DNA from: Rhodothermus profundi
Lineage (GTDB): Bacteria > Bacteroidota > Rhodothermia > Rhodothermales > Rhodothermaceae
Direction of reading: 5' to 3'
Length of the DNA stretch: 64,000 nt
Assembly: GCF_900142415.1 (NCBI RefSeq)
Contig: NZ_FRAU01000001.1
Coordinates: 248,001-312,000, forward strand
A program made the position numbers and the translations under genes. This document shows, piece after piece, positions 1 through 64,000 of this stretch; position 1 is the first letter of the stretch, and every line of letters begins with the position of its first letter. Under the pieces are notes generated by a model that saw only the letters and a list, made by a program, of their open reading frames with translations, did not search any database and had not been told where the DNA came from.

Positions 1-942
1 CAACCCCACACTTAAATAGTCATAAATCTTGTTTGGCATTGTATGATTTGTAAGTTCACATACGCGATGAAATATGATACCAATATCCCCTTCACTCATA
101 GCACGATAACGCATTGTTGGAGAAACAAAGCCTCTAAACTCTACAACTGATGCTACTCCTAGCTCATGAGCTCGTTTTTCAAGAGTAGGACGCAACGGGC
201 CGTCCCCAAAAATAACCAATCGTGTAGCTGGTAAATGGCGGTGCACTATAGCAAAGGCATCGATCGCAAGGTCAAGACCACGAATTTCATTAATAAGCCC
301 AAAAGAGACAATCCGCACAGGATCACTAGCGAGACCATAAGGCCGATGCTGACAGTAATCAGTTTGAGATATCTCTGAAAGAAGCGGATAATTTTCAATC
401 ACATTTAATTCCTTAGCATAAGGTCGCAGTCGATGAGCATTCTCTTCACATACTACCCAAACCTGATCGGCAGCCTGAATTGTAAAACGTTCAAGCCAGG
501 CAATTAGTAATGGATTGCGGTACGTCACATCAGCCAGGATGCCTTTTGATACAATCTGCATCAATCCTGGATAATGCTCTGCAATGTCCAATATAGCAGG
601 TATACCTAAATGATGCGCAGCAGTAATAGCCGGTAGGCTAAGCCGTAAATCTCGAGTAATCACAAGATCCAATTTCTCAGCCTGGAAAACCTGCTCTAGC
701 CAATGCGTCCAACTTGGGTTAAACGGAATAGATATGTGCTTGATCTTCGAAAATGGCCTGGCCGCAGATATTCTTCTCAGAATACGACCATAATCAAACA
801 GGTCATGTTCCTTATCATCAGAATGTCCAGGACAAAATACAATACATTCATGCCCCATTCTATCTAAACTATAAGCTAGCTTTGTCAAACGAATTTCTCG
901 GGGCGTAGGATACCGATGGGCAGTTACTAAGCCAATACGCAT
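1..942 (-). CDS. glycosyltransferase family 4 (partial, C-terminus off the left edge)
   Basis: The reading frame stays open from an ATG at 942 to base 1, giving 314 codons; the C-terminus lies outside the window. The N-terminus (MRIGLVTAHRYPTPREIR) and the later segments IVSFGLINEIRGLDLAIDAF and LVIFGDGPLRPTLEK are typical of GT-B fold, group 1 glycosyltransferases, which move a sugar from a nucleotide-sugar donor to a lipid-linked glycan at the inner face of the membrane. It is the last visible gene of the minus-strand polysaccharide cluster and follows the wecB-like gene after 45 bp. The sequence is AT-rich like the rest of that cluster. The sugar and acceptor cannot be told from sequence. 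Confidence 0.85.
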   Translation of the reverse strand, partial: MRIGLVTAHRYPTPREIRLTKLAYSLDRMGHECIVFCPGHSDDKEHDLFDYGRILRRISAARPFSKIKHISIPFNPSWTHWLEQVFQAEKLDLVITRDLRLSLPAITAAHHLGIPAILDIAEHYPGLMQIVSKGILADVTYRNPLLIAWLERFTIQAADQVWVVCEENAHRLRPYAKELNVIENYPLLSEISQTDYCQHRPYGLASDPVRIVSFGLINEIRGLDLAIDAFAIVHRHLPATRLVIFGDGPLRPTLEKRAHELGVASVVEFRGFVSPTMRYRAMSEGDIGIIFHRVCELTNHTMPNKIYDYLSVGL

Positions 943-987
943 GGGATTCTACTGTTTTCCCCAATCACAAAATGCACAAATACAATT

Positions 988-2136
988 TTATTTATCGTTT
1001 ACAGATGATAAAATACCAACGATTCTCTGTGCTGCGTATCCATCTCCATAACACAATACAGATCTGCTCATTTGAGCATAGAATGCTTTATCATCAAGCA
1101 ATCTAGTTGTTTCAGTTACAATACGCCTAACGTCTGTCCCGACAAGCTTTACAACTCCTTCTTTAACAGCCTCCTCTCGCTCCGTCACTTGTCGCATAAC
1201 TAATACAGGTTTACCAAGCACTGGCGCCTCTTCTTGCACTCCTCCCGAGTCAGTCAATATAAGATAGGAGCGTAACATGAGTCCTACAAACCATCGATAG
1301 TCTACCGGATCAATAAGAGAAATATTGGGATAATTCCCAAGCATCTGATACACGGGACCTCGAACGTTAGGATTTAGATGTACAGGATATACAATCTCAA
1401 CATCTTTCCGCTCTGCAATTTGACTTATTGCTTTACAAATATTTGCAAATCCTTCTCCAAAATTCTCTCGTCTATGCCCTGTCACCAAAATTAATTTACG
1501 CCCCTCTTCTCGACAGCGTTTCAAAGCAGGAATAGCTGCTTCCATCTGTCGTGCTAATACACTATCCTTTTTAATACGCTCTGCCATCCATAAAAGAGCA
1601 TCTACAACAGTGTTACCTGTTACAAAAATCCGATCGTCTGTTACTCCTTCTGATAAAAGATTGATACGAGCGGCTTGTGTTGGAGCAAAATGATAATCAG
1701 CAACTACACTTACAATCCGGCGATTTGCTTCCTCAGGAAAGGGAGCATGCAGATTTCTCGTGCGTAAGCCAGCCTCAATATGACCAACAGGGATTTTTCT
1801 ATAAAATGCAGCAATAGCAGCGGCCATAGTTGATGTAGTGTCACCCTGCACAAGGACGTAATCAGGATTTACACTTCCCATTGCATCATCTATACGCGTT
1901 AATATTCTGGCCGTCAAATCTGATAATCTCTGATTGGGAAGCATCACTTGGAGGTCAATATCAGGTACAATGTCAAACATCTCTAAAGTGCTATACAGCA
2001 TTTCCCGATGCTGACCAGTAGAACAGACAACAGGCTTAAAACAGCCGCTTTCTTGAAGCGCCTGTATAACGGGTGCCATCTTAATAGCTTCAGGTCGTGT
2101 TCCGACAACACAAAACACAGTGTACACTGCTTTCAT
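988..2136 (-). CDS. wecB: UDP-N-acetylglucosamine 2-epimerase, non-hydrolysing
   Basis: This 382-residue protein would convert UDP-GlcNAc to UDP-ManNAc, a precursor for surface glycans. Family motifs are all visible: GTRPEAIKMAP near the N-terminus, STGQHREML, VQGDTTST, GHIEAGLRT, PFPEEANRR, TGHRRENFG and LTDSGGVQEEA. I chose the ATG at 2136 because it forms an ATGA overlap with the stop of the upstream polymerase gene and places the conserved GTRPE motif close to the start; a longer frame begins at 2208 but adds a non-conserved leader. It sits in the polysaccharide cluster, so the product is probably used for capsule or exopolysaccharide. The length is normal for the family. Confidence 0.95.
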   Translation of the reverse strand: MKAVYTVFCVVGTRPEAIKMAPVIQALQESGCFKPVVCSTGQHREMLYSTLEMFDIVPDIDLQVMLPNQRLSDLTARILTRIDDAMGSVNPDYVLVQGDTTSTMAAAIAAFYRKIPVGHIEAGLRTRNLHAPFPEEANRRIVSVVADYHFAPTQAARINLLSEGVTDDRIFVTGNTVVDALLWMAERIKKDSVLARQMEAAIPALKRCREEGRKLILVTGHRRENFGEGFANICKAISQIAERKDVEIVYPVHLNPNVRGPVYQMLGNYPNISLIDPVDYRWFVGLMLRSYLILTDSGGVQEEAPVLGKPVLVMRQVTEREEAVKEGVVKLVGTDVRRIVTETTRLLDDKAFYAQMSRSVLCYGDGYAAQRIVGILSSVNDK

Positions 2137-3461
2137 TTTCTTCTTATCGCATTCTTGGTTGTTTGAAATACACTCGAGTAAACAAGCAACACAAAGAAAA
2201 CCGACCACAATTTCAGACCATTAAGCGCTCCTTCAGTAAGCGCGAAAGCAAGTAATAACATCCAAAATAAGAAGCCTCTTTTTCTGGAACTGACTTGCTG
2301 TAGTTTTATCAGACTCCACAGCGCTACTGCTCCTCCCAACAATCCAAATGTTATGATGAATTGAGCGATTGAATTCATTATAAGATACTCAAGCCGCCCA
2401 GCAGCGGCCATTTGTCTGATTAATGCAATTCCGGAGTAACTCTCTAAAATGACATCTTCTGCAAAAGCCTCTGCCCCTCCAACCCCAATTCCCGTAACAG
2501 GATTAAAAACAAGAAGTTTGGGAATTATAGCAAATGAAATTATAAGGCGGACAGCTGTACTTTGATCTTCACCCGACACAATCTGAGCTAAGCGTGTCCC
2601 AATCACATCCCAGAATAGTATAATATACACTACCACTACAGTAATAGCTGCGACTATTCCCAGAAGCAATTTAAAATTTATTTTCAAAATTCCTTTTCCT
2701 CTTTTGAAAGAGGAAACCAGATAAAGGGCTGCTGCTATAGGCAATAGCAACAAAGTTGGACTACGCATGACAAAAACCGCTATAGCCGTAGCAAGCATAA
2801 AAAGTAGAAAACGTCCTTTCTGATTGGTTGCGAATAGCCAGCATATAAGCATTACAGCAAAATGCTTGCCTAAATAAGAAGGCTCTGAAGAGAAAAATTT
2901 CGGTCTAATAGCTCCATGATAAAGTAAATCTCGTTCATCATTAGCATAAGGTAAACGGAAGTTAATAAAGCGATAGGCATCACTAGCTGTTTTGACGGGT
3001 TCAAACACTACTTCTAATGTTGCCCCAACTAGCAAAATCAGCGCTGCTCCTCCAGCCCAACGAGCAAGTGTTTTTCTTGGCCAACGCTTCAGTTCTATAT
3101 ACAGAGCAAAAGCAATAAGCACTGAAGCTACCAGATAACTTAAGCTACGTATTCTTGCTAAAAGATACTCTGGTCGAGGTGCTAAAATGGTAGAGATTAA
3201 TGCCATCAAAAGAAAAACACTGATCCATTTTATCTCTTTCTTAGGAATTGACTCCGCATGAAGTAACAACAAAAACCCACCTGCAAACATTGAAAGTAAA
3301 AATGGGATAGGTTGCCACATCTCAAATGGATTAGCGTGTAATCCAATCAGAAAGAAAGCCACCAGCGTACGACCTAATATCGACGGATTAGCCCTCTTGG
3401 ACAATCTGGTAATCTTACTTTGCGATTCGATTATTATTTCGTGGCTGACAGCTCCTGTCAT
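2133..3461 (-). CDS. O-antigen polymerase/ligase-like membrane protein
   Basis: This is a 442-residue, strongly hydrophobic protein with many membrane segments and a longer central extracytoplasmic loop that includes FSSEPSYLGKHFAV. That layout matches the Wzy polymerase / WaaL ligase group, which join lipid-linked repeat units or attach them to an acceptor at the periplasmic face. The ATG at 3461 overlaps the flippase stop as ATGA, and the protein's own stop overlaps the wecB start the same way, so translation is probably coupled. Given the neighbouring flippase and chain-length protein, a Wzy role is more likely than a ligase role, but the two families cannot be separated by eye. Confidence 0.8.
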   Translation of the reverse strand: MTGAVSHEIIIESQSKITRLSKRANPSILGRTLVAFFLIGLHANPFEMWQPIPFLLSMFAGGFLLLLHAESIPKKEIKWISVFLLMALISTILAPRPEYLLARIRSLSYLVASVLIAFALYIELKRWPRKTLARWAGGAALILLVGATLEVVFEPVKTASDAYRFINFRLPYANDERDLLYHGAIRPKFFSSEPSYLGKHFAVMLICWLFATNQKGRFLLFMLATAIAVFVMRSPTLLLLPIAAALYLVSSFKRGKGILKINFKLLLGIVAAITVVVVYIILFWDVIGTRLAQIVSGEDQSTAVRLIISFAIIPKLLVFNPVTGIGVGGAEAFAEDVILESYSGIALIRQMAAAGRLEYLIMNSIAQFIITFGLLGGAVALWSLIKLQQVSSRKRGFLFWMLLLAFALTEGALNGLKLWSVFFVLLVYSSVFQTTKNAIRRK

Positions 3462-4834
3462 AGCCTCGCCCCTGAAGTTTTTATAATGCGCCGCTGGAGC
3501 GCTGTCAAGCCTATCCATGGTAAAATGAATGTCTCTGCAACAAAGTACGCACCACCTAAAGCGACTATTGCTCCGTTAGCGCCCATCTGGGGAATCATGA
3601 AGATGCCTGTAGTTACGATAATAACGAAACGAATAAGATGGGTGACAGCAACTACTTTCTCTTTTTGAAGACCCATCAGAATAATTCCCCAACAATATGC
3701 CCAGATTGCCTGGAAGAGTGCCAATGCAAAGAACCATGCCTCCTTTGAAGATATCTCAAAATATTCTCCAACCCACAAATGCAAAATCTGCGAAACACCC
3801 ACCCCAATACTCATTGCTATAACTAATCCGACACTCACCTCAAGCATTAATAGCCTTTTAATAGATATCTTTAACCATTGCCAATCATTCTCTCGAAAAG
3901 CATCAAGAAAAGCAGGCCAAACAGGAAGATTTATAATTGCCAGCAAACTTGTAATCATCACCCACAAACGCATTAAAAGTCCAAAACGAGCCGCTTCACT
4001 AGGCTCGGCTAAAGCACCCACTAGAAAAACCAGAAATCCTGTTGTTCCAAATGCCACAAAGTTTATGATACTATACGATAATCCAGTTTTTAGAATAAGC
4101 TTTAATTTTATGTAATTTTTCTTGCATATATTTTTAAACCGAGGATATACTTGCTTCATGACATCATATGCATTGAGCACATCGCCCACAAGTAACCCTC
4201 CAACCATGGCAGCAACAAAACCTGATAATCCAGCCTTCGCGAATGCGGCAATGGCCAGCAATCCTATAACACACAGCTTACCTACAATTTGAAATAAGTT
4301 GACCTTGTAGCTTTTAAGACGTCCAACCTGAACCCCTTGAAATGTCGCTGTTATAGTCTTAACCATCATCAGACCAAGCAGAATAACTGATGCTTCCAGA
4401 ACCTCTGACCAGGGTAGCGCCGATAATGTCGCCTTACTTTGAAGCCATCCAAGAATAATCCCACCACACACTAAAGCCAAAAAAGTCCCAAAGATTAAAG
4501 AAAAAGTCAGCGCTGCCCCCAGGTAATCCCCCAACTTCTCTGCATCATTGGCTTCACCCCCTGCCACAAAACGCGTCAGCGCATCACTCATGCCAAAGTT
4601 GCCAAGAGTCACCCACTGGGCAAGTCCCATTAGCATCAGAAAGACGCCAAAACGATCCACCCCTAGCGCATGAAGTGCTATTGGCATAGCAAAGATCTGA
4701 ACAAGAATTCCTACCCCTCGGGAAAGAAGACCAGTCAAGGCTCCTATACCAATCCCCCGGCCTAATACCTGTCCAAATCCTCTCTCCCAGGCCCGTCGCA
4801 AATTACCGCTCGTCCACTTACCAAGCTCTTTCAT
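3458..4834 (-). CDS. polysaccharide flippase (Wzx/MATE-like)
   Basis: This is a 458-residue polytopic membrane protein, mostly hydrophobic segments separated by short charged loops. The N-terminal part (GIGIGALTGLLSRGVGILVQ, then MPIALHALGVDRFGVFLMLMG) is typical of the polysaccharide biosynthesis branch of the MOP superfamily. Such proteins flip undecaprenyl-linked repeat units across the inner membrane. The ATG at 4834 overlaps the stop of the upstream FkbM gene as ATGA, and the C-terminal stop overlaps the polymerase start. A further in-frame start at 4852 would lie inside the upstream gene and is less likely. Together with the polymerase and Wzz it forms the core of a Wzx/Wzy route. Confidence 0.88.
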   Translation of the reverse strand: MKELGKWTSGNLRRAWERGFGQVLGRGIGIGALTGLLSRGVGILVQIFAMPIALHALGVDRFGVFLMLMGLAQWVTLGNFGMSDALTRFVAGGEANDAEKLGDYLGAALTFSLIFGTFLALVCGGIILGWLQSKATLSALPWSEVLEASVILLGLMMVKTITATFQGVQVGRLKSYKVNLFQIVGKLCVIGLLAIAAFAKAGLSGFVAAMVGGLLVGDVLNAYDVMKQVYPRFKNICKKNYIKLKLILKTGLSYSIINFVAFGTTGFLVFLVGALAEPSEAARFGLLMRLWVMITSLLAIINLPVWPAFLDAFRENDWQWLKISIKRLLMLEVSVGLVIAMSIGVGVSQILHLWVGEYFEISSKEAWFFALALFQAIWAYCWGIILMGLQKEKVVAVTHLIRFVIIVTTGIFMIPQMGANGAIVALGGAYFVAETFILPWIGLTALQRRIIKTSGARL

Positions 4835-5649
4835 CTTTTTAACCGATACCATGCATCAAAAAGTGAAAACTCCCGAAAGCAACGTTCATAACCATGAGCG
4901 CTCATAATTTTATCTATGGCTGTTTCTCGATCAATATCATTATTATGCTCAATAGACCATAGATAAACTTTATATTTATCGAAATCAAAATTCTTCAAAA
5001 TTTCCAGTTCACTTCCCTCTACATCTATGCTGATATAATCAATCTCTTCTGGAGCTTCACATTTATGCAATAAATCATTTAGTGAGATAGTCTCAACTTC
5101 TATTTGATCATACGAATCAAAATGATCAGAATGAATACTTTTATCAAAGTTATGGCAAATTGTTGCATATTCTGCACTGGTTTTTGGAACATACAGAGTT
5201 ACTTTCATTCCTGTATGACCGGCAACACAAGCAGTTGAAATAATAGCTGATCTATTTTTTCGAAGTGCTTTATGCCAATACGGAGCCGGCTCTGCCAGAA
5301 TACCACGCCATCCATACTCTTTTTCCAAAAGCCAGGTATTGCTCAGATACAATCCATCAGCCGCACCAAATTCAACAAAAAAGCCTCCCCGCTTATCATT
5401 CAGCTCATAAAGCACCCATAAATCCTGAAAGAGTTGTGCTCTACTACGATGAGCATCCAATACAATTTTTGCCAAAAAACGATACTCTGGTAATTCAAAA
5501 GGATGCCCACTTTTTTTCTTTCGAAAAGCACGAAGCAACATGCGATGGCATACCTTAATAGTAAGGGGACGATTTAATCCTGCCCCAGCAAGCTCTGTTA
5601 CCAAATGCACTAGTGCTTTCCGAATATGCGCCAGTATATTTCCTCTCAT
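4831..5649 (-). CDS. FkbM-family methyltransferase
   Basis: The protein has 272 residues. The segments FVEFGAADGLYLSNTWLLEK (SAM-binding motif I region), WRGILAEPAPYWHKAL and YISIDVEGSELEILKNFDF are characteristic of FkbM-type SAM-dependent methyltransferases, which O-methylate sugars or other small groups. In a polysaccharide locus it probably methylates a sugar of the repeat unit, possibly the terminal one; this is inference. Its ATG overlaps the stop of the upstream glycosyltransferase as ATGA, and its stop overlaps the flippase start. The gene is very AT-rich: bases 5101–5160 contain 15 G or C in 60. Confidence 0.88.
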   Translation of the reverse strand: MRGNILAHIRKALVHLVTELAGAGLNRPLTIKVCHRMLLRAFRKKKSGHPFELPEYRFLAKIVLDAHRSRAQLFQDLWVLYELNDKRGGFFVEFGAADGLYLSNTWLLEKEYGWRGILAEPAPYWHKALRKNRSAIISTACVAGHTGMKVTLYVPKTSAEYATICHNFDKSIHSDHFDSYDQIEVETISLNDLLHKCEAPEEIDYISIDVEGSELEILKNFDFDKYKVYLWSIEHNNDIDRETAIDKIMSAHGYERCFREFSLFDAWYRLKR

Positions 5650-6830
5650 GTATTATTCTCCTGGATCAGATTTAATATCTTCTGAGCGAACTTTTCCTCT
5701 CCATGACGCTGGAGATAACCCTCAAAATCAGCAGTACGTCGAATTTTATCTATACCTCCTTCACACAGACGTATAATTGCCGCGGCAATAGCTGCCGGGT
5801 CATGCGTATCTACCGCTTCCCCCAGTCGGTATCTCTGTAGCTCCCTGCCTATCATCATTGCATTTTGAGAGAGAATAGGCTTATGATAAGCTGCTGCTGT
5901 TACCAAGACTCCACTGGAACCTATATGATTTAAGTAAGGAGCAAGTATAACATCTGCTTTCTTGATCTCTTCATCAAGTTCACACTGAGATAAATATCGT
6001 GCCTCCACTGTAATGTTAATTCCTTCTGCTAGAAGCTCTTTTTTACGATTTTGGATAAATGGCACCATGGGCCCTTCCCCACAAAACCGAAACTCGCTTT
6101 TCTCTTTAACAGAAGAAGGAAGAAGTTTTAAAGCATCAAGTAATGGCTCAATTCCCTTACGCCGCTGCATAGAACCATAAAACAAAAATCGAATTTTTCC
6201 CTGTTCCCTCTCTGAATTTGAATCAAAATGCACATCGGGTAAATCATATGGCTCTGGCAAAAATTCCACTTTATATCCATTTACAATATTATTTCTCGCA
6301 AACTCCGCAAAATATGGATCTAAAGTAAACAATTTAACAAAATCTCTTCGCTTCAAAGTTCGGTATACTGTTACAGATTTTATAAATTCACGAGCAGAAG
6401 AGACAAACCCATTACGCATCTCCTGATAATGCATAGATGCCCGAAATATCAAGCCAGAAATTGTGAAGCCAGAATAGCGTACAGGATCAAACGCAGAACC
6501 CAATAGCACATCATCCATAACTGCAAAGAACAGCACATCTGCATTTTGTTGATATGCTATCCTACAACCAAGCCGCCAGCCAAGAAGATGTTTAACCCAT
6601 CTATTTTTTACATACCTTATCTTCTTAAACTCATCCTCGTTGTTAATCTGAAAAAAATGTAACTTTGTTTTATCTTCATCTACTAAGAACTTAAAAGCCC
6701 GCTCTTGCAATTCAGTTGGTACAGCAAACAGAACCTTATCACAAAGCTGAAATTTAAGCGCATAACGCGCAACCACGGCCATATGATGCGGATGATGTCC
6801 CTCCCACTCTGTATCAAAATATATTATCAT
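5646..6830 (-). CDS. glycosyltransferase family 4
   Basis: This is a 394-residue GT-B type enzyme. The N-terminus (MIIYFDTEWEGHHPHHM) has the histidine-rich start seen in some group 1 glycosyltransferases. The C-terminal half holds IRFLFYGSMQRRKGIEPLLD, FRFCGEGPMVPFI and a donor-binding region VILAPYLNHIGSSGVLVTAA. The substrate is unknown. It is the first gene of the AT-rich, translationally coupled block; its stop overlaps the FkbM start as ATGA. An 84-bp gap with no clear terminator separates it from the Wzz-like gene upstream, so transcription may run through. Confidence 0.88.
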   Translation of the reverse strand: MIIYFDTEWEGHHPHHMAVVARYALKFQLCDKVLFAVPTELQERAFKFLVDEDKTKLHFFQINNEDEFKKIRYVKNRWVKHLLGWRLGCRIAYQQNADVLFFAVMDDVLLGSAFDPVRYSGFTISGLIFRASMHYQEMRNGFVSSAREFIKSVTVYRTLKRRDFVKLFTLDPYFAEFARNNIVNGYKVEFLPEPYDLPDVHFDSNSEREQGKIRFLFYGSMQRRKGIEPLLDALKLLPSSVKEKSEFRFCGEGPMVPFIQNRKKELLAEGINITVEARYLSQCELDEEIKKADVILAPYLNHIGSSGVLVTAAAYHKPILSQNAMMIGRELQRYRLGEAVDTHDPAAIAAAIIRLCEGGIDKIRRTADFEGYLQRHGEEKFAQKILNLIQENNT

Positions 6831-6914
6831 GACCTAACTAACTCATTACCATGTAATGCAGATCAAGAAAACATCGGAGCTTTCCACAAAACTTATATAT
6901 TTATTTAAATATCA

Positions 6915-8165
6915 TTAATGCTGGGAAAGAATTGCTGACGACCTCTCCTCGTTACTCTTCCGTCCATTCACCAGTGCCCTTACTTCACGCCACCAGGTGC
7001 TCGGACGAAAGAGAGCTCGCACCTCCTCAATCTTCTGGCGTTCCTCCTCATTAGCTGGCGCCTGGGAAAGCCAGTGATTCACAAAGGCGAGCCCTACTCC
7101 CACAAATACCCCCACAAACAAAAACAGCAACACTATCAACTTACGGCTTGTACCTGTAGCTTCATCAGGAGGAACCGGCGGCTGCACCACGCTCAGCACC
7201 GGCGCCTCCTTCTGCACCTGAATCTCAGCCTGCGTCTTCTGCAACTGAAGCTCCCGGTACAACTGCTCCTTGAAGCTTACCTGCCGCTGCAATCGCTCCA
7301 TCTCAGCCCGCAGCCGAGCCGTCTGCGGATTACGGTTGGCATCCAGAAAGCGCGCCAGCTCCTGCTCGGCCTGACGCAGCTCGGCCTCCACCTGCGCAAA
7401 CTTCTGTTCAAGAAATTCTAGGTCCTGCCGCGCCTTCTCAGTCTTGATCCGATTTATCGCTGTTTGGAGATGATCTATCGCACGCCGCACAATAGCTGCC
7501 GATAAATACGGATCCTTCGTCTCCGCTCGAACTGTGATTACCCCTGGCCCTTCTTTTAACAATCCCCCCCCTACTTTCTCCGAAGCGCTAAGCACCTCAC
7601 GTAACTCCTTGATCGCCGCGTACTCTTCCTCCGTAGGCAGAATTAACTCACCCGAGTAGAGATCCTGCACAGGCTCCCCCTTACCTCCTCGCAACCAGCG
7701 CAGCGGATTCAACCGGGCTAGCCAGCTCTCCCGGCCATAGTACTCCACCAGCGTCATGGCCCGTCCCTCCTCGGCAATGTAAAAGGTATCGCGGGCCAGC
7801 GCCAGCAAAAAGTCCGGGCTCTGGACAATGTCAGGATATACGCTGGGACTGATAACTTCGTCTTCGCCCAGGTTTAACCCGAAAGACCGCAACGCCGACA
7901 ACGCCCCTCCAGCTGCACCTGAACTACTGGGCGCCAGCTTGGCCTCGGCCACGTACGTCTTAGGAGAAAGAAGGGCAACTACTACCCCTACCACCATGGC
8001 GATGAGCACACTGAGCATGATCACCCGACGCTGGCGGGCAATGACCACACCCAGATCCAACAACGAAATTTCATCCTCTTCGGGCTGGCCATAGTAAGGC
8101 CCTCCGCCAGGCGGCACCGAAGGCGTACCGGAAGTGGGATGTTCCGGAGTATCGGGCGTGCTCAT
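6915..8165 (-). CDS. Wzz-like polysaccharide chain-length determinant
   Basis: This 416-residue protein begins with a proline/glycine-rich cytoplasmic leader, then a first membrane segment (about residues 50–68, MLSVLIAMVVGVVVALL), a periplasmic domain with a long glutamate/glutamine-rich coiled coil (about residues 240–315), and a second membrane segment (about 345–370, LIVLLFLFVGVFVGVGLAFV). This is the layout of PCP/Wzz proteins, which set glycan chain length with the Wzy polymerase. There is no C-terminal tyrosine kinase domain. The base composition is GC-rich, unlike the genes just downstream, so the composition boundary lies between 6831 and about 6950. It probably heads the operon. Confidence 0.9.
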   Translation of the reverse strand: MSTPDTPEHPTSGTPSVPPGGGPYYGQPEEDEISLLDLGVVIARQRRVIMLSVLIAMVVGVVVALLSPKTYVAEAKLAPSSSGAAGGALSALRSFGLNLGEDEVISPSVYPDIVQSPDFLLALARDTFYIAEEGRAMTLVEYYGRESWLARLNPLRWLRGGKGEPVQDLYSGELILPTEEEYAAIKELREVLSASEKVGGGLLKEGPGVITVRAETKDPYLSAAIVRRAIDHLQTAINRIKTEKARQDLEFLEQKFAQVEAELRQAEQELARFLDANRNPQTARLRAEMERLQRQVSFKEQLYRELQLQKTQAEIQVQKEAPVLSVVQPPVPPDEATGTSRKLIVLLFLFVGVFVGVGLAFVNHWLSQAPANEEERQKIEEVRALFRPSTWWREVRALVNGRKSNEERSSAILSQH

Positions 8166-8233
8166 CGTGGGTGGGAACGCGCTCGCATTTCAGCCAGGGC
8201 CCCGCTACAAAGATCGGACCTGACAGGGCAAAA

Positions 8234-8239
8234 ATTATA
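8234..8239 (-). promoter_or_regulatory. candidate -10 element upstream of the Wzz-like gene
   Basis: Read on the minus strand, a TATAAT hexamer followed by TTTTTG lies about 70 bp before the Wzz-like start codon. I see no matching -35 or Bacteroidota -33 element at a good distance, so this is only a plausible promoter for the polysaccharide operon. Confidence 0.3.
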
Positions 8240-8561
8240 ACATTGCCTCCAAGAAGGAAAGCCCCGTTCTCCTTTTCACCGGATCCCCATGGTCGCTCGG
8301 CAAATGCTGCCGCAAGCAGTGCGTTTTTTCCGCTCAAAGGTGTCTTTTGCGCCTGCACTACCAAGCATCAGATATCACGAACAAAAAAGCCCGTCTTCTC
8401 TCAAGCAGATCTACCCTGTTGTTTCCCACTCATTAGTTTCCCTTAACTGAGTATACTAGCTAGCCCGCCTATCTTTTGCAGAGGAATTCATTGAAGCAGG
8501 AAGCCAATCGGCCTGCGCTGCGTTACACGAGAGGTTAATCCATATCCTCCACTTAATAGAA
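8240..8561. other. intergenic stretch with no recognisable gene
   Basis: These 320 bp lie between the candidate polysaccharide promoter and tRNA-Arg. Open frames here are short, overlap each other and have no recognisable motif. On the minus strand, a weak hairpin followed by six T lies near 8388–8410, which may be a leader feature or a poor terminator. Nothing else stands out. Confidence 0.4.
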
Positions 8562-8635
8562 GCCCACGTAGCTCAGTTGGATAGAGCAGCGGCTTCCTAA
8601 GCCGTTGGTCGCAGGTTCGAGTCCTGCCGTGGGCA
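8562..8635 (+). tRNA. tRNA-Arg (anticodon CCU)
   Basis: The 74 bases fold as a standard cloverleaf: acceptor GCCCACG with CGTGGGC, D-stem GCTC/GAGC, anticodon stem GCGGC/GCCGT, T-stem GCAGG/CCTGC and T-loop TTCGAGT. The anticodon loop is TTCCTAA, giving anticodon CCT, which reads AGG (Arg). The discriminator base is A. The 3' CCA is not encoded (ACAAGG follows), so it must be added by a nucleotidyltransferase. Confidence 0.97.
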
Positions 8636-8734
8636 CAAGGCGCTTCGCGCTCGTTTAGCGCCCAGCCCCTCTCCCCATTGCTGCATCTACACATGCCCCG
8701 TCCACAGGAATCCAGGGCGCATGAGTCCACTCCT

Positions 8735-8771
8735 AAAAAAACCGGCGCAGCCCCTTCCGGAGCCGCGCCGG
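8735..8771 (-). terminator. rho-independent terminator (minus strand)
   Basis: On the minus strand a strong GC-rich hairpin (arms CCGGCGC and GCGCCGG, extended inside by further pairing) is followed by a run of seven T. It is the second minus-strand terminator in a row; the first is at 8920–8964. No protein gene ends between them, which suggests it ends a separate short transcript. Confidence 0.75.
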
Positions 8772-8900
8772 CTGCCCCACCATGTGTGTCGAGACTTGCG
8801 GGGACGTGCCGCAGACGCAAGTCTCGCCGGACGTGCTTCTGCCTCTATAGACACCAAATGCTTTCTGGTGTAACCACCTGTGGAAAAATTTTTCTGTCCG
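8772..8900 (-). ncRNA. candidate orphan small structured RNA
   Basis: This segment lies between two minus-strand terminators and contains no convincing protein gene. It holds three separate stems: GAGACTTGCG (8791–8800) with CGCAAGTCTC (8816–8825), ten perfect pairs around a 15-base loop; ACACCA (8851–8856) with TGGTGT (8866–8871); and CCAC (8874–8877) with GTGG (8880–8883). It then runs into the terminator at 8735–8771. This layout suits an independent small RNA of roughly 150–165 nt on the minus strand. I do not recognise it as SRP RNA, 6S, tmRNA or a known riboswitch. The 5' end is not defined by a clear promoter. Confidence 0.35.
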
Positions 8901-8919
8901 GCGCTGCGCCCGTCATCAT

Positions 8920-8964
8920 AAAAAAACCTGTCCGCTCTTGCCCGGACCGGGAAGAACGGACAGG
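8920..8964 (-). terminator. rho-independent terminator after pepA
   Basis: On the minus strand the arms CCTGTCCG and CGGACAGG (8957–8964 and 8927–8934) close a hairpin containing an inner CCCGG/CCGGG stem, followed by seven T. It lies about 30 bp past the pepA stop and probably ends the nrnA–pepA transcript. Confidence 0.85.
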
Positions 8965-8994
8965 CAAAGTTTGCGTCGTCTGACAGCAAGCGGG

Positions 8995-10500
8995 TCAGCT
9001 TGAAAAGCGACGAGGCGAAGCGTAGTCACGCAAGAACTCAACCAATAGCCGAACGCCAAAGCCCGTACCGCCCTTGGGCCGATACGGTTTCGGCTCCTTC
9101 AAGAAGGCCGGACCCGCCATATCAATGTGAATCCAGGGATAGCTCACGAAATGCTCCAGGAATTTAGCGGCCGTAATAGAACCCGCCTCGCGTCCTCCAA
9201 TATTCTTCAGGTCCGCCACATCACTTTCCAGCAGCTTGGCATACTCCTCATACATCGGCAATGGATGGACGCGATCCCCACTGCGCTCCCCGGCAGCCAC
9301 CATTGCCTGCAACCGCTCTTCCGCTCCCTCCATGCTGTTGGTCATCACAGCGGCCGCCTCCGTTCCCAGTGCAACGACCTGCGCGCCCGTCAGCGTGGCC
9401 AGATCAATCACGAGGATCGGACGGTACGTGCGCGCATAGGAAAGCGCATCGGCCAGAATCAGCCGTCCCTCGGCATCCGTGTTGAGCACCTCAACCGTCT
9501 TCCCTGAATGCATGCGGATCACCTCGCCGGGGACATAGGCGTTTTCGCCAGGCCGATTATCTGTGGCAGGAATCAAACCGACTACGTACAGCGGAATCTT
9601 CAGGCGGGCCAGCGCTTCCATAGTCCCCACGACGGCCGCCGCCCCAGCCATGTCCGACTTCATATAATCCATGCTGTCCTTGGTTGGCTTGAGCGACAGT
9701 CCGCCTGTGTCAAAGACCACGCCCTTGCCTACCAGCACTACCGGCCGCTCATTCAGGGCGTTTTCTGGATGCCAGGTCAGCACCGTAAACGTGGGCGGTT
9801 CCGGGCTACCCCGGTTGACAGCCAGCAGGCCCCCCATTCCTTCCTCTTCGATCAGAGCCTTGTCCCACACGTCGGCCTCATAGCCATACTTTTTAGCCGA
9901 CTGTTCAATAAGACGCGCAAACTTGGTCGGGGTCTTTTCGTCAGGGGATAAATTGACCAGATCGCGCGCCGTCATTACACACTCGGCTATGATGCGGCCG
10001 CGCTCAGCCCCTCGACGGCTAGCTTTCTCATCCTCACTGGTTTCGTGAATGACAAGCCGCTCAATATCACGCAGCTCCCCTGCATCCGTCTTGTACCGCG
10101 TAAAGCGATAGGCAGCCAGCATGAATCCCTCTACCAGCGCCTGACTGGCCGGCTCAGGATCAATAGCTGTGCGAGGCCGCACGATAGCAGCCGTGGCTAC
10201 CTTGCGATCCCGAGCCAGTTCAGCACCGCAGGCCGCCATGCGACGCAACCGTTCTAAATCGATGCGTTCCGCCGGTCCCATACCCAGCAACGCCAACCGT
10301 CGAGCCCGACCGCTTTCTGGATACAACCAGATGAGTTCATCCGGCGCGCCGGTAAAGTCGGCTGCAGCGCGCAGAACGATCTCGCCAAACTGCTCGCTCA
10401 GGGCGTTCAGGGTTGCCTCGGCAGCCCCTTCCGCTACCGGTACCAGGAGCAGATCAATATCCAGCTCATTCAGCGGGATGGTAGTGACCGAGACTTTCAT
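8995..10500 (-). CDS. pepA: M17 leucyl aminopeptidase
   Basis: This is a 501-residue cytosolic metallopeptidase that removes N-terminal residues from peptides. The C-terminal catalytic domain carries the dizinc and active-site motifs: GKGVVFDTGGLSLKP (about 258–272), MKSDMAGAAAV (280–290) and the family signature NTDAEGRL (340–347). The N-terminal domain is the more variable macro-like part. Length is normal. The ATG at 10500 overlaps the stop of the upstream DHH gene as ATGA, so the two are probably translated together. A strong terminator follows. Confidence 0.96.
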   Translation of the reverse strand: MKVSVTTIPLNELDIDLLLVPVAEGAAEATLNALSEQFGEIVLRAAADFTGAPDELIWLYPESGRARRLALLGMGPAERIDLERLRRMAACGAELARDRKVATAAIVRPRTAIDPEPASQALVEGFMLAAYRFTRYKTDAGELRDIERLVIHETSEDEKASRRGAERGRIIAECVMTARDLVNLSPDEKTPTKFARLIEQSAKKYGYEADVWDKALIEEEGMGGLLAVNRGSPEPPTFTVLTWHPENALNERPVVLVGKGVVFDTGGLSLKPTKDSMDYMKSDMAGAAAVVGTMEALARLKIPLYVVGLIPATDNRPGENAYVPGEVIRMHSGKTVEVLNTDAEGRLILADALSYARTYRPILVIDLATLTGAQVVALGTEAAAVMTNSMEGAEERLQAMVAAGERSGDRVHPLPMYEEYAKLLESDVADLKNIGGREAGSITAAKFLEHFVSYPWIHIDMAGPAFLKEPKPYRPKGGTGFGVRLLVEFLRDYASPRRFSS

Positions 10501-11597
10501 GACGCTGTAGAGGATGCTTGCGACTTCTGATTCAGGAGTGCTGAAAGATACGACGCATCTTCCGAAGAAAGGGTGCCCGAGACCCTGTTGGAGGCGTCCG
10601 CCTCTAACTGAGGTACATAACGAGGCGCAGCTGCCAACACCGCATCCACCAGAGTCTCCAGCGACGTATTCTCTACAAAGGCACCCGCTGCGTTGCGATG
10701 TCCACCGCCTCCAAAAGCCCGAGCCCAGGCGTTCACATGATAATCTCCTTTGGATCGAAAGCTTACTTTGATGCCTTTTTCAATCTCCGTAAACAGCAAC
10801 GCCACACGCACCCCACGAATCGACAGCAGATAATTGATAAATCCTTCCGTGTCCTCCGTGGAGGCACCGGTCTCGTTAAACATACGGCGAGCAAGCACCA
10901 TGTACGCCACCTTCCCCTCATAGCGTAGCTGCAAATTACGCAGCGCCAACCCCAACAGACGCATGCTTTCGGGCGTGCGCGTGTCAAAGATGGCACTGTG
11001 AATGGCTTCCGTGCTGAGCTGCCCGCGCGCCAACAAATCGGCGGCAATGCGATGCACCGCAGGCGTTACGGTGTTGAAGCGAAACGACCCGGTGTCGGTC
11101 ATGATCGCCACATACAACGCCGTAGCCAGCTCCCGGTCAATTAGATCAGGATCCATCGCGCGCACCAACTCGTAAACCAGTTCGCCTGTTGAAGAGGCCG
11201 TGTCGCGCACATATTGCAAATCGAACCAGTTTTCCGGAGCGGTGTGGTGATCAATCAACAGCTTACGGGCCCGACTGGCCTCCACAGCCGAAGCGAGATT
11301 GCCCAACCGATCCAGCGCATTTGTATCGAGCACGCAGATGACATCGGCCCGGTCAATGCGTTCACGCTGAGCAAGCGTTCCAGTAAACACCTCGATTTGA
11401 TGGATGCCCGGCATCCAAGTCAAATTAGACGGAGGGGGATCGCTATTGATCAGATACACCTCACGGCCCAGCTTCTGAAGCAACCGTCCCAGGGCCAATT
11501 GGGAGCCCAGGGCATCGCCATCAGGCCTGATGTGCGTGGTCAGCACAAAACGTTGATGCTTGCGGAAGCAATGTAGAATGGCCCTGCGGGTAGACAT
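10497..11597 (-). CDS. nrnA: DHH-family phosphoesterase, NrnA-like (nanoRNase/pAp phosphatase)
   Basis: The 366-residue protein has a DHH domain with HIRPDGDALGS (about 22–32), a conserved VLDTNALDRLG and LIDHHT, and a DHHA1 domain with the glycine-rich GGGGHRNAAG motif near 295. NrnA-type enzymes degrade very short oligoribonucleotides and pAp in the cytosol. I chose the ATG at 11597 because AGAGG lies just upstream and the HxRPDGD motif is then near the N-terminus; a longer frame from 11693 adds a cysteine-rich leader with no family support. Its stop overlaps the pepA start. RecJ is excluded by the short length. Confidence 0.88.
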   Translation of the reverse strand: MSTRRAILHCFRKHQRFVLTTHIRPDGDALGSQLALGRLLQKLGREVYLINSDPPPSNLTWMPGIHQIEVFTGTLAQRERIDRADVICVLDTNALDRLGNLASAVEASRARKLLIDHHTAPENWFDLQYVRDTASSTGELVYELVRAMDPDLIDRELATALYVAIMTDTGSFRFNTVTPAVHRIAADLLARGQLSTEAIHSAIFDTRTPESMRLLGLALRNLQLRYEGKVAYMVLARRMFNETGASTEDTEGFINYLLSIRGVRVALLFTEIEKGIKVSFRSKGDYHVNAWARAFGGGGHRNAAGAFVENTSLETLVDAVLAAAPRYVPQLEADASNRVSGTLSSEDASYLSALLNQKSQASSTAS

Positions 11598-11649
11598 ACA
11601 AACCTCTGCTGGTCTCCAAAAAAGCCCATCCTTAACGCCTGAGGGCCAT

Positions 11650-12312
11650 TCATGTTCGGCGCACCTCGGACAAGGCACGCCGCACCGACTCAATCTCCAG
11701 ACGAAATTGAGCTGTTGCCGCCTGCGGATCCGGAGCGGTTGTAATTGCTGTCATCACGGCCACACCATAAGCTCCTGCCTCCAACACCGCCCGCACGCGC
11801 TGCACCGTGATACCCGCAATCGCAATGACGGGGATAGGAACCGCTTCGCAAACCGCCCGAAGCCCCTCAATGCCCTTGACCGAAGCCGGATTGGCTTTCG
11901 AGGTTGTGGGAAAAACCGGCCCAAACCCAATGTAATCGGCACCTGCCTGCCAGGCGGCTACAGCCTGCTCAACCGTGGTGGCTGTCGCCCCAATGATAAA
12001 GTCCGGTCCCAGAATACGTCGGGCTTCATCAACCGGAAAATCTTCTTGCCCCAGATGAACGCCATCCGCTCCCACAGCCAGCGCAATATCCAGGTGATCG
12101 TCAATAATCAGCGGCACCCCGGCTGCACGACACACCGCGGCCGTGCGCCGCGCTTCGTAGAGCTTGTGCCGGATGCCCCCAAACTTCTGACGAAACTGTA
12201 CCGTATCGGCTCCACCAGCAATCACCTGTTGCGCCAACTCCGCATGACCATAGCGCTGCTGGAAATAAAAGTCGGTGAGCACGTGCAACCGACCGATGGT
12301 CTTCTTCTCCAT
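11650..12312 (-). CDS. thiE: thiamine phosphate synthase
   Basis: This 220-residue TIM-barrel enzyme would couple hydroxymethylpyrimidine diphosphate to thiazole phosphate to make thiamine phosphate. Visible motifs are VQFRQKFGG, the LIIDDHLDIALAVGADGVHL segment, GADYIGFGPVFPTTSK and the phosphate-binding VIAIAGITVQRV. It stands apart from other thi genes, 52 bp upstream of nrnA on the same strand. No TPP riboswitch is visible before it. Length and motifs are normal. ThiE and TenI-like proteins are similar, but the FGPVFPTTSK segment favours a true ThiE. Confidence 0.9.
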   Translation of the reverse strand: MEKKTIGRLHVLTDFYFQQRYGHAELAQQVIAGGADTVQFRQKFGGIRHKLYEARRTAAVCRAAGVPLIIDDHLDIALAVGADGVHLGQEDFPVDEARRILGPDFIIGATATTVEQAVAAWQAGADYIGFGPVFPTTSKANPASVKGIEGLRAVCEAVPIPVIAIAGITVQRVRAVLEAGAYGVAVMTAITTAPDPQAATAQFRLEIESVRRALSEVRRT

Positions 12313-12351
12313 AACGCAACGTTCTGGTTATGTTCACCCCCTACCGAAACA

Positions 12352-12380
12352 CAAGCATACCTTACTTTCTAACTTGCAAA
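12352..12380 (-). promoter_or_regulatory. candidate Bacteroidota-type promoter for thiE
   Basis: On the minus strand, TTTG (12380–12377) is followed after 17 bp by TATGCTTG (12359–12352). This is close to the TTG-N17–23-TAnnTTTG pattern known for this bacterial group, and it lies 40 bp before the thiE start. Confidence 0.35.
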
Positions 12381-12427
12381 CAAGATTTCGTTGCAGCTTC
12401 CGCTCCACTATCCAACCCGAATCAGCC

Positions 12428-13273
12428 ATGCGACGGGAACACCAGGCCCTGAACCAGAAACGTGCCTTTCAATTCCTACGCCTGAATGAACGCGGCTCCA
12501 AGCCACGCACCCGAGGCCTGACAGAAATTCGCGGCCCGTATTATTCTGTAATGGGCCCCAACTATTTACAGGATGTGCTTGAGACAATGGGCGCCTATAT
12601 CGATTCCCTCAAGTTCGCCGGTGGCTCGTTTACACTGATGCCCCGCAATGTGCTTCAGAAGATTATTGACTTATGCCATCAACATGACGTGCTCGTCTCA
12701 ACCGGAGGCTTTATCGAATACATTATAACCCAGGGACCAGAAGCTGTCCATCGCTACATTCAAGAATGCAAAGACCTGGGATTCGATATCATTGAGATTT
12801 CGACCGGGTTCATTACGATTCCAGTTGACGATTGGCTGCGCCTGATAGAAGCTGTGCAGAAAGCCGGACTGAAAGCCAAACCCGAAGTAGGCATTCAATT
12901 TGGCGCCGGCGGTGACACGCCTACTGAACTGTTAGAAGCCGAAGGTATCCAGGATCCAGCCTGGGCCATTCAACTGGCCCGGCGTTTTCTAGAGGCGGGT
13001 GCCTATATGATCATGGTCGAGTCAGAAGGCATTACGGAGAATGTTACAAGCTGGCGAACAGACGTAGTAGCCCGCTTTGTTAACGAGCTGGGACTGGAAA
13101 AGCTTATGTTCGAAGCTGCCGATCCCCGCGTGTTTGCCTGGTATATTAAAAACTATGGACCGGACGTAAATCTTTTCATAGATCACAGCCAGATCGTCCA
13201 ACTGGAATGTCTCCGCAGTGGTATCTGGGGCACCCAGGACCTCTTTGGACGCGTCCATACATTCAGCGGATGA
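12428..13273 (+). CDS. comA: phosphosulfolactate synthase (ComA family)
   Basis: The 281-residue protein matches the ComA family, which adds sulfite to phosphoenolpyruvate to make phosphosulfolactate. Typical segments are MGPNYLQDVLETMGAYIDSL, KFAGGSFTLMP, VSTGGFIEYI, FDIIEISTGFITIP, KPEVGIQFGAGG, MIMVESEGIT and MFEAADPRVFAWYI. In methanogens the product goes to coenzyme M; in bacteria it can feed sulfolactate or, in this lineage possibly, cysteate and sulfonolipid synthesis (inference). I use the ATG at 12428; a frame from 12275 overlaps thiE and adds an unconserved leader. No comB or comC is next to it. Confidence 0.85.
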   Translation: MRREHQALNQKRAFQFLRLNERGSKPRTRGLTEIRGPYYSVMGPNYLQDVLETMGAYIDSLKFAGGSFTLMPRNVLQKIIDLCHQHDVLVSTGGFIEYIITQGPEAVHRYIQECKDLGFDIIEISTGFITIPVDDWLRLIEAVQKAGLKAKPEVGIQFGAGGDTPTELLEAEGIQDPAWAIQLARRFLEAGAYMIMVESEGITENVTSWRTDVVARFVNELGLEKLMFEAADPRVFAWYIKNYGPDVNLFIDHSQIVQLECLRSGIWGTQDLFGRVHTFSG

Positions 13274-13441
13274 AACGCGCTCCTGGACAAAGATCAACCT
13301 GCCAGACCGTAGACTGCCTGCTCTCTAACAAAAGCCGTTGGGTTGCGGCAAATTGTGCCTGCTGAACTGCGCGTTTTTCCGAAGTCCAAAGGTATTGTGC
13401 AGGATTTTGATGAAGTGGCACATGGGTCCAATTTGAATTTG

Positions 13442-13449
13442 TATCTTTG
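13442..13449 (+). promoter_or_regulatory. candidate -7 element before the SLBB export gene
   Basis: TATCTTTG matches the Bacteroidota TAnnTTTG element exactly and lies about 110 bp upstream of the export gene's start. I do not see a TTG at the expected distance upstream, so the promoter is only partly supported. Confidence 0.3.
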
Positions 13450-13560
13450 GGCCATACCAGCGGCTGCCACGTGCATTGTGGTCCGTATCTTGTCAGGCTG
13501 TGTGCGAACCATCCGAAACAAACTGTGAGCGTCCCTATCCAGCGAGCCGTAGCGGGTACT

Positions 13561-16425
13561 ATGCGTCAAAAATGTCAGCGTTGGCTGCTGTTTGCCGGAG
13601 CAGCCCTGTGGGTTGGCTTGTGGTTATCCACTGTTGCTGCCCTTGCCCAGGAGATCCCTCAATCCGTCCAGGAAGAGCTTCGGCGGCGCGGCATGACGCT
13701 CGAAGAAGCCCGCCGCGAAGCCGAACGGCTGGGCATCGACCTGTCTGATCCCGAGCAGGCCGTGCAACGCGCCCGCGAACTGGGCATTCCTGAAAGTCAT
13801 ATCCAGGCCATGCTCGAGGCCGTGCAGCAGGAAGAGACGCAGCAACTCCCTCGCATTCTGACCCCGGGCGTCTATCCCGTTAGCTTTCAGGACACGCTGG
13901 CGCTGGCCGACACGTTGCGGCCATTGATTGATACGCTGCGCCTGCAACGCGACACACTCCAGCAACGCCCGGAGGCTCCCACCGACCGCCTTCCATACTT
14001 TGGATACGATGTTTTTGAAAACATTCCGGACGCCTTCAAGCCCAGTCCGTTCGGTCCAGTCGATGATCAGTATCTGGTCGGACCCGGCGACGAGCTACGC
14101 CTCATCGTCTGGGGCGCCACCGAGTTTGCCTACGACCTGACGGTTGATCGCGAAGGGCGCATTTTTGTGCCCAACGTAGGGCAGTTCACCGTAGCCGGTA
14201 AACGCCTCGAAGTGCTTCGGGACGAACTCAAACGCTGGCTGGCCCGCAGCTATGCTGGCTTGCTGGAAGATCCGCCCACTGTCTTCATGGATCTGACTGT
14301 CACCCGTCTCCAACCAGTCTATATCTATGCCTTAGGCGAGGTGAAGCAGCCTGGCGGCTACGTAATCGCCAGCCAGTCTACGGTCTTTCAGGCCCTCTAT
14401 GCCGTGGGCGGCCCCAAAATTAGCGGTTCGCTGCGCGACGTGCGGGTGGTGCGCAATGGCCGCGTGCTGGCCCGGGTGGACCTCTACGACTATCTGCTGC
14501 GCGGCGAAGGACGCGACGACGTGCGGCTGCAGAACAATGACCAGCTTTTTGTACCACCACGCGGCAAGACCGTAGCCATCCGGGGCGCCGTGCGCCGACC
14601 AGCCATTTATGAGCTCAAAGAAAAGGAAGGGCTGCGCGAGCTTATTCAGTTTGCGGCGGGCCTTAAACCCGAAGCATTCACCCAGTACGCCCGGATCGAA
14701 CGCATCATTCCCTTCGACCAGCGCCAGGATCCCTCTATCGTGCGCGAAGTGATCACCGTACCGCTCAACGGTGTGCTAGACGGATCGCGCCAGGTGCCCC
14801 TCTACGATGGAGACCATGTAGAAGTACTCTCGGTGCTGGACGTAAGCCGCAACGGTGTCTATATCAGCGGCGCAGTCGTGCATCCTGGCCTCTATGAAAT
14901 CACCAACCAGGTACGTACCATTCGTGACCTGATTACGCGGGCCGGCGGTGTAACGAGCGACGTCTATGAAGGTCGCGTGCAACTGGTGCGGTTCAAACAG
15001 AACCCTGCCGAACGCCCCCCCTCTGTATTTCGCAGCGATCTAAGCCAGGAGGTCATAACGCACACCGCCGACACGCTGGCGCTTATCGAAATGATGCGCA
15101 CGCTTGACCTGGCGCGCGTCCTGTTAGGAGACCCCGAACACAACCTCATGCTCCAACCAGGCGATCGCATCCGGGTCTATTCAGAGTTGGAGCTGAACGC
15201 ACCACGCACCGTCGAAATCACCGGCAAGGTACGCAATCCCGGAACCTATGCCTGGCGCGACAGCATGACGGTCTACGACCTGCTCTTTCTGGGCGGCGGG
15301 CTCTTTGATAAGGAATTTCGTAAGGAGGTCTATCTGGAACGAGCTGACCTGATCCGAAGGGTCGAACACGGTACCAAAGAGATTATCATCCCCTTCAATC
15401 TCGCTGAAGCACTTCGCAACGAAGGAGCCGGACAAGCCCTTCTGCAGCCAGGCGACCGCATCCGCATCTATCCGGTCGATGTGCAGGAGATTCGAGAAAA
15501 GTTTGTCACCATCAGCGGCGCCGTTAAAAACCCAGGCCGCTACCGCCTGCAGGAAAACATGACCCTGGAAGACCTGATCCTGCAGGCCGGAGGCTTTACA
15601 GAAGATGCCCTTCTGGACTGGGCCGAGGTAACACGCCTGCCCAAAGGAGCGGATCCAGAGCAGTTTGATCTGCTTGCCGTGCAGATTCAGGTGCCCATGG
15701 CAGAAGACCTTGACGACGTAGAAGCCGTTTCTTTTGCCCTGGACGACACGACCCGAGCGCTCCGCGGAGCTCGAACGTTCCGGCTTCAGCACCGCGACCG
15801 TGTCTATATCCGGAGTAATCCGGCCTTTCGACCGCAGCAGACCGTAACCGTCTGGGGTGAAGTATGGTACCCCGGGACGTACACCATCTTGCATGAGAAC
15901 GAAACGCTGGCCGACGTGCTGGAACGAGCAGGCGGCGTTCGTCCTACCGGATATCTGAAAGGCGCTCGGTTGATTCGGGGCGGGCTGCCCGTTGTGATCG
16001 ATATGGAACGCGCCATTCGGCGTGATCCCCGTCATAATGTTATCCTGCTACCCGGGGACGAAATTCGCGTGCCGCCTAAACCCGGCACCGTGGTCGTACG
16101 CGGAAATGTGCGGCGACCCGGACTGGTGAAGTACGTGCCTGGTCGACGAGTAGGCTACTATATCGAGCGAGCCGGAGGACTGGACGAAGACTCGAAAGTC
16201 ATTTTAGTTACCCAGGCCGATGGCGGTACATATCCCGTCTATCTGGGACTGAAGGGGTGGTTCCAACGCGATCCAGTGGTCGACGAGGGGGCCATTATTG
16301 AAGTCGTACGCAAACCGCCCGAAGAAAAACGCCAGGTGACGTTTGACATCGGCAAAACGCTAACTGACATTGCTTCAATCGCTGCCAGTACACTTACGAT
16401 TATTGCCCTTGCCCGGCGCCTGTAG
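13561..16425 (+). CDS. Wza-like polysaccharide export protein with seven SLBB repeats
   Basis: The 954-residue protein starts with a signal peptide (about residues 1–30, WLLFAGAALWVGLWLSTVAA, then LAQ). A charged helical region follows, then the Poly_export domain (DDQYLVGPGDELRLIVWG onward). I count seven SLBB-type units, each with a G-x-V-x-x-P-G-like turn and an AGG-like end; they begin with ALGEVKQPGGY, IRGAVRRPAIY, ISGAVVHPGLY, ITGKVRNPGTY, ISGAVKNPGRY, VWGEVWYPGTY and VRGNVRRPGLV. E. coli Wza is far shorter, with only two or three such units. The C-terminus has a short hydrophobic stretch (IASIAASTLTIIALA). It probably forms the outer-membrane exit channel for a surface polysaccharide. 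I chose the ATG that gives the signal peptide. Confidence 0.9.
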   Translation: MRQKCQRWLLFAGAALWVGLWLSTVAALAQEIPQSVQEELRRRGMTLEEARREAERLGIDLSDPEQAVQRARELGIPESHIQAMLEAVQQEETQQLPRILTPGVYPVSFQDTLALADTLRPLIDTLRLQRDTLQQRPEAPTDRLPYFGYDVFENIPDAFKPSPFGPVDDQYLVGPGDELRLIVWGATEFAYDLTVDREGRIFVPNVGQFTVAGKRLEVLRDELKRWLARSYAGLLEDPPTVFMDLTVTRLQPVYIYALGEVKQPGGYVIASQSTVFQALYAVGGPKISGSLRDVRVVRNGRVLARVDLYDYLLRGEGRDDVRLQNNDQLFVPPRGKTVAIRGAVRRPAIYELKEKEGLRELIQFAAGLKPEAFTQYARIERIIPFDQRQDPSIVREVITVPLNGVLDGSRQVPLYDGDHVEVLSVLDVSRNGVYISGAVVHPGLYEITNQVRTIRDLITRAGGVTSDVYEGRVQLVRFKQNPAERPPSVFRSDLSQEVITHTADTLALIEMMRTLDLARVLLGDPEHNLMLQPGDRIRVYSELELNAPRTVEITGKVRNPGTYAWRDSMTVYDLLFLGGGLFDKEFRKEVYLERADLIRRVEHGTKEIIIPFNLAEALRNEGAGQALLQPGDRIRIYPVDVQEIREKFVTISGAVKNPGRYRLQENMTLEDLILQAGGFTEDALLDWAEVTRLPKGADPEQFDLLAVQIQVPMAEDLDDVEAVSFALDDTTRALRGARTFRLQHRDRVYIRSNPAFRPQQTVTVWGEVWYPGTYTILHENETLADVLERAGGVRPTGYLKGARLIRGGLPVVIDMERAIRRDPRHNVILLPGDEIRVPPKPGTVVVRGNVRRPGLVKYVPGRRVGYYIERAGGLDEDSKVILVTQADGGTYPVYLGLKGWFQRDPVVDEGAIIEVVRKPPEEKRQVTFDIGKTLTDIASIAASTLTIIALARRL

Positions 16426-17173
16426 CATTCTTTCGCATTCCCTGCTGCCAGAATGGCGCCGAGTCCCTGTTGCGAAAGCAGCACGGGGTGGGTTAACGCA
16501 GCGTAACGTTTCCAGGCTGTTTGCCAGGCTTTAAATAGCATAAAAACGCCAGAGCGTGCTGTACCGACAAGCACCAATGTCTCTGGATATCCTGTCAATC
16601 GTCTGGGTAGCATGGGACAGTTCTTCCCTTGGTCGTTGCTCAGAAGAACCAGAATCTTGTGTCTCCGAGTAAATGAAGAGTAGCTCTAGCGTGAGAGCAC
16701 CCGCCGACAGCACGCAGGCAAAGCTGCCAACGCTGGCCTAAGCGCAAGACAGAACCAGACGTGGTACCGCTGCAGCAGGGATTGCTGGAGATCAACGCGA
16801 GGCTTTTTTCCAGGGTCTAGAAAACGTGTTTTCAGACAAAGCGGCTGTAGCGGAGGCCTCGCTCAGAAGAGCGCAGACGCTCCCCGCGCAGAGAAATTCC
16901 CCGGTACCTTTTGGCCGCGCCCTTCTGCCAGCAAGAGCTTCGTAAAAAATCTGGTTTTTCCTTTGCCCAGGCGCCACCTGGAGGCAGCAGGAAGACTGGT
17001 GCGGGTAGCGTGTTGCCTGTAGAAAAGCCTCGGCCGAAAAAGCCTCTTTTCCCGGCAAAACAGGATAAACGCTCTACCAGCGTGAAAACATTTAGAAGGA
17101 AACAGTGGTCAGTCAGGCCTCCTCTTGATGCGGATTTGTCGGGAGGAAAAAGCAGGTTAAACAACGGGCAAGC
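16426..17173. other. gene-free stretch upstream of the repeats
   Basis: About 750 bp after the export gene hold no recognisable gene. Frames on both strands are short, overlap and show no motif. It contains the first copy of the 58-bp repeat (16987–17044). It may be decayed sequence, but I could not identify an ancestor. Confidence 0.4.
16987..17044 (+). repeat. 58-bp direct repeat, copy A
   Basis: This segment recurs in the same orientation at 18268–18325 with 3 mismatches in 58 bases. The two copies bracket the 31-bp repeat pair and the toxin–antitoxin genes, so they could be the ends or scars of an inserted segment, or members of a dispersed repeat family. Confidence 0.85.
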
Positions 17174-17204
17174 CCTGCGATTCATATAGGACGCCCCCGA
17201 AAGA
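17174..17204 (+). repeat. 31-bp direct repeat, copy 1
   Basis: The 31 bases are identical to 17241–17271. The copies are separated by 36 bp of different sequence, a spacing like a CRISPR repeat–spacer–repeat unit, but only two copies exist and no cas gene is in the window. Confidence 0.9.
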
Positions 17205-17240
17205 CCGATTCGGCCTTTGAGACCGCCTATCGGGCTGCCG

Positions 17241-17271
17241 CCTGCGATTCATATAGGACGCCCCCGAAAGA
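17241..17271 (+). repeat. 31-bp direct repeat, copy 2
   Basis: This is an exact second copy of 17174–17204. It ends two bases before the stop codon of the DUF3368 toxin gene (minus strand), so it could also act as a downstream element of that gene. Confidence 0.9.
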
Positions 17272-17273
17272 AG

Positions 17274-17765
17274 TCACTCCTCGGTAAGCTGTTCTTTAAA
17301 CCACTGAATTAGCCGTGAGCTAACACGAATCGAATGGTGCATGAGCGTCTGGACGGCCTGTTCCGCTTCTTGTTTTGAAAGGAGACGGCCGCGATATGCC
17401 GCCAACAGTACGCCGAGCGTTCCCTTGACCCGCAGCCCAAGCGCCTCAGCCGTCTTCCGTCCCAGTCTTTCATCAATCAATACCCAGTCAGCCTGCAATT
17501 CCTGCGCAAGCAGAAGCACCTCTATTTCACCCTGATCCAGGCCTAGCAGAATAGGCGGCCATGGAGTCTTGGCCTTCGGTTCGCGGACCTGCAGCCAGGC
17601 AGCGCGGGCCACCGCATCGGAACCAGGACGTCCACGACCCTGCATCACAATCTCTCGATAAACTGAAGTAGGAACTATTATTTCGTCATAAAGGATTTGT
17701 AATAGTTCAAGATGGTTTGTTAATGAAAGGGCAATGAGAGGTGTACTATTGACTATAACCCGCAT
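17274..17765 (-). CDS. DUF3368 PIN-like toxin of a toxin–antitoxin pair
   Basis: The 163-residue protein begins MRVIVNSTPLIALSLTNHLE, the conserved start of DUF3368 proteins, followed by EIIVPTSVYREIV and, later, DQGEIEVLLLAQE and VLIDERLGRKTAEALGL. These carry the acidic residues expected of a PIN-fold RNase, although the first position is N rather than the usual D. The gene starts 2 bp after the stop of a UPF0175 gene, the standard partner, so the pair is very likely a type II toxin–antitoxin module. It acts in the cytosol on RNA if active. The surrounding repeats suggest a mobile history. Confidence 0.82.
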   Translation of the reverse strand: MRVIVNSTPLIALSLTNHLELLQILYDEIIVPTSVYREIVMQGRGRPGSDAVARAAWLQVREPKAKTPWPPILLGLDQGEIEVLLLAQELQADWVLIDERLGRKTAEALGLRVKGTLGVLLAAYRGRLLSKQEAEQAVQTLMHHSIRVSSRLIQWFKEQLTEE

Positions 17766-17767
17766 GC

Positions 17768-18058
17768 CTAAGAAATATTCTGGTCTCTTTTCTGAGAGCT
17801 GGACTCACGTTCCAGTTCTTCTTCGGGATAATCGATAACAGAAAAGCCATGTGTAGAAAGTAATCGGTAAAATTCCCATCGGTCACATCCAAGAATCTGA
17901 GCCCCCAATCCCCCAGATATCTTTCCTTCTTCATATAACTTGCCCAGCGTATAGATCAGCACTTTCTTCTGAAAGGCTTCGCGATCTTCTTTCAGCGCAA
18001 CCAGCAGTTCTAGAGGAAATACGACTTCAACCCCCATGATCGTTAAGTGCTTTGTCAT
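17768..18058 (-). CDS. UPF0175 family antitoxin
   Basis: This is a small protein of 96 residues if started at the ATG at 18058. The segment [19 protein letters not shown] followed by [17 protein letters not shown]-like sequence and [20 protein letters not shown] matches UPF0175, a helix-turn-helix antitoxin family that pairs with DUF3368 or other PIN toxins. A longer frame to 18148 adds 30 residues without family support, and an ATG nearer the conserved part (MGVEVVFP) is also possible. The gene directly precedes the toxin by 2 bp and probably autoregulates the pair. Confidence 0.78.
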
Positions 18059-18267
18059 TACTTGCAGGGTTTGTACCGATTTACGACGTTTTCGTTCTGC
18101 GCTGAAAATCAGCAGTTTGGCGTCGCTTTCCCCAGAAGAGAAGCCCAAGAGAAACGGCCAGGGAATAAGGCGCTATGCAGTGTAATGCACGGGTAACCCG
18201 TATCCTCCTGCAAGAAGAGTCTGCAGGAATTCCAGCTTTCTCTGCGCCGGAACACTATCCAAAAGTT

Positions 18268-18325
18268 GCAGGAAGGCTGGTGCGGGCAGCGCGTTGCCTG
18301 TAGAAAAGCCTCGGCCGAAAAAGCC
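18268..18325 (+). repeat. 58-bp direct repeat, copy B
   Basis: This is the second copy of the segment at 16987–17044 (55 of 58 identical). It lies between the antitoxin gene and the GT2 gene, in about 300 bp that otherwise hold nothing recognisable. Confidence 0.85.
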
Positions 18326-18475
18326 CGTAGAGAAAAAGCGTCTCCGGGGTGCCTGCTGCAGTTGCCGCGCTGCTTTTATTGCTGCACGTTCCCACCTGGC
18401 ACGGCTATTTCAGACCGACAACCTGCGCCCTAAACGCCGGTATAAGGGGCCGGTAGAAGCAACGACGTATGGGTT

Positions 18476-19522
18476 ATGCCATCGGCTCCTGTTGTTTCGG
18501 TCATTATTGTTTCCTGGAACGCACGGCATCTGCTGGAGCAGTGCCTTCCTTCGGTAGTAGCGACCAATTATCCTGCGCTGGAGATTATTCTGGCCGACAA
18601 CGGTTCTACCGACGGATCGGCCGAATGGGTGGCATCCGCTTTTCCATCGGTTCGAATCGTCCGTCATCCTGAAAACTGGGCTTTTTGTCGCGGCAATAAT
18701 GCAGCCATACCCCACGCTCATGGTCAGTATATCGTGCTGCTTAATAACGATGTAGAAGTCCCCCCCGACTGGCTCTGGCCCCTGGTGCGCCGGATGGAGA
18801 CTGATCCAACCATTGGCGCTGTGCAGCCCAAACTTCGCCAATACCACCGACGGACGCATTTCGAGTATGCCGGCGCGGCCGGTGGCTTTCTGGATCGCTT
18901 CGGCTACCCCTTCACGCGGGGTCGACTCTTTGACACAGTGGAACCAGACGAAGGCCAGTATGACGATCCCGGCCCTATTTTCTGGGCCACCGGCGCAGCC
19001 ATCATGCTTCGACGGGAGGCGCTGAGCCGCGTGGGCTTGCTCGACGAACACTTCGTGCTCCACATGGAGGAAATCGACCTGTGCTGGCGCTTGCAGCGGG
19101 CAGGTTACCGCATCGAACTGGTCCCCGAAAGCGTGGTCTACCACCTGGGGGGCAGCTCGCTTCCCCCTCATGATCCTCGAAAGACCTACTATAATTTTCG
19201 AAATAGCCTACTGCTCCTCTACAAGAACCTACCTCCTGCGGAGTGGCGCCGTACGTTTCCCGCCCGCATTCTTCTTGATGCATTGGCCTTGATGCGCTTT
19301 GTACTACTGGGTCGCTGGCGAGACGCGGCCGCTGTTATGCGTGCCTATCGGGATGCACATCGCATGCGTCATCTCTATGAAGCGCAGCGTCCTCTGGACG
19401 GAGCACCTGTCGTCCTTCCTCCTTACCGAGGCAGCGTTGCACTTGACTACTTCCTACGGCGGCGACGGCGCTTTCACGAACTGCCTGCCCACCGTTTCCT
19501 CAAGCCGTGGAAGAAGCGGTAA
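18476..19522 (+). CDS. glycosyltransferase family 2, rhamnosyltransferase-like
   Basis: The 348-residue protein has the GT-A fold start VVSVIIVSWNARHLLEQCLP, the nucleotide-binding IILADNGSTDGSAEWV, the DxD-type metal site in LLNNDVEVPP, and the acceptor region ATGAAIMLRREALSRVG with ED-like HMEEIDLCWRLQRAGYRI. It resembles enzymes that add rhamnose or similar sugars to surface glycans. It stands alone on the plus strand and its end overlaps the convergent EamA gene by 23 bp. It could serve the same polysaccharide as the AT-rich cluster, but its base composition matches the core genome. Confidence 0.9.
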   Translation: MPSAPVVSVIIVSWNARHLLEQCLPSVVATNYPALEIILADNGSTDGSAEWVASAFPSVRIVRHPENWAFCRGNNAAIPHAHGQYIVLLNNDVEVPPDWLWPLVRRMETDPTIGAVQPKLRQYHRRTHFEYAGAAGGFLDRFGYPFTRGRLFDTVEPDEGQYDDPGPIFWATGAAIMLRREALSRVGLLDEHFVLHMEEIDLCWRLQRAGYRIELVPESVVYHLGGSSLPPHDPRKTYYNFRNSLLLLYKNLPPAEWRRTFPARILLDALALMRFVLLGRWRDAAAVMRAYRDAHRMRHLYEAQRPLDGAPVVLPPYRGSVALDYFLRRRRRFHELPAHRFLKPWKKR

Positions 19523-20435
19523 GGTGCCGCTTTGCCGCCCATTGCTCATACTGCACAGCAAACGCCACGGCTACCAGCACCAGCACCATGCCGACAACCG
19601 ACAGACCTGGAGGCACCTCGTCAAACAGTAAATAAGCCAGCAGCGATGCCCCAACTGGTTCCAGCAATGAAAGTAACCCCAGCCAGGCAGCCGGAATGTA
19701 CTTTACGCTGTAGTTAAAAGAGCCATGCCCCAGAATCTGGGGTCCCAGTGCCATCAGCCCACAGAGTGCATAGAAGCGCAGACTGTAGCCCCAGAGGGGG
19801 ACTTCTAACAGCAACGCCGGCACAAGCGCCGTTAACGCTGCAGCCAGGTATAAAGGGAAGACATAAGCCAGCCACGAAGTTCGCTGCCGGACCACCCGGC
19901 CGATAAGCAGATATAAACTGACCAGCAGCGCGCCGCCAAGTGCCAGGGCATTGCCCAGGAGAGGCTGCGCGCCGGATTCCTGTCCTGCCTGATCTCCCCA
20001 GCCGATTAGCGCTGCGCCCACCACGGCCAGGCCTATCGCCGCTACGACAGGAAGCGCGAGCCGTTCTCCTAGTAGCCAGAATCCCAGCGCCGCTAAAAAG
20101 ACCGGGCTCAGGCAAACCAGCACCGACGCACTGGCTACCGAGGTGTAAAAAAGCGAGAGAATCCACACGACAAAGTGCAGACCGAGGAAGAGGCCGGCCA
20201 ATACTGTAAGTCCGGCTTCTCGTTTGGAAAGACGGTTAGCGCGCAGTTTGGGAAGAGCAAACGGCGCCAGCATGACAATGGCCAGCAGGGTGCGCCAGAC
20301 GGCTATCGCCAATCCGGACGCCTCTTCGCCGGCCCACCGCACCAGAATTGGACTGGCCGAAAAGCTGAGCAGCCCTAGGGCCAGAATGGGATAAACCCGA
20401 AAGGGGATATGTCGGCGGGTCATGCGGCGTTGCAT
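19500..20435 (-). CDS. EamA/DMT-family transporter
   Basis: This is a 311-residue membrane protein with two EamA-type halves, each made of several hydrophobic helices (for example VYPILALGLLSFSASPILVR and, in the second half, NALALGGALLVSLYLLIGR). Members export or import small metabolites; the substrate cannot be predicted. The gene starts right after the DUF4293 gene (1 bp between them), suggesting an operon, and overlaps the GT2 gene at its 3' end. A second ATG at 20423 is also possible. Confidence 0.88.
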   Translation of the reverse strand: MQRRMTRRHIPFRVYPILALGLLSFSASPILVRWAGEEASGLAIAVWRTLLAIVMLAPFALPKLRANRLSKREAGLTVLAGLFLGLHFVVWILSLFYTSVASASVLVCLSPVFLAALGFWLLGERLALPVVAAIGLAVVGAALIGWGDQAGQESGAQPLLGNALALGGALLVSLYLLIGRVVRQRTSWLAYVFPLYLAAALTALVPALLLEVPLWGYSLRFYALCGLMALGPQILGHGSFNYSVKYIPAAWLGLLSLLEPVGASLLAYLLFDEVPPGLSVVGMVLVLVAVAFAVQYEQWAAKRHLTASSTA

Positions 20436-20436
20436 C

Positions 20437-20862
20437 TCAGCGCAGCCGATCCATGGACCGGATCAGCGCAATGTCCCGTTCGATTCCTCGGCGAGCCAAC
20501 CAGAGCAACAGATAGGCCAGCACAGGCAGCCCGATCCACAGCACGCGATCCCATAGAATACCATCGGCGGTGCGCACTCCCAGACTGCCTCCCAGATACA
20601 GCCCTCCTAGGTACAGCAAGGCAAATAGCAGTACCCCCACCTGCTCGAAAACGACCAGCATGCGCTGGCGTTCAAGCTGACGGTACTGAAAGATGAGCAC
20701 CCCTGACGCTACCGCCAGCACCACCGCCAAACCCCGCGCTAGCGGTCCGATCCAGGCATAGGGGGCTGTTTCCAGCAATTGCCAGGGGCCCGGTGCCAGT
20801 CCTAATCCGAGTAGCGCCAGCCCTGCCAGCAACAGGTAGAGCGACTGTATGCGCTGAATCAT
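20437..20862 (-). CDS. DUF4293 family membrane protein
   Basis: The 141-residue protein begins MIQRIQSLYLLLAGLALLGL and ends DIALIRSMDRLR, both hallmarks of DUF4293, a family found in Bacteroidota and relatives. It has about four hydrophobic segments and no known function. It lies between the ExbD gene (72 bp upstream, with a terminator hairpin in the gap) and the EamA transporter (1 bp downstream). Confidence 0.85.
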   Translation of the reverse strand: MIQRIQSLYLLLAGLALLGLGLAPGPWQLLETAPYAWIGPLARGLAVVLAVASGVLIFQYRQLERQRMLVVFEQVGVLLFALLYLGGLYLGGSLGVRTADGILWDRVLWIGLPVLAYLLLWLARRGIERDIALIRSMDRLR

Positions 20863-20880
20863 GGTTGTGCTGCTGCATAG

Positions 20881-20906
20881 AAAAGCCCCGCCGAGGCAGG
20901 GCCTTT
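20881..20906 (-). terminator. probable terminator after the ExbB/ExbD genes
   Basis: On the minus strand a short imperfect GC-rich hairpin (AAGGCCCTGCC paired with GGCGGGGCTT) is followed by TTTTC. It lies about 28 bp past the exbD stop and just before DUF4293. The stem has a bulge and a mismatch and the T-run is short, so it may be leaky. Confidence 0.5.
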
Positions 20907-20933
20907 GACTGGTTATCGTTTCCGAAAGTGGCG

Positions 20934-21392
20934 TTACGATGCTGGAGCTTCCGGCCGTGCTGAATAGTTAATGCGCAGCGTCTGTGCTTCTCGCAGTTCC
21001 TGCTGCACGTCGTAGACCAGTTTCATCTTGGCATCCTGGTCAATACGCAGCGATACGATTAGTTTGGGCTGCTCCAGCAGCTTATTGTACATGATGGTAC
21101 GAATCAACGTAAGATCGTCGATCAGCGCGTCATCGATCTGAACCCTCGTTTCACCCAGCCGGCCATCGGGCAGCTTTCGAGGGCCAATGTAGACATAGGT
21201 AAGCAGACGTTTCTGGTCAATCTTGGTCAGCGCTTCGGCCCGTGGCAGGAGCGTCCGCACCTGCACGGTCGTCTCCCGCAACACCGTACTGACCATAAAG
21301 AAGATCAACAGCATGAAGATAATGTCCGGGAGCGAAGCCGTTGGAATCGTCTGCTTCGTTTCTGCCTTCTTTTTAAAGTGCTGCGAAGCCAT
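20934..21392 (-). CDS. ExbD/TolR-family protein 1
   Basis: The 152-residue protein has a short cytoplasmic N-terminus, one membrane helix carrying the conserved ion-channel aspartate (PDIIFMLLIFFMVST, Asp23), and a periplasmic domain. With ExbB it would use the proton gradient to energise outer-membrane transport. It is the second of two adjacent exbD genes and starts 15 bp after the first. The domain is longer than in minimal ExbD and the C-terminus (RINYSARPEAPAS) is unusual, so it may have a specialised partner. Confidence 0.9.
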   Translation of the reverse strand: MASQHFKKKAETKQTIPTASLPDIIFMLLIFFMVSTVLRETTVQVRTLLPRAEALTKIDQKRLLTYVYIGPRKLPDGRLGETRVQIDDALIDDLTLIRTIMYNKLLEQPKLIVSLRIDQDAKMKLVYDVQQELREAQTLRINYSARPEAPAS

Positions 21393-21407
21393 TGTTCAGG
21401 GGGATGC

Positions 21408-21962
21408 TTAACAGTCCGGTTCTGCTACCGAAATCTGAGCCGGGATGATTTTGCGAATCTGGTTTTCGTCGTCTGGTCCCAGCGTAGCTCGATACGCATT
21501 GTAGTTCGGATAGCCCAGTTTCCGAGCCTCTGCATTCCAGAGCTCAAAATAGGCCATCCAGACCTCGTCGAGCACCTGGATATAGGTGTTATAGGAAGTC
21601 TCGCAGTCGGTCTTGATAGAAACGACCGCTTTCTGTGGGCTTTCGGCGTAGTTAGGATCGACGCCGTTATTGGTTATGTGCTTTTTAACCTCCTCACGAA
21701 TCTGGTGAATCGAAGCGGGCTGATCTTCAATCAGCACCTGCCCCTGCGCATTAACCAGAATCTTGAGCATGTTGCGCTCCCGCACCGGAGGGGGTTCCTG
21801 ATCCTCCTCCAGCTTGGGCGGCAAGGTCATCCCAATGCCCGTATCTACATCAATTGTCGTAGTTACCAGGAAGAAGATCAATAGCAGGAATGCAATATCC
21901 GCCATGGAAGCCGTAGGGATCTCTGCTTCCTGGCGCTTTTTCTTCTTCAGCAGCCCGGCCAT
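21408..21962 (-). CDS. ExbD/TolR-family protein 2
   Basis: The 184-residue protein has the same layout as its neighbour: a basic N-terminus, one helix with the conserved aspartate (MADIAFLLLIFFLVTTT, Asp22) and a periplasmic domain. That domain has a 60-residue extension rich in aromatic and charged residues (VWMAYFELWNAEARKLGYPN) seen in Bacteroidota ExbD paralogues. Two different ExbD proteins next to one ExbB suggest a mixed stator complex. The start follows the small membrane protein gene by 15 bp. Confidence 0.9.
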   Translation of the reverse strand: MAGLLKKKKRQEAEIPTASMADIAFLLLIFFLVTTTIDVDTGIGMTLPPKLEEDQEPPPVRERNMLKILVNAQGQVLIEDQPASIHQIREEVKKHITNNGVDPNYAESPQKAVVSIKTDCETSYNTYIQVLDEVWMAYFELWNAEARKLGYPNYNAYRATLGPDDENQIRKIIPAQISVAEPDC

Positions 21963-21977
21963 GACCGTATGCCCCGT

Positions 21978-22253
21978 TTAGAAGGTAAACATGTTACGCA
22001 ACCCTGAAAGCAGCAGGGCCACTGCAGTAAGTGCGAACATCACCAGTACGGTGGTCACTCCGGCTTCAGCCCAGCTTCCAGTGGTAAACCCTAGCACCAC
22101 CATAAGCAGCCCCGGGAGCACAACGATCAGCATGGAAACAGGGCTGATCTTACCATAGGTCAGGTTGCGCAGGCCAAAGATTACCTGCGCCACAAGCCCC
22201 AGCCCCATCAGAATCAGGGCTGCCCAGATGGCCAGCGGAACAATGTTCTCCAT
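21978..22253 (-). CDS. small three-helix membrane protein between exbB and exbD
   Basis: This 91-residue protein consists almost wholly of three hydrophobic segments (IVPLAIWAALILMGLGLVAQ; MLIVVLPGLLMVVLGF; TVLVMFALTAVALLLSGL) joined by short loops. I do not recognise a named family. Its place between ExbB (42 bp upstream) and ExbD (15 bp downstream), on the same strand, suggests that it is an accessory part of the same membrane complex. No catalytic motif is visible. Confidence 0.75.
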   Translation of the reverse strand: MENIVPLAIWAALILMGLGLVAQVIFGLRNLTYGKISPVSMLIVVLPGLLMVVLGFTTGSWAEAGVTTVLVMFALTAVALLLSGLRNMFTF

Positions 22254-22295
22254 TGCTGCACGTTCGCTTTTTCTTCAAGAAAGTTCCAGGTATAC

Positions 22296-23027
22296 TCAGG
22301 ACTGTTTAGGAGCCTCCGCTTTCTCCTCGGAAGCCGCCGTTAGCGGACGCCCGGCCTGCATCAACACGAGCGAGTCAATCAACTCAATCGACGCCTCTTC
22401 CATATCCACTACAATGCGGTCAATTTTCGAAACCGCATAGTTGTAGAAGAACTGCAGAATGATCGCCGTAATCAGACCGAAAACGGTCGTCAGCAGCGCC
22501 ACCTTGATACCTCCGGCCACCAGGCTGGGCGAGATGTCACCGGCCTGTTCGATGGCATCAAATGCCTGCACCATGCCCACTACCGTGCCAAGGAAACCAA
22601 ACATTGGAGCCAGTGAGATAAACAGCGACAGCCAGACCAGCCCGCGCTCCAGAAAGCTCATTTCAATGGAGCCGTACGACACAATGGCCTTTTCAACAGC
22701 CTCAATTCCTTCGTCAGCCCGCAACAGACCGGCCTGAAATACCGAAGCAACTGGTCCCCGCGTCTTTGCACAAACCTCTTCAGCCGCCTGAATGCCGCCT
22801 TCTTCCAGCGCCTTCTTTACCTGTAAGATGAACTTGCGCGTGTTGATATCGGCCAGGTTCAGGGTAATGATTCGCTCAAAAGCAATCGCCAGACCGATAA
22901 TCAGGGAAACCAAGACCGGCCACATGAAGTCGCCGCCTTCATTGAAGCGCTGGACCAGCACGTTAATGAATCCTTCTTCTCCGGCGACGGCCTGAGGCAG
23001 CATCAGCAGCAGGCTCAGCAGTTCCAT
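22296..23027 (-). CDS. ExbB/TolQ/MotA-family proton channel protein
   Basis: The 243-residue protein has the MotA/TolQ/ExbB layout: an N-terminal signal-anchor-like helix, a second helix (MWPVLVSLIIGLAIAFERII), a cytoplasmic domain, and two C-terminal helices (APMFGFLGTVVGMVQAF; VALLTTVFGLITAIILQFF) with the conserved GFLGTVVGM and T residues that line the proton path. A strong AGGAGG lies just upstream of the ATG. It is the first gene of the exbB–small protein–exbD–exbD group. No tonB gene is in the group. Confidence 0.93.
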   Translation of the reverse strand: MELLSLLLMLPQAVAGEEGFINVLVQRFNEGGDFMWPVLVSLIIGLAIAFERIITLNLADINTRKFILQVKKALEEGGIQAAEEVCAKTRGPVASVFQAGLLRADEGIEAVEKAIVSYGSIEMSFLERGLVWLSLFISLAPMFGFLGTVVGMVQAFDAIEQAGDISPSLVAGGIKVALLTTVFGLITAIILQFFYNYAVSKIDRIVVDMEEASIELIDSLVLMQAGRPLTAASEEKAEAPKQS

Positions 23028-23145
23028 GGACGGTTTCCTCCTTGGTTCTCGTTTGTACGATTACACCCTCGTTTTGCAAACATTGCCTGCCCCCAACAGG
23101 GCCAGCATTGGATGCGAGCCATATTACCGAATTTCTTTCGCAGAG

Positions 23146-24825
23146 TCAATCCCGAAGCAAACGTAGACGCTCTTTGTAGCGCTGATCCAGCGCAGCAGCC
23201 TGCTCCCACAAACGCTGCGCCTCTCTCAGCGTAGTATCTATCGCGTGATACACCGGGTAACGCGCCCGCGGTCCAAACAAGCGCACCGCCAACTGCGCCT
23301 TCAGCAGCGTGCGCAGCACCTTCCAGTCGGTCTGCCACCGCTCCTCTGTAAAACGCAACGCCGCCGGCTCATCTCGAGCACCCCCGAACTGAAAACCGTT
23401 TTCCTCCAAAAAATTGTAAAAATCCCGCCGCATAGCCGACCCCGGTTGATAAACTTTCACAAAAGTTTCTTCCTGACGCGCCCATCGTTGCCGTAGCTGC
23501 GCCCCGTACCGATCAAACCAGCGCCAGATAAAGCGCTGGTCGAGGTTCCGCCGCAGCACGGCCTGCACGAGCGGCGAAAGCGTATCGGGCGGAACCAGAT
23601 AGTCTGGCAAAATGCCCCCTCCGCCCAAAACAACACGCCCCCCATCGGTGTAGTAGCGAAGCGAATCAGGCACTTCAGCAAGGATCTCCTCAACACTTCG
23701 CGTTACATCCTGAGCAGCACGCCGCCAATGGGCTGCATAATAATCCTGGCGGCTTCCCCGATAAGGAGTCTGAATCAGCCGCCCCGAAGGCGTATAGAAG
23801 CGCGCGACGGTCAGCCGCAACGCACTGCCATCAGGAAGATAAATCTGTTGCTGCACAAGCCCTTTGCCAAAGGTGCGCCGTCCCACCAGCAAGGCCCGGT
23901 CATGATCCTGCAACGCCCCCGCCACAATCTCACTGGCCGAAGCCGTGCGCTCATTGACCAACACGATAAGCGGACCAGTTTCAAACAGCCCACCGGGACG
24001 AGCACGCCAGCTTGCTTGATACTCAGGACGTCGTCCTTTCTGACATACAATGAGCTGATCATCCCCCAGCAACTCGTCGGCCACCTGAACGGCCACCTCC
24101 AGATACCCTCCACTGTTGTTGCGCAAGTCGAGCACCAATCGCTCCATTCCCTGCTGTCTCAAGCGACGCAACGCCTGCACAACCTCCCGGTGCGTCGTGC
24201 GAGCAAACCGATTGATTTTAAGATAGCCGGTTTGCTCGTCAAGCATATAGGCGGCGTCAACTGTATGGAGCGGAATGCGGTCGCGCGTGATTGTAAACTC
24301 CAGAGGTTCTGGCACGCCCGGGCGCCGCACCGTTACGCGAACCTGCGTCCCCCGCGGCCCCTTAAGCGTGCGCTGCACCTGTTCATGCGTAAAGCCTATC
24401 GCGCTGGCGTCATTAATGGCCACAATCCGATCTCCGGCCAATAATCCCGCTTGATCACTGGGACCTCCCGGAATCACGCTCTGGACGGCTATGGTATCCT
24501 GGCCGTCTGGCCCAGGCAGTAACTCATACGTGATACCGATCCCTTCAAAGGATCCGTCGAAGCTCTCCTGCATGCGGCGCATCTCGGCCGCCGAAAGGTA
24601 GACAGAGTGCGGATCCAGTCGCGAAAGCATTCCTCTGATGGCACGCTCTGTCAATCGAGCGGAATCGACAGGGTCCACGTAGCGTTGCTGCACGATCAGA
24701 AAGACTTCCTGCAACTTATGGAACGCACGACGGGCCGGATTGCTTGAAAAGACCGCCCCCATCTGAAACCCCAGCGCCACTCCCCCCAGTAGCAGCGCCA
24801 GACCATAGGGCAGAAACCGACGCAT
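23146..24825 (-). CDS. S41 C-terminal processing peptidase (CtpA/Prc type)
   Basis: The 559-residue protein has an N-terminal signal anchor (about residues 5–27), an S41 N-terminal region, a PDZ domain (about 85–170, GIGITYELL…VIPGGPSDQAGLLAGDRIV) and the serine peptidase domain. The catalytic pair is visible: Ser298 in TASASEI and Lys321 in RTFGKGLV. It would cleave periplasmic proteins near their C-termini. I chose the ATG at 24825, which begins a clean signal anchor; the frame extends to 24918. It sits 118 bp upstream of exbB and is divergent from the PolX-like gene. Confidence 0.93.
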   Translation of the reverse strand: MRRFLPYGLALLLGGVALGFQMGAVFSSNPARRAFHKLQEVFLIVQQRYVDPVDSARLTERAIRGMLSRLDPHSVYLSAAEMRRMQESFDGSFEGIGITYELLPGPDGQDTIAVQSVIPGGPSDQAGLLAGDRIVAINDASAIGFTHEQVQRTLKGPRGTQVRVTVRRPGVPEPLEFTITRDRIPLHTVDAAYMLDEQTGYLKINRFARTTHREVVQALRRLRQQGMERLVLDLRNNSGGYLEVAVQVADELLGDDQLIVCQKGRRPEYQASWRARPGGLFETGPLIVLVNERTASASEIVAGALQDHDRALLVGRRTFGKGLVQQQIYLPDGSALRLTVARFYTPSGRLIQTPYRGSRQDYYAAHWRRAAQDVTRSVEEILAEVPDSLRYYTDGGRVVLGGGGILPDYLVPPDTLSPLVQAVLRRNLDQRFIWRWFDRYGAQLRQRWARQEETFVKVYQPGSAMRRDFYNFLEENGFQFGGARDEPAALRFTEERWQTDWKVLRTLLKAQLAVRLFGPRARYPVYHAIDTTLREAQRLWEQAAALDQRYKERLRLLRD

Positions 24826-24950
24826 AGATTTGCCGTAGCGCCCGGGAAGTTTTTGAACACAGATGATCTTACCCCACCTTCGGAGCTGAGGATCCGGTTT
24901 TTCTTTTCTCAAACACAACCGTAATTTGTGCGCACAAGCGTTGTGTACCT

Positions 24951-26627
24951 ATGGAAAACCACGAAGTAGCTCGCCTGCTCCGTGAAACGGCACGGCTGCT
25001 GGAACTGCGCGGTGAAAATCCGTTTCGCATTCGGGCGTATGAGCAGGCTGCCGAAGCGATTGAACAACTGGAAGATTCGGTTGCCGAACGAGTGCGCCGG
25101 GGCACCCTCACCGAGATTCCCGGCATCGGCCGAGGCCTGGCCGCTCAGATTCAGGAACTGGTTGAACGAGGCTCCTCGGAAGTTTTGGAGCGTCTTCGAC
25201 AGGAATTGCCCCCGGGCCTCCTGGAGCTTCTGACCCTGAAAGGTCTTGGTCCCCAACGCGTACGGCAACTCTGGCAGCTACTGGGCATTACCTCGCTCGA
25301 TGAGCTGGAAGCGGCCTTACGCGAGGGGCGGCTCAATCAACTCAAAGGCTTCGGGCCTCGCCTGCGCGAACGGCTGTTACGCGAACTGACCCTGCGCCGC
25401 CACTATCGCACCCTGCGGCTGCTGGCGCAGGTGTCTCCCATCGCTGATGAGCTCCTGACGCGCCTGCGCCAGCACCCAGGCGTGCAACGCGCTGAACAAG
25501 CTGGCGCGATCCGACGCCTGCATGAAGTAGTGGACTGTATCGAACTGGTAGTAGCCGGCCCTCTGGAAGCGGTGCAGCAGGTCTTTGCCCTTCCGCATCA
25601 ACGGACCGGACCGCACGGCGAAACGCTCCTGGAAGGCACGCTGCCAGACGGATTCCCTATCCGCTTGATTCTAACTACTCCGGATGCTTTTGGCACCACC
25701 CTCTGGTGGTATACTGGTTCAGCGGCCCACTGCCAGGCATTTGTGCAAGCGTATGGCCCACCCACCCCATGTTCCGAGGAAACAGCTGTCTATGAGCAAG
25801 CTGGCCTGCCATTTATTCCGCCCGAACTGCGTGAAAACCAGGGCGAACTGGAGGCGGCTGCACACAACGCCCTGCCTTCCTTAATCACCCAGCGCGACCT
25901 CCAGGGTGTGCTCCATAACCACTCCACGTACAGCGATGGTCGCCACACCCTCCGGGAAATGGCCGAAGCCGCCTACCATCGAGGCTATCATTACTTTGGC
26001 ATTGGAGACCACAGCCAGTCGCTTACCATTGCCCGTGGTCTCTCCATTACTGAAGTGCATCGCCAGCAACAAGAAATTCGCGCGTTAAATGAAGCACTGG
26101 CGGCGCGCAACTTCCGCATTCTCAGCGGCACCGAATGCGACATTTTGCCCGACGGAACGCTGGACTATCCCGACGAGGTATTGGCAGGCTTCGATTATGT
26201 GGTAGCTAGCGTGCATACCCGGCTGGACATGGACGAAAAAACGGCCACCGAACGTATCCTGCGCGCCCTGCGCAATCCGCACGTCACCATACTGGGACAC
26301 CCGACCGGCCGCCTGCTCCTTCGGCGAGAAGGCTACCCCCTGGACTGGTCCCGTATAATTGATGCCTGCGCCACGTACCAGGTAGCTATTGAACTCAACG
26401 CCAACCCCCAGCGGCTTGATATCGACTGGCGGCGCATTCGTATGGCCACTGCGGCCGGTGTCCCCATCGTAATCAACCCGGACGCCCATGCCATCGAAGA
26501 ACTGGACTATGTGCGATGGGGCGTTGCTATGGCCCGCAAGGGCTGGTTGACGCCCGATGCCTGCCTGAACACGCGCGAACTGGACGAGCTGATCGCCTGG
26601 TTCCAACAACGTCGTCCCCGCACCTGA
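24951..26627 (+). CDS. polX: PolX-family protein with intact PHP domain but degenerate polymerase site
   Basis: The 558-residue protein has the PolX order: helix-hairpin-helix N-domain (ENPFRIRAYEQAA, EIPGIGRGLA, LKGLGPQRV), a polymerase-X palm (about 160–265) and a C-terminal PHP domain (about 318–558; LHNHSTYSDG, GIGDHSQSL, GTECDILPDG, VASVHTR, NPDAH). PHP metal ligands look present. In the palm, the usual G-S-x-R-R…G-D-x-D reads GAIRR…VDCIEL, so the two catalytic Asp become Cys196 and Glu198. The third Asp aligns with Arg238, before DAFGTTLWWYTGS. Nucleotide transfer is therefore doubtful, whereas the phosphoesterase or 3'–5' exonuclease role may remain. It is followed directly by the acylase-family gene. 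Confidence 0.9.
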   Translation: MENHEVARLLRETARLLELRGENPFRIRAYEQAAEAIEQLEDSVAERVRRGTLTEIPGIGRGLAAQIQELVERGSSEVLERLRQELPPGLLELLTLKGLGPQRVRQLWQLLGITSLDELEAALREGRLNQLKGFGPRLRERLLRELTLRRHYRTLRLLAQVSPIADELLTRLRQHPGVQRAEQAGAIRRLHEVVDCIELVVAGPLEAVQQVFALPHQRTGPHGETLLEGTLPDGFPIRLILTTPDAFGTTLWWYTGSAAHCQAFVQAYGPPTPCSEETAVYEQAGLPFIPPELRENQGELEAAAHNALPSLITQRDLQGVLHNHSTYSDGRHTLREMAEAAYHRGYHYFGIGDHSQSLTIARGLSITEVHRQQQEIRALNEALAARNFRILSGTECDILPDGTLDYPDEVLAGFDYVVASVHTRLDMDEKTATERILRALRNPHVTILGHPTGRLLLRREGYPLDWSRIIDACATYQVAIELNANPQRLDIDWRRIRMATAAGVPIVINPDAHAIEELDYVRWGVAMARKGWLTPDACLNTRELDELIAWFQQRRPRT

Positions 26628-26628
26628 T

Positions 26629-28506
26629 ATGAAGCGCTTGCTACTGCTAACTGCGCTGGTGCTGCTTGTCTTTGTCAGCTACCGGTATTTCTTCGCCGGG
26701 GTACGGAAGCAGACGTTTCAGCGTGCGGTAGCCGGTCTTCAAACACCAGTTACGATTCAGGAACTCCCCGACCATCTAATCACCATCCAGGCAGCGACCT
26801 TGAAGGACGCGCTGGCGGCGCTGGGATATGTTCATGGCCGCTGGCATAGCTGGCCTCTGTTACTCTGGCGCCAGGCAGCGCTGGGGCGCCAGGCGGAATG
26901 GTTCGGCCCCCCGCTGGTTCCTCTCGACAGCCTGATACATGCGCTGCTGCTTCCTCACCAGGCCCAGCGCGCTTATGAGCGGCTGTCGCGCAACGCGCAA
27001 GCTTATCTCAAAGCCTATGCTCATGGCTTACAGACTGCGTTGCAAGAACGAGCGGTTCGCCTGCGCGACGAACTGGTATTGCTGGGGATCACCGCGGAGC
27101 CCTGGCTGCCCTGGCATAGCCTGGCCATTGAACGATTAATGGCGCTCTTAATGCTACCAGACGCCCTTAAAACTGCGCTGCCTGTACTTTCAGCCCTTCA
27201 ATCCTGGCTCCACTTGCACGGCTTTCAACACAGCATGGCCTGGACACGCCTCCTGCCCGACAGTTCCTTGCAGCTTACCATGCGTTACGTCTATGGCGAC
27301 TTAGCGCTTCCTTTTTTTCAAGAAGTTCTGATCGCTTTGCCGCATGATACCCTCCGCCTTGTAACCATCCCAGGCACCTTAATTTTTTTAGCCGGACAAA
27401 CCCGCCACCAGGCCTGGTATCTACTGCCTACCGCCCGTCCGGCTACCCTGGAGGTTCAAGCGCGAACTGCTCTGGCGCTACGGTCCGTCCTTGCTCGCTT
27501 TCGGCTGCCCGGCGGTGACGAACGGCTGCTGCATCGCCAACTGGACGGCGACGCTCTGGTCATTACGGAACTTGCCCCCGACACCGTACGCCTGCTCCGA
27601 TGGACCGGACTCACTCCTGTTACCGATCTGCCCGCCTGGCTGGCGCTGCTCTCCGACACGACAGCGTCCTTTCACCTTTTTGCAGGCCACGGTCTATTGC
27701 TGACCGCAAACGGCCAGTGGCACCTCCTGGGGCAACCTTCTGTTGTTGAATCCCTTACCGATGGCATTCTGATCGGTCAGACCGACTGGCATCGCTGGAT
27801 CGCTCAACGCCTCCGCACTCTGCCCCCGCACCCGACACCTCTGAATGATACCGTCAGCCTCTGGGCGCAGCAGCAATTAGCTACCCTTCTTCCTGTCCTT
27901 GATACCATGACCTTTACCGATACGCTGACCCGAGAAGCCTATACGCTGCTGCGTAACTGGAACGCTTCCTACGATGCAGCCAGCATTGGGGCTACCATCT
28001 TTGACTACTGGCTGCATCAATATCAGCAACAAACCGGTACCCTGCCATCTTCCAGAGCATTTTCTGCTACCTCTGCCCAGCGCCTGCACACCGCCTTCCG
28101 CAAAGCAGTTGATATGCTGGCGCTGCGCCTGGGTCCCGATCTCAATCTTTGGCGCTGGGAGCGTGCGCACCCCCGGCATCTAGCCTTTCCTGCCTGGTCG
28201 CATTTGCCTCACCTGCCTGCGGCTTCCCGCTACGCACCACTCCAGCTTCCTGGCGAAGGACACCCCTCCACGATACAATGGGGCGTCTCTTCACTCCTGC
28301 AGGAACTACCAGCTCCGGCGCACTGGGAAGGATGGATGCGCTTCCCTCAACCGACCGCTTTTTATGTGCGGCGTCTCTGGCCCAGGGTGAACCGATTCCT
28401 GGCGCGCTACCAGCTCTCCACCCAACCATCCACTTCCGCTCTCCAACTTGCACCTCCGCTGCGCACGTTTCACCTCCGGCCCCGCAAAGCCCACCCCCTC
28501 AGGTAG
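26629..28506 (+). CDS. divergent penicillin-acylase-family (S45) protein
   Basis: The 625-residue protein starts with a signal anchor (LLLLTALVLLVFVSYRYFF). Residues 40–180 resemble the alpha chain of penicillin acylases: DALAALGYVHGRWHSWPLLL, RQAALGRQAEWFG, AYLKAYAHGLQTAL and EPWLPWHSLAIERL. The catalytic serine motif (usually SNNW) appears as SMAW at 202–205, and LRNWNASYDAASIGATIFDYW later matches the C-terminal family pattern. The region between is short and lacks the usual Asn-rich oxyanion segment, and the protein is shorter than the normal 750–850 residues. Autoprocessing and activity are uncertain. It begins 1 bp after the PolX-like stop. Confidence 0.7.
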   Translation: MKRLLLLTALVLLVFVSYRYFFAGVRKQTFQRAVAGLQTPVTIQELPDHLITIQAATLKDALAALGYVHGRWHSWPLLLWRQAALGRQAEWFGPPLVPLDSLIHALLLPHQAQRAYERLSRNAQAYLKAYAHGLQTALQERAVRLRDELVLLGITAEPWLPWHSLAIERLMALLMLPDALKTALPVLSALQSWLHLHGFQHSMAWTRLLPDSSLQLTMRYVYGDLALPFFQEVLIALPHDTLRLVTIPGTLIFLAGQTRHQAWYLLPTARPATLEVQARTALALRSVLARFRLPGGDERLLHRQLDGDALVITELAPDTVRLLRWTGLTPVTDLPAWLALLSDTTASFHLFAGHGLLLTANGQWHLLGQPSVVESLTDGILIGQTDWHRWIAQRLRTLPPHPTPLNDTVSLWAQQQLATLLPVLDTMTFTDTLTREAYTLLRNWNASYDAASIGATIFDYWLHQYQQQTGTLPSSRAFSATSAQRLHTAFRKAVDMLALRLGPDLNLWRWERAHPRHLAFPAWSHLPHLPAASRYAPLQLPGEGHPSTIQWGVSSLLQELPAPAHWEGWMRFPQPTAFYVRRLWPRVNRFLARYQLSTQPSTSALQLAPPLRTFHLRPRKAHPLR

Positions 28507-29566
28507 CGACCGTCTCCAGCGCAAAACCTATGGTTTGCAACTGTAACCGCATGGCTATCGGCAGGGGAAGTGCACGCAATCCAAAAAAGCGACGGGCTTC
28601 ATCCAGCGACACACCTTTCTGCGCGCGCAGGCGCAGCGCCGGCAATTGCTCCCGAAACTCCAGATAAGCCACCGGCACACCCGGCGGAGAAGGCCGATGC
28701 CGCACCACAAATAGCGGGAGCTCCGTCACCAGACAGAGCGGATCTCCCCCCAGACTCCGCGTGAACTCCATAGAGCTCATCCGAAAATGCGCTGCCGTAT
28801 CCGGATCCCCCTGCGCCAGAAAGAACGTGCGCATGGCTTCGCCCTCGGGCGTGGTCATAAAACCAGGTCCCAGGTAGAAAAAGCCTTTCTCGCCTTTGCG
28901 GTTGTGATCATGCAGCTCAAGACCTGCTGCGCGCGCTGCTTCAGCAAAAGCCTGCTGCAACGTCTCCGTGCGAAACGACCAGTGCCGTTCGATAAGCAAA
29001 AGGGCACCTTCCGCAAAGCCCATGCTATGCAGGTTGATGTAAAGGCTAAAGGGAGCATGAGCGCGCAGAAAATCGGCAATAGCTCGGTTTTCGGACCGCA
29101 GATCCGGATAGCCAAACTCTAAATCACGGCCTGGCAGCTCGCGCACCACGCCGGCCAGATAGGCCTCAAGCGATGGCCATCGCTCCGTCCAGCACCGGTT
29201 GCGCGCCTCGCCATCTGGATTGATATGGGGCAGGATCACGAAACGAAACCGCTCCAGCAACGACTGCAAGCGCTCTGCCTGTCGCAATCCTTCGATCACC
29301 AGCCAGCGCAACGTCTCCGGCCCCACGGGTTCGTCTGCATGCGCTCCCGCCAACAACAGCACCGTTTGTTGCCCTCGCCCCATCACAATGGCGTCCAGCG
29401 GCCTTCCTTCTTCGCTGCGTCCAATTTCGTAGAAGGTAGCCAGACCCTTGCTGGACTGGCAGGCCGATTTAAGGGCCGCCCGCACCATCTCCTGCGTCCG
29501 AAATACCGGCGTAGCTTCATCAGGAATAAGCGTCGCTAATTGATCAGCCCAACTTGCCATGGCCAT
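28499..29566 (-). CDS. M14-family zinc carboxypeptidase / succinylglutamate desuccinylase-like
   Basis: The 355-residue protein has an M14-like metal site: GAHADEPVGPETLRW (H-x-x-E motif near residue 75) and a later His in SLYINLHSMG, with LPHINPDGEARNR between them. No signal peptide is seen, so it is probably cytosolic and acts on small amide or peptide substrates. Two ATGs lie close together at 29566 and 29560. It starts 3 bp after the cvpA stop and its end overlaps the convergent acylase-family gene by 8 bp. The exact substrate cannot be told. Confidence 0.82.
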   Translation of the reverse strand: MAMASWADQLATLIPDEATPVFRTQEMVRAALKSACQSSKGLATFYEIGRSEEGRPLDAIVMGRGQQTVLLLAGAHADEPVGPETLRWLVIEGLRQAERLQSLLERFRFVILPHINPDGEARNRCWTERWPSLEAYLAGVVRELPGRDLEFGYPDLRSENRAIADFLRAHAPFSLYINLHSMGFAEGALLLIERHWSFRTETLQQAFAEAARAAGLELHDHNRKGEKGFFYLGPGFMTTPEGEAMRTFFLAQGDPDTAAHFRMSSMEFTRSLGGDPLCLVTELPLFVVRHRPSPPGVPVAYLEFREQLPALRLRAQKGVSLDEARRFFGLRALPLPIAMRLQLQTIGFALETVAT

Positions 29567-29569
29567 ACG

Positions 29570-30115
29570 CTACGGCTCTTGCTCTACCTTTTTCTCCAGT
29601 CCTGAGAAGCGCTCTACTAATTTGCGTGCTTCCGGAGCACGGGCTACGACAACGTCCCATGCAGCCGGCAACACGTCGGCTACCGATGCGTAGAGGGGAG
29701 ATGCACGACGCGCATCCGGACTGGGCAGGTCAAACGTGCGCAACACCAGAAACAGCAGACTCAACAGCAGCACGGCCTTTACTCCTCCCACCAGCGCTCC
29801 CAGTAAACGATTGAGCACGGACAGCTTGATCGCCCCCAGCAACGCCTCTGTCGCCTGCATGGCCAGCCATACGCCCACCTGCACCGCCAGAAACACCAGC
29901 ATAAAGCCAATCAGCGGCCCCACGCGCGGCGAAAGCCCCAGACTGTCTGCCACCAGCCGACCTACAGGCTCCATGGCCGAAATACCGACGACAACAGCCA
30001 GCACAAATCCCACAATGCTTGCCATCTGACGCACCCCACCCGTTGCGAACCCCCGCACCATGCCCCAACCAATCAGCGCCAGAATGAACCAGTCCAGTGT
30101 GGTCAGTCCCATCAT
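29570..30115 (-). CDS. CvpA family membrane protein
   Basis: The 181-residue protein opens with LTTLDWFILALIGWGMVRGFATGGVRQ, the typical CvpA start (a T-x-x-D-x-x-x-L motif followed by a membrane helix and R-G-x-x-x-G), and has about four hydrophobic segments before a charged tail. CvpA proteins are inner-membrane proteins linked to colicin V production and envelope stress; their biochemical role is unclear. Its start overlaps the yqeY stop as ATGA. Confidence 0.85.
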   Translation of the reverse strand: MMGLTTLDWFILALIGWGMVRGFATGGVRQMASIVGFVLAVVVGISAMEPVGRLVADSLGLSPRVGPLIGFMLVFLAVQVGVWLAMQATEALLGAIKLSVLNRLLGALVGGVKAVLLLSLLFLVLRTFDLPSPDARRASPLYASVADVLPAAWDVVVARAPEARKLVERFSGLEKKVEQEP

Positions 30116-30585
30116 GAAGCAGCCTCACGCTGAGTCAACAGTTCACGCGCCAGCTCACTGACGCGACGGCCATCAGCCTGGCCGCGCATGCGCGCCATGG
30201 CCTCCTTCATCACCCGTCCCAGGTCGCGCACCGAACGTGCGGCTACGGCGTCAATGATCTCCGCCAGCATCTCGCGAATTTCGTCGTCGCTGAGCTGGCG
30301 CGGGAGATATTCTTCGATGATCTTCAACTCCTCTGCCTCTTTTTGCACCAGATCGTCCCGGCCAGCCGCCCGAAACTGTTCAATGGCTTCTCGACGGCGT
30401 TTCGCTTCTTTCTGAAGCACAGCCAGCTCCTGCTCGGGCGTCAGCGTAGCCTTCCCCCCTTTACGTTCGGCAATCTCTCGCTCCATCAGAGCAGCGCGCA
30501 ATGCTCGGATTGTGCGCAGGCGCGCTTCATCGCGCGCTCGCATAGCGGCTTTCAGATCTTCGGTCAGGCGTTCTTTCAACGACAT
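30112..30585 (-). CDS. GatB/YqeY domain protein
   Basis: This 157-residue protein begins MSLKERLTEDLKAAMRARDEARLRTIRALRAALMEREIA and ends with a helical YqeY tail domain (DLGRVMKEAMARMRGQADGRRVSELARELL). YqeY is a short soluble protein homologous to the tRNA-binding tail of the GatB amidotransferase subunit; its role is not settled. I chose the ATG at 30585; a longer frame adds 15 unconserved residues. It overlaps cvpA by ATGA. Confidence 0.9.
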   Translation of the reverse strand: MSLKERLTEDLKAAMRARDEARLRTIRALRAALMEREIAERKGGKATLTPEQELAVLQKEAKRRREAIEQFRAAGRDDLVQKEAEELKIIEEYLPRQLSDDEIREMLAEIIDAVAARSVRDLGRVMKEAMARMRGQADGRRVSELARELLTQREAAS

Positions 30586-30653
30586 GGCTTGTCTCCGTGT
30601 ATGCAAAGCGTTTGATTTAAAATTACACACTGGCCATTCCTTTTGGGCGACTT

Positions 30654-31418
30654 CTATTGAAAGATCAGCCGAAAAGCTACGACAGCCAATCCTAGCTGAG
30701 CTACCCCCAACGCGATCCCAGCTCGAAGGTCAAGTGTGCGAATACGCGGGCGTAACGCCGGATCTCCTGTCTCTTCATAACGCGCATAGAGCCGGTCTGC
30801 CTGAAATTTATAGTGCACCGAAATGGCGGTAGCCGTTACGGCCAGGCCCAGAGCGGCGTACGTGATCCAATGTCGCTGCTTCACAGCCGGCTCCCATGGC
30901 TGGACATCTGCACGGATATCCTGGAGAGGACGCAAGTATATGCGGTGGCGATTCCACACCTGCTGACCAGGCCATAGGGTAGCCTGCGCATAGCCCGACC
31001 GGATCAGGTAAAGCGTGTCGCGTAGTGGCGCATCGAAAGCACCCAGAAAGGGCGTCTGCCCTATCAACTGCTGGCGTTCAGGGGCTCCGAGAAAAATATC
31101 CGCCCCCGAGGGTATCGACTCGATTCGGTAATGGTAGCGAAAGAATACGGCGATTCGAAGGGTATCGGTGGCAGTATCTGGGATCGAAACCAGACGGGCT
31201 GGAATGCTCCAGACGTCGCTCTCAGGGGGCGTCAGCCGCAGCGTACGCGCACCGGCAGGCCACCAGAAAACGCGCTGGCTGGCCGTGCCCAGTGCCACCG
31301 AATCGGCATAGACGCGAGCTACCGGCCAGTTTGTGTCGAGCACGACAACGGGCTGCGACTGTCCGGCCATTGCCAATCCTAAAGAAAGGATCAGGCTAAG
31401 GATGCGTAGCCACGTCAT
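30654..31418 (-). CDS. secreted PEGA-like protein with C-terminal membrane segments
   Basis: The 254-residue protein has a signal peptide (MTWLRILSLILSLGLAMAGQS). Two PEGA-like repeats follow (around WPVARVYADSVALGTAS and IESIPSGADIFLGAPERQQLIGQTPFLGAF), a fold that packs against the envelope or peptidoglycan. The C-terminus has a hydrophobic helix (YAALGLAVTATAISVHY) before KFQADRLYARYEETGDP and another helix at the end. I recognise no enzyme motif. The start lies inside the end of the upstream PQQ-propeller gene (23-bp overlap), so expression is probably coupled. Confidence 0.72.
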   Translation of the reverse strand: MTWLRILSLILSLGLAMAGQSQPVVVLDTNWPVARVYADSVALGTASQRVFWWPAGARTLRLTPPESDVWSIPARLVSIPDTATDTLRIAVFFRYHYRIESIPSGADIFLGAPERQQLIGQTPFLGAFDAPLRDTLYLIRSGYAQATLWPGQQVWNRHRIYLRPLQDIRADVQPWEPAVKQRHWITYAALGLAVTATAISVHYKFQADRLYARYEETGDPALRPRIRTLDLRAGIALGVAQLGLAVVAFRLIFQ

Positions 31419-32523
31419 GGTTCGCGCGCAGTAAGTATACGTGCCGGGGACGAGCCAGCACGACCAGTCCAAAAGCTGATGTCTCCAGTGCCAGGATCCC
31501 TCCCTGCAAATTAGTTTCCCAGCGCAACTGTCCAGTAGTTAGCTCCAGGGCTACCAGACGGTTGCGCAGGTCGCCCACGTAGAGCACGCCGGCAGCGGTA
31601 TCGGCCACAGGAGTTGCCGCAATGGCGGCACGTCCGCTCCAGGACCAACGCAATGTGCCCGTGGTGCGCTCCAGCGCGCGCACCATGCCGTCTCCACCGG
31701 CTACGTAGACCATCTGTCCGGCTACCACCGGCGCCGTAAAACGCACGGTCGTATCGGGCAACGCGTAGGTCCATACAACCGCGCCCGATGCTGCCTGCAG
31801 GGCCACCAACCGCCCACGCGTGGTCGATATAAACACATGATGTCCATCCGTTATCAGGTCAGCATAAACGGGCCAGAGCTGGCGCCGCCAGCGTGGCCTA
31901 CCGGTTTGCATTTCCAGGGCTACGACACGCCCCCGTTTATCAGCTACCACGAGCCAATCACCAACTGCTACAGGACGCGCTCGCACGCCTTCCAGTCTGG
32001 TCGTGCTAGGCTCTTGCAGCCAGTGCTCCCGTCCGTTCTGTAGATGGAGCGCATACACCCTTCCCCACCGTTCTGCTACATATACGACCGAATCGGTCAG
32101 CACCAGTCCGGCCTCGACCCCTTCACCCATGCGGCGCCAGACAACCCGGCGCCGGTATAGATCGTAGGCTACTATTGAAGCGTCGTCCAGCGCTACAGGC
32201 ACCAGGAGCAGGGCTCCCCTGCGCGCCGGTTTTCCTGACACATCTCGCCCCAGATCAAGCATGCCGCGCCGACGGCCTTCCGGCAGTTCAAACGCGCGCA
32301 CCTCGCCTTTACGGTTGGTAACCAACAAGATGCGCCCCGCCACCAGCGCCTGCGCTGGCGCAGCCTCGATGTCGCGCCGCCAATGCACCATAAGGGGAGG
32401 GACTGCTACCCACCGATCCTCAGCGGGCAGCATCAGGGCTCCGGGGGGCACCTGCAAGGAGCGGCAGCCGCCCAGTATAAGCAGCCCGCCCAACCCTGGC
32501 AGTAGCCGTCTTAAAAATCCCAT
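31396..32523 (-). CDS. PQQ-repeat beta-propeller lipoprotein (BamB-like)
   Basis: The 375-residue protein starts MGFLRRLLPGLGGLLILGGC, a lipoprotein signal with the lipobox LGGC and Cys20 as the likely lipidated residue. Repeated units of the type VYALHLQNGREHW, VVALEMQTGRPRWRRQL, LVALQAASGAVVWTYAL, MVRALERTTGTLRWSW and LVALELTTGQLRWETN show a PQQ-type beta-propeller like BamB. It would sit on the inner leaflet of the outer membrane. Its start overlaps the end of the barrel gene (13 bp) and its end overlaps the PEGA-like gene. BamB acts with BamA, so a paired role with the adjacent barrel is an attractive inference. Confidence 0.82.
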   Translation of the reverse strand: MGFLRRLLPGLGGLLILGGCRSLQVPPGALMLPAEDRWVAVPPLMVHWRRDIEAAPAQALVAGRILLVTNRKGEVRAFELPEGRRRGMLDLGRDVSGKPARRGALLLVPVALDDASIVAYDLYRRRVVWRRMGEGVEAGLVLTDSVVYVAERWGRVYALHLQNGREHWLQEPSTTRLEGVRARPVAVGDWLVVADKRGRVVALEMQTGRPRWRRQLWPVYADLITDGHHVFISTTRGRLVALQAASGAVVWTYALPDTTVRFTAPVVAGQMVYVAGGDGMVRALERTTGTLRWSWSGRAAIAATPVADTAAGVLYVGDLRNRLVALELTTGQLRWETNLQGGILALETSAFGLVVLARPRHVYLLRANHDVATHP

Positions 32524-35453
32524 CCGAAGAAAAACTGGCGAAACGCACGCTCGCGCTTTCGGAATCCGTCGCGATACCGATAGCCCATATCGTAGCGCAG
32601 CACCAACCCGCCGAACAGATTCAACCGGAAGCCCACTCCTATAGCCCCGAGCGTCTCCCCTGTGTAAAGTTGCGGCTCCCGGCGATCGTAGCGGTCGTTC
32701 CACACGTGGGCCGCATCGAAAAACAACGCGCCCCGTAGATTAACAATGCCGAAGGGCGCCAGCAACGGAATGTAGAACGACGGGGCTTCCAGAATTGGAA
32801 AACGCAGCTCATGTGATGTAAACCAGAGCTTGCGGCCGCGCACATCAAACAGAGGAAAGCCGCGCAGGTCCCAGCTTCCTCCCAGAAACCACAGCCGAGC
32901 TTCGCGCCCTTCGTTGAAGCGAAGCAGTCCCCAGGATGCCAGGGTAACGCTGCGGGTCAGTCGCAGATAATGACGTACGTCCAGGCTCAGCGTGTAGTAG
33001 CTAACGTTAGCGTAACGGAGGTCTGTCGTGTAGCCCAGCGTCAGATTGGCCCGCCAGCCTTCCACAGGGCCATTCGCACCGTAGAGAGCGTCGTCGTGCA
33101 CCAAGGCCAATGCGTTTGACAGCAGCAGCGCTTGCCGTTGAATTCCCCGCAAGGCTACGCGTTTATCACTCCAGGCCAGCGCTGTGCTTAATTCGATGCG
33201 TCGGAAGGTCGAAATCGGATAACTCAGGGCCCCATACGCACCCACCAGCTCTTCCCAGAGCAATGGATATTCGGCGGGCGCGTCTGGGTCGGTCAGATCA
33301 AAGCGCAGCCCGGCAAAGCGATAGAGGCCATAGCCGACGTCCGTGCGACGGTGGAGCTGCACACGGGAAACCGCCACATTTAACCCTTTGAGCAACGCCC
33401 CACTGCCCCTTCCGGTATGAAAGATAGTGACGTACCAGCGGTCATCGCCCAATAGATCTGAAAAGGCCAGAGCAGCACCTCCGGCTGTGCCCCAGAGTGC
33501 ACTCTGGCTAATGCTGATACCCCCGTAGGCCAGGTCCAGGCTATAGCGGCGACGGTAGGGCTTTCGGCGCGCGCCGTTTTCAGCGGAAAGGTATCCCGGC
33601 TTCCAGGCGGGCTGACTGCCGAGCAGCATTACGGTTGTTTGCCGATAGGGACGAGCCAGCCGATCTGCTACCTTTGGTATTTGCCGGATCGTGAACCGGT
33701 AATGTTCGAACGCGCTGAAAAGCAGCGTGCCCTCGGGTGTCCAGACCGGATCGAAAGCGGCCGTGGCCAGGTTTGTCAGTTGATAGAGACGGCGCACCGG
33801 TGGATGAGCTGGATTCAGCGCTGCGTGAGGATGTGTCGTTGCCACCGGTCGATCAGGCAGACCTGGCGTCACCTCCACGGCCCAGATATTCCGCGGCCCA
33901 AAGCGACCGTTGTCTTCCCTGACCGTGCTGGCAAACACGACATAATGTCCATCCGGACTCCACCGCGGCTCTCGGTCGCGTCGCCATCCGTCAGTAAGCT
34001 GGCGAATCTGCCCTGTATCAAAGTCATAAAGAAAGAGATTCATGCCGTAGCGGTCGCCCCAGGCAGTACGGTCTGAGGCAAAGACCAGGTAACGGCCATC
34101 CGGACTCCAGGCCGGATCCCGGTCATCATAGAGATCACGCGTGAGCCGTTCGAGCTGACCGGTTGCTAGCTCCAGCACATAGAGATCAATCCATCCTCCC
34201 TCATCAATGGCGCTGAACGCCAGGCGAGTGCCGTCTGGATTCCATGTGGGACTGTAGAGAGCTACCAGGTGAGGCAGCCGGTAGGTAGTTACCAATTTTT
34301 CCCGCTCCAGGTCGTACAGGTGCAGCACGTCTTCCCCTCCGCTGCGCGTGGTAAAAGCCAGCACGCCCTTGGCTGACACGTCCATGCGGTCTTCGAGCAG
34401 GCTTATCGACTCGAAACGTTCGCTTCGGCCTATGCGAATCAGCAGCTTCGGGTCTCCACTGGGTCGATAGGCCGCGTCAACCGGAACGGCGTACAGATGG
34501 GTGTAGGCGCCTTCGTTGCCCAGATAGTAGACCCATCGCTGCCCGTTACGGCGTCGATAAACAACGGGTTTTGTGCTGAATCCCGTTGCTACAATCGCTT
34601 CAGAATCCAGGGAAGGCAGCGTCTGGCTCGGCAATGCCGACAGATAGCGGCGCTTCAACCAGCGTTCCCATCGATCCGAGATGGCATAGAAATCCTCACC
34701 CAGTACATGCTCCAGTACACGCCGAAAGTCGCGGTCTATCCAGAACTGCTCGATGAGCTCCAGTAGCTTTTCTTCACCATATGTTTCAGCCACAAAATGG
34801 CAGAACGCCTCTCCTTCTTTGTACATAAGAAAGGTGCCATAGATGCGATACATGTTTTCCAGGGGCACCAGGTAATTGGCATAAAGTGCATCGCGCAAGA
34901 TCATTTCATGTTGATCGTCCGGTGGCCCCGACCAGTATTCAGCCAGTCCTTCCGTAAACCAGAGGGGCAGGTAACGATCGGGCGGAATCCGATGATCTCG
35001 AAGTGCCTGCAACGCGCGATGGAATGTAAATACATGAACGAGTTCATGCCAGATTACACGTCGGAAGCGATACAGATTGCCACTAGCTGGAATGACAACG
35101 CGCCCTTTGATCAGTTCAAAAAAACCGCCCACCCCTTCTGGAATAAAGCCTGGCGTTGTGTTGGTCTGCTGGAAATGGTAGGGCGCCGCATAGAAGATAA
35201 TGGGCGTGCGCTTCGGCAATGCATAGTTAAAACGCTGCTGGAGCGCGCGATAAGCTTCTTCCGCGAAGTATGCGCCATGCTCAGCCAGCGTCTGCATTTC
35301 AGGGTAGTAGTAGATGTCAAAGTGCTCGGTTTCTAAGACGTGCCAGTCGAAACGCTCATACTGAATTTTGTTTTTGCCGAAATGCGCCTCATAGAACTGC
35401 GCCCGTGCTACCGGCGCCATCAGCATCCACAGCCCCAGCAAAAGGGCACGCAT
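32511..35453 (-). CDS. outer-membrane protein: MA-type metallopeptidase domain + TolB-like propeller + BamA-like barrel
   Basis: The 980-residue protein has a signal peptide (about 1–19, ending VARAQ). The N-terminal part is a zinc-peptidase-like domain with HELVH at 136–140 and a likely third ligand Glu168 in FTEGLAEYW. A middle WD40-like/TolB propeller follows, with repeats such as YSPTWNPDGTRLAFSA, DRDPAWSPDGRYLVFAS and DREPRWSPDGHYVVFAS. The last 350 residues are beta-rich and resemble the surface-antigen/BamA barrel, with aromatic strands and a C-terminal FFFGWDF. This suggests a secreted peptidase–propeller unit anchored in the outer membrane by its own barrel. The gene leads the overlapping propeller-lipoprotein and PEGA genes. 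Confidence 0.83.
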   Translation of the reverse strand: MRALLLGLWMLMAPVARAQFYEAHFGKNKIQYERFDWHVLETEHFDIYYYPEMQTLAEHGAYFAEEAYRALQQRFNYALPKRTPIIFYAAPYHFQQTNTTPGFIPEGVGGFFELIKGRVVIPASGNLYRFRRVIWHELVHVFTFHRALQALRDHRIPPDRYLPLWFTEGLAEYWSGPPDDQHEMILRDALYANYLVPLENMYRIYGTFLMYKEGEAFCHFVAETYGEEKLLELIEQFWIDRDFRRVLEHVLGEDFYAISDRWERWLKRRYLSALPSQTLPSLDSEAIVATGFSTKPVVYRRRNGQRWVYYLGNEGAYTHLYAVPVDAAYRPSGDPKLLIRIGRSERFESISLLEDRMDVSAKGVLAFTTRSGGEDVLHLYDLEREKLVTTYRLPHLVALYSPTWNPDGTRLAFSAIDEGGWIDLYVLELATGQLERLTRDLYDDRDPAWSPDGRYLVFASDRTAWGDRYGMNLFLYDFDTGQIRQLTDGWRRDREPRWSPDGHYVVFASTVREDNGRFGPRNIWAVEVTPGLPDRPVATTHPHAALNPAHPPVRRLYQLTNLATAAFDPVWTPEGTLLFSAFEHYRFTIRQIPKVADRLARPYRQTTVMLLGSQPAWKPGYLSAENGARRKPYRRRYSLDLAYGGISISQSALWGTAGGAALAFSDLLGDDRWYVTIFHTGRGSGALLKGLNVAVSRVQLHRRTDVGYGLYRFAGLRFDLTDPDAPAEYPLLWEELVGAYGALSYPISTFRRIELSTALAWSDKRVALRGIQRQALLLSNALALVHDDALYGANGPVEGWRANLTLGYTTDLRYANVSYYTLSLDVRHYLRLTRSVTLASWGLLRFNEGREARLWFLGGSWDLRGFPLFDVRGRKLWFTSHELRFPILEAPSFYIPLLAPFGIVNLRGALFFDAAHVWNDRYDRREPQLYTGETLGAIGVGFRLNLFGGLVLRYDMGYRYRDGFRKRERAFRQFFFGWDF

Positions 35454-35914
35454 CGCACAGAATGGCGGATAAGGTTACCGAAACCGTATTCACCGTCTAT
35501 TCACAGGCTACGCCAACCCGAAGCGCCCGTTCCACCCTGAAGGTCTGCTTTTGAAAGGCGAAAACGCCAGTATTCAGATGTTTCAAATGCCTCTTCTCAC
35601 CTCCTTAGTATTAGCAGGACCTGGCGGTCCTGTTTAAGGATGGCATGTTGCTCCCCAGATCGAAAAAAGTTGCGGATTCCCTTATAGGGAGTTGTTGCAA
35701 AGCAACTGAAGGGACCTTTACCAGGTCAGCGAACTGCCGGGTAGCAAGCGTCTTTGCGGGAAGCACTTCATCCCCTCCCAGCGAGGACGCAAAGCGGCAG
35801 ATATTACGTGCACATTGGACAGTAGCCCCAACGTTTGAGTACAAAACCCATGTAACCGATGGTGCCGCATTGCTGCTCAGGAACAGCAATCGCGGGCGGT
35901 CCAAGATTCCTGCC
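35454..35914. other. intergenic stretch with clustered small hairpins
   Basis: About 460 bp lie between the barrel gene and tyrS. Frames here are short and unconvincing. Apart from a 7-bp stem (35615–35621 with 35626–35632), the main feature is the row of small perfect hairpins at 35678–35727. Confidence 0.4.
35663..35727 (-). terminator. hairpin cluster with T-run, possible terminator downstream of tyrS
   Basis: On the minus strand three small perfect hairpins occur in a row (GACCT/AGGTC, GTTGC/GCAAC, TCCCT/AGGGA), and the last is followed by GCAACTTTTTT. The outer pair AGTTGC…GCAACT could also close a larger stem. It could end the smpB–tyrS transcript, although it lies about 190 bp past the tyrS stop. 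Confidence 0.35.
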
Positions 35915-37162
35915 TTAAGCTGGCTGTTGCGCTTTGTCTTCGTCCCAGACGATCCGGGCAAAGCGCCGTTTGCCCACTTTTAACACAAAGGGAGCACGTT
36001 GCGCCAGATCAATCACCAACTGCTCGTCCGTCACGCGTTTACCATCAATCGATACAGCGTTCTGACGGATTAACCGTCGGGCTTCACTTTTAGACGAAGC
36101 CAGACCAGCCTGCACAATCAGGCCAGGTAGCGTAATGCGCGTGCCCTCGTCCGGCGTAGGTCGGAACGGAGGCAGGTCTTCAGGCGCTTCGCCCCGGATG
36201 ATCGTCCGCTCGAAGTGTGCCCGGGCCCGGTCAGCAGCCTGCGCTCCGTGGTACATGCGCACGATGGTCCAGGCCAGTTCATGCTTGGCATTGCGCGGGT
36301 CACGCGCGGCAAATTCCTTTTTAGCCGGCAATTCTTCGGTTGGGACATCCGTGGCCAGCTCAAAATAGCGATAGATTAAGTGATCCGGGATCGAGAGCAC
36401 CTTGCCATACATTTCTTCAGGCGGTTCGGTAATCCCGATGTAGTTGCCCAGCGATTTGGACATCTTCTCGACCCCGTCGGTCCCTTCCAGAATGGGCATG
36501 AGCAGGCATACCTGAGGTTCCTGCCCGTAGGCCTGCTGGATGTCGCGCCCCACCAGCAGGTTAAAGCGCTGGTCTGTCCCTCCTAGCTCAATATCCGCCT
36601 GAATTTCCACTGAATCCATGGCCTGCGCCAGCGGGTACAGAAACTCATGGATACCAATGGGCTCTCCGGCTCGGTAGCGCTGTTCAAAGTCGTCGCGTTC
36701 CAGCATGCGCGCCACAGTATACCTGGCCGCCAGTTCGATGACCTCCCGAAACGTCATCGTACCGAGCCATTCTGAGTTATAGCGGATGATGGTGCGATCT
36801 GGATCAAGGATTTTAGAGGCCTGTTCGAAATAGGTGCGGCCGTTGGCGCGCGTTTCCTCAAGCGTGAGGGCCGGACGCGTTTTGGAGCGCCCCGTCGGGT
36901 CGCCAATCATGGCCGTAAAGTCCCCGATGATCAGCACAGCTTGATGGCCCAGATCCTGGAACTGCCGGAGTTTGCGCAGCACGACGGCGTGTCCCAGGTG
37001 CAGATCGGGCCGGCTGGGATCACATCCCAGCTTTACCACGAGCGGCTTCCCTGTGCGATAGGAGCGCTCTAGTTTTTGCACAAGTTCCTCCTCGGGAATG
37101 ATTTCAACGGCTCCGCGGCGAATTTGCCGGAGCTGCTCTTCCACAGGTGGAAACGGCGGCAT
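35915..37162 (-). CDS. tyrS: tyrosyl-tRNA synthetase
   Basis: The 415-residue class I synthetase attaches tyrosine to tRNA-Tyr in the cytosol. Signature motifs are present: HLGH (55–58, the HIGH-like motif), the substrate-binding GGTDQRFNLLVGRD, and KMSKS (233–237). The C-terminus carries an S4 RNA-binding domain (ASSKSEARRLIRQNAVSIDGKRV). The length and the HLGH/S4 layout fit the TyrZ-like type. It follows smpB by 15 bp on the same strand. Confidence 0.96.
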   Translation of the reverse strand: MPPFPPVEEQLRQIRRGAVEIIPEEELVQKLERSYRTGKPLVVKLGCDPSRPDLHLGHAVVLRKLRQFQDLGHQAVLIIGDFTAMIGDPTGRSKTRPALTLEETRANGRTYFEQASKILDPDRTIIRYNSEWLGTMTFREVIELAARYTVARMLERDDFEQRYRAGEPIGIHEFLYPLAQAMDSVEIQADIELGGTDQRFNLLVGRDIQQAYGQEPQVCLLMPILEGTDGVEKMSKSLGNYIGITEPPEEMYGKVLSIPDHLIYRYFELATDVPTEELPAKKEFAARDPRNAKHELAWTIVRMYHGAQAADRARAHFERTIIRGEAPEDLPPFRPTPDEGTRITLPGLIVQAGLASSKSEARRLIRQNAVSIDGKRVTDEQLVIDLAQRAPFVLKVGKRRFARIVWDEDKAQQPA

Positions 37163-37177
37163 AGGACGTTCGGCGTT

Positions 37178-37642
37178 TTATCCACGGCGGCTTTTGAGCA
37201 CCCGTTCCAGACGACGCCGGGCTTCGCGTTCGGCAATATCTGCGCGGCGGTCATAGAGTTTCTTTCCGCGCGCCAGTCCAATTTCCACTTTAGCCCGGCC
37301 GTTTTTGAAATAGATTTTTAGCGGAATGATTGTGTAGCCTTTTCGCTGTGCGGCCTGCCCCCAGCGTTCGATTTCACGTTTGTGCATGAGGAGCTTACGG
37401 GGGCGAAGAGGATCATGATTGTCGTGGGGCCCTGTGTTGCGGTACGGCGAGATGTGGCAGTTTAGCAGGTACATCTCACCGCGCTCAACCGTGCAGTACG
37501 CATCTTGCAGATTCACCCGCCCTTCCCGGAGCGACTTGACCTCGGTTCCTTTCAGCACCAGGCCTGCTTCCAGTGTATCTTCAATATGATACTCGTGGCG
37601 GGCTTTTCGGTTGGTTGCAACAATCTTGATGTTGTCCGCCAT
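37178..37642 (-). CDS. smpB: SsrA-binding protein
   Basis: The 154-residue protein matches SmpB across its length: the N-terminal NRKARHEYHIEDTLEAGLVL, GTEVKSLREGRVNL, the central CHISPYRNTG, and the tail RGKKLYDRRADIAEREARRR that enters the ribosomal A site. It works with tmRNA to rescue stalled ribosomes. tmRNA itself is not found in this window. It sits 18 bp after the MqnA-like gene and 15 bp before tyrS. Confidence 0.96.
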   Translation of the reverse strand: MADNIKIVATNRKARHEYHIEDTLEAGLVLKGTEVKSLREGRVNLQDAYCTVERGEMYLLNCHISPYRNTGPHDNHDPLRPRKLLMHKREIERWGQAAQRKGYTIIPLKIYFKNGRAKVEIGLARGKKLYDRRADIAEREARRRLERVLKSRRG

Positions 37643-37660
37643 GCCGGGAATGGGTCGGGT

Positions 37661-38497
37661 TCAGAGCAAGGGTACTTCGTCTTCGTCCTCTTCCTCGTCT
37701 TCTTCATCTTCCGGGATAGTATACAGCGGCAAATCCGGGACTTCGTCAGTAATCTGAAAATAGAAGAGGTATTCCCGGAATTCTGTCAGGCTGGCCATAA
37801 CCAGATCATCAAACCGGAGGCGCAGGTTTTCCAGAAAATAGGCATGCAGTTCTGGACTCATTTCACGGGTGTGGGTCCACACCTCCCGTTGCGCTTCGGC
37901 TGCTCGTGCCAGTCGGCGCAGGGTTTTGACCAGCACCGGGTTGCCCTCGCCCTTGCGCACCGCAAACAGGCCCCAGACCATTGGATAGTTGGCCAGTTCG
38001 TACCATTCCTGGCCCAGGTCGAGCGTCAACGTGCCGGTTTGCAGGGTAGGTACGTCGTTGCCGATAAGCAAGCAGGCGTCCTCGTCACCGCTCAGCAGTT
38101 CATCCCGCGTAGCGCCTTCGTAGGCCACAGGCTGCGGCGTCTGGCCATAGTGCTCCTGAAGCACCACCTGCGCGACAAACGCCTCCTGCGCATAGCGAGG
38201 ATCTAGCGCCAGCGAGCCGACCTGCGTAAAGCCCTGACGCAACACAATGCGCGCATACGGATGTTTCCAGGAAGAAAGGGCAACGGCGGGCAATGCGTCA
38301 ACCTCCTCGTTGTGCAACAGCACGTCGAGCGTAGGGACCAGCGCCACATCGACATCTCCTCCCAGCAGGCGTTCCAGCGCCTCAGGTGCCGCGCACCGCT
38401 CCACTTCGAGCGGTACCGGCAACTGCACGGTACCTGCTGTCAGTCCCGAAACAAAAAATTCAGCAGGCAAGGTATCCCAGATAGCCAAACGCACCAT
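37661..38497 (-). CDS. MqnA-like menaquinone biosynthesis family protein
   Basis: The 278-residue protein resembles MqnA (chorismate dehydratase of the futalosine pathway): GDVDVALVPTLDVL, DACLLIGNDVPTL and TLDLGQEWYELANYPMVWGLFAVR are typical of the MqnA/periplasmic-binding fold. The usual N-terminal Y-L-N motif is not clear, and the C-terminus ends in an unusual acidic run (EDEEDEEEDEDE). No other mqn gene is nearby; it lies between rplS and smpB. It may be a true MqnA or a related binding protein. I chose the ATG at 38497, which gives MVRLAIWDTLP. Confidence 0.65.
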   Translation of the reverse strand: MVRLAIWDTLPAEFFVSGLTAGTVQLPVPLEVERCAAPEALERLLGGDVDVALVPTLDVLLHNEEVDALPAVALSSWKHPYARIVLRQGFTQVGSLALDPRYAQEAFVAQVVLQEHYGQTPQPVAYEGATRDELLSGDEDACLLIGNDVPTLQTGTLTLDLGQEWYELANYPMVWGLFAVRKGEGNPVLVKTLRRLARAAEAQREVWTHTREMSPELHAYFLENLRLRFDDLVMASLTEFREYLFYFQITDEVPDLPLYTIPEDEEDEEEDEDEVPLL

Positions 38498-38539
38498 AGC
38501 GTTCCCCTCCTCCGTGAAACGTTTTATTTCCATGCCAAC

Positions 38540-38572
38540 AAAAACCGCCGGCCCGGAGCTCCGGTCGGCGGT
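38540..38572 (-). terminator. rho-independent terminator after rplS
   Basis: On the minus strand the arms ACCGCCG and CGGCGGT (38572–38566 and 38550–38544) close a hairpin with an inner CCGGAGCTCCGG palindrome, followed by five T. It lies about 60 bp past rplS and before the MqnA-like gene, and should end the ffh–rplS cluster. Confidence 0.85.
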
Positions 38573-38630
38573 CTGGCATGCCTAGTTGCGTACGTGTTAA
38601 ACGCCCGCTGAGAGGCCGGGCTCCATCGTT

Positions 38631-39005
38631 TTACCCCTGCCCTTCTTCAGGGGCAACGTAGCGTTTCTCCTTAATGCGGGCCGACTTTCCGGAGCGCTGG
38701 CGCAAGTAATAGAGCTTCGCGCGACGCACATGCCCCCGGCGCAGCACCTCGATCTTGGCGATCTTAGGTGAGTAGAGCGGGAAGATACGCTCCACGCCCA
38801 CCCCGTTAGAAACCTTCCGCACCGTGAAGGTCTTTCGAGCGCCACTCCCTCGGATCGAGATAACCACGCCTTTGAACTGCTGAATGCGCTCCTTATCTCC
38901 CTCCACTACCCGCACATGCACGTTGACGGTATCGCCGGGCCCAAACTCCGGGATATCCTCCCGAAGTTGGGTGGCCTCAACCAGACGAATCAACGCATCC
39001 GACAT
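38631..39005 (-). CDS. rplS: 50S ribosomal protein L19
   Basis: The 124-residue protein matches L19: [58 protein letters not shown] and the end [21 protein letters not shown]19 sits at the 30S–50S interface. It is the last gene of the rpsP–rimM–trmD–rplS group, 15 bp after trmD, and is followed by a strong terminator. Confidence 0.98.
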
Positions 39006-39020
39006 AACAAATCCTCCGTT

Positions 39021-39740
39021 TTATTCGTCGTGGGTCATTGACGATTCAGTCTGCGCAAGCAAATCCGGGCGCCGCTGACGCGTCTTCAACAAGCGTTGTT
39101 CCTCGCGCCAGGCAGCGATTCGTTCATGATCGCCTGAGCGCAACACCTCAGGCACCGCCATGCCACGAAAAACGGCGGGCCGCGTGTAGACGGGTGCGTC
39201 TAGCAATCCATCCTGGAAGGAGTCGGTGAGCGCCGATTCGGCATCACCCAGCACGCCTGGAATCAGGCGCACAATAGCGTCCACCACAACCAACGCCGGC
39301 AACTCTCCTCCACTCAACACATAATCCCCGATGGACAACTCCATCGTTACCAGAGCATCGCGCACCCGCTGATCTACCCCTTTGTAGTGGCCTGCCAGCA
39401 GCACCAGGTGCTGGCAGAGGGACAACCGATTGGCCAGCTCCTGATTGAATACCTGGCCATCTGGCGTCAGATAGATGACCTCATCAATCGGACGCCCTGC
39501 GCGGCGCGCTTCTTCCTGGATCGCTTCAATGCAACGGAAGATGGGCTCGGGCTTGAGCACCATGCCTCCGCCGCCTCCATAGGGATAGTCATCTATCTGC
39601 CGATGCCGGTCCGTGGTATAGTCGCGCAGGTCATGAACGCGAATGTCTACCTGTCCGCGCTCACGCGCCCGCCGGATAATGCTGTATTCCAGCGGTCCCC
39701 GGACCAGATCGGGAAACGCCGTCACAATGTCAATGCGCAC
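39021..39740 (-). CDS. trmD: tRNA (guanine37-N1)-methyltransferase
   Basis: The 239-residue SPOUT-class enzyme methylates G37 of several tRNAs. Motifs include [20 protein letters not shown], the [15 protein letters not shown] loop, [14 protein letters not shown] and the knot motif [17 protein letters not shown]. The best-placed start is GTG at 39740, directly before the conserved [10 protein letters not shown] see no ATG that fits better. It is in the standard bacterial order rpsP–rimM–trmD–rplS. Confidence 0.97.
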
Positions 39741-39767
39741 GGTTCTACCCGATGGTTTGCCTTCCCC

Positions 39768-40307
39768 TCAATCCAACAGCCCTTCGATTGGGCGTATAAC
39801 GAGCCGTCGGCCTTCAAGGTCCAGCTCTCGCACAAAGACGTCAACATCCGGCACCATTGCATGAGGACGTCCCGGACGACCCACCACATAGATCAAGTGG
39901 GCGGGCATTTCCAGCACTTCGACTACGGTCCCGACAAGCTCCCCCGCCTCGGTCTCTACCCGTAACCCCACCAGATCGTGCAGGAAGAATTCACCTTCGG
40001 CCAGCGGGGGCAGGTCGGACTGCCGGGCATATACCCGAAGGCCCCGGAGCGCCTGGGCCGCATCTCGGTCCGTGATTTCTTCTACCTGCAACAGCACGAT
40101 CAGGCCTCGCCGCGTAGGCTGGTACTGCACGCGCCGCAGGCGCACCGGTCGGACCGACTCCGGTGATCGTCCTACGTAGATAGTCTCCAACGCTTCAAAG
40201 CGCCTGGGATCGTCCGTTTCGGGGACTACCTTGAAGGCCCCCCGGACCCCGTGCGCTCGGGCTACATAGCCCATCAATAGCAGCTCGTCCGGATCGACCC
40301 TCTGCAT
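39768..40307 (-). CDS. rimM: 16S rRNA processing protein RimM
   Basis: The 179-residue protein has the RimM start (LLLMGYVARAHGVRGAFKVVP) and the C-terminal PRC-barrel part (FFLHDLVGLRVETEAGELVG, GRPHAMVPDVDVFVRELD). RimM helps mature the 30S head and binds S19. I prefer the ATG at 40307 because AGGGGA lies about eight bases before it; a start at 40322 is also open. It lies 27 bp upstream of trmD and 38 bp downstream of rpsP. Confidence 0.95.
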   Translation of the reverse strand: MQRVDPDELLLMGYVARAHGVRGAFKVVPETDDPRRFEALETIYVGRSPESVRPVRLRRVQYQPTRRGLIVLLQVEEITDRDAAQALRGLRVYARQSDLPPLAEGEFFLHDLVGLRVETEAGELVGTVVEVLEMPAHLIYVVGRPGRPHAMVPDVDVFVRELDLEGRRLVIRPIEGLLD

Positions 40308-40345
40308 GGCGTTCCCCTGCACCGACGATCATCGAACGCGCGCCT

Positions 40346-40975
40346 TCAGGAGGCCTTCTCCTCCTGGTCGTCAGCCTCCGCCGAAGCTTCTGGCTCAGAC
40401 GCTACGGCTGCTTCTCCCCCTTCAGGGGTCGCTGTCTCTGCGGCGGCCTCAGGTGCTTCTGTTTCGGCGTCGGCAGCCGCTTCAGCGGCTTCCTCCTGCG
40501 CCTTGCGCTCGGCCTCCTCGCGGGCTTTTGCTTCCGCTTCAGCCTGCTTCCGGGCCAGTTCAGCCTCTAGCTCAGCAACGCGCCGCCGCTCTTCTTCCAG
40601 CGCGGCCTGCTTTAGCTGGGCTACGGTCGGCTTTGCTTTTTTGCGCAGCTTTTCGTACTGGCGCGCGCGGTGCTCGGCTACCGCCTGCTGGATCTCTTCC
40701 TCCGACTTTCCCTTGCGGCGCAGATGCAACGCCAGCAGGATCCCCTCACGCCGCAAGATGCTGCGCACCGTTTCGGTTGGCTGCGCGCCCCGTTCCAGCC
40801 AGTAGAGCACCCGGTCAGCCTTCAGCTCGACCGTAGCCGGTTCGTGCAGCGGATAATAGCGTCCAAGATCTTCAATGAAACGTCCATCTCGTGGCGCCCG
40901 TGCATCAGCCGCCACAATGGCAAAAATCGGAAGGTTTCTCCGACCCAGTCGACGCAAACGTATTCTGACCGCCAT
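40346..40975 (-). CDS. rpsP: 30S ribosomal protein S16 with long Ala/Glu-rich tail
   Basis: The first 80–90 residues are a normal S16 (MAVRIRLRRLGRRNLPIFAI, DGRFIEDLGRYYP, DRVLYWLERGAQPTETVRSI). After that the protein runs on to 209 residues with a lysine-rich helix and then a long alanine/glutamate-rich, coiled-coil-like and disordered tail (AEAKAREEAERKAQEEA and after). Most bacterial S16 proteins are about 80–90 residues, although tails are known in this bacterial group. An AAGGAG lies upstream of the ATG. The gene follows ffh by 51 bp. Confidence 0.96.
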   Translation of the reverse strand: MAVRIRLRRLGRRNLPIFAIVAADARAPRDGRFIEDLGRYYPLHEPATVELKADRVLYWLERGAQPTETVRSILRREGILLALHLRRKGKSEEEIQQAVAEHRARQYEKLRKKAKPTVAQLKQAALEEERRRVAELEAELARKQAEAEAKAREEAERKAQEEAAEAAADAETEAPEAAAETATPEGGEAAVASEPEASAEADDQEEKAS

Positions 40976-41026
40976 AGGCCGTAATCGCTCCTTGGTTCGT
41001 TCAGTGAGGTTATCGCAAAACGGTGG

Positions 41027-42379
41027 TTACAGTCTTCCACTCAGCAGTTGACGCAAATCGACCGCCCGGCCTTTGCCCATCAGTTTAGACATCGACTTCA
41101 TCATTTTCCGCATTTCCTTGAACTGCCGAAGCAACTGATTGACATCACTCACCTCCATCCCACTTCCCCGGGCGATCCGGCGACGCCGGCTCGCGTCAAT
41201 AATGTCTGGATTGCGACGCTCCTCCGGCGTCATGGACAGAATCATTGCCTCAATATGTTTAAACGCATCGTCATCCACATCCAGGTCTTTGATATAACGC
41301 CCCATCCCCGGAATCATCCCGATGAGCTCGCGCAGCGAGCCCATCTTCTTAATGCGCTGCAACTGCTCGTAGAAGTCTTCCAGGTTAAAGTCGGCCGAGC
41401 GCAGCTTGCGACGCAATTTCTCAGCCTGGCGGGCGTCGTACTGCTCCTGAGCCCGTTCGACCAGCGAAACCACATCACCCATGCCCAGGATGCGCTGGGC
41501 CATGCGATCTGGATAAAAGGGCGTCAGCGCATCCAATTTCTCACCGGTGGAGGCAAACTTGATCGGTTTATTGACCACTGAACGGATGGAAAGGGCTGCC
41601 CCCCCTCGCGTGTCACCGTCCAGTTTGGTCAGCACGACCCCGTCGAAATCCAGGCGTTCGTTAAACGCCTTGGCCGTGTTGACGGCATCCTGCCCTGTCA
41701 TGCTATCTACCACAAAGAGGATCTCGTGGGGCCGCACGGCCTCTTTGATCTGTTCCACCTCCCGCATCATCGCCTCGTCGATGTGCAGGCGGCCAGCCGT
41801 GTCAATGATCACAATGTCGCGCGCGGTGCGACGCGCCTCCTGCACGGCCTCACGCGCCACCCGCACGGCATCCTGCACTACCCGCCCATCCTCTTCAATT
41901 GAGTAAGCGGGCACGTTGATTGATGCCGCCAGCGTCTTGAGCTGGTCAACTGCTGCAGGCCGATACACATCAGCTGCTGCCAGCAGCGGCGCCCGGCCTT
42001 TCTTTTTGAAGAAAAGCGCCAGCTTGGCGCAGAACGTAGTCTTCCCGGATCCCTGAAGTCCAGCCACCAGAATCACGGTGGGCGGATTGGGGCTCAGGTT
42101 GATGTCGACCTGTTCCGAGCCCAACAGCCGCACCAGCTCGTCATAGACAATCTTGACAAGCTGCTGCCCTGGCGAAACCGACGTCAGCACCTTGGTCCCG
42201 AGCGCCTTTTCTTTAACCCGCTCGGTGAACTCCCGCGCTACCTGGTAATTGACGTCCGCCTCGAGCAGGGCCCGCCGGATCTCGCGCATTGTTCCGGCAA
42301 TATTCAGCTCCGTGATGCGTCCCTGCCCCGAGAGGGACTTGAGGGCAGCTTCTAATTTTTCCGTAAGACTTTCGAACAT
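41027..42379 (-). CDS. ffh: signal recognition particle protein (SRP54)
   Basis: The 450-residue GTPase binds signal peptides with SRP RNA and delivers ribosomes to the membrane. It has the N domain, the G domain with [16 protein letters not shown] (P-loop), [27 protein letters not shown] and [18 protein letters not shown], and the methionine-rich M domain with [12 protein letters not shown] near the end. Length is normal. It starts the minus-strand run ffh–rpsP–rimM–trmD–rplS. The SRP RNA gene is not recognised in this window. Confidence 0.97.
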
Positions 42380-42406
42380 AGCCTGTCTCGCCTACTTACA
42401 GAAGCG

Positions 42407-42437
42407 AGAAGATAGCGTTTTCACGTTCGAAATACAA
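42407..42437 (-). promoter_or_regulatory. candidate promoter for the ffh–rplS cluster
   Basis: On the minus strand TTG (42437–42435) is followed after 20 bp by TATCTTCT (42414–42407), close to the TTG-N17–23-TAnnTTTG pattern. It is 28 bp before the ffh start. The match to the downstream element is partial (the last two bases differ). Confidence 0.3.
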
Positions 42438-42491
42438 CGCGTAAACGTTACGCAGGATCACCTGATCATGCCCCAAACCAACCGCCTCTGG

Positions 42492-42875
42492 TTATTCCGT
42501 CGGATTTTCACGGGTGCGCAGCAAGTCGAGCGTCTCCACAGCATGTCGCAAATGCGGAATCACAATAGATCCTCCCACGATCAGCGCCACATTCATGGCG
42601 TCAAATAGTTCTTCATCCGAAAAGCCTAACCGTACGCAGTTAATCAGGTGATAGTCGATGCAATCATTGCAGCGCAACACCATAGAGGCCACCAGCCCGA
42701 GCAGTTCTTTGGTCTTGCGATCCAGGGCGCCGTCGCAATAGGCTGTTTCATCCAGATGAAAGAACCGTTTAATGCCCAGATGGTCGGCTGCTAAAATGCG
42801 CTGGTTCATACGAGCGCGATAGGACTCAAAGGCAGCCAGCCGATCACAGCTAGTCGTATCTTTTGCTTTTTCCAT
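42492..42875 (-). CDS. carboxymuconolactone decarboxylase family protein (AhpD-like)
   Basis: The 127-residue protein has the CMD/AhpD fold signature: LDRKTKELLGLVASMVLRCNDCIDYHLINCVRLGFSDEEL, with a CNDC redox motif and the downstream histidine. Such small helical proteins act as peroxidase partners or decarboxylases; with a CxxC motif, a disulfide or peroxidase role is more likely. It is transcribed away from the 5-formyl-THF cyclo-ligase gene. Confidence 0.87.
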   Translation of the reverse strand: MEKAKDTTSCDRLAAFESYRARMNQRILAADHLGIKRFFHLDETAYCDGALDRKTKELLGLVASMVLRCNDCIDYHLINCVRLGFSDEELFDAMNVALIVGGSIVIPHLRHAVETLDLLRTRENPTE

Positions 42876-42921
42876 ATGTTAATCGTTTTTTATGTTTAAC
42901 GACCATGCAGCGCGCCTGACT

Positions 42922-43512
42922 ATGTCGCTGGACACCTTACCGGTTCAGATTAAAGAAACACTCCGGAAGCAGTTTCGGGAATTTCGGGCCAGCCTGAGCC
43001 GCGAAGCCCATCAAAAGCGAAGCCGGGCTATCGTACGGCAACTTCAGGCGCTGCCGGAGCTCCAACAAGCTCGTTCCGTATTGCTTTACTGGCCGCTGCT
43101 GGAGCGACGCGAAATTGACCTGCGACCGCTGGCCGAGTGGCTTCGCCGGCGCAACGTGCAGGTAGCGCTACCTGTTGTTGCCGGCACCCATCCCCCCGTG
43201 CTTGAGGCTCGACGCTTCGACGATCCCAGCCAGCTTGTAGATGGACCCTGGGGCCTGCAAGAACCCCGCATGGCCCCTCTCGTTCCCCCGGAAACGCTTG
43301 ACGTCGTCCTGGTACCCGCTCTGGGTGTGGGACGCAATGGATACCGCATTGGCTATGGCAAGGGCTATTATGATACATTTCTCCGCCATCTGACGGCCCG
43401 CACCATCTGCCCGGTTTACATGGAGTGCCTGGTCGACGTGGTACCGCCCGAACCACACGATGTACCGGTACAGGTAGTGGTAACGGAACAGGAGGTGATT
43501 CGCCGGTCGTAA
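42922..43512 (+). CDS. 5-formyltetrahydrofolate cyclo-ligase
   Basis: The 196-residue protein converts 5-formyl-THF to methenyl-THF using ATP. Visible motifs are SREAHQKRSRAIVRQL, VLLYWPLLERREID, the substrate region WGLQEPR, and the ATP-binding ALGVGRNGYRIGYGKGYYD. I chose the ATG at 42922, which gives a normal length and leaves room for a short intergenic gap; an ATG at 42892 is also open but only 16 bp from the divergent gene. No strong ribosome binding site separates the two. Confidence 0.9.
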   Translation: MSLDTLPVQIKETLRKQFREFRASLSREAHQKRSRAIVRQLQALPELQQARSVLLYWPLLERREIDLRPLAEWLRRRNVQVALPVVAGTHPPVLEARRFDDPSQLVDGPWGLQEPRMAPLVPPETLDVVLVPALGVGRNGYRIGYGKGYYDTFLRHLTARTICPVYMECLVDVVPPEPHDVPVQVVVTEQEVIRRS

Positions 43513-43576
43513 CTTATCATGAAGCTATGCGTAAGGCGCAAAGAAGGGAGTTCCTCAGCACCTAACAATACCCCAT

Positions 43577-44317
43577 ATGGCCACCCGTACCCGCACGCAA
43601 TCGCTACGGCTGGAATCAGAAGAAGCGGACGCCCTCGAGCTGGAGCAGCTTTCTGATGCCGAACTGGAGCAACTGCTATTTGGAGAAGAAGGGAGTACTT
43701 CTCGCCGCGATTCGGTATGGAACCTGCCCACAGTTGCGGGCCTGGCGTTTCTGCTCGTCGGCGTCGTATACGTGCTGCAACAGATAGGCCTCTGGGAAGG
43801 GGTGGACCTGAGTACTCTGGTAGGCTTTCTGCCCTGGGTAGCCGCGCTGCTGATCATCTTGCTGGGGCTGGGCGTGCTCTCCTGGCGGCCACGCCGTCGC
43901 ACCCACCGCCGCAAAAAAGCGAAACCCAGGGCCCAGACCCAGAAGTCCCTGGACGAAGTGTTCGAGCAGCCCCGAAAAGCCTTTGAAGAGCTGTTTGAAG
44001 AGCTACGGACTACCTTCTCTTCATCGAAGGGTGCTTCGACGACAACGAAAGGGGCGAAATCACCTCCTCCGGCCAGCCGCACCAAACGTCTGGTCAAGTC
44101 ACGCGATCGCATGCTGGCTGGCGTTTGCGGAGGCATCGCAGAATACTTTGGATGGGATCCTACGCTAATTCGAGCGCTCTTTGTGCTGGGAGCCATCTTT
44201 TCCAGTGGCTTTCCTTTTATTATCGTTTACCTGATCCTGGCCTGGATCATGCCGGAACCCAGCCAACTTGAAAAATCAGAGGACGACGAGCCACGAATCA
44301 CGATTTTGCCCGAATGA
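43577..44317 (+). CDS. PspC-domain membrane protein
   Basis: The 246-residue protein has an acidic N-terminus, two membrane helices (TVAGLAFLLVGVVYVLQQIG and LPWVAALLIILLGLGVLSW), a basic linker, and a C-terminal PspC domain (RDRMLAGVCGGIAEYFGWDP, then GFPFIIVYLILAWIMPEP). PspC proteins sense or respond to inner-membrane stress. Here the PspC part is fused to a LiaF-like two-helix N-terminus, a common layout in this group. It is a single gene on the plus strand. Confidence 0.88.
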   Translation: MATRTRTQSLRLESEEADALELEQLSDAELEQLLFGEEGSTSRRDSVWNLPTVAGLAFLLVGVVYVLQQIGLWEGVDLSTLVGFLPWVAALLIILLGLGVLSWRPRRRTHRRKKAKPRAQTQKSLDEVFEQPRKAFEELFEELRTTFSSSKGASTTTKGAKSPPPASRTKRLVKSRDRMLAGVCGGIAEYFGWDPTLIRALFVLGAIFSSGFPFIIVYLILAWIMPEPSQLEKSEDDEPRITILPE

Positions 44318-44454
44318 GCTGGCGCGCTTGAAACCTTCAGAGGGGCTGTGGCGTGTACGGTCATGCTTCGGGTAACCACGCTAATCCACGGAAGCTTCAA
44401 GGAGGACGGGTTGCCCGGAAGTTTGCAGTAGTTATAGTTTGCACAGTGTCTAGC

Positions 44455-44531
<77 letters not shown>

Positions 44532-44553
44532 CTTCATTTAAGTGACTCGCCTG

Positions 44554-44581
44554 AGAAAGCTGCCTAGTAGGTGGCTTTTTT
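44554..44581 (+). terminator. rho-independent terminator after tRNA-Asp
   Basis: A stem AAAGCTGCC/GGTGGCTTT (with G–T pairs) around TAGTA is followed by T residues and TGTTATT. It begins 23 bp after the tRNA and ends its transcript. Confidence 0.8.
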
Positions 44582-44675
44582 GTTATTGTTTCGCGGACGT
44601 CTCGCTTTGCTTCGTGCGGGTCCCCTGGCCTGTCGGAAACTGTCGTTGCCCAAACAGCTCCCAAGGGGCACGCCT

Positions 44676-46307
44676 TCATTCGTGAGCAGGATCAGTTTGC
44701 AACCCGACCGAACGGGGTTTGCGCAGCGCCCTTCCGGGTCGCAGTCCGGTTATCTGCCCGTTGAGCAGCACAGCCTGACCATTTACGAACACATGGACCA
44801 CCCCGTCCGCGTACTGATGCGGTCGCTCATAGGTCGCTCGATCCTGAACGCGGGCCAGGTCAAGCACAACCACGTCGGCATAGGCCCCTACCCGCAGCAC
44901 GCCCCGATCCTGGAGTCCTAATCGCCAGGCCGGTAGTCCGCTCATCTTGTAGATCGCCTCCTCCGGCGTGAGCAGTTGCTGCTCCCGAACGTAGCGCGCC
45001 AGCACCCGGGCAAATGCACCGTAGTTGCGCGGATGGGGCACGCCAACGCCCGGATCGGGAATGCCCCCATCTGAACAGATCATGGTTCGTGGATGCTGCA
45101 AGATACGCACAACATCCTCCTCGTGCATCACATGAAAGATTCCCTGACAACCGCCCCGCTCCTGGATCTCTAAAACCAGCTCAGCCGCTTCCTCAAAGGT
45201 CACCGGACGTCCCTGCTCTTGCAGCACGTGCGCGAGACTTTTTCCGTTGAGCGTCGTGTCCCATCGACAGAAAGCCAGCACTACACGGCGCGGATCCCCA
45301 CCACCAAGGTCATCCATAAGATTCTGGATCACGGCCTCCCGGATACGTCGGCGCGTCGCTGCATCCTGTAGCCGTGCCAGCACATCGGCCGAGTCGCCAG
45401 CCAGTGCCCATTCAGGCAACAATACCCCGATCTGCGTGCTCCCTGCTGTATAGGGATACTGATCCATACTCACATCCACCCCCTGCCGCAGGGCAGCATC
45501 CACGCGCGCCAGAAATGCCGTGCTTTTCCCCCACATGCGACGCCCGCTAACTTTGGCATGAGTGATCTGCACGGGCAGGCCACCCTCTCGACCGATGCGA
45601 AATGTTTCTTCCAGACTTTCCAGCACACGCAGTCCTTCATCTCGCATATGCGGAATGTAGATCCCACCATATCGCGCCGCTACCCGAGCCAACGCAATGA
45701 CCTCCTCAGTGGCTGCATAGGCACCCGGAACATACCGCAGACCGGCCGAAAGTCCCCAGGCCCCCGCTTCCATCGCTTGTGCTACCAGCGCCTTCATTTG
45801 CTCCAGCTCCTCAGGCGTGGGAGCTCGATTGGCATTGCCCATTACCGCCCGTCGCACACTGTTGTGTCCCACAAAAAGCCCCACGTTCACAGCTGCCGGT
45901 AGAACGTCGTACCGTGCCAGGAATACCTCAACAGGCAGCGGCGAAAAACCATCTGCTCCCCCCAGCACAGTGGTTACCCCTTGCCGGATGTAATTTTCCG
46001 CCAGCGGCTGCCGAAATACCCCGCTTCGCTCTGGTTGACTAGCAACCGCATGGCTATGGATATCAATAAACCCCGGCGCAACGGCCAATCCCCGCACATC
46101 AAGCCGAAGTGCTGCCCGGGCCTGTCGCAGATCACCGATCGCAGCGATGCGATCTCCCTGCAAGCCAACATCCGCAACAAACGGCGGCTGCCCTGTGCCG
46201 TCGTACACCTGTCCTCCCTCCAGAATGACCGAATAGATCGTTTCCTGAGCAACCGCCTGCGAGATAAGTAACCACACCAATCCGCTGTACCATACCAAAC
46301 GGGTCAT
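44676..46307 (-). CDS. N-acyl-D-amino-acid deacylase family amidohydrolase, secreted
   Basis: The 543-residue protein has a signal peptide (LVWYSGLVWLLISQAVA, then QE), so it probably acts in the periplasm. It shows the D-aminoacylase/amidohydrolase layout: ILEGGQVYDGTGQPPFVADV, the metal-binding APGFIDIHSHA, GLSAGLRYVPGAYAATEEV, HAKVSGRRMWGKS, QYPYTAGST and the C-terminal Asp in MICSDGGIPDPG. The family removes N-acyl groups from D-amino acids or related dipeptides, perhaps for cell-wall recycling. It stands alone between tRNA-Asp and the MerC gene. Confidence 0.88.
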   Translation of the reverse strand: MTRLVWYSGLVWLLISQAVAQETIYSVILEGGQVYDGTGQPPFVADVGLQGDRIAAIGDLRQARAALRLDVRGLAVAPGFIDIHSHAVASQPERSGVFRQPLAENYIRQGVTTVLGGADGFSPLPVEVFLARYDVLPAAVNVGLFVGHNSVRRAVMGNANRAPTPEELEQMKALVAQAMEAGAWGLSAGLRYVPGAYAATEEVIALARVAARYGGIYIPHMRDEGLRVLESLEETFRIGREGGLPVQITHAKVSGRRMWGKSTAFLARVDAALRQGVDVSMDQYPYTAGSTQIGVLLPEWALAGDSADVLARLQDAATRRRIREAVIQNLMDDLGGGDPRRVVLAFCRWDTTLNGKSLAHVLQEQGRPVTFEEAAELVLEIQERGGCQGIFHVMHEEDVVRILQHPRTMICSDGGIPDPGVGVPHPRNYGAFARVLARYVREQQLLTPEEAIYKMSGLPAWRLGLQDRGVLRVGAYADVVVLDLARVQDRATYERPHQYADGVVHVFVNGQAVLLNGQITGLRPGRALRKPRSVGLQTDPAHE

Positions 46308-46470
46308 TATTCACAGGCGTTTAGTTAACCAGGATATGGAAATTTTTTGAATTTACTTCCCACAGTCAAGCACACCTGGAAAATTGCTGCCTGCGTCCTC
46401 TCTGAAGAGTACGGCCCGGCTCTGTGCAGGAAATAGCGCGGAAAATCCTTCCTTGAAACCAGACAGGGCT

Positions 46471-46908
46471 TCAGGTGCTGGCCGGCTCTGCGGCGGCGTG
46501 CTTTGCGCTGGGCAGACAGGCATTCTGAGCGCACCGCACCTGCAATCGCCAGTTTTGCCAGTGCCCCCAGATAAGCAACGCGCTTCCTAGCATGGTAATC
46601 AGCGTGCCTCCTATCACCCCCAGCCCCTCATGGCCTGGAAAACTGGCCAGGAGCACAAGGGCAAGCCCGGGTCCGAATCCCCAGAGCGTTCGTTTCTGGC
46701 GATGCTTACGGTACCCCTGATAAAAAGCTAGAGCTGTTGTAGGCACCAGCAACGCCGCAAATACCATATGCACATCCTCATGCCAGGTAATAACCAGGGC
46801 CCCGAGCGGCACTACAACCAACGCTAAGGGGAGCAGCAAGCAGTGAACGAGACAGATTCCAGACAGCCAGATCCCCACCCGATCCCACAGTGACCTTTTT
46901 GTCCCCAT
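46471..46908 (-). CDS. MerC-domain membrane protein
   Basis: The 145-residue protein has four hydrophobic segments and the MerC start GIWLSGICLVHCLLLPLALV, where the Cys and the H-C pair resemble the metal-binding site of mercury uptake proteins, followed by the conserved His in WHEDVHMVF. Similar proteins occur in Bacteroidota and may move metals other than mercury. I chose the ATG at 46908 rather than 46953. It is divergent from the PKD–OmpA gene. Confidence 0.8.
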   Translation of the reverse strand: MGTKRSLWDRVGIWLSGICLVHCLLLPLALVVVPLGALVITWHEDVHMVFAALLVPTTALAFYQGYRKHRQKRTLWGFGPGLALVLLASFPGHEGLGVIGGTLITMLGSALLIWGHWQNWRLQVRCAQNACLPSAKHAAAEPAST

Positions 46909-47022
46909 TGGTTTGTTGTGCACCGGCCTGTAGTCAAAACCATGTATCGACAAACGCCAGAATTGATGTGTAAGATTCTAAAAAAGTGTAACCCCTGTCC
47001 TGCTTTCTTGGCGTATGTTTTG

Positions 47023-47030
47023 TATACTTT
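47023..47030 (+). promoter_or_regulatory. candidate -7/-10 element for the PKD–OmpA gene
   Basis: TATACTTT, close to both the Bacteroidota TAnnTTTG and a -10 TATACT, lies about 55 bp before the start codon in an AT-rich patch of the MerC–OmpA gap. No matching upstream element is clear. Confidence 0.3.
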
Positions 47031-47085
47031 TTATCCTAAAGCGGGCCATTATCACAGAATCCAGGGGGCATCCCTTCAAACAGCA

Positions 47086-48579
47086 ATGCGACACCTGGGG
47101 TTACGTTGCGGCTTCTGCGTGCTGCTCTTACTGACAGCATCGGATCTCCTCGCACAGCGCGTATGGATTACGCCCGGCCCCTTCTTGCGCTTTGGATACG
47201 GGCCTTCGATCAGTGAAACAGACTTCTCGACGTATGCCATCGAGCCGTATGCCCTGAAGGGTGAGATAGGCTATCAGTTTCCCCTGGGATTAAGCCTGGG
47301 TCTGGCCTACGAAGGAGGCAACTATCCCAAGGTAAGCCGCGTCTATCACCGGTTTCATATCATTCAGGGATTGCTACGCTGGCGCGTTTTTCCCTACAGG
47401 CGGCTCAGTCATTACTTTAACATTGGTCCCCATATCACGCTGGGTGGCTACAAGACGGGATTTGGCCTCAACGCTGCCCTGGGAGCTGACTATGTGCTCA
47501 CGCGTAACGTAGCGTTTTTCGTGGAGGCCAGTGCCAATGCGGTTTTTCCCGACCGAGCCGCAGAAGGCATCCGCAGCGGTCGAGCAGCCTTCGATGGACT
47601 CGGCTTTCTGGGGGCAGGCCTTCGCATCACACTCAAGCCGTTGCCTATTCCAATTCGAACGCTGACTATCGAGGGCCCGGCGCAGTTGCAACGACGCGAA
47701 TACGGTATTTTTACGGCCCGGGTCGACGACGAGGCCACGCGGCCCATTTCATATGTCTGGTTCATGGGCGACGGTACCCAGTATACCGGCCCCACGATTG
47801 AACACCGCTATCGACTGCCCGGCCGCTATGAAATTCAGGTGCAAGCGCGCAATGCGGCTGGAATTGTCCGCACCGCCACCCACCTTGTGGAGGTTGTTGA
47901 GCGACCACGGGCCGTTCGCATTGTCTCCTTTCAGCCGCTCGCAGATACGATTCGACGAGGCAATCTGATCACCTTTGAAGCCCAAATTGAAGGCGCACCG
48001 CACATACGATACTTCTGGAACTTCGGCGACGGCAACGTAACGCTCACCACAGATAATCAATATCGCCTGGAAGAAGGGCTGCGAGCCGGAACCATGTCGC
48101 TACGTGCTCAGGCTACTCATCGCTTTGATAAAACAGGAGTGTATACCGTATCACTCGTCGCCGATAATGAGCTGGGACGGGATTCCGTGCAGGCGCAGAT
48201 TGTGGTAAAACCGAACGCCTGCGACTTGATCACGGCGCTGGAGTCGGTTACGTTCGACTTCGGCAAAAGCTCGCTCAATGAATCTGCGCGCGCGGTGCTG
48301 GACCAGAATGTTCGGATATTGCAGAGCTGTCCAGACCTGATCGTGCAACTGGTGGGTTATGCAGACTATGTAGGGGGCGAAGCCTTCAATACCCTGCTTT
48401 CGCTGCGACGCGCCCTGGCCGTATATAACTACTATCAACAGCAGGGCATTGCGCCGGAACGTCTCATCTTTCGAGGCCTTGGCGCCCTGCCGCCTCCCTG
48501 TCCTAATCCTGAAGAAGACCGTCCGGGATGCCGGCAGCTACGTCGCGTCGACACCATCATCATCCGCTGGCCCCGATAG
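47086..48579 (+). CDS. outer-membrane protein with beta-barrel, two PKD domains and OmpA domain
   Basis: The 497-residue protein has a signal peptide (CGFCVLLLLTASDLLA, then Q). About 150 residues of barrel-like strands follow (GYQFPLGLSLGLAYEGGNYP, YFNIGPHITLGGY). Two PKD-like domains come next (YVWFMGDGTQYTGPTIEHRY; YFWNFGDGNVTL… THRFDKTGVYTVSL). The C-terminal OmpA domain (FDFGKSSLNESARAVLDQN, YADYVGGEAFNTLLSLRRA, ERLIFRGLG) binds peptidoglycan. It probably anchors the outer membrane to the wall. I chose the ATG that gives the signal peptide; the frame extends to 46918. Confidence 0.88.
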   Translation: MRHLGLRCGFCVLLLLTASDLLAQRVWITPGPFLRFGYGPSISETDFSTYAIEPYALKGEIGYQFPLGLSLGLAYEGGNYPKVSRVYHRFHIIQGLLRWRVFPYRRLSHYFNIGPHITLGGYKTGFGLNAALGADYVLTRNVAFFVEASANAVFPDRAAEGIRSGRAAFDGLGFLGAGLRITLKPLPIPIRTLTIEGPAQLQRREYGIFTARVDDEATRPISYVWFMGDGTQYTGPTIEHRYRLPGRYEIQVQARNAAGIVRTATHLVEVVERPRAVRIVSFQPLADTIRRGNLITFEAQIEGAPHIRYFWNFGDGNVTLTTDNQYRLEEGLRAGTMSLRAQATHRFDKTGVYTVSLVADNELGRDSVQAQIVVKPNACDLITALESVTFDFGKSSLNESARAVLDQNVRILQSCPDLIVQLVGYADYVGGEAFNTLLSLRRALAVYNYYQQQGIAPERLIFRGLGALPPPCPNPEEDRPGCRQLRRVDTIIIRWPR

Positions 48580-48752
48580 GCGCTCCCTTTCGGTACGCGG
48601 ACAGGCATAATGCTAACGCAATGTTCTTGCATCTGCCTGTTGCCGGCGATGAAGTAGAGAAGGCAGGATGGTGCTTGCAGTCTTTTTTTGAGCAGCAAGG
48701 TTTGCTCGCCGGGTCCTCCCTCCGAGCCTGGACTCCGTAACGACCAGCGTCC

Positions 48753-49892
48753 TCAGAGGCGGTAAAATTGTTTACCGGCAAGCTGACGCACCAGTCCCTT
48801 AAACTCAAGCTGAAGCAAATAAACCAGGGCCGTTGAAGGATCCAGGCCTGTGCGCTCGCATAGCACATCGATGTGAAGAGGTTCAGGCTCAAGCGCATCG
48901 TAGAGTTGCCGTTCCAGTCCGTTCAGGGAGGGTGGAGACGGTGGAGGTTGCGCAACAGGGGAAGCTCCGAATCCAATAGCTTCCAGCACATCATCGGGCG
49001 TGCACACAAGCCGCGCCAGGCTGTCGCGGATGAGGCGGTTGGTACCGGCACTGGCCGGATTGTGCAGCACTCCGGGAATTGCCAGGACTTCGCGGTTCTG
49101 CTCCAACGCCAGCCGGGCGGTAATAAGCGCCCCGCCCGTTTCGTAGGCTTCCACGATAAGCACAGCCCGAGCCAGTCCGCTGATCAGTCGGTTGCGACGC
49201 GGAAAATTTGGCGCATCGGGTGCGGCCCCCAGCGGAAACTCAGAAAAGAGGGCGCCCTGGTTCAGGATAGCACGAGCCAATCGTTCATGACGCGCTGGAT
49301 AGATGCGGTCGACCCCCGATCCCAGCACCGCCAGCGTGCGCCCACCAGCTTCCAGCGCTCCCCGGTGAGCTGCCGCATCAATACCGTAGGCCAGTCCACT
49401 GATCACCGTTACCCCCTCGCGGGCCAACGCTGCGGCAAACTGGCGGGCTGTGCGCAATCCGTAATCCGTCGGACGCCGCGTGCCCACAATAGCCACCGCA
49501 TGATGATCCTCCGGCGTCCATGTACCGCGCATCCAGAGCAGAGCGGGCGGGTCATAGATCGTGCGCAGCAATGGGGGAAAACGCTCATCCCAGGCCGGAA
49601 TCAAGGTGGCACCGACACGCTCCGCCTGCTCAAACTGCATGTCCACCGCATCCCAGTCGTCAAAGGCCACAATGCGCTGAGCTGTCTGCATGCCGATGCC
49701 GGGCACTTGCATCAGCTCAGCAATCGAAGCATACAGCACCCTCTGGGCTGAGCCAAAGCGGGCCAGCAATGCCCGGATGCGCCCGGATCCCACGCCCGGC
49801 ACTAGCGTCAGCGCCACCAGGGCCCGGAGCTCCTCCGAGGGATTATCGGGCACCTTACCCAACGCAGCTTCGTCGTCTTTAACGAAAGGCAC
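48753..49892 (-). CDS. dprA: DNA processing protein DprA
   Basis: The 379-residue protein loads RecA on incoming single strands during natural transformation. It has an N-terminal helix-hairpin-helix-like region (LTLVPGVGSGRIRALLARFG), the Rossmann DprA core (VAIVGTRRPTDYGLRTA, VISGLAYGIDAAAHRGAL, LAVLGSGVDRIYPARH, FPRRNRLISGLARAVLIVEA, SGTNRLI-like SAGTNRLIRD) and a C-terminal winged-helix (ALEPEPLHIDVLCERTG). The start appears to be GTG at 49892. It lies 68 bp after obg on the same strand. Confidence 0.95.
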   Translation of the reverse strand: MPFVKDDEAALGKVPDNPSEELRALVALTLVPGVGSGRIRALLARFGSAQRVLYASIAELMQVPGIGMQTAQRIVAFDDWDAVDMQFEQAERVGATLIPAWDERFPPLLRTIYDPPALLWMRGTWTPEDHHAVAIVGTRRPTDYGLRTARQFAAALAREGVTVISGLAYGIDAAAHRGALEAGGRTLAVLGSGVDRIYPARHERLARAILNQGALFSEFPLGAAPDAPNFPRRNRLISGLARAVLIVEAYETGGALITARLALEQNREVLAIPGVLHNPASAGTNRLIRDSLARLVCTPDDVLEAIGFGASPVAQPPPSPPSLNGLERQLYDALEPEPLHIDVLCERTGLDPSTALVYLLQLEFKGLVRQLAGKQFYRL

Positions 49893-49960
49893 CTTGGTCT
49901 CGACAGGCTTTTTTTCAACAGAGACGCTACTTCCTGAACGTTAGGAGCTATGTGCAACGG

Positions 49961-50983
49961 CTACGTAGCAGCTTCGGTCGTCGTCCGCACTTCCTGCAAT
50001 TGGCGCCAGAGCCCTTCTTTTAGCTCCTCCAGTCCAATCCGGGCGACCGCACTGATCGCATAAATCGGCACGTGGGCCGGCAACTCAGCCTGCACGGTTG
50101 CGATCCGCGTGCCTCTTTCAGACTCCGGTACCAGGTCCAGTTTGGTGAGAGCAATGGCGCGAGGTTTCTCAAGCAGTGCCGGATTGAATGCTTCCAGCTC
50201 CCCCAACAGCGTGCGGTAAACCTGACCCGGCGATGCTTCGACCACGGGGATAACAAAGAGCAAAATGGCGTTGCGTTCGATATGCTTCAAAAAACGAATG
50301 CCCAGTCCCCGACCTTCATGAGCCCCTTCAATGATGCCGGGTAAATCGGCCATGACAAACGAACGGAATTCCCCCACATACACCATCCCCAGCGCCGGCT
50401 CCAACGTCGTGAACGGATAATCGGCAATCTTCGGGCGTGCTGCCGAAATAGAGGCAATCAGCGTACTTTTGCCCGCATTCGGAAACCCGACGAGCCCGAC
50501 ATCTGCCAGCAGCTTTAGCTCCAGCGTGATATTTTTCTCCTCGCCTGGCTCTCCCGGTTGAGCGTAGCGGGGAGCCTGATTTGTAGAAGACTTAAAGAAA
50601 GCATTGCCCTTACCTCCTCGCCCTCCCTTTGCTAAGAGCAGCCGCTGCCCTGGCCGGAGCACTTCGCCAATAACCTCACCGGTCTCCGTAATTTTGGCCA
50701 CCGTTCCCAGTGGCACCCGAAGAATGATGTCTCGTCCGTTACGTCCTTTTTTGTTTTTGCCCGAACCTGGCTTGCCATCTTCCGCAAAGTGATGCCGGTT
50801 ATAGCGCAGGTCCAGAAGCGTGTAGAGATGAGGATCACCTTCCAGATAAACGGATCCGCCATCTCCCCCATCTCCTCCTGCGGGTCCTCCTCTGGGGACA
50901 TACTTCTCCCGCCGGAACGCGACAGCACCGGCACCGCCTTTTCCGCTTCGCACTGTAATCGTAACGTAATCGACGAACTTCAT
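49961..50983 (-). CDS. obg: Obg-family GTPase
   Basis: The 340-residue protein has the glycine-rich Obg fold (MKFVDYVTITVRSGKGGAGA, PRGGPAGGDGGDGGSVY, GKGGRGGKGNAFFKSS) followed by the GTPase domain (LVGFPNAGKSTLIASIS, MADLPGIIEGAHEGRG, ALTKLDLV). It takes part in 50S assembly and stress control. I chose the ATG at 50983 that starts the conserved KFVDYV; a long upstream extension lacks homology and would overlap rnhA's region. It is divergent from rnhA. Confidence 0.95.
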   Translation of the reverse strand: MKFVDYVTITVRSGKGGAGAVAFRREKYVPRGGPAGGDGGDGGSVYLEGDPHLYTLLDLRYNRHHFAEDGKPGSGKNKKGRNGRDIILRVPLGTVAKITETGEVIGEVLRPGQRLLLAKGGRGGKGNAFFKSSTNQAPRYAQPGEPGEEKNITLELKLLADVGLVGFPNAGKSTLIASISAARPKIADYPFTTLEPALGMVYVGEFRSFVMADLPGIIEGAHEGRGLGIRFLKHIERNAILLFVIPVVEASPGQVYRTLLGELEAFNPALLEKPRAIALTKLDLVPESERGTRIATVQAELPAHVPIYAISAVARIGLEELKEGLWRQLQEVRTTTEAAT

Positions 50984-51079
50984 GGCCTTCCCTGCGTTTG
51001 TCCGTGCTCTCTGAACGCTCCGTTTCCCTTGAAGTTTTTGCTGAACTGCCCCTGAATCAGCTTCGTTGGATATAAAGCA

Positions 51080-51565
51080 ATGAGCACCTCCCGCAAACGC
51101 GTGGTGATCTACACCGACGGGGCCTGCAGTGGCAACCCGGGCCCCGGCGGCTGGGCGGCTATTCTGCGCTACAACCAGCATGAAAAAGTACTGACAGGCA
51201 ATGCCCCCCATACCACAAATAACCGCATGGAACTGACCGCTGTCATTGAAGCCCTGCGCGCCCTTAAGGAACCCTGCCACGTAGAGCTTTACACCGACAG
51301 CAACTACATTGTGCGAGCCTTCCAGGAAGGCTGGGTAGAGCGCTGGCAACGCAACGGGTGGCGCACAGCCAGCAAAAAGGCTGTTGAGAATCAGGACCTG
51401 TGGCGACAGTTGCTGGAACTCACGCAGCGCCATGACGTGCGCTTTTTAAAAGTGAAAGGCCATGGCGACGATGCGCTGAACAACCGGGTAGATCGTCTGG
51501 CCGTCGAAGCCCTGCGTCGCGGTCAGGCGGCCAACAACCGCTCTGCGAGCCCCAACGATGGCTGA
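51080..51565 (+). CDS. rnhA: ribonuclease HI
   Basis: The 161-residue enzyme removes RNA from RNA–DNA hybrids. The catalytic carboxylates are visible: Asp13 (IYTDGACSGNPGPGGW), Glu51 (NNRMELTAVIEAL), Asp73 (YTDSNYIV) and Asp138, with the conserved His128 in VKGHGDD. It is divergent from obg and precedes the Mut7-C gene by 7 bp, so those two probably share a transcript. Confidence 0.96.
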   Translation: MSTSRKRVVIYTDGACSGNPGPGGWAAILRYNQHEKVLTGNAPHTTNNRMELTAVIEALRALKEPCHVELYTDSNYIVRAFQEGWVERWQRNGWRTASKKAVENQDLWRQLLELTQRHDVRFLKVKGHGDDALNNRVDRLAVEALRRGQAANNRSASPNDG

Positions 51566-51572
51566 ATAGATC

Positions 51573-52325
51573 ATGCGCACGCTCTGGCTTCGGTTCTATG
51601 CCAGTCTGAACGATTTTCTTCCCACCCGCTGGAAGCAACGCACTTTCAAGGTAGGCTTCCTCGGACAACCTACGGTCCGGGAGCTGCTCGTGCAGCTCAA
51701 TGTCCCTCCTCCCGAAGTTGCCTTAATCCTGGCGGAGGGACGTCCGGTCTCTTTCGAGTACCGTCCTGGCGAAGGAGAACGCCTCAGCTTTTACCCCATC
51801 TTTTACTGCCTGTTACCGAGCCAGCCGTTGCACACGCTGCCTCCAGAACGTCCTCCCCGTTTTCTGCTCGACACCCACCTGGGCCGGCTGGCTCGCTACC
51901 TGCGCATGCTGGGCTTCGATGCAGAACACCTGTCCGATCCTGATCCGGGCGATGCCGCGCTGGCTCAGCGAGCCGGCCATGACGGCCGCGTCTTGCTAAC
52001 GCGCGACCGTCGGCTGCTGGCCCGAAAGGCCGTCCGCTACGGTTACTTCGTACGCGCCACCGCCCCCAGGGCACAACTGGCAGAAGTGCTGGACCGTTTT
52101 GCGCTGCATGATCTGATTAATCCCTTTAGCCGATGCATGTGTTGCAATGTACCTTTGAGACCGGTCGCTGCCGAAACGGTGGCAGATCAGTTACCGCCGG
52201 GCATTCGCGCGCAGCACGCTGAGTTTTACCGCTGCCCTGCGTGCCAGCGCATCTACTGGGAAGGGTCGCATCATGCTCGGATGCAGCGGTTGATTGATCA
52301 GGTTGTGCGCGGCAACTCCTGTTGA
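51573..52325 (+). CDS. Mut7-C RNase-domain protein with N-terminal ubiquitin-like domain
   Basis: The 250-residue protein has an N-terminal ubiquitin-like/ThiS-like part (about residues 1–85, LRFYASLNDFLPTRW, GQPTVRELLVQLNVPPPEVA). The Mut7-C PIN-like domain follows (FLLDTHLGRLARYLRMLGFDA, DRRLLARKAVRYG), then a zinc-ribbon-like end (RCMCCNVPL and YRCPACQRIYWEGSHHARM). This is the bacterial Mut7-C fusion, thought to be a nucleic-acid enzyme. It lies directly after RNase HI and its end overlaps the convergent YigZ gene by 28 bp. Confidence 0.88.
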   Translation: MRTLWLRFYASLNDFLPTRWKQRTFKVGFLGQPTVRELLVQLNVPPPEVALILAEGRPVSFEYRPGEGERLSFYPIFYCLLPSQPLHTLPPERPPRFLLDTHLGRLARYLRMLGFDAEHLSDPDPGDAALAQRAGHDGRVLLTRDRRLLARKAVRYGYFVRATAPRAQLAEVLDRFALHDLINPFSRCMCCNVPLRPVAAETVADQLPPGIRAQHAEFYRCPACQRIYWEGSHHARMQRLIDQVVRGNSC

Positions 52326-52936
52326 GGCGCGCAGCAGCCGCGTCCGGCCAGCGCTTCCACAAATGCTTCGCGAAAGGCAACCGCCTGCGCACGCGGCACG
52401 TCAACCAGCATCTCTGTTTCCGTATCGTAGTGCGTTTTGCGTATCCGGGCGCCGGTGCGTTCAATCAGACGCATCACGGGAGCCGTGTCTTCATACGCAA
52501 AGCGCAGCCGAAAAGGAATCGTAACAACGCGCTCTGCCACGGGCGCCTGGTCCAGCGCTGAGGCAGCAGCCTCTCCATAGGCCCGCATCAACCCCCCACG
52601 TCCTAGCTTGGTCCCTCCAAAGTAGCGCGTTACCACCACCAGCGTGTTGGTCAAGCCGCGCGTCTCAATCTGCCGCAAAATAGGCAGGCCGGCCGTTCCG
52701 GAAGGCTCGCCATCATCATTATAGCGAAATACTTCACCGCTCGGTCCCAGCCGATAAGCCGTGCAGTGATGCGTGGCCGCATGTTCGCGACGACGCACGG
52801 CTTCAACGGCGACTGCTACCTCTTCTGCTGTTTCTACCGGAAACACCTCTGCCAGGAAACGCGAACCTTTTACCCGCAACTCAGCCCGCGCTTCTCCAAC
52901 AACAACCCGATAGGTGTCCCCAACCTTGCTGTTCAT
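52298..52936 (-). CDS. YigZ/IMPACT family protein
   Basis: The 212-residue protein matches the YigZ/IMPACT group: GSRFLAEVFPVETAEEVAVA, HHCTAYRLGPSGEVFRYNDD, DGEPSGTAGLPILRQIETRG, LVVVTRYFGGTKLGRGGLMRAY, and a second ferredoxin-like part. Members bind ribosomes or tRNA-like structures and are often annotated as translation-linked. I chose the ATG at 52936 (MNSKVGD); a start 15 bases upstream is also open. No operon partner is visible. Confidence 0.92.
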   Translation of the reverse strand: MNSKVGDTYRVVVGEARAELRVKGSRFLAEVFPVETAEEVAVAVEAVRRREHAATHHCTAYRLGPSGEVFRYNDDGEPSGTAGLPILRQIETRGLTNTLVVVTRYFGGTKLGRGGLMRAYGEAAASALDQAPVAERVVTIPFRLRFAYEDTAPVMRLIERTGARIRKTHYDTETEMLVDVPRAQAVAFREAFVEALAGRGCCAPQQELPRTT

Positions 52937-54058
52937 AACACCTGTGTGCAATTCATAACAGGCTACTCCCTACCCTTCCGGGAAACGCTTAGTTTCCTGG
53001 AGCTATGCGCCAGGCAAAGCCACGGCAGCTTATCCATTACAAGCTGTCCTGTTAGACGCCGCGCAGCAACCGTATGGGAAGATCATCGTCGAAAGACTGC
53101 AGGCTTTGCCTGTGCGCGATAGACCTACTGACAAGTGCTCGGACCAGGTGGATGCTGCAAGATTTAGAAATTTATCTGAATCGGCTAGAAGACGCTGATT
53201 GGAAAGCCGAATCGGGAACGATCGCCGGTTGATTCGGCGGCTTTGAGCAATCTGGCCCGATTCCAGGAATTTTAGCAGACAAAATCTTTTGCTTCACACG
53301 ATGCAGTCCGACCAGTGCTAAGGGGAAGGGGATGGGGTGTCTCTAAAAGCAAAAGGAGGTATGGGAGCTATTAAGCGTCCCTATCGATTCAGATTTGCCA
53401 GAGCAGAGCTTCCGTCCCACTGCTGCATGGGCTCGGGCCCAGCAATACTCGCCGTTTGTGGATCGACGGCGAGGTCCTCCGTCGCCAGGCTACCTACACG
53501 CCCACACTGCTGCGCCAGCTCGGCACAGACGCTCATATGAGCGAAACCGGGCTGTTGCGGGACATGCCCGTTTGGTCTGCCCTCTTGCTGAATACTGTCC
53601 CGAAAGAGCAGACTGCTATTGCTCTCCCACACAGCCCGGACGGACAGCCTGAGCGCACGAATCTGCGGGCAGATTCTGTTGAGCCCCCTGCGCCCTTGCG
53701 ACCGGTATCCCAGACGCCACGGACCATAAACCGGAAGCCACAGGCTTCATGCAGTTATGCAGCTTACAACAGGCCACCCTGCAACGCGCAGAACTTGCAG
53801 GGGTCTTGCCCGACACCGAGCGTATCCGTTTTGGCCTTTGCCTGGCGGGCTGGTCTGCCACTACCAGGCAAGGCGCCCGTTCCTGCTTCTTTGCGCCCTG
53901 TATCCCCTTGCTCCTATAGAGAAGCGACTTCGGAAAGGCTGCGTTGGTTATTCAGATGCCGAGTTGTGATTTGAATCCCTGCTAAAATTATTCATACAGA
54001 GCAACGAATTATCCTGGCGAGTCGTACGCCAATCGGCTATGAAACCGCTTTTTGTGCA
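52937..54058. other. 1.1-kb stretch with no recognised gene
   Basis: Several frames are open here, the longest on the plus strand at 53456–53974 and shorter ones on both strands, but they overlap one another, have no recognised motif and lack a good start site. The region also holds a strong inverted repeat (53203–53244). It may be a decayed gene or an insertion remnant. Confidence 0.4.
53203..53244 (+). repeat. inverted repeat (about 11-bp arms)
   Basis: AAAGCCGAATC (53203–53213) pairs with GATTCGGCGGCTTT (53231–53244) with one 3-base bulge. It is isolated in the gene-free stretch. A similar string, GATTCGGCCTTTGAG, occurs at 17207–17221 between the two 31-bp repeats. Confidence 0.55.
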
Positions 54059-56581
54059 ATGTACGTGCTGTTACTGAGTCTACTGTTAGTCGGTATAGGG
54101 GGAAGGCCTTCGGTTGATACCCTTGTCTCCCCCACCTTGCGTGCTATTCCGCTCAATCACGGACTGCGCCTTGATGGCCGTCTGGCTGAGCCAGTCTGGC
54201 AGCAAGCTCCGGCCGCTACCGCCTTCCGCCAGACCGAACCGGTGGAAGGGGCCGAGCCTACGTTTCCAACAGCCGTGCGCGTTCTTTACGGCCCTGATGC
54301 AATCTACATTGGGGCCATGTTGTACGATCCTGAACCCCACCGCATCCGTCGCCTGCTGAGCCGGCGCGACCAGTTTAACCAGGCCGACTGGTTTGCCGTC
54401 GCAATTGACTCGTACTTTGACCGCAAAACAGCGTACGTGTTTGCCGTCAATGCAGCCGGCGTGCTGGCCGATGGCATTCTGATCAGCACCGGATCCCCCC
54501 GCCGTCGGGGCGAACCCGATCTTTCCTGGGATGCGGTCTGGGAAGCGGCCGTGGCTGTCGTCGACTCCGGATGGTCTGTCGAAATCCGCATCCCTTATGC
54601 AATGCTGCGTTTTCCCCGGGCCGATTCCATGACCTGGGGCATCTTTTTCCGACGCGATATTGCCCGCCTGAGCGAAGTCGATGAATGGCCGTTTATTCCG
54701 CGAGCTGTCCGTAGCGCGGGTACCGTCGCATACTTTGGCCACCTGACAGGACTGCGCGGATTACATCCGGGACGAAATCTTCAGATTACCCCTTACCTGG
54801 TCTCTAACGGCAGCCGTCTGCAGCTCCGAAACGGCCAGATTCAGTCTACGCTTGAAGCCGATGGAGGCGTCGACCTGAAGCTGGGTCTGAGTTCCAATTT
54901 TATTCTGGACCTGACCCTCAATCCTGACTTTGGTCAGGTAGAAGTTGACCCGGCCGTGCTCAATCTGACGGCGTTTGAGACGGTTTTTGAAGAACGGCGC
55001 CCCTTCTTCACCGAGGGCACGCAGATCTTTCGCTTCTCCTATGGCCGGGAAGGACGGCTGTTTTACAGCCGGCGCATCGGTGCCAACGAACCGATTATTG
55101 CTGCCGCCAAGATTTCAGGTCGCAGTGAGGGCGGGCTATCGCTGGGTCTGCTGGGGGCTACCACCGGAGCCGACTTCCAACCGCGCCAGCATTACCTGGT
55201 GGGGCGTCTTCGCCAGGAACTGGGGCCGTATTCAACCATCGGCCTCATGGCGACCGGGCTTTTTCTCTCCCCGCGTGCTTCAGGAGACCTGGCTTATAGT
55301 CTGGCAGGCGGTACGGACTGGGATCTGCGCTTTGGCGGCAATACTTACCGCTTTGGTGGACACCTGAGCCTATCACATCGTCAACAGAAACAACAACCGG
55401 CCCTGACTGGCTGGGCAATGGCGCTGCGCCTGGAACGCCTGCAGGGCGTCTGGACCTACGGGGCCGGCTTCGACGGGTTCGATGACCGCTTTGACGTTAA
55501 TGATGTTGGACAGCTTCGCCGAAACGATCTACAACGGATCTGGGCCCGTCTCGGCCATCAGTTCAACAACTACCGTCCCTTTGGGCCCTTTCAGCGGGCA
55601 GATGCCTTTATGTTCACCTGGCATCAGCGTTCCTATCGGGACCATGTGTACCTGGGCAGCGGTTTTTTCTTGCGTGCTGCTGCGCTGACGCGCGGCTTTG
55701 CCCGCATCGAACTTCGCGCGCGCGGCGATTATCTCTGGGGCGGATATGATCTCTACGAGTCACGCGGCATGGGTCCTATCTACCGCCCGCGCACCCTGAT
55801 GATCGGGGGAAGCTATGAAACCGATACGCGCCGCCGCACCCGCCTGCAACCTTCCCTGGAAGCTGAACTGGACGAAGCAGGCGGCCGCCGGCTGAATACC
55901 GGCCTGGAATTGAGCTGGAACGCACGAGCCTGGCTGGACCTGACCGCTCGGCTATCTTTTGAACAGGAACAGAACCTGTTACGATGGGCCTCTAACGAAA
56001 CCTTCGCGCGGCTGCCTGAAGGGTGGGCCATTGGTACCCGAAGCACCGCTCCCACACGGCTGAGCGCAGAGGACTTTTATCTGCTTGCAGGCAGCGATCC
56101 TCTGGAACAACTGGCCGCCCGCGTTTCGCCATACCCTGGCTTTGAAGATCGTTACTACGTGGCTGTCTTTGGACTCCGGGACACGCGCCGCCTGGAATTC
56201 ACGCTGCGGAGTACACTTACGTTCTCCCCTATGCTTTCCGTGCAGAGCTTTGCCCAGCTTCTGTTAGCACGAGGGCGCTACACCGACCCCGCTCTCCGCC
56301 TGGATAAAGACACCCTGCTGCCCTTCCCGGCTTATCCCAAGCAGCACGAGTTCGTGCTCAACAGCTTTCGAGTCAACGTAGTGCTGCGTTGGGAATACCG
56401 TCCCGGATCGGTGCTCTATCTTGTCTGGACCCAGAATCGAAATACCTATGACCGTCCCGACCCCTTTCAGCCGGACTCGTGGTACCAGCGCCTGACTTTT
56501 CCAGAACAGTTGCGCGACACGTTCCGGCTGTTCCCCAACAATGCCTTTACGGTCAAGCTAACCTACCTGATCTTCTCCTGA
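54059..56581 (+). CDS. DUF5916 outer-membrane protein with CBM9-like N-domain
   Basis: The 840-residue protein begins with a short signal-like helix (VLLLSLLLVGIGG). A carbohydrate-binding family 9-like domain follows (LDGRLAEPVWQQAP, DAIYIGAMLYDPEP, FAVAIDSYFDRKTAYVFAV, GWSVEIRIPYAMLRFP). The rest is a beta-rich DUF5916 region (FILDLTLNPDFGQVEVDPAVLNLTAFETVFEERRPFF is split here by my reading but is the family signature). The tail looks like a beta-barrel ending in KLTYLIFS. It may be an outer-membrane protein of unknown role. It converges on clpS with no gap. Confidence 0.85.
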   Translation: MYVLLLSLLLVGIGGRPSVDTLVSPTLRAIPLNHGLRLDGRLAEPVWQQAPAATAFRQTEPVEGAEPTFPTAVRVLYGPDAIYIGAMLYDPEPHRIRRLLSRRDQFNQADWFAVAIDSYFDRKTAYVFAVNAAGVLADGILISTGSPRRRGEPDLSWDAVWEAAVAVVDSGWSVEIRIPYAMLRFPRADSMTWGIFFRRDIARLSEVDEWPFIPRAVRSAGTVAYFGHLTGLRGLHPGRNLQITPYLVSNGSRLQLRNGQIQSTLEADGGVDLKLGLSSNFILDLTLNPDFGQVEVDPAVLNLTAFETVFEERRPFFTEGTQIFRFSYGREGRLFYSRRIGANEPIIAAAKISGRSEGGLSLGLLGATTGADFQPRQHYLVGRLRQELGPYSTIGLMATGLFLSPRASGDLAYSLAGGTDWDLRFGGNTYRFGGHLSLSHRQQKQQPALTGWAMALRLERLQGVWTYGAGFDGFDDRFDVNDVGQLRRNDLQRIWARLGHQFNNYRPFGPFQRADAFMFTWHQRSYRDHVYLGSGFFLRAAALTRGFARIELRARGDYLWGGYDLYESRGMGPIYRPRTLMIGGSYETDTRRRTRLQPSLEAELDEAGGRRLNTGLELSWNARAWLDLTARLSFEQEQNLLRWASNETFARLPEGWAIGTRSTAPTRLSAEDFYLLAGSDPLEQLAARVSPYPGFEDRYYVAVFGLRDTRRLEFTLRSTLTFSPMLSVQSFAQLLLARGRYTDPALRLDKDTLLPFPAYPKQHEFVLNSFRVNVVLRWEYRPGSVLYLVWTQNRNTYDRPDPFQPDSWYQRLTFPEQLRDTFRLFPNNAFTVKLTYLIFS

Positions 56582-56890
56582 TTACCCCTGAATTTCCGTG
56601 ATGAGCTGGATTTCGCGGAGCACGCCCTGGACGCGAAAGCATGCTTCAAAGGATCCTTCGTAGACAGCCGCCTTGCCTTCGGTATGCACTTTCCAGGTCA
56701 ACGCCTCGGCCTCGGGTAGCGAACAGCCCGTGGCTTTCATGAGCTGAAAGATGACCTCGTCAAAGGTATGAACGTCATCGTTGTAGAGAATAACGCGCCA
56801 GGGCGCATCAAGCCGCGTTTCTTCTTCGACCGTTACCTCAGGAACCGGACTAACCGGCTTTGCTTCGGCCAGTAAGTTCGGCAACCCCAT
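56582..56890 (-). CDS. clpS: ClpS-family ATP-dependent protease adaptor
   Basis: The 102-residue protein has a flexible N-terminus and the ClpS core WRVILYNDDVHTFDEVIFQLMKATG, with the conserved NDD residues that read N-degrons, followed by EALTWKVHTEGKAAVYEGSF. It would hand N-end-rule substrates to ClpAP or ClpCP. The stop directly abuts the convergent DUF5916 stop. It follows purS by 19 bp on the same strand. No clpA is nearby. Confidence 0.92.
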   Translation of the reverse strand: MGLPNLLAEAKPVSPVPEVTVEEETRLDAPWRVILYNDDVHTFDEVIFQLMKATGCSLPEAEALTWKVHTEGKAAVYEGSFEACFRVQGVLREIQLITEIQG

Positions 56891-56909
56891 GGCTTCTCTG
56901 GCAGCAGAT

Positions 56910-57179
56910 TTATCCAGCGGACGCCGGGATCTTCAGAGGCGTGACCGTTATGTCAAAGTCTTCCATGACCGGATTAGCCAGAAGTTTCTCCGCAGCTTCC
57001 TGCGCTACCTGCTCGGCAGCTTCAGCGGAATCGGCTTCAATCCACAGGTCAACCACCTTGCCAATGCGCACCTGGGTCACTGCTTGATAGCCCAGATTTT
57101 GCAGCGCGTGATGCACCGCCTTGCCCTGAGGGTCCAGGATAGAAGGCCGAAGACGGATGGTTACCGTTGCCTTAAACAT
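56910..57179 (-). CDS. purS: phosphoribosylformylglycinamidine synthase subunit PurS
   Basis: The 89-residue protein matches PurS: KATVTIRLRPSILDPQGKAV, HHALQNLGYQAVTQVRIGKV, VDLWIEADSAEAAEQVAQEA and the end LANPVMEDFDITV. PurS bridges PurQ and PurL in purine synthesis. No purQ or purL is in the window; instead the gene overlaps the pssA end by 8 bp and precedes clpS. The lone placement is unusual for a complex subunit but not rare. Confidence 0.93.
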   Translation of the reverse strand: MFKATVTIRLRPSILDPQGKAVHHALQNLGYQAVTQVRIGKVVDLWIEADSAEAAEQVAQEAAEKLLANPVMEDFDITVTPLKIPASAG

Positions 57180-58050
57180 CGCGTTTTTCTGGTTGGGTGT
57201 AGGTTGCTTCAGCTACCTCTTCTACTGGCGCGTTCAAAATGGCCCGCACCAGGTTGTACACGGCCCGACCGATGCCGTGCAGAATATACGCGCTCAGCAC
57301 CAGAAGCAATCCAATCTGTTGCAAAAAGACAATCAGCAACAGCGCCATCCCATAGGCTATGGATTTCCAGGGATGGCGTCGCAGATATGCCAGGCTCGGC
57401 CGTGGAATGGCATCAAACGGAATGTTCGTAACCATTAGCGCCGAAAGCACAAACACCACAGGAATCAATACCGGGAAATCGCCAGGCGTCAGACGTTCCA
57501 GCAGATCCACACCTTCGGCGTTAAGCACCAGCGCTACCAGCGCCGCAGCCTGCGCCGGAATAGGCAATCCCAGAAAGTACTCCCGCTTTTCGCCTTCGAA
57601 CTGGACATTAAAACGTGCCAGGCGCACCGCACCACAGACGGCCGGTAGCGCAGCAATGATCAGCCCGAGGGTACCGTACGCCTGCAGATTGAAGGCGTAG
57701 ACGAGATAGGCAGGTGCTACGCCGAACGATACCACATCGCTCAGCGAGTCGAGTTCGACGCCAAACAGACTCGTGCCGTTTGTCAGGCGGGCCAGCATCC
57801 CATCCAGGATATCGAAAAAGCCTGCCAGCACAATCAGCCAGCAGGCATAGTCAAAGCGGCCCTCATGGATCTGCGTGATGGCCAGAAAACCGCTGAACAG
57901 GTTCATTAACGTAAAAAATGAGGGAACGGCCGCTCGCGGAATGGGCCGCCGCAGCCGCTGGCGACGCTGCGTCCGATAGGCGCGCAGCCGCGCTCGAAAA
58001 CGGCGCTGTTTCTGGCCATGCCGGTCGTATCTCCAGCGTGCCCGCAACAT
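57172..58050 (-). CDS. pssA: CDP-diacylglycerol–serine O-phosphatidyltransferase
   Basis: The 292-residue membrane protein carries the CDP-alcohol phosphatidyltransferase motif in DILDGMLARLTNGTS and VELDSLSDVVSFGVAP, within a set of hydrophobic segments. A basic cytoplasmic N-terminus precedes it. It makes phosphatidylserine, which the neighbouring psd product decarboxylates to phosphatidylethanolamine. I use the ATG at 58050; a TTG at 58065, right after the psd stop, is also possible. It overlaps purS by 8 bp. Confidence 0.93.
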   Translation of the reverse strand: MLRARWRYDRHGQKQRRFRARLRAYRTQRRQRLRRPIPRAAVPSFFTLMNLFSGFLAITQIHEGRFDYACWLIVLAGFFDILDGMLARLTNGTSLFGVELDSLSDVVSFGVAPAYLVYAFNLQAYGTLGLIIAALPAVCGAVRLARFNVQFEGEKREYFLGLPIPAQAAALVALVLNAEGVDLLERLTPGDFPVLIPVVFVLSALMVTNIPFDAIPRPSLAYLRRHPWKSIAYGMALLLIVFLQQIGLLLVLSAYILHGIGRAVYNLVRAILNAPVEEVAEATYTQPEKRDV

Positions 58051-58065
58051 GTCCTGCGCGTTCAA

Positions 58066-58773
58066 TCAGTTATTGTGCAGGCGGCGCCAATCGACCGCCT
58101 CAACTTCTGGCGGTGGCGCTACCAACCGTCCCAGTATCGTCTCACCAGCCCGTACCCGGTCTCCTACCTTTACCTCAAAGGTTACGTGCGGCGGCACCAG
58201 CACGTCCATCCGAGATCCAAACTTGACTATCCCAAATCGCTGTCCCGCCTGCACGGTGTCTCCTTCCTGCAGGTGAAACACGATGCGACGGGCCAGTACC
58301 CCTGCAATCTGCTTAAACAGAATACGAGCGCCACTGGGATGGCGCAGTCCAATTTCTGAGCGCTCATTCTGCTCGCTGGCCTTTGGATGCCAGGCGACCA
58401 GATAATCTCCTGGAATGTAGCGTACCAGTTCAATGACCCCCTTGGCCGGCACGCGGTTGACATGCACGTCCAGGGGAGAAAGAAAAATGGACAGGCGCCG
58501 AGCCGGTCCTTTCAGGTACACCGGCTCATAGTCTACCGTTGCGATTTCGACCACCTTTCCGTCGGCCGGCGCCAACAATAGCGTATCGGCCCCCTCCGGG
58601 GGCCGGCGGTCTGGATCCCGGAAAAAAAACAGGACAAACCCCAGAAGCAGTGCGGCCAGCAGCAAAACCACCAGGCGCCAGACGCCGGGCAGCCAGTAAT
58701 ACGCCCCGGCTGCCAGCAGAACAGCCGCCAGCGCCGTCCAGCCAATGATTGGATATCCTTCAGGTGCCAGCAT
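58066..58773 (-). CDS. psd: phosphatidylserine decarboxylase, archaeal/type A
   Basis: The 235-residue protein has two N-terminal membrane segments, then the decarboxylase core: LLLAPADGKVVEIATVD, LSIFLSPLDVHVNRVPAKGV, and the self-cleavage site in KFGSRMDVLV, where the serine becomes the pyruvoyl group. The short length and FGSRMD motif fit the type A form. It is followed immediately by pssA, so the two steps of phosphatidylethanolamine synthesis are co-transcribed. Confidence 0.95.
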   Translation of the reverse strand: MLAPEGYPIIGWTALAAVLLAAGAYYWLPGVWRLVVLLLAALLLGFVLFFFRDPDRRPPEGADTLLLAPADGKVVEIATVDYEPVYLKGPARRLSIFLSPLDVHVNRVPAKGVIELVRYIPGDYLVAWHPKASEQNERSEIGLRHPSGARILFKQIAGVLARRIVFHLQEGDTVQAGQRFGIVKFGSRMDVLVPPHVTFEVKVGDRVRAGETILGRLVAPPPEVEAVDWRRLHNN

Positions 58774-58857
58774 GATCTCTTCGCCTGTTGCCGAAACTCC
58801 CGGTCTGCGCCCGCGTTCGCTCCGTCACCACCGGGGATCAGGGTTGCCTAAACGTCG

Positions 58858-60183
58858 ATGCCACGCGTTTCGTTCTACACGCTTGGCTGCAAACTGAACT
58901 TTGCAGAGACCAGCACGCTGGAGCGTGACTTTCAGGCCCACAATTACGAAGTGGTGCCTTTTGGAGAGCCCGCCGACGTGACCGTCATCAACACCTGTAC
59001 GGTCACGGCCGAGGCGGAACGCCAATGCCGCCAGATCATTCGCCGGGCTATCCGCCAGAACCCCCACGCCTTCATTATTGTTACCGGCTGCTACGCGCAG
59101 CTTCGTCCTGACGAGATTGCACGCATTGAAGGCGTGGACGTCGTGCTGGGTGCCCGTGAAAAATTTCACCTCTTTGAACTGATTGAGCATTTTCAGAAAA
59201 AAGAACAAACCCAGGTAGCCGTTTCGTGCATTGATGACCTGCAGGAATTTGGACCGGCCTTCTCTTCCACCGAACGCACACGGGCCTTCCTGAAAATCCA
59301 GGATGGATGCGACTACGTCTGCTCGTTCTGCACCATTCCCCGGGCCCGCGGCCGCAGCCGCTCCCAACCCATTGAGGCCACCGTTGCGCAGGCGCGCCAA
59401 CTGGCGGAAATGGGCTTTAAGGAAATTGTGCTCACCGGCGTTAACATTGGTCTTTATGGCCAGGAGTTCGGATGCACGCTGCTTGATCTGCTCCGAGAGC
59501 TCGACCGAGTCGATGGAATCGAACGTTATCGCATCTCTTCGATTGAACCGAACCTGCTCACCGACGAAATCATTGCGTTTGTAGCTTCATCCCGAGCTTT
59601 CATGCCCCACTTCCACATGCCCCTGCAAAGCGGTGACAATTTTGTGCTCGGCAAGATGCGACGACGCTACCGGCGGGAGCTGTACGCCGAACGCGTCGCG
59701 CGCATCCGCGAGCTGCTGCCCGACGCCGCAATCGGCGTAGACGTGATTGTAGGTTTTCCGGCGGAAACGCCTGAACGTTTCGAGAATACCTACCGTTTCC
59801 TGAACGAGCTGCCCGTTTCCTATCTGCATGTGTTCACCTACTCGGAGCGCCCGGGCACCGCGGCTGTCGAACAACTTGACCGCATGGGAGGAGCCCCTGT
59901 CCCCAAATCGGAGCGTTCCCGCCGGAATCGCATGCTCCAGGTACTTTCCCATAAAAAACGCCACGCCTTCTACCGGGCGCATCAGGGCCAGGTGCGTCCT
60001 GTGCTGTGGGAAAGCACAGAAAAGAAGGGGTACATGTACGGCTATACAGATAATTATATTCGCCTGCAGCGCCCCTTTGATCCGGAGCGTGCGGGACAAA
60101 TCGAACGCGTTCGCCTGGGCGATTTTGCGCCTGATGGAACGCTCGTCGCTGAAGACCCGTCCTTTATTCCCCTTACCGCGTAA
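58858..60183 (+). CDS. mtaB: tRNA t6A37 methylthiotransferase (MtaB-type)
   Basis: The 441-residue radical SAM enzyme adds a methylthio group to t6A37 of tRNA. The N-terminal UPF0004 domain shows cluster-binding Cys11 (TLGCKLN), Cys47 (INTCTVTAEA) and Cys78 (VTGCYAQ). The radical SAM motif CDYVCSFC gives Cys151, Cys155 and Cys158. A C-terminal TRAM-like part follows (GQVRPVLWESTEKKGYMYGY). The C-K-L-N start is typical of MtaB rather than MiaB. It is divergent from psd. Confidence 0.95.
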   Translation: MPRVSFYTLGCKLNFAETSTLERDFQAHNYEVVPFGEPADVTVINTCTVTAEAERQCRQIIRRAIRQNPHAFIIVTGCYAQLRPDEIARIEGVDVVLGAREKFHLFELIEHFQKKEQTQVAVSCIDDLQEFGPAFSSTERTRAFLKIQDGCDYVCSFCTIPRARGRSRSQPIEATVAQARQLAEMGFKEIVLTGVNIGLYGQEFGCTLLDLLRELDRVDGIERYRISSIEPNLLTDEIIAFVASSRAFMPHFHMPLQSGDNFVLGKMRRRYRRELYAERVARIRELLPDAAIGVDVIVGFPAETPERFENTYRFLNELPVSYLHVFTYSERPGTAAVEQLDRMGGAPVPKSERSRRNRMLQVLSHKKRHAFYRAHQGQVRPVLWESTEKKGYMYGYTDNYIRLQRPFDPERAGQIERVRLGDFAPDGTLVAEDPSFIPLTA

Positions 60184-60470
60184 CACGGCACGCCATCAAT
60201 CCGAGCCCGCAGAGAAGCCTACTCGCGGCGCCAGAGGCGTTGGTGGCTGCTGGTATGCTCCCCACTGCCATCCTGTCAAGCTTTCCCACAAGGCCTCGGA
60301 TGTCCCGAGGCGCAGCAACTCGGATTGAAATACCCCCTTGCGCCTACCCGATCATACAAGCAGAGCCGTCTTGTCAGCCTGAGCGGCACGTTTTTTCTGA
60401 CTTTGTTCAACACCCGCACCATCCCCTACTGGCACAGCCCCTTGCCTTAGCCCTCTCTCCGCACCTCTGC
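60184..60470. other. intergenic stretch with a small hairpin
   Basis: This gap lies between mtaB and the carB terminator. It holds a perfect 7-bp hairpin (GCCTCGG at 60293–60299 with CCGAGGC at 60305–60311) that is not followed by a T-run, so it may be a weak terminator for mtaB. No gene is recognised. Confidence 0.45.
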
Positions 60471-60502
60471 AAAAGTGCCTGACCGAGATTGCCCCAGGCA
60501 CT
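60471..60502 (-). terminator. rho-independent terminator after carB
   Basis: On the minus strand AGTGCCTG and CAGGCACT (60502–60495 and 60481–60474) form a perfect 8-bp stem around a 13-base loop, followed by TTTTGC. It is about 110 bp past the carB stop. Confidence 0.75.
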
Positions 60503-60613
60503 TACTGTCGCAGAGCCCTTCTCCGACGCGTCGGCCATGAGGCAAAGCAACCTGCCTCCGGCTCTGCGTGGATCACGGGCTTTGCACCAGGCATCCAGCA
60601 AAATACGGGTCCG

Positions 60614-63454
60614 TTATCGACTCAGGTAGAGATTGCGGATCGCGTAGGGGCGCCGAAAATGTTCGTCGGTGAGCGTGTCCACAAAGGCAATAGCTTCGCC
60701 CGTGGACTTCATCTCCGGCCCCAACTCTTTGGGGACTTCCGGGAATTTGTCCCAGGAAAAGACTGGCTCCTTGATCGCATAGCCCTTGAGCTTCGATTCG
60801 AGCAGGCCGGCTTCACGGAATTCCCGGAGCTTACGTCCCAGCATCAGCTGGGTGCCGATTTTGGCCACCGGTACTCCCGTAGCCTTGGCCACGAAGGGCA
60901 TCGTGCGCGAGGCGCGCGGATTGGCCTCAATTACATAGACCACGTTATCCTTGACTACCATCTGCACATTGATCAGGCCGATCACCTTAAGGCGCCGCGC
61001 AATGTCCTCGGTGTAGCGCCGGATGGTACTCAGCACCTCTTCCGACAGCGAGAAAGGCGGCAGGACGGCCGTCGAATCGCCTGAGTGGACGCCTGCTGGT
61101 TCAATGTGCTGCATAATTCCAGCAATCCACACGTCCTCTCCATCGCAGGCAGCATCGACGTCCACCTCGATCCCATTTTCCAGAAAGAGATCCAGCAGGA
61201 TTTCGTTGTCGGGCAGGAGCTTCAGAATATTGCGGACGTAGCGTTCGACCTCCTCCTTGTTGATGGCAATCCGCATGCCCTGCCCGCCCAGCACGTAGCT
61301 GGGCCGAATCAGAATCGGATAGCCAATGCGTTCGGCCACTTCGACGGCCTCGGCTACCGTGCGCGCTGCGCCGTAGGGTGGGAAAGGAATTTCCAGTTCG
61401 CGCAGCAGGGCTGAGAACTTGCTCCGTTCTTCGGCCAGGTCCATCATCGGAAATGAAGTGCCCAGGATCGGAATGCCCTGTTCATGTAGGTGGCGGGCCA
61501 GCTTGAGCGCAGTCTGTCCTCCCAGTTGCACAATGACCCCCTTGAGCTGACCGCGTTGATTTTCATGCTCGATGATGTCGCGGACCCGTTCCCAGAAGAC
61601 CGGCTCGAAGTAGAGCTTATCGGCCACGTCGAAGTCAGTCGACACCGTCTCCGGGTTACAGTTAATCATGATGGCCTCATATCCCATTTCTTTGGCGGCC
61701 ATCACGCCGTGGACGCAGCAATAATCGAACTCAATGCCCTGGCCGATGCGGTTGGGACCAGCTCCCAGAATGATTACTTTCTCCCGGTCGGTTACTTCGC
61801 TTTCATTTTCCGACTCATACGTGCTGTAGTAATAGGGAGTCTGGGCCGGGAACTCGGCCGCGCAGGTATCAACGAGCTGAAATGTGGGGGTGATGCCCAG
61901 CGCCTTGCGCCGCGCGCGCACGTCTTCTTCGGTTACGGGGCCTTGCAGCAGGTAAGCAATCTGCACGTCCGAAAAGCCGTACTGTTTGACCAGCCGCAGC
62001 AACGGAGCGTCGAGCTGATCAAGCGTCCGGCGCTCAAGCTCGCGTTCCAGCTTAACGATATCCTCGATCTGATACAGGAACCACGGATCGATGTAGGTGA
62101 TGTCGTGGATTTCTTCGACCGAGGCGCCCAGCCGAAACGCATTGCGAATCTGGAGCGTGCGGTCCCAGTAGGGCTTTTTGAGGCGGGCCCGAACTTCTTC
62201 GCGCGTAGGATCCTCGCGGTCGGCTCCCAGACCGGCATAGCCGTTTTCCAGGCTCTGCCAGGCTTTCTGGAGCGCTTCAGGGAACGTGCGTCCAATTGCC
62301 ATAACTTCGCCGACCGCCTTCATCTGGGTGGTCAGCTCCTCATCGACACCTTCGAACTTCTCAAAATTCCAGCGCGGAATCTTGACCACCACGTAATCAA
62401 TTGAGGGCTCAAAGCAGGCGCTTGTGGTGCCGGTTACATCATTGGGCAACTCATCCAGCGTGTAGCCTACCGCCAGCCGGGCAGCCACTTTGGCAATCGG
62501 ATAGCCGGTAGCCTTTGAGGCCAGGGCTGATGAACGCGACATGCGCGGATTAATCTCGACGGCGATCATGCGGCCAGTATGCGGCTCAACGGCAAACTGC
62601 ACGTTGCAGCCGCCTGCAAACTTGCCAATGGAGCGCATCATTTTGATCGCCGCATCCCGCATGCGCTGGTACTGCTTATCGGTGAGCGTCTGCGCCGGGG
62701 CGACGGTGACCGAGTCGCCCGTATGGATACCCATTGGATCGAAGTTCTCAATGGGACAGACAATGATCACATTGTCATTGGCATCGCGCAGCAGCTCCAG
62801 TTCATATTCCTTCCAGCCGTAAACGCTCTCTTCAATGAGCACCTGATGCACCGGCGAGAGCTCCAGCCCGCGCGTTACCTTACGGTCGAACTCCTCCATG
62901 GACCAGACGATACCGCCGCCGGTCCCCCCCAGCGTAAACGACGGCCGGATCACCACGGGTAAGCCGCCCAGCTCCTGCAGGATCTCTTTGGCTTCAAGCA
63001 AGCTGCGCGCTGTGCGGCTCCGCGCCTGGTCAATTCCGATCTGCTCCATCAGGTCGCGGAATCGCTGGCGATCCTCGGTGATCTGAATGGCTTCAATGTC
63101 CACGCCAATGATCTCTACGCCCATAGCGTCCCAGAAGCCCTCCTCATGGAGCTGCGCAGCCAGGTTCAAGGCTGTCTGCCCTCCCATGGTAGGCAGCACC
63201 GCGTCGGGACGCTCTTTTTCGACAATGCGCCGAATGGATTCAGGCGTGAGTTCTTGCAAGTAGACCCGATCGGCTGTGATCGGGTCGGTCATGATCGTTG
63301 CCGGGTTCGAGTTGACCAGAATGACTTCATATCCCTCTTTCCGCAACGCCCGGGCTGCCTGACTTCCGGAGTAGTCGAACTCACACGCCTGCCCGATCAC
63401 AATCGGGCCCGATCCGATCAGCAAGATCCGCTGAATGTCGGTCCGCTTTGGCAT
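60614..63454 (-). CDS. carB: carbamoyl-phosphate synthase large chain, lacking the C-terminal regulatory domain
   Basis: The 946-residue protein contains both ATP-grasp halves: the first with RILLIGSGPIVIGQACEFDY, FTLGGTGGGIV and AVEINPRMSRSSALASKATG; the second with VIILGAGPNRIGQGIEFDY, YVLGGQGMRIA and VIEANPRASRTMPFVAKATG. It makes carbamoyl phosphate with the glutamine-cleaving CarA. The usual CarB is about 1,070 residues; this one stops at KSTGEAIAFVDTLTDEHF… IRNLYLSR, just where the allosteric MGS-like domain would begin. I see no such domain in any frame after the stop. It follows carA by 36 bp. Confidence 0.96.
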   Translation of the reverse strand: MPKRTDIQRILLIGSGPIVIGQACEFDYSGSQAARALRKEGYEVILVNSNPATIMTDPITADRVYLQELTPESIRRIVEKERPDAVLPTMGGQTALNLAAQLHEEGFWDAMGVEIIGVDIEAIQITEDRQRFRDLMEQIGIDQARSRTARSLLEAKEILQELGGLPVVIRPSFTLGGTGGGIVWSMEEFDRKVTRGLELSPVHQVLIEESVYGWKEYELELLRDANDNVIIVCPIENFDPMGIHTGDSVTVAPAQTLTDKQYQRMRDAAIKMMRSIGKFAGGCNVQFAVEPHTGRMIAVEINPRMSRSSALASKATGYPIAKVAARLAVGYTLDELPNDVTGTTSACFEPSIDYVVVKIPRWNFEKFEGVDEELTTQMKAVGEVMAIGRTFPEALQKAWQSLENGYAGLGADREDPTREEVRARLKKPYWDRTLQIRNAFRLGASVEEIHDITYIDPWFLYQIEDIVKLERELERRTLDQLDAPLLRLVKQYGFSDVQIAYLLQGPVTEEDVRARRKALGITPTFQLVDTCAAEFPAQTPYYYSTYESENESEVTDREKVIILGAGPNRIGQGIEFDYCCVHGVMAAKEMGYEAIMINCNPETVSTDFDVADKLYFEPVFWERVRDIIEHENQRGQLKGVIVQLGGQTALKLARHLHEQGIPILGTSFPMMDLAEERSKFSALLRELEIPFPPYGAARTVAEAVEVAERIGYPILIRPSYVLGGQGMRIAINKEEVERYVRNILKLLPDNEILLDLFLENGIEVDVDAACDGEDVWIAGIMQHIEPAGVHSGDSTAVLPPFSLSEEVLSTIRRYTEDIARRLKVIGLINVQMVVKDNVVYVIEANPRASRTMPFVAKATGVPVAKIGTQLMLGRKLREFREAGLLESKLKGYAIKEPVFSWDKFPEVPKELGPEMKSTGEAIAFVDTLTDEHFRRPYAIRNLYLSR

Positions 63455-63490
63455 GGTAGGTTGCAGCGGTTAGGTTCCATTTCGTGAGGG

Positions 63491-64000
63491 TTATACGCGA
63501 GCGAACGGGGCGGTCGTAACCGGACGGTGGGCCGCCACCAGGGCCAGAAATTCATCAAAGAGATAGCGACTGTCGTGGGGCCCCGGAGACGCTTCGGGAT
63601 GGTACTGGACCGAAAGGCCAGCAAATGATTTGAAGCGCAGCCCTTCAACTGTCTGGTCGTTCAGGTTAACGTGCGACACATCAGCTTCGCGTGGATCAAC
63701 CGACGCAGCGTCCACAGCAAAACCATGGTTCTGCGTCGTGACTTCTACGCGTCCGGTGCGCAAATTTTTGACCGGGTGATTGGCGCCGCGATGCCCCACG
63801 TACATCTTATAAACCTTGAAGCCCAGCGCCAGAGCCATCAGCTGATGCCCCAGACAGATGCCAAAGATTGGCAGGCCTGTCCGAATAGCCGCTCGCACCT
63901 GTTCGATAGCCTGCGGCATGGCCCGCGGGTCGCCTGGCCCGTTTGAGAAGAACAGGCCATCTGGCTCCCAGGCCAGCACTTCATTCAGAGGCGTATAGCC
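63491..64000 (-). CDS. carA: carbamoyl-phosphate synthase small chain (partial, N-terminus off the right edge)
   Basis: The frame runs from the stop at 63491 past the window edge; 169 residues of the C-terminal class I glutamine amidotransferase domain are visible. The nucleophile region FGICLGHQLMALALG contains the catalytic Cys, and SVQYHPEASPGPHDSRYLF contains the catalytic His and Glu. The oxyanion area appears as LFFSNGPGDP. It supplies ammonia to CarB. The N-terminal half lies beyond 64000. Confidence 0.95.
   Translation of the reverse strand, partial: GYTPLNEVLAWEPDGLFFSNGPGDPRAMPQAIEQVRAAIRTGLPIFGICLGHQLMALALGFKVYKMYVGHRGANHPVKNLRTGRVEVTTQNHGFAVDAASVDPREADVSHVNLNDQTVEGLRFKSFAGLSVQYHPEASPGPHDSRYLFDEFLALVAAHRPVTTAPFARV

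Follow-up and report, generated by a model that had tools for sequence, protein, structure and literature searches.

Prostova et al. (2022; PMC9226535) assigned 27.5% of prokaryotic PolX proteins to a noncanonical class that is found chiefly in Bacteroidetes and Deinococcus-Thermus and whose main cluster includes a Rhodothermaeota member. The class comprises 302 variants of the metal-binding triad, along with changed dNTP sites and shortened domains, and two of its members have been studied biochemically: the PolX of Deinococcus radiodurans (triad AEE) and that of D. gobiensis (ARE) show no polymerase activity and are Mn-dependent 3'-5' exonucleases. An earlier claim of polymerase activity for the D. 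radiodurans protein was not reproduced in the same study, which also reported a genome-wide association of noncanonical PolX with nonhomologous end-joining (NHEJ) genes (PMC9226535). A 2026 survey found the PHP domain to be conserved more strongly than the polymerase site (PMC12926913). Our literature search found no paper describing a Rhodothermus PolX.

Here, we describe the PolX gene of Rhodothermus profundi, located in a window of 64,000 nucleotides (contig NZ_FRAU01000001.1, positions 248,001 to 312,000), whose product carries the triad C-E-R. Judged from its sequence, the protein is a further member of the noncanonical class, a real and unsurprising one, and we put the probability at roughly 0.9 that it has lost the polymerase metal site and would act as a 3'-end-trimming PHP nuclease. 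The novelty of the locus is much lower than the first-pass annotation of the window implied, as the published class went unnamed there.

Results

The gene lies at positions 24951..26627 of the forward strand, on which all features given below with coordinates also lie, and forms an uninterrupted reading frame of 558 amino acids with zero internal stops. It is the only copy of PolX found in a search of the genome; no second, canonical paralogue was found in R. profundi, the only other match being a short PHP hit on contig 9. The product scores 463.6 bits against the NCBIfam model of PolX (NF006375; cut-off 426), and among proteins of solved structure, those nearest to it in sequence are the PolX of Thermus thermophilus (1.6e-108) and D. 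radiodurans (5.3e-93). The N-terminal 8 kDa domain and helix-hairpin-helix (HhH) DNA-binding part (aa 1-150; 24951..25400) match Pfam HHH_8 (1-75, 1.4e-22) and HHH_5 (91-146, 3e-11); they are followed by a palm with a degenerate metal site, delimited by alignment and predicted fold (about aa 155-245; 25413..25685; the motif GAIRR is at aa 185-189), by shortened fingers placed by alignment (25686..25830) and by the PHP domain (aa 317-558; 25899..26624; Pfam PHP 1.9e-9). The Pol beta thumb model left a subthreshold trace only. Several genomes of the Rhodothermales encode proteins consisting of the PolX 8 kDa/HhH part and a basic tail, with neither palm nor PHP (five loci); no second match of this type was found in the R. 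profundi genome.

In a MAFFT L-INS-i alignment with the PolX of T. thermophilus (3au2) and D. radiodurans (2w9m), the triad D198/D200/D243 of the former falls on C196 (TGT; 25536-25538), E198 (GAA; 25542-25544) and R238 (CGC; 25662-25664), the very positions that had been picked by eye; the same alignment also returns AEE for D. radiodurans, as published, which serves as a check of the register. The first-pass annotation had further stated that all three polymerase carboxylates were replaced. The three Asp are indeed all substituted, but Glu198, the one acidic residue left in the triad, is itself a carboxylate, and the loss is two out of three. Six congeneric sequences (79-82% identity; two of them possibly from one genome) read R-E-R at the triad, and within the genus, C-E-R is confined to the window, its Cys codon TGT being one base away from an Arg codon (CGT) that occurs among the congeners. 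A sequencing error behind the altered triad is ruled out by the congeners, which are altered as well.

The changes extend to the nucleotide pocket and the surrounding structure. In the alignment with T. thermophilus, the dNTP-binding K263 and S266 are substituted by A258 and C261, and the steric gate Y258 by W253; the fingers have 32 residues as against 47 in the same span of T. thermophilus and 47-56 (mean 52) in canonical relatives, and the palm has 78 residues, about 3 fewer than in T. thermophilus and below the canonical range of 81-89. Glu198 might in principle still serve as a metal ligand, and one may picture a weak or altered nucleotidyl transfer that uses this residue together with non-Asp ligands, in a palm that is still folded and under purifying selection and in a dNTP pocket where G256-S257 and R189 are retained. 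We find such activity very improbable, however: the first metal position is a Cys and the third an Arg, the lysine and the Ser/Asn of the pocket are gone, the fingers are truncated, the triads are free to vary among relatives, and even the D. radiodurans PolX, with two acids in its triad, is inactive (PMC9226535).

The PHP domain gives the opposite picture. Its nine metal ligands, HHHEHHEDH (H322, H324, H354, E395, H422, H450, E481, D511 and H513), are all kept in the alignment with T. thermophilus PolX, and the first-pass annotation's description of the metal motifs as intact thus holds. In Bacillus subtilis PolX, the residues R469, R474, N498, R503 and K545 are required for the nuclease action of the domain. 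We placed these from their published numbering via the shared metal ligands, the numbering differing by 15 throughout the stretch from E410 to H528, and found all five conserved as R454, R459, N483, R488 and K530, forming the DNA path of the window protein. Changing Phe440 of the B. subtilis enzyme to Ala causes a strong drop in nuclease activity; the window protein has Leu425 at this position, where Leu is frequent in both canonical and noncanonical PolX.

The same combination of sites recurs among the relatives. The survey covered 394 genomes from the phylum and 114 from the order and, with fetched loci added, gave 157 sequences, which were aligned with the two references. The triad has three acids in 27 of the 159 sequences and is altered in 132; the altered triads are spread over dozens of variants, yet the PHP ligands HHHEHHEDH are complete in all 132. 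Because of these counts, the coupling of an altered triad with an intact PHP site is, at the level of sequence, far beyond chance. A tree of the full-length proteins separates the 27 canonical from the 132 noncanonical sequences with local support of 0.997. When the palm and fingers are left out, eight canonical sequences group with the noncanonical ones and one noncanonical sequence with the canonical; the split is then not clean, and the noncanonical PolX may have arisen once or more than once. In four genomes of the order, a canonical DDD or DDE PolX is accompanied by a further match that falls in the noncanonical group.

Within the genus, dN/dS is about 0.10 over the whole gene and 0.07-0.18 in the palm. 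Between the congeners and the window, dN is about 0.20-0.25 in the palm versus 0.08-0.10 in the PHP domain, that is, the palm evolves 2-3 times faster, and mean pairwise identity within the order is 0.65 for PHP and 0.29 for the palm (among canonical PolX, 0.49 and 0.41, respectively). We infer that the catalytic constraint on the palm has gone and that a structural constraint is still present. In an AlphaFold2 model of the protein (mean pLDDT 92), the palm is well folded, with block pLDDT of about 87-98, and the best structural match of the model is T. thermophilus PolX (3au6; Z 45.2, 533 residues aligned, rmsd 7.3), followed by D. radiodurans PolX (2w9m; Z 40.0, 465 aligned, rmsd 8.8); the PHP domain matches YcdX (Z 27.3, 223 aligned, rmsd 2.2). 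The fast-evolving palm could also be read as that of a decaying gene, the loss of the polymerase being a first step toward a pseudogene, and one congeneric genome (98% completeness) shows no PolX. On account of that absence, the gene is probably dispensable. With the low dN/dS, however, the gene is not a pseudogene; neither the window nor any congener examined has an interrupted reading frame, and the class, its PHP site untouched, occurs across much of the phylum. The selection data refute decay, and its probability is practically nil.

The locus is an old place for PolX, as four families of the order share its arrangement of genes, and recent transfer finds no support in it. PolX diverges from a block of S41 protease, ExbB and ExbD genes, and in the four families, it is adjoined by a gene of the penicillin-amidase family. 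In the window, this gene, a divergent S45 family member (26629..28506), lies immediately downstream of PolX on the same strand and stands outside the mechanism proposed below. The usual penicillin-amidase motif at the Trp is GSNNW. In the window gene and five further loci, the motif reads HSMAW, HSLAW, RSMAW, HSVAW or RSVAW, with the Ser kept at W-3 and different residues around it, and catalysis is putative.

Discussion

Our analyses support loss of the polymerase with retention of the PHP phosphoesterase as the best reading, in agreement with a class already described, for which biochemical proof comes from two Deinococcus homologues. We picture the protein as a Pol beta-like DNA-binding scaffold, consisting of the 8 kDa/HhH part, the palm and the shortened fingers, fused to a complete PHP phosphoesterase. 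By analogy with the enzymes of D. radiodurans, D. gobiensis and B. subtilis, from which all the activities are deduced, the 8 kDa/HhH part would bind DNA at ends, at gaps or at damaged 3' termini; the PHP domain would then trim the 3' strand, most likely as a Mn-dependent 3'-5' exonuclease and possibly also as an AP-endonuclease, 3'-phosphatase or 3'-phosphodiesterase; and the gap would be filled by another polymerase.

For noncanonical PolX generally, the proposed setting of such trimming is NHEJ, where the nuclease would work on the ends beside Ku and LigD, and the published genome-wide association of the class with NHEJ genes speaks for it (PMC9226535). In our data, however, searches for Ku in the R. 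profundi genome and in six more members of the genus were negative, as were those for a LigD N-terminal domain or an ATP-dependent ligase in the R. profundi genome, which has an NAD ligase only. Across the order, Ku is present in 10 of the 114 genomes, nine of which are without PolX, and the single genome with both has a Ku match of 92 residues; of the 104 genomes without Ku, 80 have PolX. The nominal significance of this exclusion (Fisher p 5e-5) is overstated, as most of the pattern comes from about two lineages; still, the near-exclusion runs against the role proposed for the class. With Ku missing from the searched members of the genus, LigD from the genome and the co-occurrence of Ku and PolX rare in the order, a role of the window PolX in NHEJ is unlikely, and we would rate it as highly so. 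Base excision or the cleaning of 3' ends without Ku appears a more likely setting for the trimming nuclease. Searches of the genome for Nfo-like and ExoIII-like proteins gave several superfamily matches, none of them assigned to the AP endonucleases.

The retention of a folded and constrained palm that has no catalytic site is a point of mild interest. Rather than being merely lost, the metal site may have been replaced: an acid at the second position and a basic residue at the third could form a salt bridge that holds the palm as a structural DNA-binding element in end repair without NHEJ. Within the order, a basic residue, mostly Arg, occupies the third position in 32 of the 47 sequences whose second position is acidic versus 11 of the 28 in which it is not (Fisher p 0.018, uncorrected for kinship; not significant outside the order). 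As the significance is limited to the order and takes no account of relatedness, the pairing of Arg238 with the acid at 198 is an idea only, and we regard it as doubtful.

Overall, the protein shares with the noncanonical PolX of Prostova et al. (2022) the replacement of triad carboxylates and dNTP-site residues, the HHHEHHEDH ligands of an intact PHP domain, the intact 8 kDa domain and the deletions in the polymerase part, with both fingers and palm shortened; it differs in its C-E-R triad, in a deletion that affects chiefly the fingers and in a genome from which NHEJ genes are absent. With the canonical PolX of T. thermophilus and B. subtilis, it has in common the domain order, the overall fold, the PHP site and the DNA path residues, but it is without the three palm acids of a canonical polymerase, having lost two of the three metal carboxylates, as well as the dNTP-binding Lys and Asn/Ser and a part of the fingers. 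The PolX-like proteins of Actinobacteria likewise keep the PHP nuclease in the absence of polymerase function; they are, however, physically without the polymerase region (PMC12926913), whereas the R. profundi protein retains a folded palm. To this class of polymerases turned nucleases, our study adds the enzyme of a likely thermophile and an order-wide survey.
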